DNA from: an uncultured Bacteroidia bacterium
GTDB lineage: Bacteria; Bacteroidota; Bacteroidia; Bacteroidales; ML635J-15
Assembly: GCA_902791865.1 (NCBI GenBank)
Contig: CADAXK010000001.1
Coordinates: 1 to 64,000, forward strand
Direction of reading: 5' to 3'
Length of the DNA stretch: 64,000 bases
A model generated the notes under the pieces. That model was given only the letters and a program-made list of their open reading frames with translations, ran no database searches and was not told the DNA's origin. Position numbers and translations under genes: made by a program. This document shows positions 1 through 64,000 of the stretch, one piece after another; the stretch's first letter is position 1; each line of letters opens with the position of its first letter.

Positions 1-109
1 CAATGCAACCAATAAGGTCCGCTACAAATGGAAAAGAAGATTAATAAAAATACAATGAAAAATAAGGGAAAAACGGTCAACCTTATTTAGGCATTGACAA
101 CCATCAAAC

Positions 110-170
110 CTGAAACCTGAAACTTGAAACGGGCGAAGCCCATAGAAACGCCGCAGGCACAGAAACCATT
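110..170. repeat. Micro-hairpin repeat cluster (copy 1)
   Basis: Short G+C-rich hairpins, GGGC-gaa-GCCC and GCC-gca-GGC, are separated by the spacers ATAGAAAC and ACAGAAAC and preceded by the direct repeat 'cctgaaac'. The same kind of array recurs at 21,110-21,285 and, in the opposite orientation, at 24,205-24,330. It lies just upstream of the DUF2461 gene. Function unknown; the bases before it (1-110) show nothing else I recognise. Confidence 0.6.
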
Positions 171-210
171 GATTCTGATTTTTTCCTTATCTTTCGCAAA
201 ATTTTTGACA

Positions 211-873
211 ATGAAACGAGTTTTGGATTTTTTTAAGGAGTTGCAGCAGAACAACAACAAGCCGTGGTTCGATGCTAACAAGCAGCAGTACAAGGAGATG
301 CTTGCCGTACATAACGACTTTTCGCAGCGTCTTATCGATGGCATTGCAAGTTTCGACAAGTCGGTGGCGGGCTTGCAGGTGAAGGACTGCACCTATCGCA
401 TTTATCGCGACCTACGCTTTTCGCACGACAAGACGCCCTACAAGCAGCACATTGGCACCTACGTCTGTCCTCACGGCAAGAAGAGCGGCTATTCGGGCTA
501 TTATGTTCATATAGAGCCCAATGTAAGCTATTTTATATGTGCTGGGCTTTGGTGTCCCGAACCTCGCATAGTGAAGAGTGTGCGCGAGGAGATTATGCTC
601 AACGGCAAGAACTTCGACAAGGCCATACGCAGTGCCAAGGGCTTTTCGCTCTCGTGGGACGATTCGCTCAAGAAGATTCCCGCAGGCTTCGATGCCGACG
701 ACGAGTTTTCCGAATACTACAGGCTCAAAAGTTTCCTCATAGAGAAGCCAATCGACGAGTCGTACATCCTCGACAGCAATTTCGTCGATAAGGTCGTTTC
801 CGACCTCCGTCGCACCTACGAGTTCAACTCGCTGTTGAATAAGGCTGTGGAATACGCGATGGAGATGTATTAA
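211..873 (+). CDS. DUF2461 domain-containing protein
   Basis: A 220-residue cytoplasmic protein matching the DUF2461 (TIGR02453) family as I know it: an N-terminal VLDFFKELQQNNNKPWFDAN block, then YRIYRDLRFSHDKTPYK and a central GKKSGYSGYYVHIEP segment, and a C-terminal helical part. I start it at ATG 211, because the open frame upstream (from 124) runs through the micro-hairpin repeats and gives a low-complexity, non-family extension. The family is widespread in Bacteroidota and its biochemical role is not established, so none is assigned. A near-consensus -7 element (TATCTTTC, 188-195) sits 16 bp before the ATG. It is a single-gene unit; the accessory island follows. Confidence 0.9.
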   Translation: MKRVLDFFKELQQNNNKPWFDANKQQYKEMLAVHNDFSQRLIDGIASFDKSVAGLQVKDCTYRIYRDLRFSHDKTPYKQHIGTYVCPHGKKSGYSGYYVHIEPNVSYFICAGLWCPEPRIVKSVREEIMLNGKNFDKAIRSAKGFSLSWDDSLKKIPAGFDADDEFSEYYRLKSFLIEKPIDESYILDSNFVDKVVSDLRRTYEFNSLLNKAVEYAMEMY

Positions 874-918
874 TTTTTTTGTTAATCGGTTGTGTTATAA
901 TTTTTGAATAATATTTTG

Positions 919-993
919 CTTCCTCAAAAACGGAATAAGTGGTAATTTTCGCCCCTAAAAAATGGAATAAGTGGTTTTTTTGTTTTGAGGAAA
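919..993. repeat. Inverted repeat enclosing two direct repeats
   Basis: TTCCTCAAAA (920-929) and its reverse complement TTTTGAGGAA (983-992) enclose two copies of GGAATAAGTGGT (932-943 and 964-975) spaced 32 bp apart. The structure stands at the left edge of the AT-rich accessory island. It could be a relic of a mobile-element end or a protein-binding site. No matching copy was found at the right edge of the island. Confidence 0.5.
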
Positions 994-1105
994 GTTTCCC
1001 AAGATATAATGCTAATGGTGACTAGTCTAGATGGATTGTTGGATGATCGTATATTATTGCAATAGAAAAGATATAAAATTGTTGAAAAGTAACGGAAGCG
1101 AAAAC

Positions 1106-1135
1106 TTGTGCTCATAATGAAAGTGTGTATTTTTG
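1106..1135 (+). promoter_or_regulatory. Bacteroidota-type promoter of the nuclease-helicase operon
   Basis: TTG at 1106-1108 and TATTTTTG (TAnnTTTG) at 1128-1135 are separated by 19 bp, matching the sigma-ABfr consensus. Transcription would begin near 1141, which rules out the in-frame GTG at 1125 as start and supports ATG 1182. Confidence 0.7.
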
Positions 1136-1181
1136 TGCCATAAATACTAACTACAGAATCGGGTATATAAGTGCTAATTTT

Positions 1182-3257
1182 ATGAATGAACGCTTTTTCT
1201 ATAGAAATTCCATACGCGATTTTCTTCAGCAAAATGAACTTGAAATATTTGGGATATTAGCGGGGAATGATGAGTACGATACAGGAGATACTCAAAAGTT
1301 CGCATGGAAAGAGGAAATAGCACTTTTAAAGGATGTGCTAGCGTTATATAAAAGCGAAGACGGTTGGGTAATCTTTGAATATACAATCCCTCGTTTAGGA
1401 AAGAGAATAGATGTGGTCATTTTGCTTCGAGAGCGTGTGTTTATTCTTGAATTTAAGGCAGGCCAAACTGTTTTTAACCATCAAGATGTAGATCAAGTGA
1501 TGGATTATGCTCTTGATTTGAAGAATTTTCATCAAGGCAGTGCTGATAGATTTATTGTTCCTATCTTGATTGCAACAGACAGTAAGGATTCATATTCAGA
1601 ACTTAAGTTGTCGCATTATAATGATGGTATATATGAACCATTAATGACCAACTCAGAAGGATTGTCAGGTGTTTTAAAACTGGTTATTGAACAATCTATT
1701 CCTAAATATGCAGGCGATGTTCCGATGAGAGATTGGGTAAAGAGCCGCTATGCTCCTACGCCAACTATCATAGAGGCTGCAAGCGCATTATATTCACAAC
1801 ATAGTGTCGATGAGATAACGCGCCATGAAGCAGAAGGAGAACAATTGGATAGAACAACTGATTATGTTCTGAAAGTTATTCGCGAAACTAAATCACGCGG
1901 AGGGAAAAGTATTTGCTTTGTGACGGGAGTGCCAGGGGCAGGAAAAACATTGGTAGGTTTAAATGTTGCTATCAAGCAATTATCACATGAAGAAGGGGAA
2001 AATCCTGATTTAGCAGTATATTTGTCGGGGAACGGACCTTTGGTAAGTGTGTTGACAGAGGCTTTGGCTAGAGATAGGAAGCGACAGAAAAACGAACTAG
2101 GAGAAAAATATAATATTACAGATGCGCGGCGAGAAGTAAGTCAGTTTATACAAATCATTCATCGATATCGCGATAATATGCTTCAGAAATTGCGCACTCC
2201 TATTGTTGGAAAGAAGATTGAGATTGACCCCGAGAAAGAGTTGAAAGATAAGACCGCAGGTTATGCTGAAGTTGAAAATATCGCAATTTTTGATGAGGCT
2301 CAACGTTCATGGGATCAAGAGCATCTTTCAAGTTGGCTAAAGCGAAAAAAAGGAATACAAAATTTCCCTATGTCAGAAGGCGAATTTCTTATATGGTCGT
2401 TAGATCAGCGAAAAGATTGGGCTGTAATTGTTTGTCTTGTCGGAGGAGGACAAGAAATTAATACAGGAGAAGCAGGTATTGGCGAATGGGTTAGAGCTAT
2501 GAATGAAACTTTCCCAGAATGGCGAGTATACATATCTAACCAACTATCAGCAAAAGAATATGCAGAAGGTAAGATAGAAGACATGCTATCTAAAAATTCT
2601 AATGTGACATATTCGAAAGACTTACATTTGGCTGTTTCTATGCGTTCTTTTAGAGCCGAAAGCTTGTCGAATATGGTTCACCATTTATTAGATTGTAATA
2701 TTGATTGTGTAATAGAAAATTATGCGAAGATAAAAGATCGTTATCCAATAGTCTTGACAAGAGATATTAATATTGCAAAACTGTGGTTGCGTGAAAAAGC
2801 AAGAGGTAATGAAAGGTACGGAATGCTGGTGTCTTCAAAAGCGTATAGATTGAAACCTTTAGCAATTGATGTTCGATGCAAACCAGATACAGTGCATTGG
2901 TTTTTGGATGATATTGACGATGTGCGTTCTTCATTGTTTTTGGAAGATGCAGCGAGTGAATTCGATATACAAGGATTAGAACTAGATTGGACTTGTTTGG
3001 TCTGGGACGGTGATTTACGTTATAATGATGGTCGGTGGGACTTTTATGAGTTTAATGGTGGGAATCGGTGGAATCGTATAAATAAAGAAGAACGTAAGCT
3101 TTATCAATTAAATGCATATAGAGTATTACTTACTCGTGCTCGTCAAGGTATGGTAATCTGTGTTCCTGAGGGTAATAAGGATGACCATACAAGGCTGCCT
3201 GAATTTTACGATAGTACATACAATTATCTCAAATCAATTGGTTTGAAGGAAATATAA
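1182..3257 (+). CDS. PD-(D/E)xK nuclease fused to DUF2075 superfamily helicase
   Basis: A 691-residue protein. Near the N-terminus a nuclease-like core is visible: RIDVVI (Asp77) followed by FILEFKAG (Glu90, Lys92), the D...ExK pattern of the PD-(D/E)xK fold. A P-loop, GVPGAGKT, lies at residues 249-256; Walker B is IFDEAQ (Asp371, Glu372), and near the C-terminus VLLTRARQGMVI resembles helicase motif VI. This order is that of DUF2075 ATPases related to the Schlafen group-3/UvrD-like helicases. ATG 1182 was chosen because the promoter -7 box overlaps the longer start. The gene is visibly richer in A+T and in aga/ata codons than pheT downstream, suggesting acquisition by transfer. The next gene starts 3 bp after the stop. 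Role inferred: nucleic-acid processing in defence against mobile DNA; no direct proof in the sequence. Confidence 0.85.
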   Translation: MNERFFYRNSIRDFLQQNELEIFGILAGNDEYDTGDTQKFAWKEEIALLKDVLALYKSEDGWVIFEYTIPRLGKRIDVVILLRERVFILEFKAGQTVFNHQDVDQVMDYALDLKNFHQGSADRFIVPILIATDSKDSYSELKLSHYNDGIYEPLMTNSEGLSGVLKLVIEQSIPKYAGDVPMRDWVKSRYAPTPTIIEAASALYSQHSVDEITRHEAEGEQLDRTTDYVLKVIRETKSRGGKSICFVTGVPGAGKTLVGLNVAIKQLSHEEGENPDLAVYLSGNGPLVSVLTEALARDRKRQKNELGEKYNITDARREVSQFIQIIHRYRDNMLQKLRTPIVGKKIEIDPEKELKDKTAGYAEVENIAIFDEAQRSWDQEHLSSWLKRKKGIQNFPMSEGEFLIWSLDQRKDWAVIVCLVGGGQEINTGEAGIGEWVRAMNETFPEWRVYISNQLSAKEYAEGKIEDMLSKNSNVTYSKDLHLAVSMRSFRAESLSNMVHHLLDCNIDCVIENYAKIKDRYPIVLTRDINIAKLWLREKARGNERYGMLVSSKAYRLKPLAIDVRCKPDTVHWFLDDIDDVRSSLFLEDAASEFDIQGLELDWTCLVWDGDLRYNDGRWDFYEFNGGNRWNRINKEERKLYQLNAYRVLLTRARQGMVICVPEGNKDDHTRLPEFYDSTYNYLKSIGLKEI

Positions 3258-3260
3258 TGC

Positions 3261-3665
3261 ATGAAAAATATTGAAGTTGTAGCAGCCATTATTTACGATT
3301 CAGATGGTCGTATTTTCGCAACTCAACGAGGAAGTGGGGATTGGAAGGATTGGTGGGAGTTTCCTGGTGGAAAAATTGAAAATGGTGAAACTCCTGAAGA
3401 TGCATTAAAAAGGGAAATTCGAGAGGAACTGGATACAGAAATAAATGTAGGCAAACATGTTGCAACTGTAAATTGGGATTATCCAAAATTTCATTTGACA
3501 ATGCATTGTTATTGGTGTGAAGTTGTCGATGGGGAATTGTGTTTGCTTGAACATGAAGCAGCGCGATGGCTTTCCGTAGAACAACTAGATAGCGTAAAAT
3601 GGTTGCCTGCCGATGAGGTTGTTATAGATAAACTTAAAGCTCAGCTATTCACCATTTCCGAATAG
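3261..3665 (+). CDS. NUDIX hydrolase (MutT/NudG-like)
   Basis: A 134-residue protein with a nearly complete NUDIX box, GGKIENGETPEDALKREIRE followed by ELDTEI; the usual Gly after REUxEEx is Asp here, as in several (deoxy)nucleoside triphosphate pyrophosphohydrolases. The N-terminal strand EVVAAIIYDSDGRIFATQRG and the W-x-FPGGK segment are those of MutT/NudG-like enzymes that hydrolyse damaged or modified NTPs. The ATG begins three bases after the stop of the nuclease-helicase; an ATG overlapping that stop (3257) is out of frame. The two genes are almost certainly co-transcribed and translated, so the NUDIX activity probably serves the same system as the helicase. Substrate unknown. Confidence 0.88.
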   Translation: MKNIEVVAAIIYDSDGRIFATQRGSGDWKDWWEFPGGKIENGETPEDALKREIREELDTEINVGKHVATVNWDYPKFHLTMHCYWCEVVDGELCLLEHEAARWLSVEQLDSVKWLPADEVVIDKLKAQLFTISE

Positions 3666-3777
3666 TTCAATCGTTTCTTTGCTTTCCTATCTGCATCTCA
3701 TTTTTCCCAAAAAGCAATTCTTTTTCAAATTCGAATGCGGGGTGGAAAATAAATGGAGAAAATCGGTGGAATTTTAG

Positions 3778-3785
3778 TATCTTTG
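3778..3785 (+). promoter_or_regulatory. -7 element before the RhuM gene
   Basis: TATCTTTG fits TAnnTTTG and lies 18 bp before ATG 3804. No good TTG is seen at the -33 position. RhuM therefore probably has its own transcript apart from the two genes before it. Confidence 0.5.
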
Positions 3786-3803
3786 TGAGCAAAATAGGAA
3801 GTT

Positions 3804-4871
3804 ATGACACTGCACGAAATACAAACTAGCAAGGAAGACCTAGGTGAATCGCCAAAAGAGAAGTCTATGATGATACGCAATAGTACGGCAGAATTTCTGA
3901 TATTTCAGGCACAAAATCAAGCAGATGGAGTGGAAGTGTTTTATCGTGATGAAACCGTATGGTTGACACAAAAGTCCATGGCGTTGTTGTTTGACGTAGA
4001 TAGAACTGTGATTACAAAGCATCTGAAAAATGTTTTTGATTCTGGAGAATTGCACCAAGAATCAGTATGTGCAAATTTTGCACATACTGCTAATGACGGC
4101 AAGACATATTCAACAAATTTCTATAATCTTGATGCTGTCATTTCCGTCGGTTATCGTGTAAATTCCACCCGCGCTACGCAATTCCGCCAGTGGGCAACGG
4201 CTGTGCTTCGGCAATTCGCAATCAGAGGCTATGTGTTGGACAAGAAAAGACTGGAAAACGGTGCGTTCTTGTCAGAAGACTACTTTGAACATCTGTTGGC
4301 TGAAATTCGGGAAATTCGCCTTAGTGAGCGGCGGATGTACCAGAAAGTGACAGACCTTTATGCTACAGCTGTTGACTATAATAAGGAGGCTCCAACTACA
4401 CGCCAATTCTTTGCAAAGGTCCAAAACAAGTTGCATTATGCCATTCATGGACATACAGCAGCAGAACTGATTTTTGAACGAGCCAATTCAGAAAAGGAAC
4501 ACATGGGATTGACAACATGGGAAAATGCGCCAGATGGCAAAATTGTTAAGACCGATGTTTCTATAGCAAAGAATTATTTGAAAGGACAAGAACTTGAAAG
4601 TCTAGGAAGAATCGTGAATGCTTTCCTTGATCTTGCAGAGGATCGTGCAAAGCGTCACATACCAATGACAATGGAAGATTGGGCAAAATACATAGACCGT
4701 TTCTTGATGATGGATGACCGTAAATTGTTGCAAGGCAATGGAAAAATATCAGCCGAAGAAGCTAAGACGTTTGCTGAATCGGAATTCGAGAAATATCGCA
4801 TTGTACAAGACCGCTTGTTTATTTCTGATTTTGATAAGGAAATAGAAGGTCTATTGGCAGAAAAGGAGTAA
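3804..4871 (+). CDS. RhuM family protein
   Basis: A 355-residue protein of the RhuM family (PF13310, named after a Salmonella SPI-3 gene). The conserved core VWLTQKSMALLFDVDRTVITKHLKNVF (helix-turn-helix-like), the FYNLDAVISVGYRVNSTRATQFRQWAT block and the C-terminal EKEHMGLTTW region are all present and uninterrupted. RhuM proteins occur scattered in genomic islands, near restriction or defence genes and on mobile elements; their molecular role is unresolved. An inner Met (MIRNSTAEF, about residue 23) is an alternative start. The gene closes the accessory island, and pheT follows after 85 bp. The N-terminal half looks DNA-binding, so a regulator or toxin-like role is possible but not shown. 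Confidence 0.88.
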   Translation: MTLHEIQTSKEDLGESPKEKSMMIRNSTAEFLIFQAQNQADGVEVFYRDETVWLTQKSMALLFDVDRTVITKHLKNVFDSGELHQESVCANFAHTANDGKTYSTNFYNLDAVISVGYRVNSTRATQFRQWATAVLRQFAIRGYVLDKKRLENGAFLSEDYFEHLLAEIREIRLSERRMYQKVTDLYATAVDYNKEAPTTRQFFAKVQNKLHYAIHGHTAAELIFERANSEKEHMGLTTWENAPDGKIVKTDVSIAKNYLKGQELESLGRIVNAFLDLAEDRAKRHIPMTMEDWAKYIDRFLMMDDRKLLQGNGKISAEEAKTFAESEFEKYRIVQDRLFISDFDKEIEGLLAEKE

Positions 4872-4889
4872 AATTGCCAATAAAAACAA

Positions 4890-4936
4890 AAATCCAAAAT
4901 CGTAAATCCAAAATCGTAAATATTATTGTATCTTTG
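4890..4936 (+). promoter_or_regulatory. pheT promoter region with 'atcgtaaat' repeats
   Basis: TATCTTTG (4929-4936) is a TAnnTTTG element 20 bp before the pheT ATG. Just upstream the unit 'aatccaaaatcgta' is repeated in tandem; it belongs to the dispersed 'tttacgattt' repeat also seen near 20,990, 28,855 and 41,905. Confidence 0.6.
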
Positions 4937-4956
4937 CATTCCAAAATTGATTTACG

Positions 4957-7389
4957 ATGAAGATTTCATACAACTGGCTTAAGAATTATGTGGCGTTCGA
5001 CGAATCGCCCGAAGAATTGGCAAAAATATTGACAAGTGTTGGACTCGAAGTTGATGGTACTGAAGAAGTTTCGTCAGTTATCGGCGGACTAAAGGGATTT
5101 GTAATCGGCGAGGTTTTGACCTGCGAGGCTCACCCGAATTCCGACCATCTGCACGTTACAACCGTCAATGTCGGTGGCGAAGAACCTCTGCATATTGTGT
5201 GCGGTGCGCCGAATGTGGCAGCCGGACAGAAGGTCGTAGTGGCAACCATTGGCACTAAGATTTACGCCAAGGACGGTGTGTTCGAAATCAAGAAGTCGAA
5301 GTTGCGCGGCGAACCGTCGGAGGGTATGATTTGCGCCGAGGACGAGATGAACATCGGTACTTCGCACGACGGAATTATGGTTCTGCCAGCCGACGCCAAG
5401 GTGGGTACGCCCGCTTCGGAGTATTTCAAGGTAGAAAACGACACCGCTATCGAAATCGACATCACTCCAAACCGTATCGATGGTGCTTCGCACATTGGTG
5501 CCGCCCGCGATGTGGCTGCCGTAAAGGGTATAAAATACAATATCCCAAAGGCCGAAATCACTGAGAATCCCAAGAATGAAATCAAAATCGACATAAAAAT
5601 CGAAAATACCGAGGCTTGCCGCCGATATATGGGCATCTGCCTTACAGATGTGAAAGTGCAGGAATCGCCCGAATGGCTGAAGAACCGCCTGAAATCGGTC
5701 GGCTTGAATCCTATAAACAATATCGTGGATGTCAGCAATTTCGTATTGTACGAAACTGGAAATCCGCTTCATACATTCGACGCCGACAAGATTGCCGGCA
5801 AGCAGATAATCGTGAAGAATGTTGCCGAGGGAACACCTTTTGTTACTCTCGATGGCGTTGAACGCAAACTTTCGGCTCACGACCTTATTATTTGCAATGC
5901 CGAGGAGCCAATGTGCATCGGTGGTGTGTTCGGCGGTCAGAAGTCTGGAATCTCCAACGAGACAAAGAATGTTTTCATCGAGGCTGCATATTTCAGCCCT
6001 GTTTCAATCCGCAAGACTTCAAAGTTCCACGGCCTTAAGACCGATGCTTCGTTCCATTTCGAGCGCGGAGTCGACATCAACATGGTGCCTTACGCATTGC
6101 GCCGTGCCGCAAGCCTGATTGTTGAGATGGGCTGCGGTCGTATCGCTTCCGAAATTACCGATGTGTATCCAAATCCAATCGAACCGGCAATAGTAGATTA
6201 CAATATTGACCGTGGCAATGCGCTCATCGGCAAGGAAATTCCCGAAGCCCGCGTGCGCGAAATCATCGGTCTGCTCGATATGAAGATTCTCGAGGACAAG
6301 GGTCGTGACCTGAAGCTCGAAATTCCGACCTACAGGGTGGATGTAACTGGCGAAGCCGACGTGGTTGAGGACATTATGAGAATCTACGGCTACAACAACA
6401 TCGAGGTTCCGAACCACATTTCGTTCAGCATCAACTATCCCGAAAAGCCAGAACCGCAGAAGATGATGAATCTTGTTTCGGATGTGCTCACAGGCATGGG
6501 CTACACCGAAATAATGTGCCTTTCGATGATTTCTGCCGACGACATTGCCGAAAACAGCGAGTATGCAAACCGCATCGTGAAGATTTACAATCCGTTGAGC
6601 CGCGAACTGAACGTTATGCGTCCGTCGCTGCTTTATGGCGGACTCAACAGCATAAAGGCCAACCTGAACTACAAGAACGGCGACCTTAAGTTCTTCGAGT
6701 TCGGCCGCACCTATTATTATAATGCAGAGAAGCAGGTTTCCGACATCACTGCATACAGTGAAACTCAGTACATCGGAATGTGGATTACCGGCAAGCGCAA
6801 TCCGCTAAGCTGGAACCTGAAGGACAATCCTACCGACTACTTCATGCTGAAGTCGGGCGTGTCGGCAGTGCTGAAAAAAATCGGCATTGATATGTCGGCT
6901 TTAAAGTTCGAGGTTTCCTCAGATGAAAAGTTCAGCACTTTCCAGTCGTTCAAGCTGAAGGACAAAGAAGTGGCACGCATAGCTGTTGTTTCGAAGGCAT
7001 TGCTCAAGAAGATGGACATCGACCAGGATGTTTTCTATGCCGAAATCAACTGGGATGTGCTTCTGAAGTTTGCCAAGACGCACAAGATTGAATACCAGCC
7101 TATTTCGAAGTTCCCGCGTGTACGTCGCGACCTTGCTTTGCTCATCGACAAGTCGGTAACCTACGCACAGTTGGAAGAAGTTGCACGCCGCACCGAACCG
7201 AAGCATATTGTTGAGGTCGGTCTGTTCGATGTCTATGAAGGCAAGAACCTTGAGCCGGGCAAGATTTCGTATGCTTTGAGTTTCGAGCTCGAGGACACCG
7301 AAAAGACGATGACCGACAAGCAAATCGACAAGATCATGCAGAAGCTCATAATGTTCTACGAGAAGGAACTTGGCGCAAAAGTAAGGTAA
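4957..7389 (+). CDS. pheT: Phenylalanine--tRNA ligase beta subunit
   Basis: An 810-residue protein, the normal length for bacterial PheT. Domains in order: the N-terminal MKISYNWLKNYV start typical of the family, an EMAP/tRNA-binding OB fold (about 40-150), the B3/B4 editing region, B5 (about 400-470), the catalytic-like core, and a C-terminal FDX-ACB domain beginning near FPRVRRDLALLIDKSVTY. With PheS it forms the alpha2-beta2 enzyme that charges tRNA-Phe and edits mis-acylated Tyr. pheS is not in this window, so the two genes are unlinked here, as is common in Bacteroidota. Codon use is that of the core genome, in contrast to the island before it. Confidence 0.97.
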   Translation: MKISYNWLKNYVAFDESPEELAKILTSVGLEVDGTEEVSSVIGGLKGFVIGEVLTCEAHPNSDHLHVTTVNVGGEEPLHIVCGAPNVAAGQKVVVATIGTKIYAKDGVFEIKKSKLRGEPSEGMICAEDEMNIGTSHDGIMVLPADAKVGTPASEYFKVENDTAIEIDITPNRIDGASHIGAARDVAAVKGIKYNIPKAEITENPKNEIKIDIKIENTEACRRYMGICLTDVKVQESPEWLKNRLKSVGLNPINNIVDVSNFVLYETGNPLHTFDADKIAGKQIIVKNVAEGTPFVTLDGVERKLSAHDLIICNAEEPMCIGGVFGGQKSGISNETKNVFIEAAYFSPVSIRKTSKFHGLKTDASFHFERGVDINMVPYALRRAASLIVEMGCGRIASEITDVYPNPIEPAIVDYNIDRGNALIGKEIPEARVREIIGLLDMKILEDKGRDLKLEIPTYRVDVTGEADVVEDIMRIYGYNNIEVPNHISFSINYPEKPEPQKMMNLVSDVLTGMGYTEIMCLSMISADDIAENSEYANRIVKIYNPLSRELNVMRPSLLYGGLNSIKANLNYKNGDLKFFEFGRTYYYNAEKQVSDITAYSETQYIGMWITGKRNPLSWNLKDNPTDYFMLKSGVSAVLKKIGIDMSALKFEVSSDEKFSTFQSFKLKDKEVARIAVVSKALLKKMDIDQDVFYAEINWDVLLKFAKTHKIEYQPISKFPRVRRDLALLIDKSVTYAQLEEVARRTEPKHIVEVGLFDVYEGKNLEPGKISYALSFELEDTEKTMTDKQIDKIMQKLIMFYEKELGAKVR

Positions 7390-7755
7390 CAAAGCAAACG
7401 GCAAATTTATGCGCATACGCTTGAATTTTGCCGTAAAACATAGAGTTGGCGCAAGCTGCAAAGGTTTGCATTGTAGGATTTACCATGTTGATAAAAAGGA
7501 TAAGGCTTTGCGCCATAACACTTTAACGACAATAGTTCCTGTGAAAAAAAATATGTCCGATTTGCTTGCATCTGCACAAAAAGATATATCTTTGCACTGC
7601 AATTGATTTGATAAGGTATCAATTCATTTCTGAAGATTATAAATCACACTGGAAATATTTTTCGACCGCTTGTAAGGTTTTGGAATTGGTAGCTTTGATA
7701 AATGATATTATTTGATTTCACAGATTAATTAAAAATATTTGTAACTAACTTTAAG
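7390..7755 (+). promoter_or_regulatory. Long intergenic region and leader of rho
   Basis: A 366-bp gap without a convincing gene. TATCTTTG at 7587-7594 is a -7 box, with TTTG/TTG at 7561-7568 upstream. A start near 7600 would give rho a leader of about 155 nt. The leader is AT-rich. The short open frames in both strands (for instance 7409-7606) have no family resemblance and are not called. In enterobacteria rho is autoregulated through its leader; a similar device is possible here. Confidence 0.5.
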
Positions 7756-9651
7756 ATGAAAAGTTATTCAGAGTTGAACGATATGTTGCTACCCGAATTG
7801 AGAGAATATGCAAAAGGTTTGGGTATCAAGAGAGTGGAAGCTTTTAGAAAACAAGATTTGATTAGAAGGATACAGGATACAGAAGATCCTGACATTGATG
7901 ACGATGACGATGATGACGATGATTCATTAATTGGCGTTACCGACATAATGGCTCCGCTGAAAGATGTTAATATCAAGCATAATCATAGTATAGAAAATAA
8001 CGAACAAAGACCGAGACGCGGTCGTCCGCCACGGATTTCAAGTGCTGTAGAAAGTGCCAGCGAATTTATTGTAGAAAATAAAGAAGAAACGGCAATAGAC
8101 GATTATTCGTCTGAACCAAGAAAGCGCCAGCGCAGAGCAAGAATTCAGTCGCCAATAATGACTACACACCTTGATGAAAATGGTTCTGCTGCCAAACTGG
8201 TATTCAACAATCAGGAAAATCAGAAACCACAGCCTACAATGGTTACTGAATCAAACGCAAGATATGGCGAAGCAGAGCCTGTCATGCAAAAAAACGAACA
8301 AGCTGTTATGCAACAAAACGACAGAAATCAACAGCCACGCCAGGATTTCAGGAAGCAATATCAGCGCAACGACCAGCAACGCAACAATAATGGTGCTCCG
8401 CGCAACGATAACGGCAGAAACGACCAACAGCAAAAGGCACAGCAATTGTCGTTTGACATTGACAACCGCCAGCAACAAAATGCTCAGCCGGTTCATAATG
8501 TGGAAGAGCCAAAGCCAAACTACGATTTCTCAGGAATAGTTACCGTGACCGGCGTACTTGAAATTATGCCGGAAAACTACGGATTCCTGCGCTCATCGGA
8601 TTATTATTACCTGAATTCTCCAGATGATGTTTATGTTTCGCAGTCGCAGATAAAATTGTTCGGACTAAAGACCGGTGATACTATCGAAGGAACGGTAAGA
8701 CCACCAAAGGAAGGCGAAAAGTATTTCCCTCTGACAAAGGTCATAAAAATAAACGGTCTTGACCCAATGCTTGTTCGCGACAGGATTCCTTTCGACCACC
8801 TAACTCCATTGTTCCCAACCGAAAAGTTCAACATTACAGGTAAGGGACATGCAAACCTATCGACACGAGTTGTAGATTTGTTCACTCCTATCGGAAAAGG
8901 TCAGCGTGGTTTGATTGTTGCACAGCCAAAGACTGGTAAGACAGTGTTGCTTAAGGAAATTGCGAACGCAATAGCCGACAATCACCCAGAGGTTTACCTT
9001 ATTATATTGCTTATTGATGAGCGTCCGGAGGAAGTTACCGACATGGCACGCGACGTTAACGCAGAAGTTATCGCATCAACATTCGATGAACCAGCAGAAC
9101 GCCATGTAAAAGTTGCAAGCATAGTTCTTGAAAAGGCTAAACGTATGGTTGAATGCGGTCACGATGTGGTTATTCTTCTCGACTCTATCACTCGTCTTGC
9201 ACGAGCTTACAACACAGTGGCACCTGCTTCGGGTAGGGTTTTGTCGGGCGGTGTCGATTCCAACGCACTGCACAAGCCGAAACGCTTCTTCGGTGCCGCT
9301 CGTAACATCGAAAACGGAGGTTCGCTCACTATCCTTGCAACAGCCCTCACCGAAACAGGTTCGAAGATGGACGATGTGATTTTCGAGGAATTCAAGGGTA
9401 CAGGTAATATGGAACTCCAGCTCGACCGCAAACTCTCGAACCGCAGAATTTACCCTGCTGTGGATGTTACCGCTTCGAGTACTCGTCGCGAGGATTTGCT
9501 TGTAAATCCAGATTTGGTAAACAGACTTTGGGTAATGCGCGAGTTCCTTGCCGACATGAATTCGGTGGAAGCAATGGAATTCATCCGCACCAGATTGCCA
9601 CAGGTTGCATCCAACGAAGAGTTCCTGCTGACAATGGACAAAGGTTTGTAA
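7756..9651 (+). CDS. rho: Transcription termination factor Rho with large disordered insert
   Basis: A 631-residue Rho, about 210 residues longer than E. coli Rho. The N-terminal Rho_N (SAP-like) helix pair (about 1-45) is followed by an acidic run of nine Asp (about 50-58), an R/E-rich stretch and a long Q/N/R-rich low-complexity region (about 170-250). The canonical part then starts: a cold-shock RNA-binding fold ([20 protein letters not shown]), the P-loop AQPKTGKT (389-396), Walker [17 protein letters not shown], and the Q/R loops near the C-terminus. It unwinds RNA as a hexamer and ends transcription. In Bacteroides thetaiotaomicron the corresponding disordered region drives Rho condensate formation; the similar composition suggests the same here. 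Confidence 0.97.
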
Positions 9652-9670
9652 TTAGTTCCATAAAAGTTAT

Positions 9671-9709
9671 TATATTTGCAAGTCGGGATTTTTTCTCGGC
9701 TTGTTTTTT
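9671..9709 (+). terminator. rho terminator overlapping the next promoter
   Basis: CAAGTCGGGA (9679-9688) pairs over all 10 positions (two G-U wobbles) with TCTCGGCTTG (9694-9703), followed by six T: a strong intrinsic terminator for rho. The TATATTTG immediately before it (9671-9678), with TTTG at 9645-9648, fits a promoter for the gene at 9739, so terminator and transcription start share the same bases. Confidence 0.7.
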
Positions 9710-9738
9710 GTTATTGGATTAATAAATAACTTAACGAT

Positions 9739-10233
9739 ATGAAAAGGTTTATATTGATATTTAGTCTTTGTTTCGTTTGTGCATTTGTTGCAGTAGCCCA
9801 ACCTGTAGGATATACACACAAAGCTTTTGCTCCTGATGGTTGCATAGTTAATTATTTGGTTGTTTTTGATGATACGAAATTCTTTATTGATGTAACTTTT
9901 GAATCTGATTTGTCAAAATTTACGGAAAAACCAACAATGATGATAAGAACATTTGCAGATGATGTTTTTAAATTGTCAGGAACTGTAATGTCATGCGATA
10001 TGCTTACAAGTGAGGTGGAGCGAGATGGCGTAAAAAAAACGATTTCAGCTTTTTCTTCTGTCGTTAGATTTAACATAGATTCATCGCAGTTAGAGACTTT
10101 TAAAAATGGAATTGCCAAAATAAGGCTTTCAACAACACCATATGAACATGAAAAGGAGTTTAAGAAAGATAAAATAGGCAAGCACCTTTATGAATGTTAT
10201 TTGAAGGAGAAAAACAAGGATGCTAATTTTTAA
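9739..10233 (+). CDS. Secreted protein of unknown function
   Basis: A 164-residue protein with a clear signal peptide (MKRFILIFSLCFVCAFVAVAQ, cleavage after about residue 20) and a mature part rich in beta-prone segments (NYLVVFDDTKFFIDVTFESD, FAFDDVFKLSG-like). I recognise no family. It has its own -7 box (9671) and lies 18 bp before the PorE-like gene, on the same strand, so it may be co-expressed with it. Periplasmic or surface location is inferred from the signal peptide; no lipobox is seen. Confidence 0.75.
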   Translation: MKRFILIFSLCFVCAFVAVAQPVGYTHKAFAPDGCIVNYLVVFDDTKFFIDVTFESDLSKFTEKPTMMIRTFADDVFKLSGTVMSCDMLTSEVERDGVKKTISAFSSVVRFNIDSSQLETFKNGIAKIRLSTTPYEHEKEFKKDKIGKHLYECYLKEKNKDANF

Positions 10234-10251
10234 AGCAAAGGCATTTTGAAT

Positions 10252-12207
10252 ATGAAGAAATTATTTTGCATATTGGCTCTGTTGTTCGTTTGCGGATTCG
10301 TTTTTTCGCAGAACGAGGAATACCACACAAAGTCGAAAGCGGCTATAAAGTGTTTTGAAAAAGCTGTCGCTTATTACCAGAATGGAAAATCGGACCAGAC
10401 AATCAAATTCGCCTTGCAGGAAGCCGACAATGCCATTGCAAAGGATTCAATGTTCATTGAACCTTATATGCTGAAGGCAGAAATATATGATTTCCTTGGC
10501 GACATTAAGACATCCATAAAGTTTTACGAGAAGGTTGTTGACCTTGACCCGCATTTCGACTACGGAATAACGCTAAAGCTTGCAATGCACAACTACGGCA
10601 TCGGCGAATATGCCTCAGCAAAAAAATACATCGACTTCTTTTACGAAAATGCCGATTTGAAGATTTACAAAAAATATGACACTGACCGTCTGCGCGAATA
10701 CATAACTTTTTCCGATAGTGCAGTGCGAAATCCTGTGAATTTCAGGCCTCATAGTGTTGGCAGAATAAATACAGAATGGGACGAATACTGGCCATCGCTT
10801 TCGGCTGACGAGGAAATGCTAGTCTTTACGAGGCAAATCCCACTAAATCCGAGAAATCCATCGCGAAGCCAGTCAAATATGCACGAAGACCTGTTTTATG
10901 CCTACCGTAATCCTGAAACAGGCAAATACGATGCAGGAGCTCCGCTTCCCGGAAGAATCAATACCGAGCTAAACGAAGGTGCTCAGTGTATCTCAGCAGA
11001 TGGAAAAACCTGTGTTATAACGGCTTGCAACCGTCCAGACGGCAAAGGAAGCTGCGACTTGTACATAATGTTCTGGGAAGGCAAACAATGGTCGCAACCA
11101 CAAAATATGCGTTCGGTAAATACCGAATTCTGGGAGAGCAACCCGTCACTGTCATCAGACGGCAAATACCTGTATTTCTCGTCGTCACGGTCGGGTGGTT
11201 TCGGCAAAACAGACATCTGGCGCATACAAATCGACAGCAAGGGTAATGCATTGAAGCCAGCAGAAAACCTTGGCGGAAAAGTAAACACGCCCTACGAGGA
11301 TATTTCTCCGTTCATACACCCCGACTGCAAGACCTTGTATTTTGCATCTAAAGGTCATCCCGGACTTGGCAGCTACGACCTGTTCGTTTCAAAAACCGAA
11401 GACGAAGGAAGAACTTGGTCGAAGCCGAAAAATATCGGTTACCCAATAAATACTCTGGGCGAAGAGAGAAGTCTTATTGTAAACGCCAAAGGCGACCTTG
11501 CTATGTTTTCGTCATCGGGCACAAAGCGCGACCTCGACATATTTGGCTTTGAACTTCCGCCTGAGGTTAAGCCAGTTACCGTTACATACGTAAAAGGCTA
11601 TATCTACGACTCGAAGACCAACGAAAGGCTGAAAGCAAAATGCGAAATGCTTGACATTGAAAGCGGTGAAAAGGTTGTTGACATGTATTCGCAGGAAAGC
11701 AACGGTGAATATATGGTCTGCCTGCCAATCGACAAGGACTATGCATTCAACGTTTCGCGCGAGGGCTATCTGTTCTACTCCGAAAACTTTTCGCTCACCA
11801 ACCTTGAGCATCCAGAGGAACCATACATTATGAATATCCCATTGCAACCGATAGAAAAGGGTGTGACGGTTGTTCTGAAAAACATCTTCTTCAAGACCGA
11901 CAGCTACGACCTCCTACCCGACTCATACACCGAGCTTGGCAAAGTTGTGGAATACATGAACGCAAACCCGAAGATGAAGATAGAAATCGGCGGTCATACC
12001 GACAATGTAGGCACAAAGGCATACAACAAGACACTTTCGGAAAATCGTGCTAAGTCGGTTTACAACTACCTTGTTTCGCAGGGAATTGCAAAGGAACGCC
12101 TGTCGTATAGCGGATACGACTTCTCTGTTCCTGTTGCTACCAACGACACAGAAGAAGGCCGTGCGCAAAACCGCCGTACAGAATTTAAGGTTGTCAGCAT
12201 CGAATAA
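10252..12207 (+). CDS. PorE-like TPR/beta-propeller/OmpA protein
   Basis: A 651-residue secreted protein with the domain order TPR (about 25-140), PD40/WD40-like propeller blades (about 150-420; recurring 'P.LSADE..LVFTR', 'SLSSDGKYLYFSSSR', 'DISPFIHPDCKTLYFAS'), a carboxypeptidase-regulatory-like fold (about 440-530) and a C-terminal OmpA peptidoglycan-binding domain (NIFFKTDSYDLLPDS ... GGHTDNVG ... SENRAKSVYNYL). This order is that of PorE (PG1058) of the type IX secretion system. T9SS cargo is encoded elsewhere in this window. Many Bacteroidota hold several paralogues of this architecture, so the T9SS role is a candidate only. ATG 10,252 begins the signal peptide MKKLFCILALLF; the TTG two codons earlier is rejected. 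The signal is type I, without a lipobox. Confidence 0.85.
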   Translation: MKKLFCILALLFVCGFVFSQNEEYHTKSKAAIKCFEKAVAYYQNGKSDQTIKFALQEADNAIAKDSMFIEPYMLKAEIYDFLGDIKTSIKFYEKVVDLDPHFDYGITLKLAMHNYGIGEYASAKKYIDFFYENADLKIYKKYDTDRLREYITFSDSAVRNPVNFRPHSVGRINTEWDEYWPSLSADEEMLVFTRQIPLNPRNPSRSQSNMHEDLFYAYRNPETGKYDAGAPLPGRINTELNEGAQCISADGKTCVITACNRPDGKGSCDLYIMFWEGKQWSQPQNMRSVNTEFWESNPSLSSDGKYLYFSSSRSGGFGKTDIWRIQIDSKGNALKPAENLGGKVNTPYEDISPFIHPDCKTLYFASKGHPGLGSYDLFVSKTEDEGRTWSKPKNIGYPINTLGEERSLIVNAKGDLAMFSSSGTKRDLDIFGFELPPEVKPVTVTYVKGYIYDSKTNERLKAKCEMLDIESGEKVVDMYSQESNGEYMVCLPIDKDYAFNVSREGYLFYSENFSLTNLEHPEEPYIMNIPLQPIEKGVTVVLKNIFFKTDSYDLLPDSYTELGKVVEYMNANPKMKIEIGGHTDNVGTKAYNKTLSENRAKSVYNYLVSQGIAKERLSYSGYDFSVPVATNDTEEGRAQNRRTEFKVVSIE

Positions 12208-12208
12208 A

Positions 12209-12913
12209 ATGACAATGGAAAGACTGAATATTGCTGTGGTTTTGGCAGGTGGAAGTGGACGTCGCATAGGTGGCGACTTGCCAAAGCAGTTCATCGAGGT
12301 TAATGATCGTGCGATAATCGAATACTCCGTTGATGCCTTTGAAAAATGCGACTGCATTGACGAAATTGCGGTTGTCGTAAACAAGGATTTTGTTTCGGAA
12401 ATAAACAGGATTGTCGCTCGCAACTCATGGACAAAGGTGAAAAAAATTCTTGATGGAGGAGCAGAACGTTCTGATTCAAGTATTTCGGCAATAAAAGCCT
12501 ACGAAGGCGTGAATTGCAATCTGATATTTCACGATGCGGTTCGTCCACTGGTTTCACAAAGAATTATTGCCGATGTGGTTGATGCATTGAGAAATAATAA
12601 TGCTGTAGCCGTTTCTGTTCCGTCAACCGACACAATTGTCGAAGTTGACGAATCGGGGGAATTCATTGGTCGTATCCCCAAACGCTCAACACTTCGATGC
12701 CAACAAACACCGCAGGGTTTTCGTTACGAAACCATCTCAAAAGCATACAAACTTGCCATGGCCGATTCCGACTTTGTCGCTACCGACGACTGCGGCGTTG
12801 TTGTACGCTACCTTCCAGACGAAAGGATTTTCATCGTCGACGGCGACGATTCGAACATAAAGATTACCTATAAAAAGGACTTGAAAATTATGGAATTGCT
12901 TGCTGAGAAATAA
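12209..12913 (+). CDS. ispD: 2-C-methyl-D-erythritol 4-phosphate cytidylyltransferase
   Basis: A 234-residue IspD. The nucleotide-binding signature VVLAGGSGRRIGGDLPKQF is near the N-terminus, followed by the family blocks FHDAVRPLVS and VATDDCGVVV. It transfers CMP from CTP to methylerythritol phosphate in the MEP route to isoprenoids. The ATG lies one base after the stop of the PorE-like gene (a second in-frame ATG is at 12,215), so it is probably translated from the same message. It faces dxr, the enzyme that makes its substrate, across a 12-bp gap: two MEP genes arranged tail to tail. Confidence 0.95.
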   Translation: MTMERLNIAVVLAGGSGRRIGGDLPKQFIEVNDRAIIEYSVDAFEKCDCIDEIAVVVNKDFVSEINRIVARNSWTKVKKILDGGAERSDSSISAIKAYEGVNCNLIFHDAVRPLVSQRIIADVVDALRNNNAVAVSVPSTDTIVEVDESGEFIGRIPKRSTLRCQQTPQGFRYETISKAYKLAMADSDFVATDDCGVVVRYLPDERIFIVDGDDSNIKITYKKDLKIMELLAEK

Positions 12914-12914
12914 T

Positions 12915-12934
12915 AAAAGTTACATCTAACTTTT
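12915..12934. terminator. Bidirectional terminator between ispD and dxr
   Basis: AAAAGTTA (12,915-12,922), loop CATC, TAACTTTT (12,927-12,934): a perfect 8-bp stem with A and T tracts on both sides, usable from either strand. It overlaps the last codons of dxr. Confidence 0.6.
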
Positions 12935-14098
12935 CCCGACAAGTTTTTCAGCCACTCTCCTAGCCTCACTATCAGTTGCGAAACACGAATCTATTGTAAT
13001 CATGCTTTCATAGGGCAATTTTTCGAGGGTTGACTCAATTATTTCAGGAATACGCATGAAACCTATACGTCCTTTCAGGAAGGCATCGACAGCAATTTCG
13101 TTAGCGGCATTCATTATACATGGAGCGTTTCCTCCCTGCGATAGGCAATCGTAGGCAATTTGCAGACAGCGGAAAGTTTCAATGTCTGGTTTTTCAAATG
13201 TCAGATTGCAACCATTTTCGAGGAATGAAAAACGGTTCTTCGGCGAATACGACCTGTTAGGATAATCAAAGGCATATTGTATTGGAATCCTCATGCTGGG
13301 AGCACCAATCTGCGCCTTTATTGAAGCATCAGAAAACTCCACCATCGAATGCACTATCGACTGGCGATGCACAAGCACCTCTATCCTGTCGGCAGGAATT
13401 CCAAACAGCCAATGCGCCTCGATGACCTCGAACCCCTTGTTCATAAGCGATGCCGAATCAATAGTCACCTTGCTACCCATTTTCCAATTTGGATGGTTCA
13501 ATGCCTGCTCAGCAGTAACATCCTTCAAGAAATCGACTTTTCGACCAAAGAATGGTCCACCAGAAGCGGTTAGGATAAGTTTCTCCACATCGTCGATATT
13601 CTCACCACGCAGGCACTGGAAAATTGCCGAATGCTCGGAATCCACAGGCACAATGCAAGCCGACTGGCTTTCCTTGAGTTTGTTGCAAATAATGCTACCG
13701 CCGACCACAAGCGTCTCCTTGTTTGCAAGCGCAACCACCTTCCCTGCCTCAATCGCCCTGATTGTAGGCATAAGTCCGGCAAAACCGACCATAGCAGCCA
13801 AAACCATGTCAACACAGTCCATTGCCACAACGTCGAGAACAGCTTCGGCACCAGCATAAACCTTTATCGGCAAATCGGAAAGAGCATCACGCACCTCAGG
13901 ATATTTCTCCTTATTGGCAATGACGACAAAATTTGGTTCAAACTCACGCGCTTGACTTATAAGTAATTGTGCATTATTGTTAGCGACTAGCACCTCAGCC
14001 GAGAACTTGTCGGGATAATCGCGAATAATATCCAACGCCTGAGTTCCAATTGAACCCGTAGATCCTAGAATTGCTATGTTTTTTCGTTTCTGTTCCAT
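12926..14098 (-). CDS. dxr: 1-deoxy-D-xylulose 5-phosphate reductoisomerase
   Basis: A 390-residue DXR of usual length. The NADPH-binding GSTGSIGTQALDII is at residues 10-23; ALANKETLVVGG, the metal/substrate motif PVDSEHSAIFQCL, ASGGPFF and NHPNWKMGSKVTIDSASLMN follow in the normal order. It converts DXP to MEP, the committed step of non-mevalonate isoprenoid synthesis and the target of fosmidomycin. Its ATG shares one base with the stop codon of the M23 peptidase gene (TAATG), so translation is probably coupled. It converges on ispD. Confidence 0.97.
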   Translation of the reverse strand: MEQKRKNIAILGSTGSIGTQALDIIRDYPDKFSAEVLVANNNAQLLISQAREFEPNFVVIANKEKYPEVRDALSDLPIKVYAGAEAVLDVVAMDCVDMVLAAMVGFAGLMPTIRAIEAGKVVALANKETLVVGGSIICNKLKESQSACIVPVDSEHSAIFQCLRGENIDDVEKLILTASGGPFFGRKVDFLKDVTAEQALNHPNWKMGSKVTIDSASLMNKGFEVIEAHWLFGIPADRIEVLVHRQSIVHSMVEFSDASIKAQIGAPSMRIPIQYAFDYPNRSYSPKNRFSFLENGCNLTFEKPDIETFRCLQIAYDCLSQGGNAPCIMNAANEIAVDAFLKGRIGFMRIPEIIESTLEKLPYESMITIDSCFATDSEARRVAEKLVGKS

Positions 14099-14937
14099 TA
14101 AAATTCAATGTATTCCGTTGGGTTCAATGGTTCTCCGTTAAGCCACAATTCAAAATGCAGATGCGGGCCAGTGGTATTTTCACCAGAATTACCATATACG
14201 GCAATCTGCTCGCCCTGACGAACTTTCTGACCTTCAACTACAATAGGTTGCTCGCAATGCTTGTATACCGACAATATGCCGTTGGCATGCTGGAGAATCA
14301 CCGAATAGCCATTTTCTATCGTATAGTTGCTTTCGATCACAATTCCTGGCAATACCGAAAAAACAGTGACATCGGAAGTTGGAGCAATGTCGATACCAAA
14401 ATGCCTATGTACCTTGTCGAAACCATTGGTAATGATTCCCTTCATTGGGACAAAAAGGCTTGGCACTATATCATTTTTGCTTACGACATTCACATTATCT
14501 GAATCATCGTAGCGCTGACGAGGTTTCGTAGGATCGTTGAACTCGCGAATCTGCTCATCGGTCAAGTTTCCCACTGGCACAACAAAGTCTGCATCAACTG
14601 GCACCTCGGAAAATATAATGTCGCGTATCATATTGAGGTATTCCTCGCGGGCATCAAGTTCAGCCGACAGGCTATCAACGCGCTCAGCATTTTTGTATAT
14701 AAGTTCAAATGTTTGACGATCGGGATAGCCTGGAACCAAATATTTCAATGGTGTATATACCACAAGAAGCGATATTATTGCAAAGAAAATCACGAACATA
14801 GCCACAACGATAAGAGAAAACCCCATTTTGTTCAGATGGATTTTCTTTAGCACCTCGAAATTACCATCGCGGTATATTACCAACTGGTAAGGTCGTGTTA
14901 GCCAAGCCCATAACCTATGTTTTTTCTTTTCTGCCAT
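14098..14937 (-). CDS. Membrane-anchored M23 family metallopeptidase
   Basis: A 279-residue protein with one membrane helix (about 37-60, GFSLIVVAMFVIFFAIISLL), a short coiled-coil-like region (ELIYKNAERVDSLSAELDAREEYL) and a C-terminal LytM/M23 domain. The zinc ligands are visible in HRHFGIDIAP (H, D) and in the final GPHLHFELW (HxH). Such proteins cleave peptide crosslinks in peptidoglycan or activate amidases. The start is MAEKKKHR at 14,937; the 18 residues before it are not family-like and overlap the promoter. Its stop overlaps the dxr ATG by one base. Confidence 0.92.
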   Translation of the reverse strand: MAEKKKHRLWAWLTRPYQLVIYRDGNFEVLKKIHLNKMGFSLIVVAMFVIFFAIISLLVVYTPLKYLVPGYPDRQTFELIYKNAERVDSLSAELDAREEYLNMIRDIIFSEVPVDADFVVPVGNLTDEQIREFNDPTKPRQRYDDSDNVNVVSKNDIVPSLFVPMKGIITNGFDKVHRHFGIDIAPTSDVTVFSVLPGIVIESNYTIENGYSVILQHANGILSVYKHCEQPIVVEGQKVRQGEQIAVYGNSGENTTGPHLHFELWLNGEPLNPTEYIEF

Positions 14938-14955
14938 ACAGAAACAATTGAACTG

Positions 14956-14963
14956 CAAAGGTA
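14956..14963 (-). promoter_or_regulatory. -7 element of the M23-dxr operon
   Basis: CAAAGGTA on the plus strand is TACCTTTG on the minus strand (TAnnTTTG), 18 bp before the M23 start codon. This supports the shorter start at 14,937. Confidence 0.6.
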
Positions 14964-15059
14964 ATAAAGATTTTAAGATAAAAACAGCCAAAAGTTCAAG
15001 TATTCATCTTGCAAAATACCATGCCAAACAACTAGTTACTTTTCCTTTACAACCTTATC

Positions 15060-15094
15060 CATAAAAAATACGGCACTGCCAATGCAATGCCGTA
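15060..15094 (-). terminator. Intrinsic terminator of the DUF4410-like gene
   Basis: On the minus strand TACGGCA...TGCCGTA (15,094-15,088 with 15,075-15,069) forms a 7-bp stem followed directly by a T run. Confidence 0.65.
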
Positions 15095-15123
15095 CAAGAA
15101 AAAGAGTGTGATATATGAAATCT

Positions 15124-15687
15124 TTATTTCCCCTTCTTAATGAGTTTAGCCAAGTTCTCGGCCAATTCACGATATGCCTCTACTCTGCGGATCTCGTTTC
15201 CATAACCCGAACCTGGCACACCATCAACATCGAGAACAGCAATTGGCTCGCTTTGTCCCCTCTTATATATCTCCATAGTACCAGAAAGGTGAGAATCTCC
15301 AGCGCCAAAACCTACAATTGCAGACAATGCTGCTTGACCATACTGGAAATCGCTAACTTTCATCACAATGATGTATTCAGCAGCGTCTTCTCCCGCTACA
15401 GTCGAAACATCACCCGACTTCTCGTCAAGACGTTCACGGAAACTTGCCTCTGCACGAGCAATCTCAGCATCATAGTCACGCACCCAATCTTCTCCACGTT
15501 CCTTAAGATACGCACCAACTTCCTTACCTTCGATTGTACTGTTCGAATAATCCCAGCGCACAAATACTTTTGCCTTTGACGACTTGAGCGCAGACAACGA
15601 ACCCTTTACCAATACTACATCTGGTTTTGCTGTTGCCGAAATTATTCCAGCAACAATAATCAACATTGTAAAAATTACTTTCCTCAT
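15124..15687 (-). CDS. Secreted protein, DUF4410-like
   Basis: A 187-residue protein with an N-terminal signal (MRKVIFTMLIIVAGIISATAK). The central and C-terminal parts (YIIVMKVSDFQYG, AIVGFGAGDSHLSGTMEIY, an A/E-rich last helix ending AENLAKLIKKG) resemble what I know of DUF4410/DUF4136-type periplasmic proteins; the match is by eye and weak. No lipobox. It has its own promoter and terminator, so it is a single-gene unit. Function unknown. Confidence 0.75.
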   Translation of the reverse strand: MRKVIFTMLIIVAGIISATAKPDVVLVKGSLSALKSSKAKVFVRWDYSNSTIEGKEVGAYLKERGEDWVRDYDAEIARAEASFRERLDEKSGDVSTVAGEDAAEYIIVMKVSDFQYGQAALSAIVGFGAGDSHLSGTMEIYKRGQSEPIAVLDVDGVPGSGYGNEIRRVEAYRELAENLAKLIKKGK

Positions 15688-15725
15688 ATCTAATAATTAA
15701 AATTTATACTCGCCATAAGCGTTTG

Positions 15726-15733
15726 CAAATATA
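15726..15733 (-). promoter_or_regulatory. -7 element of the DUF4410-like gene
   Basis: CAAATATA on the plus strand reads TATATTTG on the minus strand, 38 bp before the start codon. Confidence 0.55.
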
Positions 15734-15833
15734 CAAAAATTCATTTACTACACACATTTTTTTGATTTATAATTTTTAATCAACATAATTTTTCGCTAAT
15801 AAGATATTTCAAGCCAACATTCCTTCATTATCG

Positions 15834-15841
15834 TTACCTTT
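15834..15841. repeat. Target-site duplication, left copy
   Basis: TTACCTTT, identical to 16,935-16,942. With the first base of the IS (G) it recreates TACCTTTG, a -7 promoter element now reading into the transposase gene. Confidence 0.8.
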
Positions 15842-16934
15842 GGCTTAAGTCGCAAAAAGAGACCTGGAATCCTTGTAAGTTGTTGATTTTTATTTGTATT
15901 ATAGCAGTCAAAACATTTATGACAAAAAAAATGCTTTCATTGTGGGTCGAACAACACGATAAAAAAGGGTCGCGAGAATGGCCATCAAAGATGGTATTGC
16001 AAGGATTGCAAACGATATTTCGTCGGGCATCATAGGCTGACAGACTACGAGGTTAACTCCGCTTTTGCGCAAGGAAATCTTACCGCAAAAGATCTTGCTT
16101 CAAAATTTGACGTTTCAAGGAGCACAATTCATCGCCATCTTGCCAGCAAGTATTGTTATGCTTTGCCAAATAAAGCAGGACGATATGTCATTGTTATGAT
16201 GGATGCGACATACTGGGGCCGTCGTTTTGGCGTAGTCATATTCAAGGATGCCATAGAAGGTGATGTCCTCTGGTACAAGTTCATTTATAAGCGAGAGACT
16301 GTAGCCGACTACAAAGAGGGGGTAGACTATCTGGCATTGCATGGCTTTACCATTCTGGCAGTTGTCTGTGATGGTCTCAAGGGGCTGAGGAATATTTTCC
16401 CTGAATGCAAGTTTCAGTTGTGCCAGTTCCATCAGGTAATGGCGGTAAAGACAAAACTTACGCTACATCCGAAACTGGAAGCTTCCATAGAGTTGCTGGA
16501 ACTTTCGCGGTTGCTTTGCCATACGGACAAGGAATCGTTTGTCGGTGCATTTGGAGAATGGGAAGAGAAATGGCATGATTTCCTTCTTGAGAGAAGCGCT
16601 GATGCCAATGGGAAAACCCACTATGTACACAAAAACTTGCGTAGTGCGTATTTAAGCCTGAAGAGAAATATGCCGTGGCTGTGGACATGGTACGACTTCC
16701 CGGAACTAAATATCCCAAACACAAACAATGCTTTGGAATCGCTAAACTCGGATTTGAAAGCAAAACTTAATCTGCACAAGGGCATCAGCCTGGAACGTAG
16801 AAAAGTGTTTATCCAAGATTTTTTAAAAGCACATAAGCCTTTGAAAAAGAAATAGTTCAAGCTTGTTTTAGGTCTCTTTTTGACACATATAACATTTTCA
16901 AAGCAATTTCAGGTCTCTTTTTGACACATACGCC
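15842..16934 (+). mobile_element. IS256-family (variant zinc-binding type) insertion sequence, complete
   Basis: The ends 15,842-15,865 and 16,911-16,934 are 24-bp inverted repeats agreeing at 20 positions; both begin GGC and share CAAAAAGAGACCT. The element is flanked by an 8-bp direct repeat TTACCTTT (15,834-15,841 and 16,935-16,942), as expected for the 8-9 bp duplications of the IS256 family. It is 1,093 bp long and holds one transposase gene. The right terminal repeat is present twice in tandem (inner copy 16,870-16,889, outer 16,911-16,930, identical over 20 bp). The target was the -7 box of the HD-domain gene. Confidence 0.88.
15919..16855 (+). CDS. IS256-family transposase (variant Zn-binding), needs a frameshift near its start
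   Basis: From 15,932 to 16,855 one frame is open and encodes a zinc ribbon (CFHCGSNN...WYCKDCKRYF), a helix-turn-helix (LTAKDLASKFDVSRSTIHRHL) and a DDE catalytic domain: Asp in VMMDATYW, Asp in AVVCDGLKGL with CQFHQ after it, and Glu in NNALESLNSDLK. This is the IS1249-like, zinc-binding branch of IS256 transposases. No start codon lies in that frame before the zinc ribbon: it is closed by TGA at 15,921. ATG 15,919 is followed by ACA and a run of eight A (15,924-15,931); with seven A the reading would be continuous (MTKKCFHCG). Either one A was gained and the gene is broken, or slippage on A8 produces the enzyme. A shorter product from TTG 16,163 would lack the DNA-binding part. Confidence 0.8.
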
Positions 16935-16943
16935 TTACCTTTG
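16935..16943 (+). promoter_or_regulatory. Target-site duplication, right copy, restoring the -7 box of the HD gene
   Basis: TTACCTTT (16,935-16,942) plus the following G gives TACCTTTG 14 bp before ATG 16,958. The original -33 region is now 1.1 kb away, replaced by the IS right end. Confidence 0.7.
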
Positions 16944-16957
16944 CAAAAAATTTGACC

Positions 16958-17941
16958 ATGGATCTTCATCATATATACTCGACTGAATTTCCTGAATTCA
17001 TTCGTGAAATAGCACAAACACCCGCAATGCTCCGCCTCGACGACATAGGCATGAACTGCGGATGCGAATACACCTGTTTTCCGATGTTTGCTGGACTGGA
17101 TAAATACTCACGATACTACCATAGCATTGGTGTTGCCCTTATTGTATGGCACTTTACCCGCGACAAAAAGCAAAGCACGGCAGGTCTGCTACACGATATT
17201 TCGTCGCCAGCGTTCGCTCATGTAATCGACTTCATGCATGGCGACTACCTAACACAAGAATCTACCGAAAACGGCACCCAGACGATAATTGAAAAATCTG
17301 CCGAGATACAGCATTATCTCCAAAAATATGGCATGAAGACAGCCGAAGTCGCCGACTATCACCTCTACCCCATTGCCGACAACGACACTCCGCGCCTTTC
17401 GGCCGATAGACTTGAATACACAATAGGCAACATTGTGAACTACAAACTCGCTAGCCCCGAAAAGGCCAAGGAACTGTATGACAACCTCATAGTCGGCACA
17501 AACGAAGATGGTCAATCCGAAATAATGTTTACCAACAAGGACAAAGCCCTGGTATTTGCAAAGTTGTCGCTTCAATGCTCACGCATATATGTTGCCGATG
17601 AAGACCGCTACTCAATGCAACGGCTTGCCGAGATATTAAAGGAATGCATAATACGCGGAATAATCGCTGAAAGCGACTTATATCTTGGCGAAACGCCTGT
17701 AATCGAAAAACTTTTGAACAACGAGTTCTCGGTAAAGGAATGGAAAAAGTTCAGAAGCTATTCGACCATAATCCACACAGCCGACAATCCCGACTCAAGA
17801 GTTATATATGCCAAGAAGCGACACATCAATCCGTATATCAGCGGACTAGGCAGAGTCGGTGACATTTTCCCGGAATATGGAAATGCACTAAAAGAATATT
17901 TGGCAGAAAGCCAGGATTACGCGATTTGCGGAAAAGAATAA
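16958..17941 (+). CDS. HD-domain phosphohydrolase
   Basis: A 327-residue cytoplasmic protein with an HD-type metal-dependent phosphohydrolase core: His in YYHSIGVALIVWHF, then the His-Asp pair in STAGLLHDISSPAFAHVIDF, as in dGTPase/YfbR-like and SpoT-like enzymes. The rest (SADRLEYTIGNI, ending in a basic IYAKKRHINPYISG segment) is helical. ATG 16,958 was chosen; the TTG two codons earlier overlaps the promoter region. The substrate cannot be told. Its native promoter was split by the IS element at 15,842-16,934, so its expression may be altered. Confidence 0.88.
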   Translation: MDLHHIYSTEFPEFIREIAQTPAMLRLDDIGMNCGCEYTCFPMFAGLDKYSRYYHSIGVALIVWHFTRDKKQSTAGLLHDISSPAFAHVIDFMHGDYLTQESTENGTQTIIEKSAEIQHYLQKYGMKTAEVADYHLYPIADNDTPRLSADRLEYTIGNIVNYKLASPEKAKELYDNLIVGTNEDGQSEIMFTNKDKALVFAKLSLQCSRIYVADEDRYSMQRLAEILKECIIRGIIAESDLYLGETPVIEKLLNNEFSVKEWKKFRSYSTIIHTADNPDSRVIYAKKRHINPYISGLGRVGDIFPEYGNALKEYLAESQDYAICGKE

Positions 17942-17943
17942 CT

Positions 17944-18034
17944 AGGAAAGGTTGTTTTTTCTTTGCCCCCATATTAAGGCCTTTAATGACATTAAGGCCC
18001 TTAAAGTAATTGGGGGCAAAAAACAACCTTTCCT
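17944..18034. terminator. Long-stem inverted repeat between convergent genes
   Basis: AGGAAAGGTTGTTTTTT plus GCCCCC on the left (17,944-17,970, with a CTTT bulge) pairs over 23 bp with 18,012-18,034 (GGGGGC then AAAAAACAACCTTTCCT). The 41-nt loop holds two 'attaaggcc' units that can also pair. It fills the whole gap between the HD gene and the dipeptidase gene and covers the latter's stop codon. A bidirectional terminator is the simplest role, but the stem is unusually long. Confidence 0.65.
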
Positions 18035-18809
18035 ACTCTATCGGGAATGTAAAATATGTATCAGGATAAGGTTCGTTCTTTAGAACAAAGTGCCACCACT
18101 CGGTGCTAATGCCTCTGAATCCGTGACGAACCATTGCATCGCGCAGAATCATACGATTCTTGTGCTGTTCGGGAGTTACGCCAGCATAGTCGGGATGACT
18201 TTCCTCGCCTAGCCAGTCGAATGGTGAGCCCATGTCAACCTCCTTTTCTGTATTCATATCGAAAAGCGTGAGGTCGATGGTTGAACCACAGGTATGTCTG
18301 CTTTTCTTTGCAATGTAACCTTCCTCAAACAGACGAGGCTTATCAATATCCGGATAGAAATAGCGTTTCATAAGAGTGTCGGAAGCTTCGTGCGACCAGC
18401 GAACAAAATGATCTACAGCACATTGTGGACGATATGCATCGAAAATCTTCAGACGGTAGCCCATAGCTTTCACATCGTCGCTGACGGCCTTTAGGCTATC
18501 GGCAGCCTCCTTGGTAAGGTAAGCGATAGGCGCATTGTAACCATCGACGCGCACACCCATAAAGTTGAATGTGCTGAAATAACGGATTTCCAGAATTGCA
18601 TCGGGAACTACATCAGTAACAACGACAAAACCATTCTTAGATGCCTCTGATACAGTCGTATCGGCGGTAGTTGCTTCAACTGTTGAAACTTCTTCCTTGA
18701 CTGCGGTTTCGGGTTCACTAACACTAGCATTTTCCTTGTTCTGGCACGACAAAACCATCACACACATTGCCAGTGAAACAATTGCATAAAGTAATCTTCT
18801 TATATTCAT
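18033..18809 (-). CDS. VanX-like D-alanyl-D-alanine dipeptidase, lipoprotein
   Basis: A 258-residue M15D peptidase. The signal ends in a lipobox, VLSC (Cys22), so it is probably lipid-anchored in the periplasm or outer membrane. Zinc ligands are in SRHTCGSTIDLTLFD (His, Asp) and the catalytic pair in EWWHF (Glu, His); DAYRPQCAVDHFVRWS is also typical. Such enzymes split D-Ala-D-Ala from peptidoglycan turnover (DdpX-like). No vanH, vanA or vanRS genes are nearby, so a housekeeping role is likelier than glycopeptide resistance. It has its own -7 box (18,833-18,840) and follows the rSAM-cupin operon on the same strand. Confidence 0.92.
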   Translation of the reverse strand: MNIRRLLYAIVSLAMCVMVLSCQNKENASVSEPETAVKEEVSTVEATTADTTVSEASKNGFVVVTDVVPDAILEIRYFSTFNFMGVRVDGYNAPIAYLTKEAADSLKAVSDDVKAMGYRLKIFDAYRPQCAVDHFVRWSHEASDTLMKRYFYPDIDKPRLFEEGYIAKKSRHTCGSTIDLTLFDMNTEKEVDMGSPFDWLGEESHPDYAGVTPEQHKNRMILRDAMVRHGFRGISTEWWHFVLKNEPYPDTYFTFPIE

Positions 18810-18832
18810 GACTGTTCGTTTTTATTTGGGTG

Positions 18833-18840
18833 CAAATATA
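18833..18840 (-). promoter_or_regulatory. -7 element of the dipeptidase gene
   Basis: CAAATATA on the plus strand is TATATTTG on the minus strand, 24 bp before the start codon of the VanX-like gene. Confidence 0.55.
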
Positions 18841-18874
18841 TTTCTTTATATGCAAATAGGAAAACAGAATCTGC

Positions 18875-19327
18875 TTATCTGCACAACCTTTCTATCAACG
18901 CACCATGCTGAGGATAAGCGTGCAAAAGGTTTTCTTTTTTCGCAAGTTCGAAATTCTCAAATTTGAACGCTGGTGCCACTGCGCATCCGACAAGAGAAAA
19001 GCCCTTCTTGCCAGGCAATTCTGCAGCAAACCATTGTTCAGGTTCAATTACAACCTGCATTTCGGCATCTGCAGACAAATGATGAACAACTAGTTCGCCA
19101 TTGACATCAATAACATATATATCAAGGCATTCGCCAGCATGGTAGTACCATATTTCTGACATACCATGCAACTTGTGGAAAGCCGAAAACTCATCTCCAC
19201 AAAGCATATAATATATGGTAGAGATTTGCTTTTCTCCACTTTCATCATTACCATAAACCTGACGATAGTATCCGCCTTCGGGATGTGGCATAAGTTTTAG
19301 TTTTTCAATGTAATGCTTATAATCCAT
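18875..19327 (-). CDS. DUF985 (cupin_5) family protein
   Basis: A 150-residue cupin. The conserved beginning LKLMPHPEGGYYRQVYG, the ISTIYYMLCGDEFSAFHKL strand with its His, EIWYYHAGE and the C-terminal VGCAVAPAFKFENFELA are those of DUF985. Family members are metal-binding sugar-isomerase-like cupins with no settled reaction. The ATG follows the stop of the radical SAM gene by only 2 bp, so it is the third gene of a tight operon (lipoprotein, rSAM/SPASM, cupin). Confidence 0.92.
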   Translation of the reverse strand: MDYKHYIEKLKLMPHPEGGYYRQVYGNDESGEKQISTIYYMLCGDEFSAFHKLHGMSEIWYYHAGECLDIYVIDVNGELVVHHLSADAEMQVVIEPEQWFAAELPGKKGFSLVGCAVAPAFKFENFELAKKENLLHAYPQHGALIERLCR

Positions 19328-19329
19328 AT

Positions 19330-20403
19330 TTATTTCCCATTAATCATTTGATACTGACACATTTTCAACTTACCATTTTCATCGCGGAGATGCATTCCAT
19401 TGCCCTGGCAATATCGCCAAACCTTGCACGATTTGCAGTCGCCAGTACGCATCCATTTGCGGTTGCGGAACTTCTCGAAGCGTTTTTCCCACACCTCCCA
19501 GAACGAATCGCTGTAGATATTGCCCTGATTGTAGTCGCTTCGGATACTCAAGCAACCAGATATAGCCCCATCGGCACGGATGGATGCCACATTCACGCCC
19601 GAACTGCAGTTGAAATACTTGCGCCTAACCTCGCCCTCGTAGCGACCGAGAAATCCGTCGCAGGCATAACTTGTATCAATCTTACCTTCGAGACGAGTCA
19701 ATTTTATAAAATCCATCATCCGCACAAACTCCTCGTTGCTTAAGCGCAATTCGGGGTCACCGGCGGCTCGTCCAGACGGGAACACGCTGAACAAACGCCA
19801 CTTGCGCACACCGTTTTCAATCAGAAAATCGCGAAATTCGGGCAAATATTTTATTGTGCGCTTGTTCACGCAAGTAATAACGTCCCACACTAGCCCACTT
19901 TGCTTTTTCAAAGCCTCGATGGCACGCATTGCATTTGCATAGCTTGCTTCGTGCCCACGCATCCAGTTATGGTCGTCGGAAAAGCCATCGAGACTTATTG
20001 CAATGGAACGCAGACCATTACGTACGAGCTCAGCAAGTTTTTCATCGGTGAGCAACATGCCGTTTGTCACCATGCCCCAGATAAATCCACGCTCGGTGAT
20101 TGCCCGTCCGCATTCGGCAATGTCGGCACGCACAAGCGGTTCGCCTCCTGTTGTAATCACCATGATGTCGTATGTAGAAACGTGGGCTTTTATATCGTCG
20201 AGAACTTTCACGAAATCGGCAAGCGGCATATCCTCCTGCTGCGAAACCACACGGCAGTCGCTTCCGCAGTGACGGCAGTTGAGGTTGCAGCGCAAGGTGC
20301 ATTCCCAGAAAAGCTGGTGAAGATGATGCTCGTCGGCGCGCAACGAAAGCACCGCACGATTCAATTCAAGCGAAAGACGCTTATATAAAGAGAATTCCGA
20401 CAC
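19330..20403 (-). CDS. Radical SAM/SPASM protein (rSAM/lipoprotein system type)
   Basis: A 357-residue radical SAM enzyme. The [4Fe-4S]-binding motif is C39-x3-C43-x2-C46 (TLRCNLNCRHCGSDC), TTGGEPL follows as the SAM-binding GGE motif, and a C-terminal SPASM domain holds Cys in YFNCSSG, ISGCLSIR, GDCKSCKVWRYCQG and KMCQY for auxiliary clusters. SPASM proteins usually modify peptides or proteins. As I recall, the family TIGR04133 of Bacteroidota, which pairs with a lipoprotein gene, looks like this. The start is GTG at 20,403, whose G is also the last base of the lipoprotein stop codon (TAGTG), so the two are translationally coupled. The likely substrate is that lipoprotein; this is inference. 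Confidence 0.93.
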   Translation of the reverse strand: MSEFSLYKRLSLELNRAVLSLRADEHHLHQLFWECTLRCNLNCRHCGSDCRVVSQQEDMPLADFVKVLDDIKAHVSTYDIMVITTGGEPLVRADIAECGRAITERGFIWGMVTNGMLLTDEKLAELVRNGLRSIAISLDGFSDDHNWMRGHEASYANAMRAIEALKKQSGLVWDVITCVNKRTIKYLPEFRDFLIENGVRKWRLFSVFPSGRAAGDPELRLSNEEFVRMMDFIKLTRLEGKIDTSYACDGFLGRYEGEVRRKYFNCSSGVNVASIRADGAISGCLSIRSDYNQGNIYSDSFWEVWEKRFEKFRNRKWMRTGDCKSCKVWRYCQGNGMHLRDENGKLKMCQYQMINGK

Positions 20404-20957
20404 TACTGCTTGCTGTTATTCTTAATGCTTTCTATTTCGTTGTCGATTTTTTCAATCTCATGCTGCAGAGAATCACGATTTTCGCGCAATTTCTTGTTGT
20501 GATTGTTATATCTATTAATCATCTCTGGCGGGCCGTAAACTTTTGCTCCCGACCTATTGTTAACAGTTTCATCTATAGCATCCAAGCGTTCCTTAAGAGA
20601 ATCTTTTTCCGACTGGAGCATTTGCAATAGTTCATTCTGCAACGAATCGGCTTCGTGACGCAGTTCGCGTGTATGAGCACTGTACTCCTGAAGAACTTCC
20701 GGCGAACCATACACGCACGACATTTCACGATCCTTGATTATAGCGCGCAACTTCTCGATACGAGCCTGCAGTTCAGCACGACGTGCATTTATCGAATCCT
20801 TGGGCATGGCGACATTTTCGTTTTCACCGAGTTCATCATTGTCGGCGGGAGGCACAGCTTCGGCACTTTCGGACGTGCGTTTAGTCGACGTGCATGCCGC
20901 AACCACAGCGGTAGCCAGCGCCAATATTCCAATCCAAGTCTTCTTTACTATCTTCAT
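20403..20957 (-). CDS. Coiled-coil lipoprotein with two VYG[S/P]PE repeats, putative rSAM substrate
   Basis: A 184-residue lipoprotein. The signal peptide ends in VVAAC (Cys22). After an acidic, disordered linker (about 30-55) the rest is an internal duplication: helix, VYGSPE (82-87), helix, then helix, VYGPPE (140-145), helix, with a spacing of 58 residues. The flanking helices are charged and heptad-like (SLQNELLQ and SLQHEIEK in matching places). Cys81 precedes the first motif. Lipoproteins partnering rSAM enzymes of the same type often show a YG-x-P motif, as far as I recall. ATG 20,957 was chosen because it begins the signal peptide and is placed correctly after a -7 box at 20,978-20,985. 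Confidence 0.88.
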   Translation of the reverse strand: MKIVKKTWIGILALATAVVAACTSTKRTSESAEAVPPADNDELGENENVAMPKDSINARRAELQARIEKLRAIIKDREMSCVYGSPEVLQEYSAHTRELRHEADSLQNELLQMLQSEKDSLKERLDAIDETVNNRSGAKVYGPPEMINRYNNHNKKLRENRDSLQHEIEKIDNEIESIKNNSKQ

Positions 20958-20977
20958 TGTTGTACAATTACGAAATG

Positions 20978-20985
20978 CAAAGATA
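20978..20985 (-). promoter_or_regulatory. -7 element of the lipoprotein-rSAM-cupin operon
   Basis: CAAAGATA on the plus strand is TATCTTTG on the minus strand, 20 bp before the lipoprotein start. No separate -7 box was seen before the rSAM or cupin gene. Confidence 0.6.
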
Positions 20986-21300
20986 ATGTAATTTACGATT
21001 GACGAATTACGATTTACGATTTTTTTGCGGCGCAACGTATTGCAAATCGGCGCAACGCATTGCGCCGCTACAATCATTGAATTGTTAAATTATTAAATCT
21101 TTAAATCCTAGAACATTGAACGTTAAACGTTGAACCAGAAACGTTAAACCTGAAACATGAAACCTGAAACGGGCGCCAGCCCACAGAAACGGGCGTTAGC
21201 CCATAGAAACCCAAAAACGGCGTCAGCCATTGAACGGCGAAGCCCTCAACGAAGTTAAACGGCGTAGCCATAGAAACCACACAAAAAAATATGTTGTAAA
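20986..21300. repeat. Intergenic repeat cluster: 'tacgattt' units, palindromes, micro-hairpins
   Basis: Three repeat types are stacked. First, 'tttacgattgacgaattacgatttacgatt' units (from 20,992, split here by a few differences). Second, two copies of CGGCGCAACG[T/C]ATTGC near 21,027-21,068, the second forming a CGGCGCAACGCATTGCGCCG palindrome. Third, five micro-hairpins (GGGC-gcca-GCCC, GGGC-gtta-GCCC, GGC-gtca-GCC, GGC-gaa-GCC, GGC-gta-GCC) with spacers such as CAGAAAC, ATAGAAAC and ATTGAAC from about 21,110. No gene is supported here. Confidence 0.6.
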
Positions 21301-21313
21301 ATATCATTAAAAA

Positions 21314-21347
21314 TTTGGCACACCTAATACTTTATTTAATAACTTTG
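21314..21347 (+). promoter_or_regulatory. gap promoter
   Basis: TTTG at 21,314-21,317 and TAACTTTG at 21,340-21,347 (22-bp spacing) lie 26 bp before the gap start codon. Confidence 0.65.
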
Positions 21348-21372
21348 CAGAAATTTAAAAACAATAAATATT

Positions 21373-22380
21373 ATGGCTAAAATAAAAGTAGCAATTAACG
21401 GTTTTGGTCGCATCGGTCGTAATGTATTCAAGATTGCATTCGGACGCGACAATATAGAAATTATCGGTATCAACGACCTTACTGATACCAAGACATTGGC
21501 ACACCTGCTGAAGTACGACTCGACTCAGGGCAAGTTCGACAAGGAAGTTTCCTACAACGACAGCGCTATCATCGTAAACGGCAAGGAAATTAAGATCAGT
21601 GCTGAAAGAAATCCTGCCAACATTCCTTGGCCGGAAACTCCAGACGTAGTTATCGAATCGACTGGTCTTTTCACCAGCAAGGAAAGTCCTAAGGGCGGTT
21701 ACCGCGACCACCTGAAGAACGGTGCAAAGAAGGTTATCCTTACCGTTCCTGCAAAGGACGACATCGATGCAATGGTTGTTCTTGGTGTTAACGAAGAAGT
21801 TCTCACAAAGGACGTACAGTGCGTTTCGAACGCTTCATGCACAACCAACTGCCTCGCTCCTATCGCAAAGGTTCTCAACGACAACTTCGGCATTGAATAC
21901 GGTCTTATGACTACAATCCACTCGTACACCAACGACCAGATTGTTCTCGATGGTCCGCACAAAGACCTCAGAAGAGCTCGTTCGTGCGCTGTTTCGCAGA
22001 TTCCTACCACTACTGGTGCTGCAAAGGCTGTAGGTAAGGTTCTCCCAGCTCTCAATGGCAAACTCGACGGTATGGCAGTTCGCGTACCAACCCCAACAGG
22101 TTCATCGGTTGACTTGGTTTGCTTGTTGAAGAAGGACGTTACTATCGAAGAAGTTAACGCAGCAATAAAGAAGGCTGCTGAAGGTCCTATGAAGGGTATC
22201 ATCGAATACTCGGAAGAACCTCTCGTATCAATCGACATCGTTCACAACTCACATTCGTCAATTTTCGACGCTCAGTCAACTATGCTCAAGGGCCGCTTGT
22301 TGAAGACCTTGACTTGGTACGACAACGAATGGGGTTATTCAAACCGCGTTGCTGAACTCATCGAAAAGCTGAAATTCTAA
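21373..22380 (+). CDS. gap: Type I glyceraldehyde-3-phosphate dehydrogenase
   Basis: A 335-residue enzyme of usual length. The Rossmann motif INGFGRIGRNVF is at the N-terminus, the catalytic Cys is in SNASCTTNCLAP, and NEWGYSNRV closes the catalytic domain. It oxidises glyceraldehyde 3-phosphate with NAD(P) and phosphate in glycolysis and acts in reverse in gluconeogenesis. The codon use is strongly biased, as in a highly expressed gene. It has its own promoter and a clear terminator, so it is a single-gene unit. Confidence 0.98.
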   Translation: MAKIKVAINGFGRIGRNVFKIAFGRDNIEIIGINDLTDTKTLAHLLKYDSTQGKFDKEVSYNDSAIIVNGKEIKISAERNPANIPWPETPDVVIESTGLFTSKESPKGGYRDHLKNGAKKVILTVPAKDDIDAMVVLGVNEEVLTKDVQCVSNASCTTNCLAPIAKVLNDNFGIEYGLMTTIHSYTNDQIVLDGPHKDLRRARSCAVSQIPTTTGAAKAVGKVLPALNGKLDGMAVRVPTPTGSSVDLVCLLKKDVTIEEVNAAIKKAAEGPMKGIIEYSEEPLVSIDIVHNSHSSIFDAQSTMLKGRLLKTLTWYDNEWGYSNRVAELIEKLKF

Positions 22381-22401
22381 AGAATTTTCACATCATTAGA
22401 T

Positions 22402-22432
22402 AAAGGGAGAGCGAAAGTTCTCCCTTTTATTT
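22402..22432 (+). terminator. gap terminator
   Basis: AAAGGGAGA (22,402-22,410), 8-nt loop GCGAAAGT, TCTCCCTTT (22,419-22,427), then T-rich sequence: a perfect 9-bp stem. Confidence 0.8.
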
Positions 22433-22466
22433 TTCACACAAAACAATTGTATTCCACAAATATTGT

Positions 22467-22474
22467 TATTTTTG
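22467..22474 (+). promoter_or_regulatory. -7 element of the glutathione peroxidase gene
   Basis: TATTTTTG, 17 bp before ATG 22,492, with TTG at 22,447-22,449. It overlaps the longer reading frame from 22,447, supporting the shorter start. Confidence 0.55.
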
Positions 22475-22491
22475 CCCCAAATAGTATTTTT

Positions 22492-22971
22492 ATGTCACGA
22501 ATATACGACTACAAGGCCATAATGAGCAACGGGCAAGTGCTCGACTTCTCCCAATTCAGGGGCAAAGTATTGCTGATTGTCAACACAGCAAGCAAATGCG
22601 GTTTTACGCCACAATTCGCAGGGTTGGAAGAACTGAACCAGAAATACAAGGACAAAGGGCTTGTAGTCATCGGATTTCCGTGCAACCAGTTTGCTCATCA
22701 GGACCCGGGTACCGACAGCGAAATTTCAAGTTTCTGCCAGCTCAACTATGGCGTGACATTCCAGATGATGAAAAAAGTCGATGTCAACGGTGAGAACGCC
22801 CACCCTATCTTCAAATACCTGACAACGGAAGCCAGAGGTTTCCTCAGCAGAAAAATAAAATGGAATTTCACCAAGTTCCTAATTTCACGCGATGGCACAA
22901 AAATCAAACGCTATCCACCAACCAAAGCTCCTAGAAAAATAGAAAAGGACATTGAGGCTCTACTGGGATAG
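22492..22971 (+). CDS. Glutathione peroxidase family thiol peroxidase
   Basis: A 159-residue protein. The peroxidatic Cys is in VNTASKCGFTPQF (not selenocysteine), Gln and the resolving-loop region follow in FPCNQFAHQDPG, and the Trp-Asn of the catalytic tetrad is in IKWNFTKFLIS. Bacterial Cys-type GPx enzymes usually use thioredoxin to reduce peroxides; trxB is in this window at 40,926. The PLD-like gene follows after 9 bp, suggesting an operon. No signal peptide, so cytoplasmic. Confidence 0.95.
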   Translation: MSRIYDYKAIMSNGQVLDFSQFRGKVLLIVNTASKCGFTPQFAGLEELNQKYKDKGLVVIGFPCNQFAHQDPGTDSEISSFCQLNYGVTFQMMKKVDVNGENAHPIFKYLTTEARGFLSRKIKWNFTKFLISRDGTKIKRYPPTKAPRKIEKDIEALLG

Positions 22972-22980
22972 AAAAAATTT

Positions 22981-23502
22981 ATGTCACCATTTCTGAAATA
23001 CATTGCCAACGAACAGCACTACACCGAAGTGCTTTCAAAGCTCACAAATGTAAAGAGAACCCTTTGGATTGGCACTGCCGACATAAAGGATTTGTACCTA
23101 AAACAAGGTAACGACGTTGTTCCTATGCTTGGCGTTCTTGCTTCGCTTCTGAAAAAAGGAATTGAAATTCGACTTATTCATGCCAAGGAACCAGGCGAAA
23201 ACTTCCGCACCGACTTCGACCGCTACCCTATCCTGCATACCAATCTTGAACGAGTACTTTGTCCGCGCGTCCATTTCAAAATTATGATCTTCGATATGGA
23301 AAGTGCCTACATTGGATCAGCAAACCTCACTGGCGCCGGAATCGGCATGAAAAGTCCGCAGAAACGCAACTTCGAGGCGGGGATTTTCACCAACGATCCC
23401 GAAATTGTTGAAGCGGCCATCAACCAGTTCGACAGCGTATGGATGGGCAGCCATTGTGAAAAATGTGGACGAAGAGAATTTTGTGGGGATAGGATAAAGT
23501 AA
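22981..23502 (+). CDS. Phospholipase D-like protein with C-terminal Cys cluster
   Basis: A 173-residue protein with one HKD motif, HFKIMIFDMESAYIGSANLTGAG (H-x-K-x4-D...GSxN). PLD enzymes need two HKD motifs, so this one would act as a homodimer, as the Nuc-type nucleases do. The C-terminus carries CEKCGRREFC (C-x2-C-x6-C), perhaps a small zinc site, not a general PLD feature. It lies 9 bp after glutathione peroxidase. Nuclease or phosphodiesterase activity is inferred from the family; its substrate is not known. Confidence 0.88.
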   Translation: MSPFLKYIANEQHYTEVLSKLTNVKRTLWIGTADIKDLYLKQGNDVVPMLGVLASLLKKGIEIRLIHAKEPGENFRTDFDRYPILHTNLERVLCPRVHFKIMIFDMESAYIGSANLTGAGIGMKSPQKRNFEAGIFTNDPEIVEAAINQFDSVWMGSHCEKCGRREFCGDRIK

Positions 23503-23509
23503 TAATCTT

Positions 23510-24187
23510 CTATTCTTCCAGCAAATCAGGTCTCAACACCTTTGTGCGCTCGTAGGCTAATTCCTCTTTCCACTCATCTATCTTGGCAAAGTTTCCAGAA
23601 AGCAAAATGTCAGGCACCTTCCAACCATTAAATTCGGCAGGACGTGTATATACAGGCGGAGCTAAAAGTCCATCTTGAAAAGAATCGGACAAGGCCGACT
23701 GTTCGTCGCCGATGGCACCGGGGATAACGCGGATAATGCTGTCGCACATCATTGCTGCGGCAAGTTCGCCACCAGTGAGCACAAAGTCGCCAATGCTAAA
23801 TTCCTCGTCGATAAGATGTTCGCGAATGCGATAGTCGATGCCCTTGTAATGTCCGCAAAGGATTATAATGTTGCTCATCATGCTTATGCGATTGGCTTCC
23901 TTCTGCTTCCACGGCTTACCGTCGGGCGAAGTATAAATTACAAGGTCGTAGTCGCGCTGCTTTTTCAAATCGCTGATGCAGTTGTAGATAGGTTCTATCA
24001 TCATCACCATGCCAGCCTCACCACCAAAGGCGTAGTCGTCAACCTGCTTGTGACGACCAAGGCCGTATTCGCGTAGGTCGTGGATATGAACTTCGGCAAT
24101 TCCCTTGTCGGTTGCCCGCTTGATTATGGAATTATTCAGCGGTCCATCAAGGATTTCGGGTAAAACGGTTATAATGTCAATTCGCAT
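23510..24187 (-). CDS. trmD: tRNA (guanine-N1-)-methyltransferase
   Basis: A 225-residue SPOUT-class TrmD. The N-terminal [30 protein letters not shown], the trefoil-knot SAM-binding segment [14 protein letters not shown] and [20 protein letters not shown] are all in place. It makes m1G37 in tRNAs reading CNN codons, preventing +1 frameshifts. The usual rimM-trmD-rplS neighbours are absent. It converges on the PLD-like gene with 7 bp between stop codons. Confidence 0.97.
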
Positions 24188-24204
24188 AGGTAAAGTTTCT
24201 TTGT

Positions 24205-24330
24205 TTCTAGTTTCTAAGTTTCATGGGCTAACGCCCGTTTCTGGTTTCACGTTTCTGGTTCAAAGTTCAATGGCTAACGCCGTTTCTGTTGAGACGCAAA
24301 ATTTTGCGACTGTACAAATGGCTGTTAGCC
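24205..24330. repeat. Micro-hairpin and palindrome cluster (copy 3)
   Basis: GGGC-taac-GCCC, GGC-taac-GCC and GGC-tgtta-GCC hairpins with 'gtttctgg' spacers (the reverse complement of the 'agaaac' spacers at 110-170 and 21,170-21,285), plus AGACGCAAAATTTTGCGACT (24,292-24,311). It lies between the C69 dipeptidase and trmD genes. Confidence 0.6.
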
Positions 24331-24394
24331 AATTGTCATTTTTTTTGCATCTTGTCAGCAACTCTCAACTTTTAACTCTCAACTTTCAACTGTA

Positions 24395-25981
24395 TTAAAA
24401 TCCCATTCCAAACTTCAGCCAGAACATTTCCTCAAGGCTCTTCCATTTCTTAGCCGACTTCTCAAAATTATCGCTGGTATAGGCATTCAAAAGTTTAGCC
24501 GACTTCTTGGCATTGCCGTTGTCAACAACCTTCTGTTCCAGATCCTTAAGACCGGCAAATGCATCATCCTCGTACGATTTGAGTGCACTTTCGACAACTG
24601 GTCTTGTCGATTGCCATGCCACGGTAGCCAACTTGTTTGCCTTGCGATAAGTCCACAGCACGCAGTTGTCGTCGAGTTGCTTCTGTCCACAGACATCGTA
24701 AGCCTTTGGCAATGCGGTTGTTCCGCTGAAAATTGGCACTCGTGGTGTCTGCGCGGGATTGTCAACCGACATCCAGCAGATGCCACCAACCTCGTCGGGC
24801 AACCAACTGCGCAACTGGATTATGTGCGAGTACGAACACCAGGCTACAGCCACAGTGCGCTGGAAAGTTACAGTTTCTGGAGCTATGAAATTCAAGGTAT
24901 TGCGCAGATTTGTACCAAGCCACGGATTAGCAACCGGACTTACAATCGTATCGTCAACCATAGTGCCGTCGTCGAGACGCTTCTTTGTAACCATACGCAC
25001 ATTACGAGTCATATCAAGATCGGTGCCTTCGTAGGTGCTGCGGAAAAGTTCAATTACCTTACGGACATCGACATTCTCGTCGGGCTTAACAGAAAACGGC
25101 AATTCGTCCATATCCATGCTAAGTCCGAGCGATGGAGCCAAACTACTGAGAATGAAGAACTCGCGTTCCTTGAAGTTCTTGCCTGCGCCATACGACGAAG
25201 CAAAAGCCTTCCAGAAGACAAATGGCTCGTTTCCGTCCCAAAGGTTGTACTTCTTGGCAACTTCCTCAACATTGTCGGATGCCATAAAGTAGTCGGGATT
25301 GTTGCGCTCCATCTGCCCTATCCTAGCTATGTTTGCCGACACGCCAACATGGTCGTCGGGAATGCGCTTTGCAGCCCACACACCACCAATCTTGTCGGGA
25401 CCTTCGCCAAGGATTTCCATCTGCCATACCTCGTTCTTGTCGACAATCGTAATGCACTCGCCGCCATCACCATAGCCGTATTCTTTTACAAGGCTTCCGA
25501 TGAGTTTAATAGCTTCGCGAGCCGTTGTGCAACGCATAAGAGCAACACGCTCAAGTTCCTCAATCAAAAACATTCCCTTGCTGTTGACAAGCGTATCGGG
25601 ACCAGAAAAAGTAGTCTCGCCAATGGCAAGCTGCTTTTCGTTGAGACAAGGATAAGCAGTATTGAGGTAAGCGTAGGTGTGCTTTGCCTGCGGAATTTCA
25701 CCAGCGAGCGTTACGCCCGTAGTATCGGTGCGGCTCTTGGTGTGCATTGTGCCCTTGTAAACCTTGTGGGTAGCACCATCCTTGTAGTTGGCTGCAGGCT
25801 CAATGGTCATCCAAGTGCGGTAACGACCGTCGCAGGTGTGAGAAGTAATCACCGAACCATCGGCAGATGCCTTCTTGCCTACCATAATGCTGGTACAATT
25901 GCCACCTATAAAATCTTCGTCCTGCCCGAACGCACACAGCGAAAGCAGGGAAATCAACGCAAGCAGAAAAATATTTTTCAT
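24395..25981 (-). CDS. C69 family dipeptidase
   Basis: A 528-residue secreted peptidase. The signal peptide MKNIFLLALISLLSLCAFGQ is followed by GGNCTSIMVGKKASADGSVI, where Cys29 would be the N-terminal nucleophile after autocatalytic cleavage, as in the PepD/C69 (U34) family. The conserved GDGGECITIVDKNEVWQMEI and ANIARIG segments are present. These enzymes cleave dipeptides, and in Bacteroidota they work in the periplasm on peptides from protein fermentation. The PepSY-like gene ends 6 bp upstream on the same strand, so the two are probably co-transcribed. Confidence 0.95.
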   Translation of the reverse strand: MKNIFLLALISLLSLCAFGQDEDFIGGNCTSIMVGKKASADGSVITSHTCDGRYRTWMTIEPAANYKDGATHKVYKGTMHTKSRTDTTGVTLAGEIPQAKHTYAYLNTAYPCLNEKQLAIGETTFSGPDTLVNSKGMFLIEELERVALMRCTTAREAIKLIGSLVKEYGYGDGGECITIVDKNEVWQMEILGEGPDKIGGVWAAKRIPDDHVGVSANIARIGQMERNNPDYFMASDNVEEVAKKYNLWDGNEPFVFWKAFASSYGAGKNFKEREFFILSSLAPSLGLSMDMDELPFSVKPDENVDVRKVIELFRSTYEGTDLDMTRNVRMVTKKRLDDGTMVDDTIVSPVANPWLGTNLRNTLNFIAPETVTFQRTVAVAWCSYSHIIQLRSWLPDEVGGICWMSVDNPAQTPRVPIFSGTTALPKAYDVCGQKQLDDNCVLWTYRKANKLATVAWQSTRPVVESALKSYEDDAFAGLKDLEQKVVDNGNAKKSAKLLNAYTSDNFEKSAKKWKSLEEMFWLKFGMGF

Positions 25982-25987
25982 ATACTA

Positions 25988-26416
25988 TTATTTTTCCTCC
26001 TTTACAAAATTTCCGTTAAGGTCGAACTTAAGTTCAACATCAGTGTCGAGCTCGATTTCGAAGCCATTCTTGTCGCGCTCAATCTTGTAAATCTTTGCCT
26101 TCTTGTAGTTGTGAGCAACATAGTCGTAAATATTGCTGCTTACGATTCCCTTTGGCAGAGCAACATGGCCTTCGATTTCCATCCACGAGCCAATCTTGTT
26201 GAACTCAATCTTCACACCGTTTTCAAGTTTCACCTCGTAGTCGCCGTCCTTCTCGTCAAGCATTACGGATCTGACATTTTCCTTCGGGAAGTAAGTTCTC
26301 AAAAATTCCTGTGCGGTCATTGGCATGTCCTCGACCTTTAAGGGTTTGTCGTTGTCGGCAAAAGCGAGCGCAGAAAATGAAAGTGCGCAAACTAAAAGTA
26401 ATGTTATGTTTTTCAT
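25988..26416 (-). CDS. PepSY-like (DUF2874) periplasmic protein
   Basis: A 142-residue protein with a signal peptide (MKNITLLLVCALSFSALAFA) and two PepSY-like/BLIP-like repeats: TAQEFLRTYFPKENVRSVMLD...YEVKLENGVKIEFNKIGSWMEI and NIYDYVAHNYKKAKIYKIER...FEIELDTDVELKFDLNGNFV. Proteins of this type are common in Bacteroidota, and some PepSY domains inhibit peptidases. Its placement just before the C69 dipeptidase gene (6 bp) suggests a modulator or a partner of that peptidase; inference only. Confidence 0.88.
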   Translation of the reverse strand: MKNITLLLVCALSFSALAFADNDKPLKVEDMPMTAQEFLRTYFPKENVRSVMLDEKDGDYEVKLENGVKIEFNKIGSWMEIEGHVALPKGIVSSNIYDYVAHNYKKAKIYKIERDKNGFEIELDTDVELKFDLNGNFVKEEK

Positions 26417-26439
26417 ATTTAAAAATTTAATAATTTAAA

Positions 26440-26556
26440 AATTCAACAATTCAACAATTCAACAATTCAATGTTGAGTCGCGCCATGGCACGACTGTACT
26501 AAGTAATATTTAAAAGTTTCTTGCATTCTAGTTGAGACGCAAAATTTTGCGTCTTT
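26440..26556. repeat. Tandem 8-mer and two palindromes
   Basis: ATTCAACA is repeated 3.75 times (26,442-26,471). Then come GTCGCGCCATGGCACGAC (about 26,477-26,494) and the perfect 20-bp palindrome AGACGCAAAATTTTGCGTCT (26,535-26,554). The flanks GTTGAG...ACTGTAC around the first match those around the palindrome at 24,292. The rest of the 205-bp gap (26,417-26,621) shows nothing else. Confidence 0.7.
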
Positions 26557-26621
26557 ACATTATATCGTGTATTCCTTTTTTGTATGTTTCAAAATTTTAT
26601 AATTCGATGATTTCTTTACTT

Positions 26622-27014
26622 CTATGCTAAACTGATAGCTTCCAATTCCTTAGTAAGAGATTTGATTCCATTTTGGACTCTCTCCGATTGTTTTTTGCGA
26701 GGCTTGTGCGTACCTGCAGCGTAGTGCCAAAGCTGGCGTTCATTTATGCCTGTAATACGACTCAATGCCGCCTTAGTGAATATACCGCTGTAGTAGTTGA
26801 TGAAAGTCGCCATATCAATCCGAAACTTCAACTCATAATCGCCAGTAAGTTGCTCGCAAGGATTAGGATTGTCTTCAAGATACAACTCAATGGCTTCGCG
26901 CATATTGCGTTCAATTTCGTTCAAGTCGTTGCCAACCGTGAATATCGGAACGCCCTCGATATAGGCACTCAAATTCTTTTCCGCATACTCTACAATTACT
27001 TCTACCGTCTTCAT
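26622..27014 (-). CDS. hicB: HicB family antitoxin
   Basis: A 130-residue antitoxin: an N-terminal HicB-like fold (VEVIVEYAEKNLSAYIEGVP... LNEIERNMREAIELYLED) and a C-terminal DNA-binding region (GIFTKAALSRITGINERQLWHYAAG), used for autoregulation. It follows the HicA gene by 12 bp, the usual toxin-first order. HicB blocks HicA and represses the operon. Confidence 0.93.
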   Translation of the reverse strand: MKTVEVIVEYAEKNLSAYIEGVPIFTVGNDLNEIERNMREAIELYLEDNPNPCEQLTGDYELKFRIDMATFINYYSGIFTKAALSRITGINERQLWHYAAGTHKPRKKQSERVQNGIKSLTKELEAISLA

Positions 27015-27026
27015 ATTTTTGATATT

Positions 27027-27221
27027 TTATTTTTCTTCTATTCCAGCCTGTTTCAGTATGTTGTAATAAGTTCCCTTTTCCACACCTTTGCTGCCATGGT
27101 TTGGCACGACTACAATCCTTCCGTCCTTCTCAAATTTTATATGGCTACCTTTCTGACTTCTGAACACAAAGCCATTCTTTTTCAGTAGGTCTATTACAAA
27201 CTTCACCGACTTATAACTCAT
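27027..27221 (-). CDS. hicA: HicA family mRNA interferase toxin
   Basis: A 64-residue double-stranded-RNA-binding-like toxin. The catalytic His is in SQKGSHIKFEKDG, and VVVPNHGSKGVEKGTYYNILKQAGI is the conserved C-terminal half. It cleaves mRNA independently of ribosomes when free of HicB. Intact, with a -7 box (27,244-27,251) 22 bp upstream. Confidence 0.93.
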   Translation of the reverse strand: MSYKSVKFVIDLLKKNGFVFRSQKGSHIKFEKDGRIVVVPNHGSKGVEKGTYYNILKQAGIEEK

Positions 27222-27243
27222 TTCTAATATTAGTTTGAGAGTG

Positions 27244-27251
27244 CAAATATA
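27244..27251 (-). promoter_or_regulatory. hicAB -7 element
   Basis: CAAATATA on the plus strand is TATATTTG on the minus strand, just before the hicA start. The promoter lies in the short gap between hicA and trkH, both on the minus strand. Confidence 0.55.
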
Positions 27252-27287
27252 GTAAAAATACGAACACTTTAAATAGGTTTTGATAAT

Positions 27288-28784
27288 TTATTTCGTAACC
27301 TTATATTCCTTTGTAAACAGCAGCAATACCGTAAATATTTCCAACCTGCCGACAAGCATCATGCCAGAAAGTATCCACTTTGCGACGTCGGGAATGGCGG
27401 CGAAAGTCGTTGCCGGACCAGTCATTCCGTATGCAGGACCGATGTTACTCATTGCCGAAACGCAGGAAACAAACGAACTTGTGAAATCCATTCCCAAGCA
27501 GGTGAGCAACAATGTAGCGACAAGCACAGTGATTATGTACATCATTATGAACGCCATAACTCGCATAACGGTTGTCTGCTCGAGCGAACGCTTCGACATC
27601 TTTACGGGAATCACGGCCTGCGGATGAAGCTGACGCTTGAGGTCGGCGATAAGGTTTTTCACAGCAATGGCAATTCGCGAAACCTTGATGCCACCGCTCG
27701 TCGAACCCGAACAACCGCCGACAGCCATAAGAAGTACCGTCGGTATGATAAACGCCTGTCCCCAAGCAACATAGTCGAAGCAAGTCGCTTGATAACCCGA
27801 CGATGTCATTATTGCCACCACATTGAACAACGAGGTACGGAATGTCTCCTCGAAGCCCATCGGGAACGACGAAAGCTGTTCGGCAGTAAGCACCGTAGTG
27901 TACTCGAGCGAGTAGAACAACAGCATAAACACAGCCACACCGATGAATATTATGCCGAAGTACCAGCGCATTTCCTCGTTCTTGCTGAACGCCTTGAAAC
28001 GTCCGACAATCAGGAAGTAGTACAGAGCCAGCGTAAGTCCGCACATCGCCATGAAGAGCGTACACATATATTCGATGTACGGCGATGCCCAGTAGCCTAT
28101 GCTTGCCTGATGCGTGCTGAAACCGCCTGTTGCAACCGTTGTCATCGAATGACAGACGGCATCGAAAAGGTTCATCGGACCAAGATAGTATGCCACAAAG
28201 CATAGCACGGTAAGCACAATGTAGATAACCCAAAGTTTCTGGGCAGTGTTGCGGATGCGCGAACCAAGTTTATCGACCTCGATTCCAGGCGATTCGGCCG
28301 AGAACAATTGTGTTTCGTGTGCCTTGTTCTTTTGCGAGAAGAAAGCCATCGTCAGCACGATAACGCCCAAACCGCCAAGCCATTGCGTAATGCTGCGCCA
28401 CAAAAGTATTCCGTGCGGCTGCGAATCGATGTTGTTCATCACCGTGGCTCCTGTGGTCGTAAATCCCGACATAGTTTCGAAAAATGCGTCGGAAACATTG
28501 TCGAAAGTTCCACACATAAGGTAGGGAATCATACCGAGAACGGTAAGAATCAACCAAGTAAGCGTAACGGTCAGGAAATTGTCCTCCTTGCGCATTTTCT
28601 TTGTCGTCTTTCTGCCAAGCAGGAAAAGAATGGCTCCGATAAAAAATGTTGCAAGCGAAGGAACCAGCAAAGGAATGAAATCCTTCTCACCGTAGTTTAT
28701 ATTATAGTACAGCGCGACGAATGCCGAAGCCAGCATAAGCATCGACACCATCACGAGATTCTGTCCTATAATCTTCTTTTTCAT
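27288..28784 (-). CDS. trkH: Trk-type potassium uptake protein, membrane subunit
   Basis: A 498-residue, multi-spanning TrkH/KtrB protein. The repeated selectivity-filter segments (ETMSGFTTTGATVM, SMTTVATGGFSTH, VAIMTSSGYQ, AMSNIGPAYG) give the four pore loops with their Gly residues. SGSTSGGIKVSRIAI is the diagnostic intramembrane-loop region. The protein conducts K+ (or Na+) into the cell, gated by a TrkA/KtrA ring. In many Bacteroidales trkA is adjacent; here neither side has it, so the partner is elsewhere. Its own -7 box is at 28,832-28,839. Confidence 0.96.
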   Translation of the reverse strand: MKKKIIGQNLVMVSMLMLASAFVALYYNINYGEKDFIPLLVPSLATFFIGAILFLLGRKTTKKMRKEDNFLTVTLTWLILTVLGMIPYLMCGTFDNVSDAFFETMSGFTTTGATVMNNIDSQPHGILLWRSITQWLGGLGVIVLTMAFFSQKNKAHETQLFSAESPGIEVDKLGSRIRNTAQKLWVIYIVLTVLCFVAYYLGPMNLFDAVCHSMTTVATGGFSTHQASIGYWASPYIEYMCTLFMAMCGLTLALYYFLIVGRFKAFSKNEEMRWYFGIIFIGVAVFMLLFYSLEYTTVLTAEQLSSFPMGFEETFRTSLFNVVAIMTSSGYQATCFDYVAWGQAFIIPTVLLMAVGGCSGSTSGGIKVSRIAIAVKNLIADLKRQLHPQAVIPVKMSKRSLEQTTVMRVMAFIMMYIITVLVATLLLTCLGMDFTSSFVSCVSAMSNIGPAYGMTGPATTFAAIPDVAKWILSGMMLVGRLEIFTVLLLFTKEYKVTK

Positions 28785-29153
28785 TACATTAAGTCAAAAT
28801 GCGCAAATGCGCAGACTGAATAATAAATTTGCAAAGATAAGGATTATTTTGGATTTACGATTTACGATTTTTGATTGATGATTTTTTGATTTGGATTTTG
28901 AGATTTTGTGCAGGACATTATAGAGTATCATTCTAAAAAAGCACCAGCACTTTTCATCACAAGCTATTAAAAATTAAATATTTAAATATGATTTCTTTCA
29001 AATACACATAGGGTTAGGCAACCAAATCAATTTATCATCTTTATAAGCATAAAGATTTATGACACAATATTTTTACATTTTTTTGTTTCATATTTCAAAA
29101 AAAAATTATATGTTTGCTCACTTAAATAGAAGTGGAACTTTATACATCTGATT
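28785..29153. promoter_or_regulatory. Divergent intergenic region (trkH / T9SS surface protein)
   Basis: CAAAGATA (28,832-28,839) is the minus-strand -7 box of trkH; TATGTTTG (29,109-29,116) with TTTG at 29,082-29,085 serves the gene at 29,154. Between them lies a 'ggatttacgatttacgatttttgatt' repeat (28,850-28,880). The remaining bases are AT-rich with no gene. Confidence 0.5.
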
Positions 29154-31718
29154 ATGAAGAAGGTTATCATCATATTGCTCGCATTAATCTGCTACATATC
29201 AGCAGATTATGCATACGCGCAGCAACCAGTCAGACGCACATGCACTGACGAGCAATTAGAGTTTACAGTAACGCACAACGATGTAATTTGTGACGGCACA
29301 GAATCCACTGCCATGGTAAACATCATACACGGAGGCGGAGGAAACACCGATGTTTTCTGGTTCGAATGGTCAACTGGTGAAATTTCGCAGGTCATTCCAA
29401 TCTACTCATCAGGACAATATTCCGTAACCGTTACCGATACATACAATAACTGCTCAAAATCCGAAATCTTTGAAATCGGTCAAGCTCCTGCTGTAAATGT
29501 CAGTCTATCAAAGACAGATGTTACTTGCTATGGTCTAAATGATGGCACAATGACTGCTAATGTCAACAGCGGAACTGCTCCATTTTCATACAACTGGTCA
29601 ACAACTTTGCACAGCGAAACCATAACAAACCTTGTCCCTGGCACATACTCTGTAACCGTTACCGATGACAACCAATGTACAGCAAGAGCCACTGCATCGA
29701 TTGTAGAACCGACAAGATTATTATACACAATTTCTCCCAATCAAGGTATATGCCGAGGATCAGAAACCACCATAACCGTTACTGTTACCGGCGGAACCGA
29801 ACCATACAACTATGAGTGGGACGATAGCACAACTGGAATATTCAACAGAATAGTATCACCTGATTCGACAACGGCTTACACTGTAACTGTCACCGATGCT
29901 AACGGATGTACAAATGCTCCACAAACAACAAGAATCATCGTAAGCCAGCCAATAGAAATGAATCCAGATATTCATAACATATTATGTCATGGAGAATGTA
30001 ATGGTTCGGCTGTTCTTAATATACACGGCGGCATTCCTCCTTTCACATACACATGGGAAAGCAATACCGACTACATTGAAAACTTATGCGCAGGAAGCTA
30101 TGCATTAAGCGTCACCGACTTGTACAACTGCACAGCAAGCACATCATTTGTTATCACCGAACCCGACACAATATATGTGGCAACTCTTTCAGGTCCAGCT
30201 AGCTGTTTCGGATACAACGACGGATTCGTACAGGCAGATGTCACTGGTGGCGTACATATATCCAATGGTGATGATAACTACAACTATCTTTGGGATGACG
30301 GACAAACTACTGCTCACGCAAACATGGGCGCAGGATACCACACTGTCACCGTCACCGATGGAAACGGATGTACTCATACAGGCACCGCATTCGTCGACCA
30401 ACCACAAGCTATATACGTAACAGACCCGACACCAAACGGAGGTACCATTTGCATAGGAGAAACACTACATGTTTATGCTAATGCTACAGGTGGCGAAGGT
30501 CCTTACGAATTTGTTTGGAGAGGTCCTGATGATTTCGTATGGTATGGACATAACTTCTCGGCATCGCCGACAACAACATCAACATACACACTTGATGTTT
30601 CCGATGTACATGGTTGTACTGCAGCACAAAAGCAAATGGTCATCAATGTCAACTCGCCAATCGAAATTTTATCTGTCACACAGGAGAACGATGAAATATG
30701 CAAGGGCGACAAGATTGTTTTCGACATTGAAATTTCTGGAGGTAACGGAGGTCCATACAGAATAACTTCAGACGAGTTCGGCGTAATAACAACACCTTGT
30801 AGCATATATGCACCCGAAACAGGATTCTACGCATTCACAGTAAGCGATGCCTGCGGTTCTCCTACAGCACGCGACTCCGTATATGCACTCGTTCACCCAT
30901 TGCCCGATGTAGGATTCTATTCCGACAAGTCGGCATCATGCCCTCCGGGAACTTTCCAATTCTACGAAATATCCGACGAAAGTGCCAACCAGACTTACCT
31001 ATGGGACTTCGGAAACGAAAGGACATCAAGCGTAAAGAACCCTAAACAGACTTTCGACGAAACCGGTTCTTACAATGTATCTCTTACTGTAACTTCCGAC
31101 TTCGGATGTAGCAACACAAAGACAAAGAACAACATGATCGTCATATACGACGAACCAAGAGCCGAATTTGTAGTTGACCCAGACTTGACATCGATACTTA
31201 CAACCGAAATTAAGTTCATCAACTATTCGGAAGGTGGCACAACCTACCTGTGGAACTTCGGTGACGGCAACACAAGCATCTGGTCAAACGAAACGCAGAT
31301 ACACACTTACGAAAAAGCAGGCGACTACACAGCAATGCTTGTAGCAAAGAACCAACACCAATGCGTTGATACTGCTTATAAGAAATTCAGCATCACAGAT
31401 GTTTATACATTCTATGCACCTACGGCATTCACACCAAATGGTGATGGCGACAACGATTTCTTCTATATCAGTGGAAACGGAATCGACAGAAAGAACTTCG
31501 AACTTACCGTTTATAACCGTTACGGCGAAAGAATGTTCAAGACAACCACATTCGACATGGAATCGCCTCAAAGCATGGCATGGGACGGAACCAACGACGG
31601 AAGCATACTCAAGGGCGACAAAATAGCTACCACAGGCGCATACAACTGGGTTTGCAAATTCCTCGACTTCACAGGAAAACCTCACGAAAAGAAAGGTACA
31701 GTATTTTTGCTGAAATAA
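29154..31718 (+). CDS. Secreted SprB-repeat/PKD protein with T9SS type B sorting domain
   Basis: An 854-residue protein. The signal peptide ends near AYAQ (residue 23). It is followed by about seven SprB-like repeats, each with a Cys after a VTC/ILC/ASC turn and ending in 'G.Y.VTVTD...C', then PKD-like domains (about 590-745: YLWDFGNERTSS, YLWNFGDGNTS). The C-terminal 100 residues are a CHU_C/gliding-type domain: FYAPTAFTPNGDGDNDFFYI...NRYGERMF...WDGTNDG...GAYNWVCKF, ending GTVFLLK. That domain directs export through T9SS and is not cleaved like type A tails. The protein is presumably a surface adhesin. The next two genes follow on the same strand after 35 bp. Confidence 0.93.
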   Translation: MKKVIIILLALICYISADYAYAQQPVRRTCTDEQLEFTVTHNDVICDGTESTAMVNIIHGGGGNTDVFWFEWSTGEISQVIPIYSSGQYSVTVTDTYNNCSKSEIFEIGQAPAVNVSLSKTDVTCYGLNDGTMTANVNSGTAPFSYNWSTTLHSETITNLVPGTYSVTVTDDNQCTARATASIVEPTRLLYTISPNQGICRGSETTITVTVTGGTEPYNYEWDDSTTGIFNRIVSPDSTTAYTVTVTDANGCTNAPQTTRIIVSQPIEMNPDIHNILCHGECNGSAVLNIHGGIPPFTYTWESNTDYIENLCAGSYALSVTDLYNCTASTSFVITEPDTIYVATLSGPASCFGYNDGFVQADVTGGVHISNGDDNYNYLWDDGQTTAHANMGAGYHTVTVTDGNGCTHTGTAFVDQPQAIYVTDPTPNGGTICIGETLHVYANATGGEGPYEFVWRGPDDFVWYGHNFSASPTTTSTYTLDVSDVHGCTAAQKQMVINVNSPIEILSVTQENDEICKGDKIVFDIEISGGNGGPYRITSDEFGVITTPCSIYAPETGFYAFTVSDACGSPTARDSVYALVHPLPDVGFYSDKSASCPPGTFQFYEISDESANQTYLWDFGNERTSSVKNPKQTFDETGSYNVSLTVTSDFGCSNTKTKNNMIVIYDEPRAEFVVDPDLTSILTTEIKFINYSEGGTTYLWNFGDGNTSIWSNETQIHTYEKAGDYTAMLVAKNQHQCVDTAYKKFSITDVYTFYAPTAFTPNGDGDNDFFYISGNGIDRKNFELTVYNRYGERMFKTTTFDMESPQSMAWDGTNDGSILKGDKIATTGAYNWVCKFLDFTGKPHEKKGTVFLLK

Positions 31719-31753
31719 ATGCAATATCGTAACGAAAATTGCGTTTTATTCAC

Positions 31754-33274
31754 ATGAACAAACTGCTTACAATAATTACAATGGCGCTGATAGCAATATC
31801 GGCGTTATTTTCATCATGCCGAAAGGATATTTTCACAAAAGATCCTGCCGACAAACTTCTGTTCTCTTCAGACACCGTTCAGTTTGATACCATTTTCACT
31901 GGAATCGGCAGCACAACCAAATACCTAATTGTAAAGAATCCAAACAAGAACAAGTCTATCAATATCGACCGCATATACCTTGGTAGAGGTTCTTCTTCAA
32001 AATACAGACTCAACATCGACGGCAAAACGACAGAAAAAGGCTTCCTCCTCGAAGATTATGCTCTAATGCCTGGCGATTCTATATTCATTTTCGTTGAAGT
32101 GACCATAAATCCAGGAGCCGACGATTTGGTGGAACAAGATTCTATAATATTCGAATCAAACGGAAACACTCAAGATGTAGACCTTGTGGCATTTGGGCAG
32201 AATGTAACACTTATCAATGGCAAAATGATAACGCATGACACAATATGGAGTGCCGACAAGCCTGTGCTTATATACAACTCGGCAATGATTGATACGCTTG
32301 TCACTGTTACCGTTATGCCAGGTGCGAAAGTTTATTTCCACAACAAGTCGAGCCTATTCGTAAAAGGAACTCTAAAATCGCTTGGCGAAATCGGCAACCG
32401 CGTAACTTTCACAGGAGACCGCCTCGAAGAATACTACCGCTACACTCCTGGACAATGGGGCGCATACCTGCAGGATGAAGTCGGCAATACTCGTGGGGTA
32501 TACGGTGGAATACACTTGCTTGCTGGCTCTCGCTACAACGAACTAAACAACACCGACATAACAAACGCCCTCATTGGAGTTCAGGTAGATTCTGTTGTTA
32601 CTGCAGATGCACCAACGTTGAAAATGAAGAATACCAATATCGAAAACTCCAAGATTGCCGGGCTATACGCACTTGGTGCACATGTCGAAGCCGAAAACTG
32701 CGTATTCGCCAATAGTTCACAATATACTGTTGCATGCTGGATCGGCGGTAAATATTCCTTCATACACTGCACAATGGCAAACTATTCTGTAGGCGTACGA
32801 CAAAACCCGCAACTTTCGCTAAACAACTACTATACCTACCGAGACGAAAACGGTAACACTCAGATTTCGTATCGCGACCTTACCGAAGCATATTTCGGCA
32901 ACTGCATAATATACGGTTACAACAAAAAAGAAGTCGGTTTCGATTTCATAAGCGGAGCCTCCGCCAATGTTATGTTCGACAACTGCCTAATCAGATACGA
33001 AAACAGCTCGGAACTAACCCAATCGGCTCCATCATCGTTCGTCGACAACATTTTCAACGAAGACCCTCAATTTGCATCTACGACAAAACCATACCTATAT
33101 AATATAGTAGAGGTGTCGGCAGCAAGGGACAGGGCAAAAGTTGCAATTTCGGAAACTATTCCACTTGACCATGAAGGCACAAACAGAATGACATTCGATG
33201 GCAAACCCGACATTGGAGCATACGAATATGTTCCAGAAGAAGAAACTGAATCGAAATTCTTTATATGGAAATGA
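31754..33274 (+). CDS. Beta-helix lipoprotein of unknown function
   Basis: A 506-residue lipoprotein; the signal ends in FSSC (about residue 22). The N-terminal part (DKLLFSSDTVQFDTIFTGIGSTTKYLIVKNPN) looks like an immunoglobulin-like Bacteroidota domain, and the rest is a right-handed parallel beta-helix (NTNIENSKIAGLYALGAHVE, NCVFANSSQY, FIHCTMANYS) with a PDIGAYEY end typical of such proteins. ATG 31,754 is preferred to the upstream TTG because the signal starts there. Its stop overlaps the next start (ATGA). Cell-surface glycan or polymer binding is possible; no catalytic residues can be assigned. Confidence 0.88.
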   Translation: MNKLLTIITMALIAISALFSSCRKDIFTKDPADKLLFSSDTVQFDTIFTGIGSTTKYLIVKNPNKNKSINIDRIYLGRGSSSKYRLNIDGKTTEKGFLLEDYALMPGDSIFIFVEVTINPGADDLVEQDSIIFESNGNTQDVDLVAFGQNVTLINGKMITHDTIWSADKPVLIYNSAMIDTLVTVTVMPGAKVYFHNKSSLFVKGTLKSLGEIGNRVTFTGDRLEEYYRYTPGQWGAYLQDEVGNTRGVYGGIHLLAGSRYNELNNTDITNALIGVQVDSVVTADAPTLKMKNTNIENSKIAGLYALGAHVEAENCVFANSSQYTVACWIGGKYSFIHCTMANYSVGVRQNPQLSLNNYYTYRDENGNTQISYRDLTEAYFGNCIIYGYNKKEVGFDFISGASANVMFDNCLIRYENSSELTQSAPSSFVDNIFNEDPQFASTTKPYLYNIVEVSAARDRAKVAISETIPLDHEGTNRMTFDGKPDIGAYEYVPEEETESKFFIWK

Positions 33275-34347
33275 AGAAGTTAGCCATAATCGCATCTGCC
33301 ATAACTATTGCAATGTTGTTTGCATTTTCGTGCAAGACAAGCAAGGACAGCGCAAGCGACAAGTTTAACGAACAGCTTGTCCGCGATTCGTACAGGATAA
33401 TGTTCTTCAATACCGAAAATCTTTTCGACACAATAGACAATCCCGACACACACGATGACGAGTTCACTCCGCAAGGAGCAAAATTCTGGACAGGCTACCG
33501 CTATAACACAAAACTTTCTAATCTGTCGAAAGTTATCATTGGTGCTGGCGGCTGGGAACTTCCACAGATAGTAGCACTCAGCGAGATAGAAAACCGCAAG
33601 GTTGTAGAAGACCTGATAAACAAGACACCACTACGCAACTCCGACTATCGCATAATCCACAAGGAATCGCCAGATGCCCGCGGAATAGATGTCGCTATGA
33701 TGTACAGGAAGAGATTCTTCTCCCCTATTTCCGAGAATTTCATTCCCGTGAAATATCCAGCAAATATTGGTAGCGGAACAACCCGCGACATTCTATATGT
33801 AAAAGGTACTACCAATCGCAACGACACCTTGCATATCTTTGTTAACCACTGGCCTTCACGCTGGGGCGGACAAATGGAAACCGAAGAAAAAAGAATTTTC
33901 GTGGCAGGAATCGTAAAGCACACTACCGATTCAATTTTCAAGACCAATAAGAACGCAAACATTGTTATCGTAGGCGACCTAAACGATTATCCAACCGACA
34001 AAAGCCTAATCCACGGACTAAAAACTGAGACCGAATTTGATAAAATCAAGAGCGACAAGCTATACAATCTTTCGTATTACTTACAGGAAGTCAAAAAGTT
34101 GGGAACGCACAAGTTTCATGGACAATGGGGAATACTCGACCAAGTGATAGTTTCGGGCGCACTGCTCGACACCACAAATACAATTCATACGACAAAGGAC
34201 GATGCCCACATATACAATCCCGACTTCATGCTAATGCCCGATGAAGGCTACACTGGCAAACAAGTGTTCCGCACCTATGTAGGCTACAAATACCAAGGCG
34301 GATACAGCGACCACCTCCCAACATACATTGATCTGAACTGGAAATAA
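33271..34347 (+). CDS. Endonuclease/exonuclease/phosphatase-family lipoprotein
   Basis: A 358-residue lipoprotein (lipobox AFSC, about residue 20) with an EEP (DNase I-like) fold: MFFNTENLFDTIDNP, VALSEIENRKV (catalytic Glu), FVNHWPSRWGGQ, VIVGDLNDYPTD (Asp, Asn) and the final YSDHLPTYI (Asp, His). The complete set implies an active Mg2+-dependent phosphodiesterase or phosphatase outside the cytoplasm, perhaps a nuclease for extracellular DNA. ATG 33,271 overlaps the previous stop by 4 bases (ATGA) and begins the signal MKKLAIIASAITIAM; the ATG two codons before is an alternative. Confidence 0.92.
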   Translation: MKKLAIIASAITIAMLFAFSCKTSKDSASDKFNEQLVRDSYRIMFFNTENLFDTIDNPDTHDDEFTPQGAKFWTGYRYNTKLSNLSKVIIGAGGWELPQIVALSEIENRKVVEDLINKTPLRNSDYRIIHKESPDARGIDVAMMYRKRFFSPISENFIPVKYPANIGSGTTRDILYVKGTTNRNDTLHIFVNHWPSRWGGQMETEEKRIFVAGIVKHTTDSIFKTNKNANIVIVGDLNDYPTDKSLIHGLKTETEFDKIKSDKLYNLSYYLQEVKKLGTHKFHGQWGILDQVIVSGALLDTTNTIHTTKDDAHIYNPDFMLMPDEGYTGKQVFRTYVGYKYQGGYSDHLPTYIDLNWK

Positions 34348-34882
34348 AAGGCTGAAGTGCTCAGACTCACAAAAACTGTATTCCTCGTCATTTCGGAAGC
34401 TAGTCGAAACACGCGATACGAAACGAGGAGCGTTGTGAAGACTGCTATCCGTAACGTTGCTTGCAACCTCGCGAAGCCTGCGAGCAATCTCCTTTGAAAT
34501 TACAGATTGGAGATTATTCGCCTTTGGCTCATGAGAAAGTTCCGCACAAGTGAACTCACACGACGCGTACCTTAGTCGGTTCGTTCTGCTTTACTTGCAA
34601 GCTTCGTGAGCTAAAGGTTGTGGAATAACGAAGAGAGGATTTAGCAAACACGAATCAAAAATATTGTGTAATCTGCAAATTCAACATCCTCCCCATACAA
34701 GATATTTTGCCACAGGCAAACCTCCCTTGTTGCAATTTGCATTTTATTTTCGTCCCTAATACAAAAATTTCGCCCCTCATTACACGACAAGACACCACAA
34801 TCGACAAGGCTTAGCCACATTTTTAACCACACGATTTTTACATCCTTTTTCTTTGCGACGATTTTTGAAAAAGGAAAAACGC
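34348..34882. repeat. Long non-coding gap with degenerate repeat element
   Basis: About 535 bp without a convincing gene. The segment 34,380-34,440 (gtcatttcggaagc ... CGCGATACGAAACGAGGAGCGTTGTGAAG) shares the block CGCGATACGAA...GAGCGTTGT and 'cgtacctta' with 52,385-52,515. These look like decayed copies of one dispersed element. The final 100 bp hold AT-rich sequence before the alcohol dehydrogenase gene. Confidence 0.45.
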
Positions 34883-36097
34883 ATGAACATTTTAAGAAAA
34901 ACTTGGTGCAGAACATATCAAGCTGCATTTCACATGGCACAACCTCTGCTACCATACAAAGATCCAATAGTAAAGGAAAGCATAAACGACATTCCTGAAA
35001 TTTTACACGCAAACAACATTGACAAGGTTATATTCGTAACCGACAAGGGACTTGTTGCCGCAGGACTTGCAAAACGCATTGAAGATGTGCTTACTTCTGC
35101 AAAAATAGACTTCACAACCTACTCCGACACAGTGCCAAATCCAACAATCGATAATGTTGAAACAGTGCGTAATATTTATTTACAAACAGGCGCACAAGGT
35201 TTTGTTTCACTCGGCGGCGGTTCGGCAATGGACTGTGCGAAGGCAGCAGCCGCACGCATAGCACGACCTAACAAACAGATTCCAAATATGCGTGGAATTC
35301 TGAAAGTTCACAAGAAATTGCCTATTATTGTTGCCATCCCGACAACAGCAGGAACTGGTAGCGAGGCCACCGTAACAACAGTAATTACCGACAGCAGAAA
35401 GAATTACAAATATCCCATTAGCGATTTCTGCCTAATTCCACCATACGCCATTCACGACTATACGCTCACAACTGGACTACCTCAAAAAATGACATCAACA
35501 ACAGGTATGGACGCACTTACGCACGCAGTAGAGGCTTACATAGGTCGTTCGCTAAACAAGAAGTCAGCCGCCAACGCAGAAGAGGCTACTAGACTGATAC
35601 ATAAGTATCTATATCGAGCATACGCCAATGGCGACGATGTAGAGGCCCGACAAAACATGCTTCGAGCATCATTCTGCGCCGGATTAGCATTCTCTATGAG
35701 CTATGTCGGTTACATACATGCTGTTGCACATTCGCTTGGGGGAAAATATGGAACACCACACGGCCTTGCCAACTCGGTGCTCATGCCAATTATTCTGCGC
35801 GAATACGGAGAATGTGTATATCCTAAATTGGCAAGATTGGCACGCAGATCAGGAGTTATTGCTGATGGTCGTAGCGACGAGGAAACCGCAAAACTTTTCA
35901 TCGATTGGATTCAGGAAATGAACGACAAAATGAATATTCCTCGCGTAATAGACAATATCCGAGATGAGGACATTCCCGAAATGGCCGACCATGCCGATGC
36001 AGAAGCAAACCCAACCTACCCTGTCCCAAAACTCATGGACAAAAAGGAACTGGAAAGATTGTATTATCTTGGAAAAACGGGAAATGCTGAAAATTAA
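34883..36097 (+). CDS. Iron-containing alcohol dehydrogenase
   Basis: A 404-residue group III (Fe) alcohol dehydrogenase. NAD binding is shown by FVSLGGGSAMDCAKAAA and IPTTAGTGSEATVTTV; the metal site by GMDALTHAVEAY (Asp, His), YVGYIHAVAHSLGGKYGTPHG (His residues). It interconverts an aldehyde or ketone and an alcohol. ATG 34,883 follows an AAGGAAA ribosome site; a TTG ten codons upstream is less likely. An aldehyde dehydrogenase gene follows 25 bp later, so the pair may handle one aldehyde in both directions. No microcompartment genes are present. Confidence 0.95.
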   Translation: MNILRKTWCRTYQAAFHMAQPLLPYKDPIVKESINDIPEILHANNIDKVIFVTDKGLVAAGLAKRIEDVLTSAKIDFTTYSDTVPNPTIDNVETVRNIYLQTGAQGFVSLGGGSAMDCAKAAAARIARPNKQIPNMRGILKVHKKLPIIVAIPTTAGTGSEATVTTVITDSRKNYKYPISDFCLIPPYAIHDYTLTTGLPQKMTSTTGMDALTHAVEAYIGRSLNKKSAANAEEATRLIHKYLYRAYANGDDVEARQNMLRASFCAGLAFSMSYVGYIHAVAHSLGGKYGTPHGLANSVLMPIILREYGECVYPKLARLARRSGVIADGRSDEETAKLFIDWIQEMNDKMNIPRVIDNIRDEDIPEMADHADAEANPTYPVPKLMDKKELERLYYLGKTGNAEN

Positions 36098-36098
36098 A

Positions 36099-36106
36099 TA
36101 ACTTTG
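36099..36106 (+). promoter_or_regulatory. -7 element before the aldehyde dehydrogenase
   Basis: TAACTTTG, 16 bp before ATG 36,123, between the two dehydrogenase genes. The second gene can probably be transcribed alone. Confidence 0.5.
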
Positions 36107-36122
36107 CAAAAAATATCACGAA

Positions 36123-37493
36123 ATGAACATTGAACAGACAGTTGAAGCACAGAGAAATTTCTTCTCAACAGGCAAGACATTCGACATAAAATATAGACTT
36201 GAAGCTCTTGACAAGCTGAAAAACGCAATAAAAAGGCACGAAACAGAACTACTAGATGCAATCAAGATGGACTTGGGCAAGTCGGCATCCGAATCGTACA
36301 TGTGCGAAGTCGGACTTACCCTCGCCGAGATAACGCATTTCAGGAAACACCTGCGCTCATGGGCTCGCACAAGGCGCAAATGCACACCGTTAACCAACTT
36401 CCACGCCAAGAGCATGATTGTGCAGGAACCATACGGAGTGGTGCTGATAATGTCACCATGGAACTATCCGGTACTGCTCACGCTTGAACCGCTCATCGGA
36501 GCAATAGCCGCAGGAAACTGCGCAGTAGTAAAGCCATCGGCATATTCGCCCGAAACATCAAGAATAATACATCAGCTGATTTCAGAAACCTTTGACACGC
36601 AATATGTTGCAGTAATCACTGGTGGACGATCCGAAAATGCAGACCTTTTGGAACAAAAATTCGATTACATATTCTTCACTGGTGGCGTAACCGTTGGAAA
36701 ACTTGTCATGGAGAAAGCATCAAAGCACTTAACTCCAGTAACGCTCGAACTCGGTGGCAAATCGCCATGCATAATCGACCATACAGCCAATCTGCGTATT
36801 GCAGCACGACGCATAACCTTCGGCAAATTCCTCAACTGCGGACAAACCTGCATTGCCCCCGACTATATACTTGTAGAAAAGTCTGTACACGATGAGTTTG
36901 TAAAACTTCTGAAAAAAGAAACCATAAAAATGTACGGTGAAGACATTTTCGCCAACAAGGATTACGGCAAGATGGTAAACCAGAAGCATTTCGATAGAGT
37001 TTCAGGATTGATAGCAAAAGAAAAAATAGTCTTTGGCGGTCGCCTAAAAGCCGAAACCTTGCAAATAGAGCCTACAATTCTCGACAATGTTACATCCGAT
37101 GATGCTGTTATGCAGGAAGAAATATTCGGTCCGGTACTACCAATAATTACCGTAACCGACACAAAAGAAGCCGCCGATTTCATCAGAAACAGACCAAAGC
37201 CATTGGCACTATACCTTTTCACTAGCGACAAGAAAGTCGAGAAGCATTTTCTGCGCGAAGTACCATTTGGAGGCGGCTGCGTAAACGATACAATCATACA
37301 TATAGCCACCACCAATTTGCCATTTGGCGGAGTTGGCAACAGCGGCATGGGCAGCTACCACGGCAAAAAGACGTTCGAGACATTCAGCCACGCAAAATCT
37401 GTGGTAAAGAAATACACATGGCTCGACATCACTATGCGCTACCAGCCGTACACCAATTGGAAAGACAAACTTATACGAATGTTCTTGAAATAA
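36123..37493 (+). CDS. Aldehyde dehydrogenase (NAD(P)+)
   Basis: A 456-residue class 3-like aldehyde dehydrogenase. It shows VVKPSAYSPETS (cofactor), VTLELGGKSPCI (general-base Glu), FLNCGQTCIAPDY (catalytic Cys) and LPFGGVGNSGMGSYHGKKTF at the C-terminus. The short N-terminus and a hydrophobic/basic tail (KDKLIRMFLK) resemble long-chain (fatty) aldehyde dehydrogenases. It oxidises an aldehyde to an acid. Placed after the Fe-alcohol dehydrogenase. Confidence 0.95.
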   Translation: MNIEQTVEAQRNFFSTGKTFDIKYRLEALDKLKNAIKRHETELLDAIKMDLGKSASESYMCEVGLTLAEITHFRKHLRSWARTRRKCTPLTNFHAKSMIVQEPYGVVLIMSPWNYPVLLTLEPLIGAIAAGNCAVVKPSAYSPETSRIIHQLISETFDTQYVAVITGGRSENADLLEQKFDYIFFTGGVTVGKLVMEKASKHLTPVTLELGGKSPCIIDHTANLRIAARRITFGKFLNCGQTCIAPDYILVEKSVHDEFVKLLKKETIKMYGEDIFANKDYGKMVNQKHFDRVSGLIAKEKIVFGGRLKAETLQIEPTILDNVTSDDAVMQEEIFGPVLPIITVTDTKEAADFIRNRPKPLALYLFTSDKKVEKHFLREVPFGGGCVNDTIIHIATTNLPFGGVGNSGMGSYHGKKTFETFSHAKSVVKKYTWLDITMRYQPYTNWKDKLIRMFLK

Positions 37494-37497
37494 AGCA

Positions 37498-37536
37498 AAA
37501 AAAATCCCCAATGCTTTCAAACATTGAGGATTTTAC
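37498..37536. terminator. Bidirectional terminator between aldehyde dehydrogenase and argS
   Basis: AAAATCCCCAATG, loop CTTTCAAA, CATTGAGGATTTT: a 13-bp stem with one C-A mismatch and A/T tracts on both sides, between convergent genes. Confidence 0.75.
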
Positions 37537-37553
37537 AATACTATATACTATAA

Positions 37554-39332
37554 TTACATTACTTCCGGGACTTCGATTCCTAGCAATTCCATGCCTTCCT
37601 TTATTGTTTTGGCAACTTGCTGCGACAAGCGCAGACGAAGCAGAATCACATTAGGATCATTTTCGTTGAGGATTGAATAGTCGTGGTAGAACTGGTTGAA
37701 CTCCTTGCACAAATTGTACACATAGTTAGCAACCTGTCCCGGGTCGAACTTCTTAGCAGACTCCTCGACAACCTTGCTGAACGAGCACAAGTTGGAAATT
37801 ATGCTTACCTCTTTGTCGAGAAGATGAACATCCTCGGAAATGCGCTTGGTAAGATTGATGTTCTGTTCTTTTGCCTTGCGCAAAATAGAGCAGATACGCG
37901 CGTGCGTGTATTGTATGAATGGTCCTGTATTTCCATTGAAATCGATGGATTCCTTAGGATTGAAAACCATCTGCTTCTTCGGGTCAACCTTGAGGATGAA
38001 ATACTTGAGAGCACCTATTGCAATCATTTCGATGATGCGGTTGCGTTCCGCTTCGCTCAAATCGCCAAGCTTGCCGTTTTCCTCAGATATTGCACGGGCG
38101 GTTTCAATCATGTCGGCAACAAGGTCATCGGCATCGACAACAGTACCTTCGCGCGACTTCATCTTGCCTTCTGGAAGTTCGACCATACCATACGAAAGAT
38201 GGAAAATCTTGTCGTAGTAGTCCTCGCCCAGACGCTGAACAACCTTCTTCAACACTGCAAAATGATAATCCTGCTCGTTTCCAACAACATATATGAGCTT
38301 ATCGGGATGATATTCGTCGAAACGCTGAGCTGCAGTACCTATATCCTGAGTCATATAAACTGTCGTTCCATCGCTACGTAGCAAAATTTTACGGTCGAGG
38401 CCTTCGTTTGTAAGGTCAATCCACACCGAAGTATCAGCATCGCGAACAAAAACGCCACGGTCTAGACCTTTCTGCACAATCGACTTTCCAAGCAGATAAG
38501 TCTGTGATTCGTAATATATTCTATCGAACGAAATGCCTATTTTCTTGTAAGTCTCATCGAAACCTGCATACACCCACTCGTTCATCATCTTCCAAACGCT
38601 GCGGACTTCCTCATCGCCAGCCTCCCACTTCTGAAGCATTTCACGAGTTTCGGCCATGAGTGCAGATTTTTTCTCGGCTTCCTCGTCGCTAAGTCCAGTT
38701 GCTTTCAAAGCAGCGATTTCTTCCTTATACTTGTTGCTAAACAACACATAGAAGTCGCCCACCAGCTTATCGCCCTTCTTGCCAGCCGATTCGGGAGTAA
38801 TGCCGTTGCCCCACTTTAACCACGCAATCATCGACTTGCAAATATGGATTCCCCTATCGTTCACAAGGTTAACCTTCATAACATTATTTCCAGCAGCCTT
38901 TATGATGCGCGACACAGAATCACCGAGGAAATTATTACGCAAATGTCCAAGATGCAAGGGCTTGTTGGTGTTTGGCGATGAAAATTCAACCATTATCAAC
39001 GGCTTCTTGGAAGTGTCCTTCTTTTTAGCCGGAGCTGAAAGATTGTTCAGTCGCTTCAACCAATACTCGTGTGTCATTGTTATATTCAAGAAACCCTGAA
39101 TCACATTGTATGAATCAATGTCCTCGCAACGCGCCTTCAACGAAACGCCAATTTCCTTGGCCGTATCCATAGGACTCTTCTTGCTGTACTTCGTAAACGG
39201 GAAAACCACAACCGTGAAATCACCGTCGATTCCTGGCTTTGTTCTTTCCAATGATATTGTTACAGACTTTAAATCAACAACATACAAGTCAGACAATACC
39301 TCTCCGATATACCTTACTATATCCTTCTCCAT
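37554..39332 (-). CDS. argS: Arginine--tRNA ligase
   Basis: A 592-residue class I synthetase. The N-terminal Add-1 domain (about 1-110) precedes VEFSSPNTNKPLHLGHLRNN, the HIGH-type motif; LPEGKMKSREGTVV stands in the KMSK position, and the C-terminal DALR anticodon-binding domain (HARICSILRKA onward) is complete. It charges tRNA-Arg and, as in its family, probably needs the tRNA for activation. Downstream on the opposite strand is the aldehyde dehydrogenase. Confidence 0.98.
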   Translation of the reverse strand: MEKDIVRYIGEVLSDLYVVDLKSVTISLERTKPGIDGDFTVVVFPFTKYSKKSPMDTAKEIGVSLKARCEDIDSYNVIQGFLNITMTHEYWLKRLNNLSAPAKKKDTSKKPLIMVEFSSPNTNKPLHLGHLRNNFLGDSVSRIIKAAGNNVMKVNLVNDRGIHICKSMIAWLKWGNGITPESAGKKGDKLVGDFYVLFSNKYKEEIAALKATGLSDEEAEKKSALMAETREMLQKWEAGDEEVRSVWKMMNEWVYAGFDETYKKIGISFDRIYYESQTYLLGKSIVQKGLDRGVFVRDADTSVWIDLTNEGLDRKILLRSDGTTVYMTQDIGTAAQRFDEYHPDKLIYVVGNEQDYHFAVLKKVVQRLGEDYYDKIFHLSYGMVELPEGKMKSREGTVVDADDLVADMIETARAISEENGKLGDLSEAERNRIIEMIAIGALKYFILKVDPKKQMVFNPKESIDFNGNTGPFIQYTHARICSILRKAKEQNINLTKRISEDVHLLDKEVSIISNLCSFSKVVEESAKKFDPGQVANYVYNLCKEFNQFYHDYSILNENDPNVILLRLRLSQQVAKTIKEGMELLGIEVPEVM

Positions 39333-39377
39333 AACTCAATATTCTCGGTCGCGAAAATAATTATAAGTATCCAAATT

Positions 39378-40025
39378 TCAACCAATGTTAGTATTTTGTT
39401 GATAAAACGCACAATATGCTGATATTCCGCATGATGTACACTTGGGTGAGCGTGCCGTGCAAACATACCGACCATGCAGTATCAGATAGTGGTGAGCATC
39501 GGGAATATCGGCCTTGGGAATGTATTTTACCAGTTGCTTTTCGGTCTGGAGTACATTCTTAGCATTGGTCGTCAACCCTATACGAGCCGACACCCTGAAA
39601 ACATGCGTATCTACGGGCATTTCGGGGCGATTGAAAAGCACAGCCTGAACGACATGGGCAGTCTTGCGACCTACGCCTGGCAGTTTCTGCAACAATTTGT
39701 CGTCGTCGGGAACTTCGCCGCCATAGTTTTCGGCTACAATTTTTGCAGTTTCGAGCAAGTGTTTTGCCTTGGCATTGGGATAGGTTACAGATTTCACATA
39801 CGAAAGAATCTCCTCCTCGCTTGCCTTGCTCATCGACTGCGCATCCGGATATGCTTCAAACAAAGCTGGCGTTATCATGTTCACGCGCTTGTCGGTACAC
39901 TGTGCCGACAGCATCACCGCCACTAGCAGCTGGAACGGATTGCCATAATGCAATTCCGTCTCCACTTTGCCCATATTCTGCTTGAACCATGCAAGAACCT
40001 TCTCGTATCTTTCTTTTTTAGTCAT
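39378..40025 (-). CDS. nth: Endonuclease III
   Basis: A 215-residue DNA glycosylase/AP lyase. The helix-hairpin-helix LPGVGRKTAHVV supplies the catalytic Lys, the Asp is in VDTHVFRVSARIGL, and the [4Fe-4S] cluster ligands are C-x6-C-x2-C-x5-C at the C-terminus (CTARSPKCTSCGISAYC). It removes oxidised pyrimidines. The start is MTKKERYEK at 40,025 (ATG); the TTG two codons earlier is not needed. Single gene, 46 bp before argS on the same strand. Confidence 0.97.
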   Translation of the reverse strand: MTKKERYEKVLAWFKQNMGKVETELHYGNPFQLLVAVMLSAQCTDKRVNMITPALFEAYPDAQSMSKASEEEILSYVKSVTYPNAKAKHLLETAKIVAENYGGEVPDDDKLLQKLPGVGRKTAHVVQAVLFNRPEMPVDTHVFRVSARIGLTTNAKNVLQTEKQLVKYIPKADIPDAHHYLILHGRYVCTARSPKCTSCGISAYCAFYQQNTNIG

Positions 40026-40039
40026 AAACAATTATATTT

Positions 40040-40275
40040 TCTTTAATGCACTGTTGTCTGGATTTGTAATCCAGACAAATTGAATATAAGGATTTGCAAT
40101 CCGTCCAATGTTTCCTTTCTCGCATTACAAATGCTTATACTCTTTTCTTTCGGATTACAAATCCGAAAGAACACAAGTAATTTCTTTAATGCACTGTTGT
40201 CTGGATTTGCAACCTTTAGCTCGCTGCCCAAAGCAGCAATCCAAACATCTTGAATATAAGGATTTGCAATCCGCC
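40040..40275. repeat. REP-like repeat cluster, downstream side of the RAYT gene
   Basis: A perfect 11-bp stem with TGT loop (TTGTCTGGATT / AATCCAGACAA, 40,054-40,078) is followed by TTGAATATAAGGATTTGCAATCCG. This unit recurs at 40,181-40,274, where 'acctttagctcgctgcccaaagcag' replaces its middle. Between them lies a second type, cGCATTACAAATGC...TTCGGATTACAAATCCGAA (40,121-40,172), which recurs at 40,851-40,902 on the other side of the transposase gene. Confidence 0.8.
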
Positions 40276-40293
40276 TATAATTACACAATTCGG

Positions 40294-40836
40294 TCATTTC
40301 TCCACAATCACATCCAACAATCCCTTTATACCTGCATAATCACGCGCAGAACTATAAAGATAATCTTCAGGTTTCTCAACAATCTCGCTCACGACAGGAT
40401 TATTGTGTATGTAATCTAGTTTTTGCAAGTAAAAATCGTAAGAGTAAAGCGTCTCAATATAACAGCCATCCTGCCAAAACTTGAAATTCTTTATTTTCCT
40501 ATCGTTATTACCTACAAACCAAAATCTATCCATCATCCAATCTTTCCTACTTTCACGAACATTATCATTAACAGCCTCAACAATCTTTTTGCTTGTGTAT
40601 TTCTTGAAATCACGCAATATATCGGAAATGTTAGCTTCTTCATTTCTTGTTCCGACAATCATGTGAAGATGATTTGTCATCAACACCCAAGCATAAATAT
40701 CGAGTCCTTTACTCTCCTGACAATAAGCAAGTGAATCCAAAATAATGTGCTTATATTCGGGACGAGTAAAGACATCAACCCAATCGACTACGGTAGATGT
40801 TGTAAAATACAGGTCTTTAGTTAGAGATGCATGCAT
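40294..40836 (-). CDS. REP-associated tyrosine transposase (RAYT, Y1 family)
   Basis: A 180-residue single-strand DNA transposase of the Y1_Tnp/IS200-like family. The HUH motif is TNHLHMIVG (His56, His58) and the nucleophile Tyr142 is in DYIHNNPV; YSSARDYAG is the typical end of RAYT proteins. It is flanked on both sides by palindromic REP-like units, as RAYT genes are. RAYTs are thought to move or copy REP sequences while staying single-copy themselves. The gene is intact; it sits between nth and trxB. Confidence 0.93.
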   Translation of the reverse strand: MHASLTKDLYFTTSTVVDWVDVFTRPEYKHIILDSLAYCQESKGLDIYAWVLMTNHLHMIVGTRNEEANISDILRDFKKYTSKKIVEAVNDNVRESRKDWMMDRFWFVGNNDRKIKNFKFWQDGCYIETLYSYDFYLQKLDYIHNNPVVSEIVEKPEDYLYSSARDYAGIKGLLDVIVEK

Positions 40837-40850
40837 GGTTATATTTTTAG

Positions 40851-40902
40851 CGCATTACAAATGCTAATATTCAATTCATTCGGATTGCAAATCCGAATGA
40901 AC
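40851..40902. repeat. REP-like unit, upstream side of the RAYT gene
   Basis: cGCATTACAAATGC, a 15-bp spacer, then TTCGGATTGCAAATCCGAA, a direct repeat of 40,121-40,172 with few changes. Confidence 0.8.
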
Positions 40903-40925
40903 AAATGAATACAACATTATATTTT

Positions 40926-41858
40926 CTAGTATTCCAATAAGAAATGCTCTGCATCGATAGCGGCCTTGCATCCCGAACCGGCAGCCGTAATTGCCTGACG
41001 GTAGTTAGGATCCTGAACATCGCCACAAGCAAACACACCAGGAACATTAGTCTTTGCTGTACCAGGGATAGTCTTAATGTAACCCTTCTCATCGAGGTCG
41101 ATGTACTTTGCAAATACCTTTGTATTAGGTGTATGACCTATTGCGACAAAGAAACCGCTGATGTCAATTACCTTCTCCTCGTTGGTCTTGTTGTTGAGCA
41201 AGCGTGCGCCTGTTACACCATCCATCTCGTTGCCAAGAACTTCCTTTGTATTGCAGTTCCAAAGAACCTCAATTTTCGGGTTTTCCATCACGCGCTGCTG
41301 CATTGCCTTTGATGCACGCAGTTCGTCGCGACGGACAATCATGTAAACCTTGTTGCAAATGCCTGCCAGATAGGTAGCTTCCTCGGCAGCAGTATCGCCT
41401 CCACCAACTACTGCGACATCTTTCTTGCGATAGAAGAATCCATCGCAGGTAGCGCATGCCGACACGCCAAAGCCTTTCAACTTCTGTTCCGACTCAAGTC
41501 CGAGATAATTTGCAGTTGCTCCTGTAGCAATAATCACAACTTCTGCATCAATGTCATCACCATTGTCAACAACAACATGGAAAGGACGCTTCGAAAAGTC
41601 AACTTCGGTAATTATACCACTGCGCACATCAGTACCGAAGCGCTTTGCCTGCTCGCGAAGCTGGTTCATCATTTCTGGTCCGGTAACTCCATTGGGATAA
41701 CCTGGGAAATTCTCAATTTCTGTAGTGATTGTCAACTGACCGCCCGGCTGCAAACCTTCGTAAACAACAGGACTCAAATTTGCTCTCGATGCATATATTG
41801 CTGCCGTGAAACCAGCAGGACCTGAACCTATAATCAGGCATTTAACTTTTTCTGTCAT
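40926..41858 (-). CDS. trxB: Thioredoxin-disulfide reductase
   Basis: A 310-residue flavoprotein. FAD binding: IIGSGPAGFTAAIYA at the N-terminus and GVFACGDVQDP near the C-terminus; NADPH binding: VVGGGDTAAEEATYLA; the redox pair is CATC in SACATCDGFF. It reduces thioredoxin with NADPH. A -7 box is at 41,886-41,893 on the minus strand. Likely the electron source for the Cys-type glutathione peroxidase in this window. Confidence 0.97.
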   Translation of the reverse strand: MTEKVKCLIIGSGPAGFTAAIYASRANLSPVVYEGLQPGGQLTITTEIENFPGYPNGVTGPEMMNQLREQAKRFGTDVRSGIITEVDFSKRPFHVVVDNGDDIDAEVVIIATGATANYLGLESEQKLKGFGVSACATCDGFFYRKKDVAVVGGGDTAAEEATYLAGICNKVYMIVRRDELRASKAMQQRVMENPKIEVLWNCNTKEVLGNEMDGVTGARLLNNKTNEEKVIDISGFFVAIGHTPNTKVFAKYIDLDEKGYIKTIPGTAKTNVPGVFACGDVQDPNYRQAITAAGSGCKAAIDAEHFLLEY

Positions 41859-41885
41859 ATTCTTTTACTTAAACTCAAATTTTTG

Positions 41886-41978
41886 CAAAAATAAAAAATT
41901 ATTTACGAAGTACGATTTACGATTTTTGATTTTTTCCAGAAAAAGTATGCACGCTTTAAATCAAAAGCATTATATTTG
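41886..41978. promoter_or_regulatory. Divergent promoters of trxB and the secreted protein at 42,023
   Basis: CAAAAATA (41,886-41,893) is the minus-strand -7 box of trxB. TATATTTG (41,971-41,978) serves the gene at 42,023. Between them is a 'tacgaagtacgatttacgatttttgatt' repeat. Confidence 0.55.
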
Positions 41979-42022
41979 TAACCGATAATATTTAAGTTTA
42001 ACGATAAAAAAGGGAATCTAAC

Positions 42023-42511
42023 ATGAAAAAATTTTTAGTAGCAATAATCATTGCGATTATTAGCATATCGGCATTAAACGCACAAGGTTTGACCGTACAT
42101 CTTGAAGGCGGAAAGCTCAACAAATTTACAGAAGAAGTAACATACAAAAACATTATTGCAGAATACGACTCGTACGGCAGACTTACTCTGTTGAAATGCA
42201 CAGGCAAAGGTTACGAACATTGCCCTGAATCGTGGACTTATACTCAGCCAATAAGCACTTTTGAAAAAACTATATTTGAAGCCACGGTAAATATGGAAGT
42301 TCAGATTCTCGAAGACCTAAAGGCAGGAAAAACTAGCGGAGAATTCAAATACAAATACTTAACACTTTCGTACAAGGATGCAAAACTCGTTAACGATGAA
42401 TCGGGCAAGGAGGAACTGCAATATAGCTGGTCTATAATAGACTTCCTGATAGAACGCAATGTTGATGACATCAAGAAATACAAGGAATCGTTAGATAAGC
42501 AGGAAGAATAG
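42023..42511 (+). CDS. Secreted protein of unknown function
   Basis: A 162-residue protein with a signal peptide (MKKFLVAIIIAIISISALNAQ) and an alpha/beta mature part (GLTVHLEGGKLNKFTEEVTYKN..., ending in a charged helix KKYKESLDKQEE). No family is recognised. It has its own -7 box at 41,971. A repeat fragment (AAGACGCAAAACCTTGCATCTC) follows its stop. Confidence 0.75.
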   Translation: MKKFLVAIIIAIISISALNAQGLTVHLEGGKLNKFTEEVTYKNIIAEYDSYGRLTLLKCTGKGYEHCPESWTYTQPISTFEKTIFEATVNMEVQILEDLKAGKTSGEFKYKYLTLSYKDAKLVNDESGKEELQYSWSIIDFLIERNVDDIKKYKESLDKQEE

Positions 42512-42514
42512 TAA

Positions 42515-42553
42515 AGACGCAAAACCTTGCATCTCAAAAATTCCTTACCTTTG
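42515..42553 (+). promoter_or_regulatory. Repeat fragment and promoter of the nucleotidyltransferase gene
   Basis: AAGACGCAAAACCTTGCATCTC (42,515-42,536) is a degenerate copy of the AGACGCAAAATTTTGCGTCT palindrome. TACCTTTG (42,546-42,553) lies 17 bp before ATG 42,571; a TTG inside the palindrome (42,527-42,529) is close to the -33 position, so the repeat contributes to the promoter region. Confidence 0.5.
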
Positions 42554-42570
42554 CGAAAAAAATTTCGCAA

Positions 42571-43287
42571 ATGAAAGCAATGATTTTCGCCGCCGGACTC
42601 GGCACACGCCTCGCACCGCTGACCAACATAATGCCAAAGGCAATGGTTCCAATCAGCGGTAAACCAATGATTCAGCACCAGATAGAAAAGCTTCGCAGCT
42701 TTGGTGTCGACTACATCGTTGTCAATGTTCACCATTTTGCCGAACAGATTATCGACTTCGTGAAAAACAACGATTTCGGCGTACAAATAGAGATTTCCGA
42801 TGAGCGCGAATTGCTGCTGAACACTGGCGGCGGTCTGAAAAATGTCAAGCGGTTCTTCAATGTTGGTGACAACTTTCTGGTTCACAATGTCGATATTTTT
42901 TCCGACCTCGACCTAAAGGCATTGTACGACCACCACTGCACAACATCAAATGTAGCGACACTTGCCGTCATGCACCGCGAAAGCTCAAAGCATCTGCTTT
43001 TCGATAACGACAACCGCCTTTGCGGATGGCGCGACTTAAAGAACGACAAGTCGATAATAACTGTCGAACGCGACTGCTACAACGAAATGGCTTTCAGTGG
43101 AATATATGTCTGCAACTACCGCATTTTCGACCTCATCGACAATGAGGGCTCCTTCCCCATCATCCCCGAACTGCTGAAAATATCGAAAACAGAACCCATA
43201 GGCGGATACATTCACGACAGCAACAAGGTGCTGGATGTCGGAAAAATTGATGTAATAAGGAAAATTGAGGAAGAGAATAATAATTAA
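42571..43287 (+). CDS. Sugar-1-phosphate nucleotidyltransferase (MurU/ManC-like)
   Basis: A 238-residue NDP-sugar pyrophosphorylase. The signature AMIFAAGLGTRLAPLTNIMPKAMVPI binds the nucleotide, and LLNTGGGLKN and HNVDIFSD (metal Asp) follow. Size and motifs are those of MurNAc-1-phosphate uridylyltransferase (MurU) and small mannose-1-P guanylyltransferases. In peptidoglycan recycling MurU works with the kinase AmgK; no such kinase gene is adjacent, so the substrate remains open. Confidence 0.92.
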   Translation: MKAMIFAAGLGTRLAPLTNIMPKAMVPISGKPMIQHQIEKLRSFGVDYIVVNVHHFAEQIIDFVKNNDFGVQIEISDERELLLNTGGGLKNVKRFFNVGDNFLVHNVDIFSDLDLKALYDHHCTTSNVATLAVMHRESSKHLLFDNDNRLCGWRDLKNDKSIITVERDCYNEMAFSGIYVCNYRIFDLIDNEGSFPIIPELLKISKTEPIGGYIHDSNKVLDVGKIDVIRKIEEENNN

Positions 43288-45686
43288 TAATCCCTTACGC
43301 ACCTTACGCTCATAGCTGATTTCCAAAGGTCTACAGATTCCCTTAAAGTGCTTGACGAATCGAAATCCAATCTCCTGAAAAATCTAGTGAATACCAAATT
43401 ATTATTCTCATCGAAAAGAAAACTACTATCAATAGTTTTAGTCCACCAACAGCCAAAATCATGTAGTCCGACATAAACTCCCGTCTGAACATTTGCCCAT
43501 CCACCGGGCATAGCACCAAAGTGGCTTTTATTATTCTTATTCTGCAACCAACCTATAGTATTTCTTTCGTTGCATACAGTCCAATCGGATATATATGCCA
43601 ACGACTTCGCTATAACATTATGCGTTTCTCCTAAATCATCATTATCCATATATCCATCAAAATTATACCCGTTATTTTCTAGGAAAACTTCCATCTTAGT
43701 CCATTCGCTATCAGTTGGTATATGCCATCCCATGGGACATAGCGTATCTCCCGCCACAAGCGAATCGCCAGCGAAATAAGAATCCATCATCAAAGACATT
43801 TTATATAAAACTCCGTATTTTGTATAATTATCAGTCATTTTAGCTTCTTCCACATCCGAACCGTCGTATCCATATACGAAACAGCGTATTGTATCATCCC
43901 ACATATAGTAATTATCACTTATGGAATTTACATTAGGCAGATACCTTAAATTTTCAGCCATCCACACTTGTTCTCCAATCTGCACAGTACAATAGGTATT
44001 GCCATCGCGTTCATCGGTAAATCCGTTGCCAAGCGAAACAATATACGCCACTATGCTATCACAACCATGCACAGATGTATAATGACGACGATATACTCCA
44101 CTTTCCGTAATCAATGTATCATCAAGCTGATACGACTCATCGCAGGTATATATTTCAATTTCATTAAAAGCATAATCGCCAATAGTCAAATCCAGTTCCA
44201 CAATGCTGTCGCAACCAAAAACGGTTTCTTGTTCCTCAAGTACATAATGACCACTTTCCGAATAAATTTGTCCATGATAAGTATAAGGTTCGCAATCCTG
44301 AATTTCATATACCATAATCTTGTCACGACAATATGGAATGTGGAAATATAATATGGAATCCATGTAAAGGTGCATCATCTCCCTAATTTCCGAGCTTTCA
44401 TACACTTCACCCCTATATGTTGTATACCCCTTTATGATAATATCATCGTAATATATTAAAGGCACACCATTCTCATTCACAACTGTCAGCTTATCTTGAA
44501 CAGTTACTGTGGTAAGCGTTGTGTCAGGATAGTGCATCATCCATTGCAAATGATTTCGTTCATTAGTTATTGATATGCTGTCCAACTGCTGATAATGTCT
44601 TTCCATGCCATCTACTGTACTGATTCCAACACCAGAAAATCTACACGAGATTGTCATTTCGTTAACATACAATGTCAAGTACAGGGTGACAATGCTGTCG
44701 CAACCGTGTATCGAGGTAAATTGACGGCGATAAATGCCACTGTCCCTCAATAAAGTGTCGCCCCATTGATATTCACCATCATTTGTCTCAATGTGAAATT
44801 CAGTCTCAATTTGCCCACCAATGCGCAAATCCAATTCCACGACACTGTCGGCACCACATGCAGATTGCAGTTCCTCCAATACATAGTGTCCGCTTTCTGA
44901 ATATGTATGTCCATTGTACGAAAATGGCACACAATCTTGAATACGAAGCACCGTGGTCTTATCATAGCAATATGGAATGTCAAAATACAAGGTATCGGTT
45001 CCTGCACACCACAGTTTATTCAATGGTCTGCTTTCATACACATCGCCATCGTAGGTTGTGTAGCCGACATACGACATGCTGTCGGAAATGCTTAATGTTT
45101 CTTCTTGAGCATTTCCGTTATCAATTGTCAATTTGGGAACAATTGAACCATTATTAGAAATAACATTTCCACCACCATTGCCAAGATTTACCATCTTTAT
45201 GGAGTACGATTTGTTTCCAACATTTGCCGAAAGCAAATACGCCTGCGCCATCGTCAGGCTAATGGAAAAACGGTACATTCCAGCAGAAAGCCATTCCTCA
45301 TATTGCGCATAAAGTTTTCCTACCATATCATATACCTGTAGCAAAACCTTGTTATTTTCAGCGACATACAATTCCACTTCAGTTTTTCCATCAAACGGAT
45401 TGGGAACATTCTGCGAAAGAGCATCGCTTACGGCAGATGCCTGCTCGATACCACCTGTACCATGATACCTAGCAATAAGAATAGTATCCGGATACACAAT
45501 GGTTTGCTCCCAGTTCTTTGTATGGTTCACAACCACAATGCTATCCAACTGCTGATAATGCTGATCTCCAGCATAATATGTACCTATGCCATGCCCGATA
45601 AATTCTGCTTGTACATAATAATCGCTCTGTGCACACATCTCGCAGCAAATTATACAAGCTATGACTGCCAATAGGAATCTTTTCAT
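43284..45686 (-). CDS. Secreted repeat protein with C-terminal FISUMP domain
   Basis: An 800-residue protein with a signal peptide (MKRFLLAVIACIICCEMCAQ). Residues 90-169 (SQNVPNPFDGKTEVELYV...AYLLSANVG) resemble a T9SS type A sorting tail, but in an internal position. Two duplicated blocks follow: 'IQDC.P[FY][ST]Y.G..YSESGHYVLEE' and 'SG[IV]YRR.[FY]TS[IV]HGCDSIV', each found twice. The C-terminal 215 residues (GNTYCTVQIGEQVWMAENLRY...CPMGWHIPTDSEW...FGCWWT...SVRCVRDY) are a FISUMP (Fibrobacter major paralogous) domain, common in secreted proteins of Fibrobacter and Bacteroidota. ATG 45,686 is chosen for its signal peptide and its -7 box. Overlaps the nucleotidyltransferase end by 4 bp, tail to tail. 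Confidence 0.9.
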   Translation of the reverse strand: MKRFLLAVIACIICCEMCAQSDYYVQAEFIGHGIGTYYAGDQHYQQLDSIVVVNHTKNWEQTIVYPDTILIARYHGTGGIEQASAVSDALSQNVPNPFDGKTEVELYVAENNKVLLQVYDMVGKLYAQYEEWLSAGMYRFSISLTMAQAYLLSANVGNKSYSIKMVNLGNGGGNVISNNGSIVPKLTIDNGNAQEETLSISDSMSYVGYTTYDGDVYESRPLNKLWCAGTDTLYFDIPYCYDKTTVLRIQDCVPFSYNGHTYSESGHYVLEELQSACGADSVVELDLRIGGQIETEFHIETNDGEYQWGDTLLRDSGIYRRQFTSIHGCDSIVTLYLTLYVNEMTISCRFSGVGISTVDGMERHYQQLDSISITNERNHLQWMMHYPDTTLTTVTVQDKLTVVNENGVPLIYYDDIIIKGYTTYRGEVYESSEIREMMHLYMDSILYFHIPYCRDKIMVYEIQDCEPYTYHGQIYSESGHYVLEEQETVFGCDSIVELDLTIGDYAFNEIEIYTCDESYQLDDTLITESGVYRRHYTSVHGCDSIVAYIVSLGNGFTDERDGNTYCTVQIGEQVWMAENLRYLPNVNSISDNYYMWDDTIRCFVYGYDGSDVEEAKMTDNYTKYGVLYKMSLMMDSYFAGDSLVAGDTLCPMGWHIPTDSEWTKMEVFLENNGYNFDGYMDNDDLGETHNVIAKSLAYISDWTVCNERNTIGWLQNKNNKSHFGAMPGGWANVQTGVYVGLHDFGCWWTKTIDSSFLFDENNNLVFTRFFRRLDFDSSSTLRESVDLWKSAMSVRCVRDY

Positions 45687-45702
45687 AACACAATATTTTC
45701 GG

Positions 45703-45710
45703 CAAATATA
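45703..45710 (-). promoter_or_regulatory. -7 element of the FISUMP gene
   Basis: CAAATATA on the plus strand is TATATTTG on the minus strand, 17 bp before ATG 45,686. Confidence 0.55.
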
Positions 45711-45751
45711 TGAATAAATTTGTCTCATACAATAAATTATGCAAAAAAAAT

Positions 45752-46348
45752 CTATCTTTCAAGTACCATCCTTATTGTTCCGTATGTATTTCCTATCACC
45801 TCATCCATTTCTGCTTCGCCTACCCATTTCACCTCGGTTATATCCTCCTCAGTCTGTGGTTTGGTTGCACCATTGCCCGTGTATTTCATTTTAAACCAAT
45901 GCGTGACTTTTAGAGCAAAACCTTCTTTATAAGGATAAATGTGATAGGTGGTAATTAGTTCGCCATCGTTTTCCAAATCGGCAATATCGAGGCCGCATTC
46001 CTCGCTGACCTCACGCACGGCACATTGGGCAAGAGTTTCACCCTTTTCGAGCCAGCCTTTAGGCAAATCCCAACGACCAGAGCGGAAAATGAAGAGCATC
46101 CTACCCTGCTTGTCCACCACACGACCGCCCCCAGCCTCTATCACGGTGAAAACTTTTTTCAACAGGCACAAGGCAGCATCGTCCGAAGCCCCTAATATCA
46201 CAAGGTTGTAGAGGTCGGATGAGTTCAAAAAAAGTTTTATTGCCGATTCGGTATTATCATCAAAATGTAATATCTTTGCCGATTGAATATCGGACGAAGC
46301 ATCCTCGTTGAATGCCAAAATCCGGTCGTTATAGAATATTTTTATCAT
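45752..46348 (-). CDS. NUDIX hydrolase
   Basis: A 198-residue protein with a perfect NUDIX box, GWLEKGETLAQCAVREVSEE followed by CGL, preceded by an N-terminal 75-residue extension (IKIFYNDRILAFNEDASSD...). The fold end, VTHWFKMKYTG and TEVKWVGEAEMDEVI, fits ADP-ribose or diadenosine polyphosphate hydrolases. Substrate unknown. The start is MIKIFYND at 46,348; the longer frame would run into pyrE upstream. Its start codon is 13 bp from that of pyrE, on the opposite strand. Confidence 0.93.
   Translation of the reverse strand: MIKIFYNDRILAFNEDASSDIQSAKILHFDDNTESAIKLFLNSSDLYNLVILGASDDAALCLLKKVFTVIEAGGGRVVDKQGRMLFIFRSGRWDLPKGWLEKGETLAQCAVREVSEECGLDIADLENDGELITTYHIYPYKEGFALKVTHWFKMKYTGNGATKPQTEEDITEVKWVGEAEMDEVIGNTYGTIRMVLER
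46271..46278 (+). promoter_or_regulatory. Probable pyrE -7 element inside the NUDIX gene
   Basis: TATCTTTG on the plus strand, 84 bp before the pyrE ATG and within the 5' part of the NUDIX coding sequence. The gap between the two start codons (13 bp) is too small to hold a promoter, so pyrE must be read from inside its neighbour. Confidence 0.45.
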
Positions 46349-46361
46349 ATAAATTAAAGTT

Positions 46362-46994
46362 ATGAACGCAATAGCCAAACAAGTAGCTGAAAAACTTTTG
46401 CAAATAAAAGCAATAAAACTTGAACCGACAAATCATTTCGTATGGGCTTCGGGATGGAATTCACCGATCTACTGTGACAACCGCAAGGCTCTGTCCTACC
46501 CCGATGTACGCGACTTTGTACGCGACTCTTTCATCAAGGTCATCAAGGAAAACTTTGGTGAATACGATGTCATCGCAGGTGTTGCAACCGGAGCAATCGC
46601 ACAAGGCGCACTCGTAGCCGACAAATTGCACAAGCCTTTCGTATATGTCCGCTCGCAGGCCAAGGACCACGGTCTAGGCAACCTCATCGAAGGCGACCTG
46701 CCCGAAGGAAGCAAAGTACTTGTAATCGAAGACCTTATCTCGACTGGCGGCAGCAGCTTGAATGCAGTAAAGGCTCTGCGCGAAGCAAAGTGCGAAGTGG
46801 TTGGTATGGCAGCAATTTTCACCTACGGATTCCAGAAGTCGGTTGACGCTTTCAAGGAAGCCAATGTAAACCTTGTAACCCTCAGCAACTACAACGTGCT
46901 TGTTGAGCAGGCCAAGGAAATCGGCTACATCAGCGAAAGCGACATCGAAGTACTGAAGCAGTGGAGAACCAGTCCAGACACTTGGAAGAAATAA
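46362..46994 (+). CDS. pyrE: Orotate phosphoribosyltransferase
   Basis: A 210-residue enzyme. The PRPP-binding motif KVLVIEDLISTGGSSLNAV and the flexible-loop segment SQAKDHGLGNLIEG are present, with the N-terminal VWASGWNSPIYCDNRKALSYP typical of bacterial PyrE. It makes OMP from orotate and PRPP in UMP synthesis. The SRPBCC gene follows 12 bp downstream. Confidence 0.97.
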   Translation: MNAIAKQVAEKLLQIKAIKLEPTNHFVWASGWNSPIYCDNRKALSYPDVRDFVRDSFIKVIKENFGEYDVIAGVATGAIAQGALVADKLHKPFVYVRSQAKDHGLGNLIEGDLPEGSKVLVIEDLISTGGSSLNAVKALREAKCEVVGMAAIFTYGFQKSVDAFKEANVNLVTLSNYNVLVEQAKEIGYISESDIEVLKQWRTSPDTWKK

Positions 46995-47006
46995 CATAGA
47001 ACAGCA

Positions 47007-47414
47007 ATGAAGCCACTCGAAGCAGTCAGCAAAGTTGTAAAAATCGGCAACTCCGACCAGCGTATTTTCGTCTTCTGGAGCGACCTGCGCAACATCCCGC
47101 GGATGATTCCGCCCAATGCCGACGCACAAGTCAATGCCACCGAGGACACCTGCACCGTCACGGCAAAAGGCATGACTTTCGTGGTAAAAATTCTAGAAAA
47201 GGAAGCCTACAAACTGATAAAACTCGGCACCGAAGAAGGCACAAAGATGGGATTCACGGCTTGGCTACAACTGAAATCGCTCTCGGAGTACGAAACCGCA
47301 GCCCGCATAACAATCCACGCCGATGTGCCACTGCTCATGCGCCCGATGCTTAAAGGCAAACTAACCGAAGGAATAAACAGACTGGCAGATGCACTGAAGA
47401 TGATACCGTATTAA
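47007..47414 (+). CDS. SRPBCC (polyketide cyclase-like) family protein
   Basis: A 135-residue single-domain protein of the START/SRPBCC fold: the EAVSKVVKIGNSDQRIFVFWSDLRN start, central strands and a long C-terminal helix (MRPMLKGKLTEGINRLADAL). Such proteins bind hydrophobic ligands. It is the second gene of a pyrE unit, an arrangement I recall as common in Bacteroidales, but no link to pyrimidine synthesis is known. No signal peptide. Confidence 0.85.
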   Translation: MKPLEAVSKVVKIGNSDQRIFVFWSDLRNIPRMIPPNADAQVNATEDTCTVTAKGMTFVVKILEKEAYKLIKLGTEEGTKMGFTAWLQLKSLSEYETAARITIHADVPLLMRPMLKGKLTEGINRLADALKMIPY

Positions 47415-47548
47415 ACAGTTAAAAGTTAAGAGTTGAAAGTTAAAAGTTAGCAAAAAACATCTCATACGGTCACTGTGTGCCACAATACCAGTAAAATCGC
47501 GCCATGGCGCGATTCAAGGAACTAGAAACATAGAAAACAACATACACA
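47415..47548. repeat. Intergenic repeats and a perfect 20-bp palindrome before purC
   Basis: 'gttaaaagttaagagttgaaagttaaaagttag' direct repeats are followed by AATCGCGCCATGGCGCGATT (47,495-47,514), a perfect palindrome whose CGCGCCATGGC core recurs at about 26,479. No TAnnTTTG box for purC was seen. Confidence 0.7.
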
Positions 47549-48499
47549 ATGAAAGCTTTAACAAAGACAAACTTCAATTTTAAGAACCAGAAAAGCCTCT
47601 ACAACGGCAAGGTTCGCGACGTATATAACATCAACGACGAACTGATGGTAATGGTCGTAACCGACAGAATCTCCGCATTCGATGTGATACTGCCCAAAGG
47701 CATTCCGTATAAGGGACAGGTACTGAACCAGATAGCATCTAAATTCCTCGACCTTACCGCCGACATAGTTCCTAACTGGAAAATCAGTTCGCCGGACCCT
47801 ATGGTAACCGTAGGACACAAGTGCGAAGGCTATCCTATCGAGATGATTGTACGCGGATACCTCACCGGAAGTTCTTGGCGCGAATACAAGAACGGCGCAC
47901 GTCAAATATGCGGAGTGCCGATTCCCGACGGAATGAAGGAACACCAGAAATTCGAAAAGCCAATCCTCACCCCTACCACCAAGGCAGAACTTGGACTTCA
48001 CGACGAAAACATTTCGCGCGAAGAAATTATCAGCCGCGGTTTGGTTTCGGAAGAAGAATACTGCAAGCTCGAAGAATATTCACTCAAACTTTTCGAACGT
48101 GGTAGCCAGATAGCCAACAAGATGGGACTTATCCTTGTAGATACCAAGTACGAATTCGGCAAGAAAGACGGCAAGATTTACCTCATCGACGAAATCCACA
48201 CCCCTGACTCATCGCGCTACTTCTACCTCGACACCTATCAGGCAAACTTCGATGCAGGAAAGCCACAGCGTCAGCTTTCGAAAGAATTTGTCCGCGAATG
48301 GCTTATGGAAAACGGATTCCAGGGCAAGGCTGGTCAGCAGGTTCCAGAAATGACCGACGAAATTGTAAATGGTATTTCGGACCGCTACATCGAACTCTAC
48401 GAAAAGATTACCGGTGAAAAGTTTGTAAAGTCAGAATCCGACAATCTCGAAGAGAGAATCTTCAACAACGTAAACAAATTTTTAAACGAATACAAATAA
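47549..48499 (+). CDS. purC: Phosphoribosylaminoimidazole-succinocarboxamide synthase
   Basis: A 316-residue SAICAR synthetase, of the longer form found in Bacteroidota and yeast. [33 protein letters not shown], and [14 protein letters not shown] with its surrounding residues form the ATP/CAIR/aspartate site. It joins aspartate to CAIR in purine synthesis. The next gene begins directly after its stop codon. Confidence 0.97.
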
Positions 48500-49813
48500 A
48501 TGAAAATAGCTGTAATAGGAACTGGCTACGTAGGACTTGTTTCAGGGACATGCTTCTCGGAATTAGGTGTCCGCGTGTCGTGCTTGGACATAGACCAGAA
48601 AAAAATTGACAACCTCAACAAGGGCATACTTCCGATTTGGGAGCCAGGACTTAAAGATATGGTTGACGACAATATGCACAAGGGCTTGCTGTCGTTTACC
48701 AGCGACTATGCCGAAGCACTGAAGGATGCCGAAGCCGCATTCATCTGCGTTGGCACACCTCCCGACGAAGACGGCAGTGCCGACCTGAAATATGTGCTTG
48801 CAGTTGCCCGCGAAATAGGTCGTAACATCAGCGACTACATTGTTGTTGTTACAAAAAGTACCGTGCCTATTGGAACTTCCGAGAAAGTACGCAAGGCCGT
48901 TGCCGATGAAATAGCTGCGCGCAATGTTGACATAAAGTTCGATGTGGCCAGCAACCCCGAATTCCTGAAGGAAGGAAGTGCCGTTGCCGATTTCATGAAG
49001 CCCGACCGCGTTGTCGTAGGTGTTGACAGCGAAAAGGCTAAGGAACTTATGACAAGGCTCTACCGTCCGATGTTACTCAACAATTTCCGCGTGATTTTCA
49101 CCGACATCCCTAGCGCCGAAATGATTAAGTATGCAGCAAATTCAATGCTTGCAACACGAATCAGCTTTATGAACGACCTTGCAAACCTCTGTGAACTTGT
49201 TGGTGCAGATGTAAACATGGTGCGCAAAGGTATCGGTAGCGACACTCGCATAGGCAGCAAGTTCCTGTATCCTGGCTGTGGCTATGGCGGCAGTTGTTTC
49301 CCAAAGGATGTAAAGGCTTTGATAAAATCGGCAAGCGACTACGGATATTCTCTAGAAATACTGACTGCCGTTGAAAATGTAAACAACCGACAGAAAGAAA
49401 TTCTGTTCGACAAGGTCTATAAGTATTTCGAAGGCGACCTCAAGGGCAAGAAGATTGCAATGTGGGGACTGGCATTCAAGCCAAATACCGACGATATGCG
49501 CGAAGCTCCGGCTCTTGTCCTTGCAGAAAAGTTCACAAGCATGGGAGCCAAAATATATGCCTACGACCCCGTGGCAATGGAAGAAGCCAAACGCCGCCTA
49601 GGAGACATGATAACTCTCTGCAAATCACCTTACGAGGCAACAGAAAACGCAGATGCTCTACTTCTCGTTACCGAATGGTCGGAATTTAGGGTTTTGGACT
49701 ACAAACTGCTCGAAAAGATGAAACAAAAGCTAATTTTCGATGGACGAAACATTTACGACCCAGCAGAAGTCAGAAGATTTGGATTCCAATATTTCGGCAT
49801 CGGCAGAGGATAG
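48500..49813 (+). CDS. ugd: UDP-glucose 6-dehydrogenase
   Basis: A 437-residue member of the UDP-glucose/GDP-mannose dehydrogenase family. It has the NAD motif IGTGYVGLVSGTCFSELG, STVPIGT, and the catalytic Cys in YPGCGYGGSCFPKDVKAL; FKPNTDDMREAPAL lies in the C-terminal domain. It oxidises UDP-glucose to UDP-glucuronate for capsule or lipopolysaccharide sugars. ATG directly follows the purC stop codon (TAAATG), so they are co-translated, although the pathways differ. GDP-mannose or UDP-ManNAc specificity is less likely from the motifs. Confidence 0.94.
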   Translation: MKIAVIGTGYVGLVSGTCFSELGVRVSCLDIDQKKIDNLNKGILPIWEPGLKDMVDDNMHKGLLSFTSDYAEALKDAEAAFICVGTPPDEDGSADLKYVLAVAREIGRNISDYIVVVTKSTVPIGTSEKVRKAVADEIAARNVDIKFDVASNPEFLKEGSAVADFMKPDRVVVGVDSEKAKELMTRLYRPMLLNNFRVIFTDIPSAEMIKYAANSMLATRISFMNDLANLCELVGADVNMVRKGIGSDTRIGSKFLYPGCGYGGSCFPKDVKALIKSASDYGYSLEILTAVENVNNRQKEILFDKVYKYFEGDLKGKKIAMWGLAFKPNTDDMREAPALVLAEKFTSMGAKIYAYDPVAMEEAKRRLGDMITLCKSPYEATENADALLLVTEWSEFRVLDYKLLEKMKQKLIFDGRNIYDPAEVRRFGFQYFGIGRG

Positions 49814-49884
49814 TTATCAACCATAGTTAATAAATATTAACATAATTTTGTCTGTAAAGAATAGGTGCTTTGACAAAAAGCAAC

Positions 49885-49892
49885 TACCTTTG
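49885..49892 (+). promoter_or_regulatory. -7 element before the TPR-like gene
   Basis: TACCTTTG, 18 bp before ATG 49,911. It supports the short start over the in-frame ATG at 49,848. Confidence 0.6.
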
Positions 49893-49910
49893 CAGACAAT
49901 TTGTTTTCTT

Positions 49911-50783
49911 ATGAGAAGGTTAGTCGTAACAATATTACTGATGGTGTCGCTGCTCTTGGGTGGTCTTTATGCAAGCGCACAAGTAAAGAACGGCGTACAC
50001 AGCAAATTAGCCAAGTACTTTGAGAACGAGCAATGGGAAGACCTCGCATTCAAGTGCGACAAAATGATGATACAGGAAAAATACAAGAATGATGCTGAAT
50101 TGTACTTGTATTCTGCATACGCGTACGCCAAAATCTTCACAATGTGCCTCGACGACCCCAAAATGCTCGACAAGACACCAGAATACCTGCAATCGTATGA
50201 ACTTGCACTCAGATATTCGGTAAATGCAAAGAAAAAGGACAAAAAAGTTAAAATACTTTTCCCCGACAATGACGATCTCTTGAAAGACATAGCCGTAATC
50301 GGAATGTACTATGTTGACCACTATGTTAGCGTAAAAAAATACTCGAAAGCCAATTCGAAGCTAAGGAAAATGTTGAAAACTTATTCCGATGACAATTTTG
50401 TTGCCCTCAATGGATGCCTTGCTGCAATAACTGGCGATACCGCAACTGCAAATCCTATATTAAGGAACCTTGAAGCTCAGGCCGAAAAAGGCAAGCGCAG
50501 AGAAAAGGACACCGATTTTGCAATGATTGATGCATTTGACATATACGCTACATGGCTGTTAGAAAAAGAAACTCCAGATACGGAAGAAGCAAAAAACATT
50601 CTAGCATTGGGACTTAAATTCTTCCCGGACGAACCTGTTCTAATCTACGATCTCGAAATCGCAAAAAATCCTGAATATGCTACGGAGCATGCAAAACCAG
50701 AAAATGCCAAGAAAGCTGAATTTATGGTTAAAGCATCTGCAATAACTGATGATGACGAAGACGATGATGAAGACGATGAATAA
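49911..50783 (+). CDS. Secreted TPR-like protein with acidic tail
   Basis: A 290-residue protein with a signal peptide (MRRLVVTILLMVSLLLGGLYASAQ) and helical, TPR-like repeats (KYFENEQWEDLAFKCDKMM, AELYLYSAYAYAKIF, KKYSKANSKLRKMLKTY). The last ten residues are almost all Asp/Glu (DDDEDDDEDDE). No specific family is recognised. Its stop overlaps the start of the phosphorylase gene by 8 bases, in the codons of the acidic tail, so the two are probably translated together. A periplasmic scaffold role is a guess. Confidence 0.8.
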   Translation: MRRLVVTILLMVSLLLGGLYASAQVKNGVHSKLAKYFENEQWEDLAFKCDKMMIQEKYKNDAELYLYSAYAYAKIFTMCLDDPKMLDKTPEYLQSYELALRYSVNAKKKDKKVKILFPDNDDLLKDIAVIGMYYVDHYVSVKKYSKANSKLRKMLKTYSDDNFVALNGCLAAITGDTATANPILRNLEAQAEKGKRREKDTDFAMIDAFDIYATWLLEKETPDTEEAKNILALGLKFFPDEPVLIYDLEIAKNPEYATEHAKPENAKKAEFMVKASAITDDDEDDDEDDE

Positions 50784-51528
50784 TAATACAATTGGAATTA
50801 TCGGGGGGACAGGCCTCGAAAAAAGCAACATACTCGAAAATCAATCCTCGCAAATAATAACTACCTCATTTGGAGAACCATCTTCCCCAATAATTACAGG
50901 TAGCATCTGCGGAAAGAAAGTGGCAATTGTTTCACGTCACGGATTGGAACACACAATAACACCAAGCAATGTAAACTATCGCGCCAACATAATGGCATTA
51001 AAGAAACTCGGTTGCAAAAACATTATTGCGACAACCGCTTGCGGTAGCCTGCGCGAAGAAATTGCTCCCGGGCATTTCGCAGTTCCTGACCAGTTCATCG
51101 ACTTCACAAAGCATCGCATAAACACTTTCTACGAAGAATTTGAGCCAGGCAACATGGTACACTGCCCGATGGCACATCCATACAACAGCCGCCTGCGCGA
51201 AATATTGGCAGAGGCTACCAAAAAGCAAAATGCAACAGTCCACGAGGAAGCTACTATCATAACCATCGAAGGACCAAGATTTTCATCCAAGGCAGAATCT
51301 AAAATGTTCCGCATGTGGGGAGCAGACCTCATCAACATGACTACGGCTACAGAAACCGCACTTGCCAACGAAGCTGGACTGAACTACGCACTGCTTTCAA
51401 TAGCAACCGATTACGACTGCTGGAAAGACGATGAAAATCCAGTTTCCCTTGAAATGATACTTGAAAATTTCAAGAAGAGTGTCAATGTGATGCAAAAAAT
51501 CCTCGTCGAAGCGATTAAAAACATCTAA
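50776..51528 (+). CDS. MTAP-type purine nucleoside phosphorylase
   Basis: A 250-residue enzyme of the S-methyl-5'-thioadenosine phosphorylase/PNP family: TIGIIGGTGLEKSNI (phosphate), SRHGLEHTITPSNVNYRANIMAL, ATTACGSLREEIAPGHF, IEGPRFSSKAESKMFRMWGADLINMT and the TDYDCW base-binding end. It cleaves methylthioadenosine (or a related nucleoside) with phosphate in polyamine/methionine salvage. The usual MT.PE of the substrate loop reads MTTATE here, so specificity may differ. MNNNTIG (50,776) is taken as start; the frame before it is the acidic tail of the previous gene read differently. Confidence 0.93.
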   Translation: MNNNTIGIIGGTGLEKSNILENQSSQIITTSFGEPSSPIITGSICGKKVAIVSRHGLEHTITPSNVNYRANIMALKKLGCKNIIATTACGSLREEIAPGHFAVPDQFIDFTKHRINTFYEEFEPGNMVHCPMAHPYNSRLREILAEATKKQNATVHEEATIITIEGPRFSSKAESKMFRMWGADLINMTTATETALANEAGLNYALLSIATDYDCWKDDENPVSLEMILENFKKSVNVMQKILVEAIKNI

Positions 51529-51530
51529 AA

Positions 51531-52271
51531 ATGTCCCAAATAACAAGTTACGAGGTTATCCGAATCATAAATAGGAAGCCTCTATTCCTTAGCGACCATT
51601 TCGCAAGGTTCGAAAATACTCTTGCATCTGTCGATAGCAACATTAAAGTCGAAAACATACAGTTCGGTAATATGCTGTACAAGTGCATAACTGACAACAA
51701 CATAGAAAACGGCAACATCAAGGTCGAAGCCATTTACGACAGCGACAGCAAAACTATGGAATACATTTGCCACGAAATTTCTCACCACTACCCAACTGCC
51801 GAACAATACAAAATGGGCGTTCCTACTAAGACTTTCGCCTACGAGCGCCAGAATCCACACAACAAGATTTGGAACCAGAACCTCCGCGACACCGTAGACA
51901 AGTTCATCGCCGACAACAAAATATTTGAAGCCGTATATGTAAACTCGCACAACAAAATTACCGAAGGGACACGCTCCAACATCTTCTTCATCAGTGGCGA
52001 CAAACTGATTTCGGCGCAGGAAAAGGATATTCTGAAAGGCGTTACACGCAAATACATAATCGACACAGCAAAACGCAACGGATTTGTCTATGAGGAAAAG
52101 GACATCGACTTGTCGGAAATTTCCAGTTTCGATGCGGCTTTCATTTCTGGAACATCGCCCAAAATTCTGCCAATATCCAGCATCAACGAAGTAAAATACA
52201 ATGTTGACAACGAAAAACTTCGTATGCTAATGCAGAAATTCAACGAGGTCATAAACCAAAACATCGGATAG
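51531..52271 (+). CDS. Class IV aminotransferase / aminodeoxychorismate lyase family
   Basis: A 246-residue PLP enzyme of fold type IV. NPHNKIWNQNLRD probably holds the PLP Lys; KITEGTRSNIFFISGDKL and GVTRKYIIDTAKRNG are the conserved family blocks. Members are 4-amino-4-deoxychorismate lyase (PabC, folate), branched-chain or D-amino acid aminotransferases; the small size favours a PabC-like enzyme. It starts 2 bp after the phosphorylase stop codon, in one operon. Confidence 0.9.
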   Translation: MSQITSYEVIRIINRKPLFLSDHFARFENTLASVDSNIKVENIQFGNMLYKCITDNNIENGNIKVEAIYDSDSKTMEYICHEISHHYPTAEQYKMGVPTKTFAYERQNPHNKIWNQNLRDTVDKFIADNKIFEAVYVNSHNKITEGTRSNIFFISGDKLISAQEKDILKGVTRKYIIDTAKRNGFVYEEKDIDLSEISSFDAAFISGTSPKILPISSINEVKYNVDNEKLRMLMQKFNEVINQNIG

Positions 52272-52542
52272 TGAATACAAAAAAAGAATGTCAGTCCGCA
52301 AGTCAGAATGTTTTTTAAAGCCGAAGGCAGAGCAAACTTGTTTGATATGTTAAGGCGCATAAAAACATCTGCAAGGCAAACATACACGCGATACGAAGCG
52401 GAGAGCGTTGTAATGTTCGATTGTGCGGAATCCCCAATGAAAAGAAGATTCCGTACAGACAGGCTCACAAGCATCGTACCTTATGCTGTTCGCTTTGTCT
52501 TACGGAATGACTAAGAAAGAGTAAAATAATATATTCTGTTAA
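52272..52542. repeat. Non-coding gap with decayed dispersed element
   Basis: About 270 bp without a gene. CGCGATACGAAGCGGAGAGCGTTGT (within 52,388-52,412) parallels the block at 34,413-34,437. 'gattccgtacagac...cttacggaatgac' forms an imperfect inverted repeat near 52,449-52,511. Confidence 0.45.
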
Positions 52543-53145
52543 ATGTTAAACTATAGGCTACTCCTTAAGCATATTATTGCAATAGTCGCAATGTTCGCAT
52601 CCTTTTGCACAAATGCCCAAGAAAATTGGCATAATTGCAACTGCGACACACCTATATATTACCGTATCTGCGAAAGTGGCAAGGATTATCAAGTCAAATG
52701 CAAATTCCTAATTAACAAGCCGATAGACAAGTGCATAGACATATTCTGCAATGCCGAAAACCACACTAAATGGATTTACAACTGCATTGATAGCCGTACA
52801 TTAAAAAAGGATTCTACATCGGGAATTTTCCGCAACATAATTGAAGCGCCATTCTTCATGAAAGACCGCGAAGTGTTTGTAGAATACAATGTTACGCACA
52901 ACAGTAACGGGAGCATCACTGTAACAAACATCTGCTTGCCCGACTACAAAGCACGCAACGACAAGTATGAGCGTATAACACGCCTGAAAGCGACATACAT
53001 TTTTACGCCCAAAGGCAAAAATTCAACCGAGGTGGATTATTTCACCGAAACTGGTGGCCCCGCGAACCTTCCCGATTTTCTACTGCACATTTTCCTTTGC
53101 AAATCAACAATGCAAACAATTGAGAATCTGAACAAAATGAATTAA
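52543..53145 (+). CDS. Secreted START-domain protein
   Basis: A 200-residue protein with a signal peptide (MLNYRLLLKHIIAIVAMFASFCTNAQ) and a START/SRPBCC lipid-binding fold (INKPIDKCIDIFCNAENHTKWIYNC, FFMKDREVFVEY, a long last helix TMQTIENLNK). The mature start has a CNCDTPIYYRIC stretch with several Cys, possibly disulfide-bonded. Homologues in Bacteroidota are common and not characterised. Confidence 0.88.
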   Translation: MLNYRLLLKHIIAIVAMFASFCTNAQENWHNCNCDTPIYYRICESGKDYQVKCKFLINKPIDKCIDIFCNAENHTKWIYNCIDSRTLKKDSTSGIFRNIIEAPFFMKDREVFVEYNVTHNSNGSITVTNICLPDYKARNDKYERITRLKATYIFTPKGKNSTEVDYFTETGGPANLPDFLLHIFLCKSTMQTIENLNKMN

Positions 53146-53242
53146 AAGAACCCACACAAAGCATTTCTAAGCAACACATTTTTGAATCTTTAAATTTTTA
53201 AATCATTGTATTTTTAGCATAGCTAGTCTTCAAACTTTTATA

Positions 53243-53250
53243 TACTTTTG
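53243..53250 (+). promoter_or_regulatory. -7 element of the His-rich protein/TonB receptor unit
   Basis: TACTTTTG, 17 bp before ATG 53,268. No other -7 box is evident before the receptor gene, which suggests one transcript for both. Confidence 0.55.
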
Positions 53251-53267
53251 CACCGCAATTTAAAGGC

Positions 53268-53612
53268 ATGGAGAAGCTACGGAAAATATTATGTGCATTG
53301 TTTTTGACATTGTTCGTAGGAACATTCCTAAGCAACACTATATTCCCTCATAGTCATATAGTTAGGGGGATGATTGTGGCTCACTCCCACCCTTACAATC
53401 CATTTTCAGAAAATGAGCACCAACATAGCGACGACGAAATAATCCTCATCGCTTACCTCGCAAATATTTCTATTATCGAAACAGAAAAACAGGAAATCCC
53501 ACCGGTTTTTCTTTCTCCGACAGAATTCATACTAAAAGAATATATCCCTAGTCGTGTACAAAGCAGTGCTATCCTGTTCGCACGTCCACGCGACCCTCCT
53601 GCTAATATTTAA
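53268..53612 (+). CDS. Small membrane-anchored His-rich protein
   Basis: A 114-residue protein with one N-terminal hydrophobic segment (KILCALFLTLFVGTFLSNTIF) followed by a His-rich stretch (HSH, HSHP, HQHSDDE between about residues 28 and 65) and a Pro-rich end. I recall small proteins like this next to TonB receptors in Bacteroidales (DUF6769-like), but the match is from memory. The His residues suggest metal binding in the periplasm. The TonB receptor gene follows after 64 bp. Confidence 0.75.
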   Translation: MEKLRKILCALFLTLFVGTFLSNTIFPHSHIVRGMIVAHSHPYNPFSENEHQHSDDEIILIAYLANISIIETEKQEIPPVFLSPTEFILKEYIPSRVQSSAILFARPRDPPANI

Positions 53613-53676
53613 CTACAACAGAAAAGCAAACTATTGCCAGTAAATATTTATCAGTAGGAAATTTAACAAAAAAAAG

Positions 53677-55962
53677 ATGAAAAAATATATACTGTTGGCA
53701 TTTATGCTGACATTGTGTCTGTGCCTAATGGCACAGACCGACAAGAGAACCGATGCAAACATTTTCGGACATGTAGTTGACAAGCAGAGCGGCGAACATC
53801 TGCCGTACATCAACATAATGGTTAAAGGCACATCGATAGGCACCGCCACCGATGCTACCGGACATTTCCACCTCAATAACCTTCCAACGGGAAAACTTAC
53901 CATTGTGGCACAAAGCATTGGCTATATGCCGCAGGAAAAAATTGTAGATGTGGAAAAAGGCAAAATGATTGAGCTGAATTTCGAAATAGAGGAAGATGCC
54001 ATAATGCTCAACGATGTAGTGGTTTCGGCAAACAAAAACCAGACGAACAGAATGGAAGCTCCTGTGGTAGTTGGAGTTATATCGCCCAAGACATTTGAGA
54101 ACACCAACTCGGTATGTCTTGCCGAAGGGCTTAACTTCCAACCCGGACTAAGATTGGAAACAAACTGCCAAAACTGCGGATTCCAACAAGTACGCATAAA
54201 CGGACTGGAAGGTTCTTACTCGCAGATACTTATTGATGGCAGAGCCGTAAGCAGTGCATTGTCACAGGTTTATGGTTTGGAGCAAATTCCAGTGAACATG
54301 ATCGAAAAAGTAGAGGTTATTCGCGGTGGCGGTTCGGCAATTTTTGGTTCTAACGCCGTAGCAGGAACAATAAACATACTTACACGCGAACCGCAATTCA
54401 ATAGTCTATCTCTAGGCAACACCACCACGCTCATTGGAATGAAGAAAGCTGATGTAAACACTACACTCAACGCATCGGTGGTTTCGAACGACAACAAGGC
54501 TGGCATAACAATCTTCGCCTCCGCCCGTCAGCGCAGTCCGTTCGATTACGATGGCGACGGCTTTACCGAAATCGGCAAGATAAACGCCAAGAACATCGGC
54601 TTCCGCGGATACCTGAAAACTGGCGACTACACCAAACTCACGCTCGAATACCACACTATGGATGAATTACGGCGCGGAGGCAACAAACTTACACAACCAG
54701 CACACGAAGCCGACATTACCGAACAAACCGACCACAAGATACATTGCGCTGGAGCGAAGTACGACATCTTCTCAAAAAACAGCAAGCATTGGTTCCAGAT
54801 ATACTCGTCGCTACAAAACATAAACCGCAGTAGCTATTATGGCACAGGACAAGATCCCAACGCATACGGCAATACCAAAGATTTTGCATCGGTTAGCGGA
54901 TTTCAGTATGTATTCTTCATGGATAAATTCCTATTTATGCCAGCCACGCTCACAACAGGAATTGAATACAACTACAACTCGCTTTATGACGAATCAATTG
55001 GCTACAATAGAATTATCGAACAGAACATACACATTTACAGCGCATTTATACAAAACGAATGGAAGATAACAAAGCTATCATTCCTCATCGGCGGACGAAT
55101 CGACAAGCACAACATGATAAAGAACCCGATAATCAGTCCGCGTTGCAACATAAGGTATTCACCACTAAAATGGATGTCGATGCGTGCTGGCTATGCAATG
55201 GGATTCCGCGCTCCGCAGGCATTCAACGAAGACCTGCACATTGCAGCTGTCGGCGGAGAAGTTTCGCTCATCAGCATCGACCCAGCACTAAGACCAGAAA
55301 AATCGCACTCGGCAAATGCATCCATCGATTTCAATACCCAGTGGTCGCGGTCGGCAATAGATTTCCTTGTCGAAGGTTTCTACACAGTGCTGAACGATGT
55401 GTTCATACTTGAAGAAAACGGCCACGATACCAACGACAACCTACTGTTAACCAGAACAAACGGAAGCGGAGCAACAGTTGCGGGTGCAAATTTTGAATTG
55501 AAATACATTCCGACTAAAAAAGTTGAAATACAGGCTGGATTCACCTACCAGCAAAGCCGCTACAAACAACCTGAGCAATGGAGCGAAACCGTTGTGGCAC
55601 AAAGACGTATGTTCCGCACTCCGGACACCTACGGCTTCATTACAACATACTACAATCCGCTGAGGAACTTCGACATTGCACTTTCGGGAACATACACAGG
55701 CAAGATGCTTATCCAGCATTTTGCAGGATACATCAGCGAGGATGCCGAAACCATCAGCAAGCCGTTCTTCGACATGAACCTAAAACTTTCGTACACCTTT
55801 AAAATAAAGGACGATGTAAACCTTGAAACAAGTCTCGGCATGAAAAACATTTTCAACAGCTATCAGAACGACTTCGACCAAGGCGAACTCCGTGATGCCG
55901 GCTACATCTACGGACCAAGTCTTCCGAGAAGCATCTATTTTGGTGTGAAGATTTCGCTGTAG
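53677..55962 (+). CDS. TonB-dependent outer membrane receptor
   Basis: A 761-residue receptor: signal peptide, a CarboxypepD-regulatory-like domain (about 28-110, IFGHVVDKQSGEHLPYINIMVKG), the plug (EAPVVVGVISPKTFENT..., IEKVEVIRGGGSAIFGSNAVAGTINI) and a 22-strand-type barrel ending SIYFGVKISL. In the plug, ETNCQNCGFQQVRINGLEG has Cys164 and Cys167, a pair typical of a subgroup of Bacteroidota receptors. The ligand is unknown; the His-rich neighbour suggests a metal or metal complex. It takes up its substrate with energy from TonB-ExbBD. No SusD partner, so not a glycan-utilisation locus. Confidence 0.94.
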   Translation: MKKYILLAFMLTLCLCLMAQTDKRTDANIFGHVVDKQSGEHLPYINIMVKGTSIGTATDATGHFHLNNLPTGKLTIVAQSIGYMPQEKIVDVEKGKMIELNFEIEEDAIMLNDVVVSANKNQTNRMEAPVVVGVISPKTFENTNSVCLAEGLNFQPGLRLETNCQNCGFQQVRINGLEGSYSQILIDGRAVSSALSQVYGLEQIPVNMIEKVEVIRGGGSAIFGSNAVAGTINILTREPQFNSLSLGNTTTLIGMKKADVNTTLNASVVSNDNKAGITIFASARQRSPFDYDGDGFTEIGKINAKNIGFRGYLKTGDYTKLTLEYHTMDELRRGGNKLTQPAHEADITEQTDHKIHCAGAKYDIFSKNSKHWFQIYSSLQNINRSSYYGTGQDPNAYGNTKDFASVSGFQYVFFMDKFLFMPATLTTGIEYNYNSLYDESIGYNRIIEQNIHIYSAFIQNEWKITKLSFLIGGRIDKHNMIKNPIISPRCNIRYSPLKWMSMRAGYAMGFRAPQAFNEDLHIAAVGGEVSLISIDPALRPEKSHSANASIDFNTQWSRSAIDFLVEGFYTVLNDVFILEENGHDTNDNLLLTRTNGSGATVAGANFELKYIPTKKVEIQAGFTYQQSRYKQPEQWSETVVAQRRMFRTPDTYGFITTYYNPLRNFDIALSGTYTGKMLIQHFAGYISEDAETISKPFFDMNLKLSYTFKIKDDVNLETSLGMKNIFNSYQNDFDQGELRDAGYIYGPSLPRSIYFGVKISL

Positions 55963-55963
55963 A

Positions 55964-55992
55964 CAAAAAACGACTACGAAAACGTAGCCGTT
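55964..55992. terminator. Bidirectional terminator
   Basis: ACGACTACG, loop AAAA, CGTAGCCGT (9-bp stem with one mismatch) is preceded by an A run and followed by AT-rich sequence, between the convergent receptor and DUF4221-like genes. Confidence 0.7.
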
Positions 55993-56017
55993 CATTTATA
56001 AATTATAGGAAGTTTTA

Positions 56018-57697
56018 CTACTTAACAACAACAATCACCTCGCCATACTCATCCAAAACATATTTTGAATTTTCATCTGGACCTGTAATTTGAGGCAAAA
56101 GCTTGTCTTCGATTGCGTCAGCTTGATAAATAGTATCTAAGATTACCATGCCGTCATTTACTACAGTTATTCTTGGGTTTAGAAGCAAACTTGTTTTTGC
56201 AACAGTTTTCATAATACCAGTAGAATCTTTAGCGACTTTGTCAAAATACGAAAGACCCGTTTGCCTAATGTAAGAATCAAGATGGGCAGTGTTATTGGCT
56301 GATAAAATTATATACAAAGGAACCTTGTTTAACACTTCCTTGTTCTCTAACAATGTATATATGGCATCATTCTCACAACCTATACACCCCTCGTTGCAAT
56401 GTATGGTCAAAATTTTATATGAGGATTCTTTTATATTCATTTGTGACTTTACAAAATTGATTGGCGGACAACCATCAAGCAAAGCATTCTTTTTGTCCTC
56501 CAAATTCTGCTTCATAGTTTGTAGGACATTCCTACAGGAGTCAATGTATTTGTCGTAATCATGGTCAGTCTTGACTAATTTAAGATAATTTATAGTGACA
56601 GTTGAATCGTCCAGGCTTCTTACATTTAGTATTATGTCCTTATTGTATACAGTTGGCCAGTACTTGGGGTCATAAATATCTCCTAAATATTGAAAATTTT
56701 TGTCTGCTAATATTAGTCCAGATTTAAATTCTCCATATATTTTTTCGTTAAAAAATATTGGACTTAAATATATTTGATTGTATTCGTCATATTCAACATA
56801 TCCATAGCAATATGGTATTTCATTTCCAAATTCGTCTGGATATGGAAGCGGCATTATGCTGTCAGCTAAAGCAGATTTAAAATAATGCTTGATGACACTA
56901 TCACGCTCAAAGTCCCATTCAAATGCAGACGACGAGTAAGAATATCTGAATATTGGCAAATCGTTAGCTGTTTTTCTTATCCAAATCGGCTGATTTGTAG
57001 GATAATATTGAGCCTCCTTTATATATGCGAATTTCCTATGCTTTGAAATATGGTATTTGTTTTCCTTTGTATCCATACGGATTCCAAGAGGGAGCGGATT
57101 TTCTACAGACTCTTTTGTTCCTAGCATACCATACGATGTAGAATAGGTACTACGAAAAATTATGCTACTACGGCAAAAGACAAATTCTTTCTGAGGAGGA
57201 ATAAGTTTATTTATGTCATATTTATAATCTTGCAATTCCGCTTGATCTACATCGTATCCATATATTTTCTTCACATTGCCATCCCAATCGATAAGTCGCA
57301 AGGCTTGCGGTGTCTGAAGTTCCATTTCATAATAAAGATTTTTGCAGTTAATGAAAATACTATCCTTCCCTTCAAAATGAAAATGACACATTATGTCCAA
57401 AGTATCAACAATTATATCGTGTATCTTTTCTCCGCTTTCAATGTCATAGAAAGACAAAGAGCTACTATATATTGGTAAAGAACTGTGACACATGCTAAGT
57501 ATTAAAACGTTCTTACCATCTATGGGTACCAATTGATAGCCTGAAATTTTTTTATCTCTGTCTTCTTCTGCAAGAAGAATGTTTTGAGTTTTATAGACTT
57601 CATAGTCATACACATATTTGTCTTTTTGCATAGTCATATCATTGCATGAAAAAAGCGTAAGTGATAATATGACTAGTAATAATAGTTTTCTACTCAT
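56018..57697 (-). CDS. DUF4221-like lipoprotein with thioredoxin-like C-terminal part
   Basis: A 559-residue lipoprotein (lipobox LFSC, about residue 18). Most of it is beta-rich and probably a propeller, similar to DUF4221/6-bladed propeller proteins of Bacteroidota. From about residue 425 a different domain starts: SYKILTIHCNEGCIGCENDAI with Cys434, Cys438 and Cys441 (C-x3-C-x2-C), then VPLYIILSANN and PRITVVNDGMVIL, like a thioredoxin-fold redox domain with unusual spacing. The small lipoprotein at 57,749 lies 51 bp upstream on the same strand. Role unknown. Confidence 0.8.
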   Translation of the reverse strand: MSRKLLLLVILSLTLFSCNDMTMQKDKYVYDYEVYKTQNILLAEEDRDKKISGYQLVPIDGKNVLILSMCHSSLPIYSSSLSFYDIESGEKIHDIIVDTLDIMCHFHFEGKDSIFINCKNLYYEMELQTPQALRLIDWDGNVKKIYGYDVDQAELQDYKYDINKLIPPQKEFVFCRSSIIFRSTYSTSYGMLGTKESVENPLPLGIRMDTKENKYHISKHRKFAYIKEAQYYPTNQPIWIRKTANDLPIFRYSYSSSAFEWDFERDSVIKHYFKSALADSIMPLPYPDEFGNEIPYCYGYVEYDEYNQIYLSPIFFNEKIYGEFKSGLILADKNFQYLGDIYDPKYWPTVYNKDIILNVRSLDDSTVTINYLKLVKTDHDYDKYIDSCRNVLQTMKQNLEDKKNALLDGCPPINFVKSQMNIKESSYKILTIHCNEGCIGCENDAIYTLLENKEVLNKVPLYIILSANNTAHLDSYIRQTGLSYFDKVAKDSTGIMKTVAKTSLLLNPRITVVNDGMVILDTIYQADAIEDKLLPQITGPDENSKYVLDEYGEVIVVVK

Positions 57698-57748
57698 GTC
57701 ATTTTGTAAAATAAGCGAGACACGATTGTGCCTCGCAGGTGTTAATAA

Positions 57749-58162
57749 TTACTTCTTATTGAATACAACAGAAGTTGTAAAGGTAACTTTTCCATTTGAA
57801 TCTGTAGAATTGTAACAATTCGTTGCGGCCTTATTTTCGTCACATACATAGGTAATGATTACAGGTCTGCCATCTACATATTGATATACAGGTGTTAATG
57901 TCCCTGTCCATTTGGGTTTTTCAAGTGCTCTACTAGTTTGTGGTTGTTGTTCGTAGATAATGAAACCTCTATCATTCGGATTGTTTTCATTATAGTACAG
58001 ATCTCCAACAAAACCATCTTCATTAACATAGCCCTTTTGCAACAACACATAGTTAGCCTCATTTACGCCATTGTTTACTGTCATTTCTGCAACATTTTCC
58101 TTTTCACATGATGTCAATACGAATGCCATTAATACGGCAGCCATTAAAACTATTCTATTCAT
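57749..58162 (-). CDS. Small lipoprotein of unknown function
   Basis: A 137-residue lipoprotein (lipobox VLTSC, Cys19) with a short acidic N-terminal part and a mature domain containing YVDGRPVIITYVCDENKAATNC (two Cys, possible disulfide). Tyr- and Asn-rich; no family is recognised. It precedes the DUF4221-like gene on the same strand and may be its partner. An inverted repeat lies in its leader at 58,197-58,235. Confidence 0.75.
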   Translation of the reverse strand: MNRIVLMAAVLMAFVLTSCEKENVAEMTVNNGVNEANYVLLQKGYVNEDGFVGDLYYNENNPNDRGFIIYEQQPQTSRALEKPKWTGTLTPVYQYVDGRPVIITYVCDENKAATNCYNSTDSNGKVTFTTSVVFNKK

Positions 58163-58654
58163 AATTATATTTTTTTTAATTTTGATAATTAATTATTTAT
58201 GGGATTTAAATTTTCAACTGCAACCTATCCCATAATCGGCTACAATTTTATCATGCATTTTCTATCCAGAAAATACATTTCCCCCATATTGTGCCCTCAT
58301 ACTAACTATATAATAAAAATATAGCGAGGGCTAACTTATCCGCCATGCATCGAAATTACAATCGGATTTGACCTATATATATTTATATACAAGTTGCTCA
58401 TATCATCGCACAACATAATTTACGATGCAAGTATAAATATATATTTTAACACGAACAAGAATTTCCATATTTTTTTTTACATAATCATAAATACTATATT
58501 TTATGCCAAGTATTTATTAGTTCATTACTATATATATTCATCTGTATATATATTATAAAATCATTTTCAATGCATGCCTCTGGTCATAGTAATATGCAAC
58601 CACGTCAGCAAAAAATCCCAACAAATAGCGATTGCACACATTATTTTTCCACAA
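58163..58654. other. Very AT-rich divergent gap with a leader hairpin
   Basis: About 500 bp between the small lipoprotein and feoB genes, with long runs of 'tatatatatttatatac' type. TTATGGGAT (58,197-58,205) and ATCCCATAA (58,227-58,235) form a 9-bp inverted repeat with a 21-nt loop, in what would be the lipoprotein leader. Its likely minus-strand -7 element is a near-consensus CAAGTATA near 58,428. No gene is seen. Confidence 0.5.
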
Positions 58655-58662
58655 TACTTTTG
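58632..58662 (+). promoter_or_regulatory. feoAB promoter
   Basis: TTG (58,632-58,634) and TACTTTTG (58,655-58,662) with 20-bp spacing, an almost ideal match to the Bacteroidota consensus, 20 bp before the start codon. No obvious Fur box was identified. Confidence 0.7.
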
Positions 58663-58682
58663 CGGCGTAAATTGGAATTGTA

Positions 58683-61073
58683 ATGAAACTATCGGAACTG
58701 CACAATGGAGAATCGGCCGTAATCGTCAAGGTTTCGGGACACGGCGGATTCAGGAAAAGGATAATGGAGATGGGATTTGTGCGTGGTCGCAAGGTGACAT
58801 CCGTAATAGATGCGCCGCTTAACGACCCGATAAAATACACCATAATGGGCTACGACGTGCTGTTGCGCCGCAGCGAAGCTAAACTAATCGAGGTACTTCC
58901 CGAAGAAGAAGCAAACGCAATGCTCTCCGCCGAAGATGCAAAGGCACCAAACTTCTTCGCTTGCACCGACTGCGACTCCTGTGGTCTGTCGTGCAACTAC
59001 AAACGCAACAAGACCACACAACGCAACATAATAAACATAGCCTTCGTCGGCAACCCGAACAGCGGAAAAACTTCGCTGTTCAACGCACTGTCGGGCGGAC
59101 ACGAACACGTAGGCAACTACAGCGGCGTCACCGTCGATGTAAAAACCGGACACTTCAACTACAAGGGCTACCACTTCAACATTACCGACCTGCCGGGAAC
59201 CTACTCGCTGTCGGCATACTCGCCCGAAGAAGTCTTTGTTCGTCGCAACTTACTTGAATCTATGCCCGACGTGATTGTTAACGTTGTCGTAGCATCGAAC
59301 CTTGAACGCAACCTCTACCTCACGACCGAACTCATCGACCTGAGCCAGCGCGTAGTTGTTGCTCTCAACATGTACGACGAACTCGATGCCACAGGAGCGA
59401 AACTCGACTACGAAAACCTCGGCTCGATGATTGGTATCCCGATGGTGCCAACCGTAGCAAAGACAGGCAAAGGTCTCGACAAACTGCTCGACACAATCAT
59501 AGAAATGTTCGAGGGAGCCAACAAGTCGGCTCGCCATGTACATATTAATTATGGCACGGTTCTAGAACCCGAAATTTCACAGCTCGCCGACATTCTCCAC
59601 GAAAGCGAAGATTTTCCGCAGCAGTTTCCTGCCCGCTATTGGGCAATAAAGATGATTGAGAACGACAAAGAAGTCCACAATCTACTGAAAGACAGCAAGT
59701 CGTACGAAAAACTGAAGAAGCAAGCAGAAATTTCGTCTGAAAAAATCATCAAGCAACTGGAGATTGATGCAGAAACTGCCATCAGCGATGCAAAGTATGG
59801 TTTCATCTCGGGCGCACTGCACGAAACATATACCGAAGGCAAGAAAGAAGCCAACAAGCGCACCCGCAAACTCGACAAGCTGATTGTTAACAAATGGCTT
59901 GGTTTCCCGTTGTTCATACTGCTTATGTGGCTGATGTTCAGCGCAACATTCTGGCTTGGTGCATATCCGCAGGATTGGATTGCAGCAGGATTTGACGCCT
60001 TAGGCAACCTGTTCAACGGAATTATACCCGAAGGTGCTTGGCGTTCGCTGGTTGTCGATGGAATCATTGGTGGCGTAGGCGCTGTTGCAGAATTCCTACC
60101 TAACATCATATTACTCTATATGTTCATCTCGCTGATGGAAGACTCGGGCTACATGTCGCGAGCCGCCTTCCTGATGGACAAGATGATGCACGGAATGGGG
60201 CTTCATGGCAAGTCGTTCATACCAATGATTATGGGCTTCGGATGCAACGTTCCGGCAATAATGGCAACACGTTCAATAGAAAGCAAAAGCAGCCGTCTGA
60301 TAACCATACTTGTAGTACCGTTCATGTCGTGCAGCGCACGTCTGCCTATATATTTGCTTCTGGCAGGAGCTTTCTTCCCGAAATACGCCGCAACAGTAAT
60401 GATTTGCCTCTACCTGCTCGGAATAATCGTGGCTGTACTTACGGCAAAACTTCTGCGACTAACGGCCTTCAAACAGGACGAAACCCCATTTGTAATGGAA
60501 CTTCCGCCCTATCGCTGGCCTACCTTGCGTGCAACGCTGAAACATATCTGGGAAAAATGCTACCAGTACATAAAGAAAATTGGAACAGTAATTCTTTTGG
60601 CTTCGGTAATAATTTGGGTATTAAGCTATTATCCTCATACTGACATTTCGGAGACCGAACTTGCAATTACGGAAGCAGAAGCCAACGAAATACAATACGA
60701 AAACTCCTGCCTCGGCATGATTGGCAAGTTCGTTGCGCCAGTGATGTCGCCAATGGGCTTCGACTGGAAGATAAGCGTGGCAGTGCTGTCGAGTATACCA
60801 GCAAAGGAAATAGTTGTAAGTACGCTCGGCGTGCTGTACGCCAGCGAAGAAGATGACCTTGGCGAAGCTATCCAGAAATCGGGCGACCTTACAACCTCAT
60901 CGGCATTGGCACTGATGGTGTTCATGTTGCTGTTCTTCCCTTGCATTGCCACAATTGGTGCGGTTGCTAGCGAAACCAGAAAGATAAAATGGGCATTGTT
61001 CTCGGTATTCTACAACACGGCGGTCGCGTGGGTACTGGCGTATGTCACCTACCTCATCGCCAACCTATTCTAA
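58683..61073 (+). CDS. feoB: FeoA-FeoB fusion, ferrous iron transporter
   Basis: A 796-residue fusion. Residues 1-75 are a FeoA SH3-like domain (MKLSELHNGESAVIVKVSG..., ending LIEVLPEE). A linker (80-115) holds CTDCDSCGLSC (Cys94, 97, 100, 104). The G domain begins with VGNPNSGKTSLFNAL (123-130 for the P-loop), GNYSGVTVD (switch I), DLPGTYSL (G3) and ALNMYDELD (G4). Two Gate motifs with Cys occur in the membrane part (IMGFGCNVPAIMATR, VPFMSCSARLPIY). It imports Fe2+ in low-oxygen habitats. FeoA fusion is common in Bacteroidota; the Cys-rich linker is worth note. Confidence 0.97.
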   Translation: MKLSELHNGESAVIVKVSGHGGFRKRIMEMGFVRGRKVTSVIDAPLNDPIKYTIMGYDVLLRRSEAKLIEVLPEEEANAMLSAEDAKAPNFFACTDCDSCGLSCNYKRNKTTQRNIINIAFVGNPNSGKTSLFNALSGGHEHVGNYSGVTVDVKTGHFNYKGYHFNITDLPGTYSLSAYSPEEVFVRRNLLESMPDVIVNVVVASNLERNLYLTTELIDLSQRVVVALNMYDELDATGAKLDYENLGSMIGIPMVPTVAKTGKGLDKLLDTIIEMFEGANKSARHVHINYGTVLEPEISQLADILHESEDFPQQFPARYWAIKMIENDKEVHNLLKDSKSYEKLKKQAEISSEKIIKQLEIDAETAISDAKYGFISGALHETYTEGKKEANKRTRKLDKLIVNKWLGFPLFILLMWLMFSATFWLGAYPQDWIAAGFDALGNLFNGIIPEGAWRSLVVDGIIGGVGAVAEFLPNIILLYMFISLMEDSGYMSRAAFLMDKMMHGMGLHGKSFIPMIMGFGCNVPAIMATRSIESKSSRLITILVVPFMSCSARLPIYLLLAGAFFPKYAATVMICLYLLGIIVAVLTAKLLRLTAFKQDETPFVMELPPYRWPTLRATLKHIWEKCYQYIKKIGTVILLASVIIWVLSYYPHTDISETELAITEAEANEIQYENSCLGMIGKFVAPVMSPMGFDWKISVAVLSSIPAKEIVVSTLGVLYASEEDDLGEAIQKSGDLTTSSALALMVFMLLFFPCIATIGAVASETRKIKWALFSVFYNTAVAWVLAYVTYLIANLF

Positions 61074-61102
61074 GTTCACTGATTTATAATAAGCCATAAA
61101 CC

Positions 61103-61135
61103 AAAATCGGACAGCGTAAAAGTTGTCCGATTTTT
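61103..61135 (+). terminator. feoB terminator
   Basis: AAAATCGGACA (61,103-61,113), 10-nt loop, TGTCCGATTTT (61,124-61,134): a perfect 11-bp stem followed by T. Confidence 0.85.
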
Positions 61136-61235
61136 CATGTCTTACAATCGAAAACCAAACTAAGAATTTCAGAATGGACAAATCTTCGCTCGCCCCAAAG
61201 GAGACCTTCGTATCTGATAGTATTAATTGTGGAGC

Positions 61236-62588
61236 TTATTGGATTATATTAGAAGATTCTAAGTACTTAGTATATCTGTCTCCAATTTCAAAATATTGTT
61301 CTTGGGTAATGATACCATCCCTATATTCGTCTTCGAATGATGGGAAATTTGATAGCATTTGTTCTAACTTTGAATAATATTTGTAATTAATATTATAGTA
61401 ATAATGAAGGAACTGGGATGCAAACAAATCTTCATCCGGAATATTCTTTCCAACATCCTTGCCTATATCATTGGCTTCTTTTGTGAAACTATACAATCGT
61501 GGGAGCAAGAATTCTCGATACCCTTCATAATTTTCAATCTCCTTTTTGTATGTCAAGAACAAAGCCTCTATTCTTTCTTTTACCTCATCAAGCATTTTCT
61601 GCCCATACACTGTATCTGCTTTGGGGCTGACAAAAACACTCTGAGATGGTAGATTAGTATTTCCATTGACATTCTCCATTCTGGTCACAACAACCGTGTC
61701 AATATGCGTAACGACAACAGTATCAGCACTTGGCGCACTAACATTTTCTGCAACAGAATTTCTCCAATGAGAATACAATATGGCAGTCCCCATACCAATA
61801 ATTAACAGCATCACAATCACAGGCAGCACAACCATCATTTTTCGTCGCGATTTTATTGCCGCCAACACTTCCACCGCACTGGCATAGCGTTTTTCTCTGT
61901 CGGTCTGCGTACATTTGCGCACCACAGCCGAGCAACCGCGGAAACCAGTAGCACTAACAATATCATTCAATACAACGCCAAACGAATAGATATCGGCACG
62001 ATTGTCAAGAGCGACATTTCCTTCAACTTGTTCGGGAGCGGCATAACGGGCAGTGCCAGCTGGTTGTTTCAAAATGGCGTGAGAATCTGTATCTGAAAAG
62101 CCAAAGTCGATTATTTTTACATTGTTGCCATTGCGGGTAATAAGGATATTGCTCGGCTTTATGTCACGATGTAGAACCTGCAATCCGTGAAAATACGACA
62201 TCGCCGACAATATTTCCCCAATCACCTTCATCACGATACTGGAAGATGGCTTTGTCTTGAGAAAATCTGCCAATGTAACACCATCTATGCATTCCATAAC
62301 AATGCAGTCGCCTGCAATCGCATCATACTCCTTGCCGTAAATAGTGACAATGTTGGGATGCGAAAGCATCATGCCAAGTTCGAACTCTTTGTCGAGCAGA
62401 TTGCGGTAGATTGGATTCGAGGAAAATTCAGGCTTCAATCCCTTCAGCACAAACCATTTGCCATAACGCTTCGCACGGAATAGCCTGTTGAACCCACCAC
62501 AAGGCATTTCAACATAATCGGCAAACACATCAGTTCCGCCACTGACAATCGGTTTGTTTACAAATCCCGAATCAGAACTTTGGTCCAT
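61236..62588 (-). CDS. Membrane-anchored Ser/Thr protein kinase
   Basis: A 450-residue Hanks-type kinase. VLKGLK gives the ATP-binding Lys, VLHRDIKPSNILI the catalytic loop, KIIDFGFSD the DFG motif, and PAGTARYAAPEQVEG the APE region. The Gly-rich loop is poor (MPCGGFNRLFRAK). A juxtamembrane Lys/Arg segment precedes one membrane helix (about residues 255-275, MVVLPVIVMLLIIGMGTAIL). About 170 residues follow outside the cytoplasm, helical, without PASTA repeats. A signalling kinase with an unknown external sensor. No phosphatase gene is adjacent. Confidence 0.93.
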   Translation of the reverse strand: MDQSSDSGFVNKPIVSGGTDVFADYVEMPCGGFNRLFRAKRYGKWFVLKGLKPEFSSNPIYRNLLDKEFELGMMLSHPNIVTIYGKEYDAIAGDCIVMECIDGVTLADFLKTKPSSSIVMKVIGEILSAMSYFHGLQVLHRDIKPSNILITRNGNNVKIIDFGFSDTDSHAILKQPAGTARYAAPEQVEGNVALDNRADIYSFGVVLNDIVSATGFRGCSAVVRKCTQTDREKRYASAVEVLAAIKSRRKMMVVLPVIVMLLIIGMGTAILYSHWRNSVAENVSAPSADTVVVTHIDTVVVTRMENVNGNTNLPSQSVFVSPKADTVYGQKMLDEVKERIEALFLTYKKEIENYEGYREFLLPRLYSFTKEANDIGKDVGKNIPDEDLFASQFLHYYYNINYKYYSKLEQMLSNFPSFEDEYRDGIITQEQYFEIGDRYTKYLESSNIIQ

Positions 62589-62805
62589 AAATTCAATGTC
62601 AAATCTTTAGTGCATCGGCAAAATTAAATAAAATTTGGAAGGAAACGCCCGACTAATACTGTCAACAGATGCAGCATTTCTATGCTCTATAACAAAACCC
62701 TAATAACCAATAAGTTACAAACAACAATTTCATCCACTTGGGAACTTGGCTCATTTTCACTTGGGAACTTGGACGGATTTTGCTTGGGAAGTTGGACGAC
62801 CTCCA
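62589..62805. repeat. Gap with a 23-bp tandem repeat
   Basis: ACTTGGGAACTTGG occurs at 62,736-62,749 and 62,759-62,772, and as GCTTGGGAAGTTGG at 62,782-62,795: three units with an exact 23-bp period, ending 10 bp before the stop codon of the following minus-strand gene. The rest of the gap is AT-rich. Confidence 0.7.
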
Positions 62806-64000
62806 CTAATCTTTCAAGCAGCCGATTGGAACAACAAGGACTCCATCGTCCCTACGGTATGGGAAATTCCCCACTCCAGTCAGCACCATCATAAACGACG
62901 GTGATTTCATACGGGTAGTATCAATTTCATCTGCAAGCTTTTTCAGCGAATTTGCTCCCTCTTCAATTAAATCGTCGCCACCCAGCTTGATTTCAATAAG
63001 TCCGTACGAGCCATTTCTAAGATGCAGAATCGCATCGCATTCCAAACCTTTCTTGTCGCGGTAGTGATATACTTGCCCGTCAAGCGCATCGGCATACACA
63101 CGAAGGTCGCGCACTGCAAGCGTCTCGAAAAGAAGTCCCATAGTGCTCAGGTCGTTAATAAGGTCGTTGGGACTTGCGCCCAAGGCTGATGTCGCTATGG
63201 CAGAATCGATAAAGTAACGGTTGTCGCTCGTGCGCAAAGCGGTCTTGCTACGCAGGTTTGGATTCCACGCTGGCATATCTTCAATGACAAAAATCTTTTT
63301 CAGCGCATTTATGTAGTCATACACCGTATTGTCCGACAAGGAACTGGCCTCGTTTGCCTTCATATCGGCAAGTATTGTACCTATGGTAGCCATTGTCCCC
63401 TGATGACGGGCATACGAGCGCATAAGCAGCCGTACCCGTTGCGGATTGCGCTCAACATTGTCAACGCGCGAGATATCGCTGTCGCATACTAAATCATAAT
63501 AATCGTAAGCCTGTGCTAAAGCATCCTTTTCCTTCAAATCCAGTGCGCCAGGCCAACCACCCCGGCAAATAAGGAATGCCAGCCTGCTTATATCTATATT
63601 GCTGCTGCCGTTAAGCGGCAACTGCGGATTTTCGAACAGCTCCCTAAAACTGACATCACCAGAAGAATCCTGCGACTCGTACAGCGACATTGTCCGCATC
63701 TTCAATTTTGAAAAACGGCCTGTCCCTGAATGGAATATCTCATCGGCAGAAGGCGGAACACTACTACCTGTCAAAATGAAATGCCCGTATCCGCCTCGCT
63801 GGTCAACCTCGAAGCGAACGCTGTCCCACAACGAAGGAGCAATCTGCCATTCGTCAATCAGACGCGGATTGTCGCCCTTTAAAAGATGCTGCACATTGAC
63901 TTTTGCCGCCTGAAGATTCTGCTGCCTTGTCATAGGGTCGGCCATATAGAGGACGCTCTTAGCCTGCTGAGCAGCGGTAGTTGTCTTGCCGCACCACTTT
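62806..64000 (-). CDS. AAA_14/DUF4143 ATPase, 5' end outside the window
   Basis: The frame runs off the right edge; its 398 visible residues begin inside the P-loop (KWCGKTTTAAQQAKSVLYM). A sensor region follows (NPRLIDEWQIAPSLWDSVRFEVD, then HFILTGSS), and the DUF4143 C-terminal domain starts near residue 230 of the visible part (RYFIDSAIATSALGASPNDL...GLLFETLAVRDLRVYA) and ends with a PD-(D/E)xK-like core (ECDAILHLRNGSYGLIEIKLGGD, D...ExK). These ATPases are widespread and often multi-copy in bacteria; proposed roles include DNA repair or mobile-element biology, none established. Confidence 0.92.
   Translation of the reverse strand, partial: KWCGKTTTAAQQAKSVLYMADPMTRQQNLQAAKVNVQHLLKGDNPRLIDEWQIAPSLWDSVRFEVDQRGGYGHFILTGSSVPPSADEIFHSGTGRFSKLKMRTMSLYESQDSSGDVSFRELFENPQLPLNGSSNIDISRLAFLICRGGWPGALDLKEKDALAQAYDYYDLVCDSDISRVDNVERNPQRVRLLMRSYARHQGTMATIGTILADMKANEASSLSDNTVYDYINALKKIFVIEDMPAWNPNLRSKTALRTSDNRYFIDSAIATSALGASPNDLINDLSTMGLLFETLAVRDLRVYADALDGQVYHYRDKKGLECDAILHLRNGSYGLIEIKLGGDDLIEEGANSLKKLADEIDTTRMKSPSFMMVLTGVGNFPYRRDDGVLVVPIGCLKD

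Follow-up and report, generated by a model that had tools for sequence, protein, structure and literature searches.

A TIGR04133 radical SAM enzyme and its YGxP lipoprotein partner in an uncultured member of the Bacteroidales, with splicease-type editing as the proposed reaction

In a stretch of 64,000 nucleotides from an uncultured Bacteroidales bacterium (hereafter the window) the gene of a radical SAM enzyme with a SPASM domain starts within the stop codon of a lipoprotein gene and is followed by a cupin gene. This arrangement raises the questions of what the enzyme acts on, which reaction it might catalyse and whether the cupin has a part in it. An earlier note, made from the sequence alone, had taken the lipoprotein as the substrate and the cupin as a member of the same pathway. 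The features of the locus are the following:

18033..18809, minus strand: gene for a VanX-like (Peptidase_M15) D-Ala-D-Ala dipeptidase lipoprotein, judged outside the system
18875..19327, minus strand: DUF985 cupin gene, 150 aa, ATG at 19327, judged outside the system
19330..20403, minus strand: radical SAM/SPASM gene (TIGR04133), 357 aa, GTG start at 20403
20403..20957, minus strand: lipoprotein gene, 184 aa, lipobox VVAA/C, proposed substrate
20526..20540, minus strand: second YGxP motif, V140-Y141-G142-P143-P144, at the break between helices 2 and 3, proposed modification site
20700..20714, minus strand: first YGxP motif, V82-Y83-G84-S85-P86, at the break between helices 1 and 2, proposed modification site
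20978..20985, minus strand: -7 box TATCTTTG of the Bacteroidota promoter type, a consensus match only

The locus and the cupin gene

The three genes lie exactly where they had been placed before, the TAG of the lipoprotein gene and the GTG of the radical SAM gene overlapping by one base and the ATG of the cupin gene standing 2 bp downstream of the stop codon of the radical SAM gene; the VanX-like gene is found 65 bp beyond the cupin gene on the same strand. The -7 box TATCTTTG was also found again, its start 28 bp upstream of the lipoprotein ATG, as a match to a consensus that has 70 matches of this kind in the window. The arrangement of lipoprotein and enzyme is not due to chance, because the same order was found again in almost all relatives.

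Upstream of the lipoprotein gene, the intergenic region 20993-21205 contains degenerate short tandem phrases such as GAAACGGGCGCCAGCCCACA and CGGCGCAACGTATTGC, each present twice, the latter also with an inverted partner. Comparison with Rfam gave no match. Elsewhere in the window, positions 16163-16855 encode a probable partial Mutator-type transposase (Transposase_mut, marginal score).

The product of the third gene is a DUF985 cupin, as had been claimed, matching PF06172 (Cupin_5/DUF985) with 121.4 bits (3.8e-35) against a gathering score of 25. The gene is probably co-transcribed with the pair, and its position on the same strand at a spacing of 2 bp in the window and in near relatives is what speaks for a three-gene pathway in which the modified residue or a sugar would be the target of the cupin. 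Against this, among the 13 genomes with a window-type pair the cupin gene is directly downstream in only seven (gap of -31 to +77 bp); in one it lies 1.26 kb from the pair, past an insertion, and in five it is on another contig (G009, G010, G019, G020, G023). No cupin gene occurs within 1.5-3 kb downstream of the more distant loci with a lipoprotein of the same class (L102, L105, L108, L113, L114), and DUF985 matches are present in 22 of the 31 genomes of the family, including relatives that do not have the window-type pair. Moreover, wherever the cupin gene adjoins the pair it is the VanX-like gene that comes after it; the VanX-like protein of the window, which carries a lipobox, scores 203 bits against VanX and does not reach the curated cut-off of 320. 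The survey thus upholds the order of lipoprotein and enzyme and not the cupin as a constant third gene. The adjacency is confined to a single subclade within the genus, and the best reading of the cupin is that of a neighbour on a shared transcript; it looks like a bystander and not a member of the pathway, and a three-gene pathway is very improbable.

The enzyme, the lipoprotein and the YGxP motif

The enzyme is a clear member of TIGR04133, with 539.5 bits over 348 of the 350 positions in a profile search (cut-off 425 bits), and Pfam confirmed the expected Radical_SAM (4.5e-24) and SPASM (3.5e-8) domains. It carries the CxxxCxxC-GS motif and a complete set of SPASM AuxII cysteines (C323, C326, C332 and C349). 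The AuxI cysteines are C248, C266 and C284, and nearly all TIGR04133 members have G, A or S in place of the usual CX3C cysteine. The GS after the third cluster cysteine, H145, W202 and R260 are conserved in at least 97% of 149 TIGR04133 sequences. The AlphaFold model from the single sequence was poor (pLDDT 48). The family was found in 23 of the 31 genomes of the taxonomic family, 96 of the 393 of the order (Bacteroidales) and three of the 395 in the phylum sample, and no relatives were found on viral contigs. Parabacteroides distasonis, a member of the Bacteroidales that can be cultured, also carries a TIGR04133 gene.

The earlier note had pointed to a pairing of TIGR04133 enzymes with TIGR04134 lipoproteins. 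The enzyme agrees with this; the lipoprotein gave no match to TIGR04134 up to E = 1 in the profile search (cut-off 39.8 bits), only coiled-coil noise, and the related coiled-coil protein of L102 is likewise without a match. The window lipoprotein is composed of a signal peptide with the lipobox VVAAC, an acidic linker and three helices at residues 53-80, 86-135 and 144-183 (single-sequence AlphaFold, pLDDT 74.8, with much of the helices above 90), so that both YGxP motifs, about 61 and 119 residues past the lipobox cysteine, sit in predicted breaks between helices. This three-helix rod, in which VYGxP occurs twice, belongs to a class not modelled so far. Lipoproteins of this type occur in 13 genomes of the family, always adjoining a window-type enzyme (13/13), and in no genome that does not have the enzyme.

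A second TIGR04133 gene is present in the same genome (G000:C2:368512-369546; L002, L071), and the lipoprotein encoded upstream of it contains ...QACYGTPNYRNEESFSYEMKMSGVVTD, with QACYGTP right at the lipobox. This sequence led us to search for features common to both lipoproteins, which gave YGxP, a motif that occurs twice in the window protein and had been overlooked in the earlier note. A pattern search for CYGx in the same genome was dropped, having given fewer matches than the reversed control.

We collected the flanks of TIGR04133 genes; for 145 genes the upstream flank was 450 bp or longer. In 121 of these neighbourhoods YGxP was encoded by an upstream ORF, and the immediate upstream ORFs, picked irrespective of the motif, contained YGxP in 112 and YG in 124 of 131 cases. 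Per 100 aa, the lipoproteins contained the motif 0.83 times and the other ORFs of 150 aa or more from the same loci 0.016 times, a difference of about 51-fold which is only approximate, because the background consists of mechanically called ORFs and the motif had played a part in choosing the lipoproteins; the count of 112/131 is not affected by that choice. Replacement of the tyrosine by F, W or H, or of the glycine by A or S, is nearly absent (FG.P, WG.P, HG.P, YA.P and YS.P together four, compared with 157 YG.P). The residue preceding the tyrosine is varied (E, C, K, V, M, L or A) and the one following the glycine is mostly T, V or S. In some partners YG is kept and the proline is not (L049 YGAQ, L120 YGPM, L134 YGTF, L148 YGTA, L155 YGTL, L163 YGTD), and at L099, L165 and L166 the YGxP lipoprotein is encoded farther upstream or downstream of the enzyme.

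A few TIGR04133 members have no YG partner. One of these is L036, where the protein upstream is devoid of any YG (AQYMAIRPTG), either a genuine exception or a case in which the substrate is located elsewhere. At L141 and L151 two TIGR04133 genes stand in tandem, both accompanied by a lipoprotein of their own, and the first of these lipoproteins has AKYGDIYD in place of YGxP. At L117, L123 and L133 two differing YGxP ORFs lie upstream of a single enzyme, which may therefore serve two substrates. Outside the Bacteroidota, plasmid pTS1 of Treponema saccharophilum (L213) encodes a TIGR04133 enzyme and a TIGR04134 lipoprotein (SCYGMP) beside a gene for an Mpi-type serine recombinase; this spirochaete copy suggests transfer between phyla.

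The YGxP partners belong to at least three unrelated scaffolds. The first is a beta-sandwich lipoprotein, TIGR04134 or related (weak CarboxypepD_reg matches), in which the motif often stands right after the lipobox cysteine (CYGTP); the second comprises short lipoproteins in which KYGxP occurs one to three times; and the third is the helical rod of the window, found outside the family at L102, L105, L108, L113 and L114. As the scaffolds differ in this way, it is the motif and not the fold that is retained.

Lipoprotein sorting signals of Bacteroidota lie directly after the lipobox cysteine, and in 48 lipoproteins the tyrosine is found at precisely this place. YGxP could then be a mere recognition or sorting element, for instance an export signal near the N-terminus, with the enzyme acting elsewhere on the protein. 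We find this improbable, given that the motif of other classes stands 6-80 residues from the cysteine, is present in two or three copies or is placed at the extreme C-terminus (ALYGVPVP in L105, ALYGVPMP in L113), and that no other feature common to all scaffolds was found. YG could nevertheless serve as a docking site.

Altogether there is a strong case that the TIGR04133 enzyme acts on the lipoprotein. The proposal that the lipoprotein is the substrate is very likely correct, with a gene pair that recurs and a motif that is retained across the partners, and YG would be the modified site. The reservation that modification in the cytoplasm before export would be unusual was too strong: in Bacteroides, sulfatases destined for export are modified by anaerobic sulfatase-maturating enzymes (anSMEs), which belong to the SPASM radical SAM enzymes as well. 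These maturases resemble the present system in acting on an exported protein before its export, with a weak sequence match (4k37), and differ from it in converting a Cys or Ser of the sulfatase into formylglycine.

Comparison with spliceases

The splicease PlpXY targets XYG and excises tyramine, and its working tag PIRPxYGLPI also contains YGxP (PMC10533398); PlpX has been placed in IPR026482 (PMC11002830). A similar core is found on a Nostoc plasmid, where an enzyme scoring 853 bits against TIGR04103 is encoded with a Nif11 precursor that ends in IALYGLPPELF, followed by a small ORF. We assume that IPR026482 equals TIGR04103 and hence take the latter as the PlpX family.

The window enzyme scores 125 bits against the TIGR04103 profile and does not reach its cut-off of 725; heme b synthase AhbD (128) and TIGR04053 (127) give scores that rival this one. 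Its identity to the Nostoc enzyme is 27% over about 330 columns (123 bits), and that of TIGR04133 to TIGR04103 is about 25%. The GDL maturase family TIGR03913, which shares 48% identity with the Nostoc enzyme, belongs with TIGR04133 to the wider SPASM group, and several of its DUF1843 partner peptides have PYG, AYG or LYG near the N-terminus; these partners differ from those of TIGR04133 in being short peptides with no lipobox, some of them with no YG. At L217, L218 and L219 XYG is often found at the N-terminus of the DUF1843 partners, as in MPYGVAIREA, a hint that the GDL family may share this chemistry.

Eight of the invariant positions of TIGR04133 (G47, S48, H145, W202, A213, R260, C266 and I281) are common to the TIGR04103/GDL group and are not shared with the representatives of NirJ, MftC, PqqE, TIGR04053 and TIGR04347, a small panel of five other SPASM enzymes; the reverse pattern was seen at two positions. 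G47, S48, H145, W202, R260 and C266 are thus among the likenesses to PlpX, together with the SPASM radical SAM architecture and a partner that carries XYG, often as YGxP. In contrast, TIGR04133 retains C248 and does not have the CX3C cysteine of AuxI that is present in TIGR04103, and its substrates would be exported lipoproteins. Neither a PlpY-like partner nor a Nif11/NHLP leader was found in the window or recurring beside the enzyme in the surveyed loci. In a maximum-likelihood tree TIGR04133 did not fall inside the TIGR04103/GDL clade; the tree is small and in practice unrooted, because distant sequences from the same genome draw the root, and it omitted the window protein, which was present in a separate alignment. 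AhbD enzymes that could serve as outgroups were not found in the order sample, and the Bacteroidota sample contained no TIGR04103 proper, just GDL-type relatives. When the PlpA core was searched for as a DNA pattern, all genomes together yielded six matches, which are due to chance and have no radical SAM gene. Because of the scores, the tree, the AuxI ligands and the absent PlpY and Nif11, the enzyme is not a TIGR04103 member, and we infer only that it works like a splicease.

We propose with moderate confidence that the lipoprotein undergoes splicease-type backbone editing at X-Tyr-Gly-x-Pro before export, because PlpXY targets XYG, the Nostoc core is ALYGLPPELF and invariant residues are common to TIGR04133 and the TIGR04103/GDL group. 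The enzyme may instead modify the lipoprotein at YGxP through different radical SAM chemistry, for example a C-C or ether cross-link of the tyrosine to a residue close by (cyclophane type), oxidative decarboxylation or epimerisation. SPASM enzymes catalyse many reactions, the enrichment of a motif reveals a site and not its chemistry, and both the low identity to known spliceases and the different AuxI ligand set leave room for such a reaction. Yet Tyr and Gly are both kept while X and the +1 residue vary, a pattern closer to the XYG rule of spliceases than to a cross-link with a fixed partner; Val and Pro are frequent at +1; and the residues common to the TIGR04103/GDL group favour splicing. 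We therefore regard another reaction as rather unlikely and rank the cyclophane reading second, behind splicing.

Proposed course of events and meaning

If splicing is the reaction, the substrate and the enzyme would be translated together and the enzyme would act in the cytoplasm on the new lipoprotein, at both YG sites in the breaks between the helices. The modified lipoprotein would then be exported and lipidated, giving a membrane-anchored rod with reactive ketoamide sites. Spliceotide ketoamides inhibit proteases (PMC11117315), therefore a protease trap is one candidate use of such a product; alternatively the ketoamide might form a covalent bond with an envelope partner that offers an amine or a thiol. 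YG as the modified site, the splicing chemistry, this order of events and the use of the product are inferred. As a broader and more tentative suggestion, TIGR04133 enzymes may be stand-alone spliceases, needing no separate recognition protein, that put a beta-amino ketoamide into envelope lipoproteins.

The TIGR04133/TIGR04134 pair is already known as an annotation (NCBIfam), in which the partners are described just as 'putative lipoproteins'; the literature searched made no mention of either family, and no stated chemistry was found. The window locus resembles this pair in having a TIGR04133 enzyme with the gene of a small YGxP lipoprotein directly upstream, and differs in that its lipoprotein is a helical rod with two motifs, whereas TIGR04134 is a beta-sandwich with one motif near the cysteine. 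As far as the comparison shows, the helical substrate class, the occurrence of YGxP in unrelated scaffolds and the prediction of a splicease are new, although Scott et al. 2022 (Chem) may overlap.

The shared XYG target makes the prediction precise and cheap, a change of -135.08 Da per site at a known position, and it covers a family present in roughly one in four of the Bacteroidales genomes sampled. If it is true, spliceases would extend from secreted natural-product peptides to resident proteins of the envelope, and those that act with no PlpY partner would be of use for protein labelling. The role of a reactive ketoamide in the bacterial envelope would then become a question, and common gut bacteria would have backbone-edited proteins that bear an electrophile anchored in their membranes.
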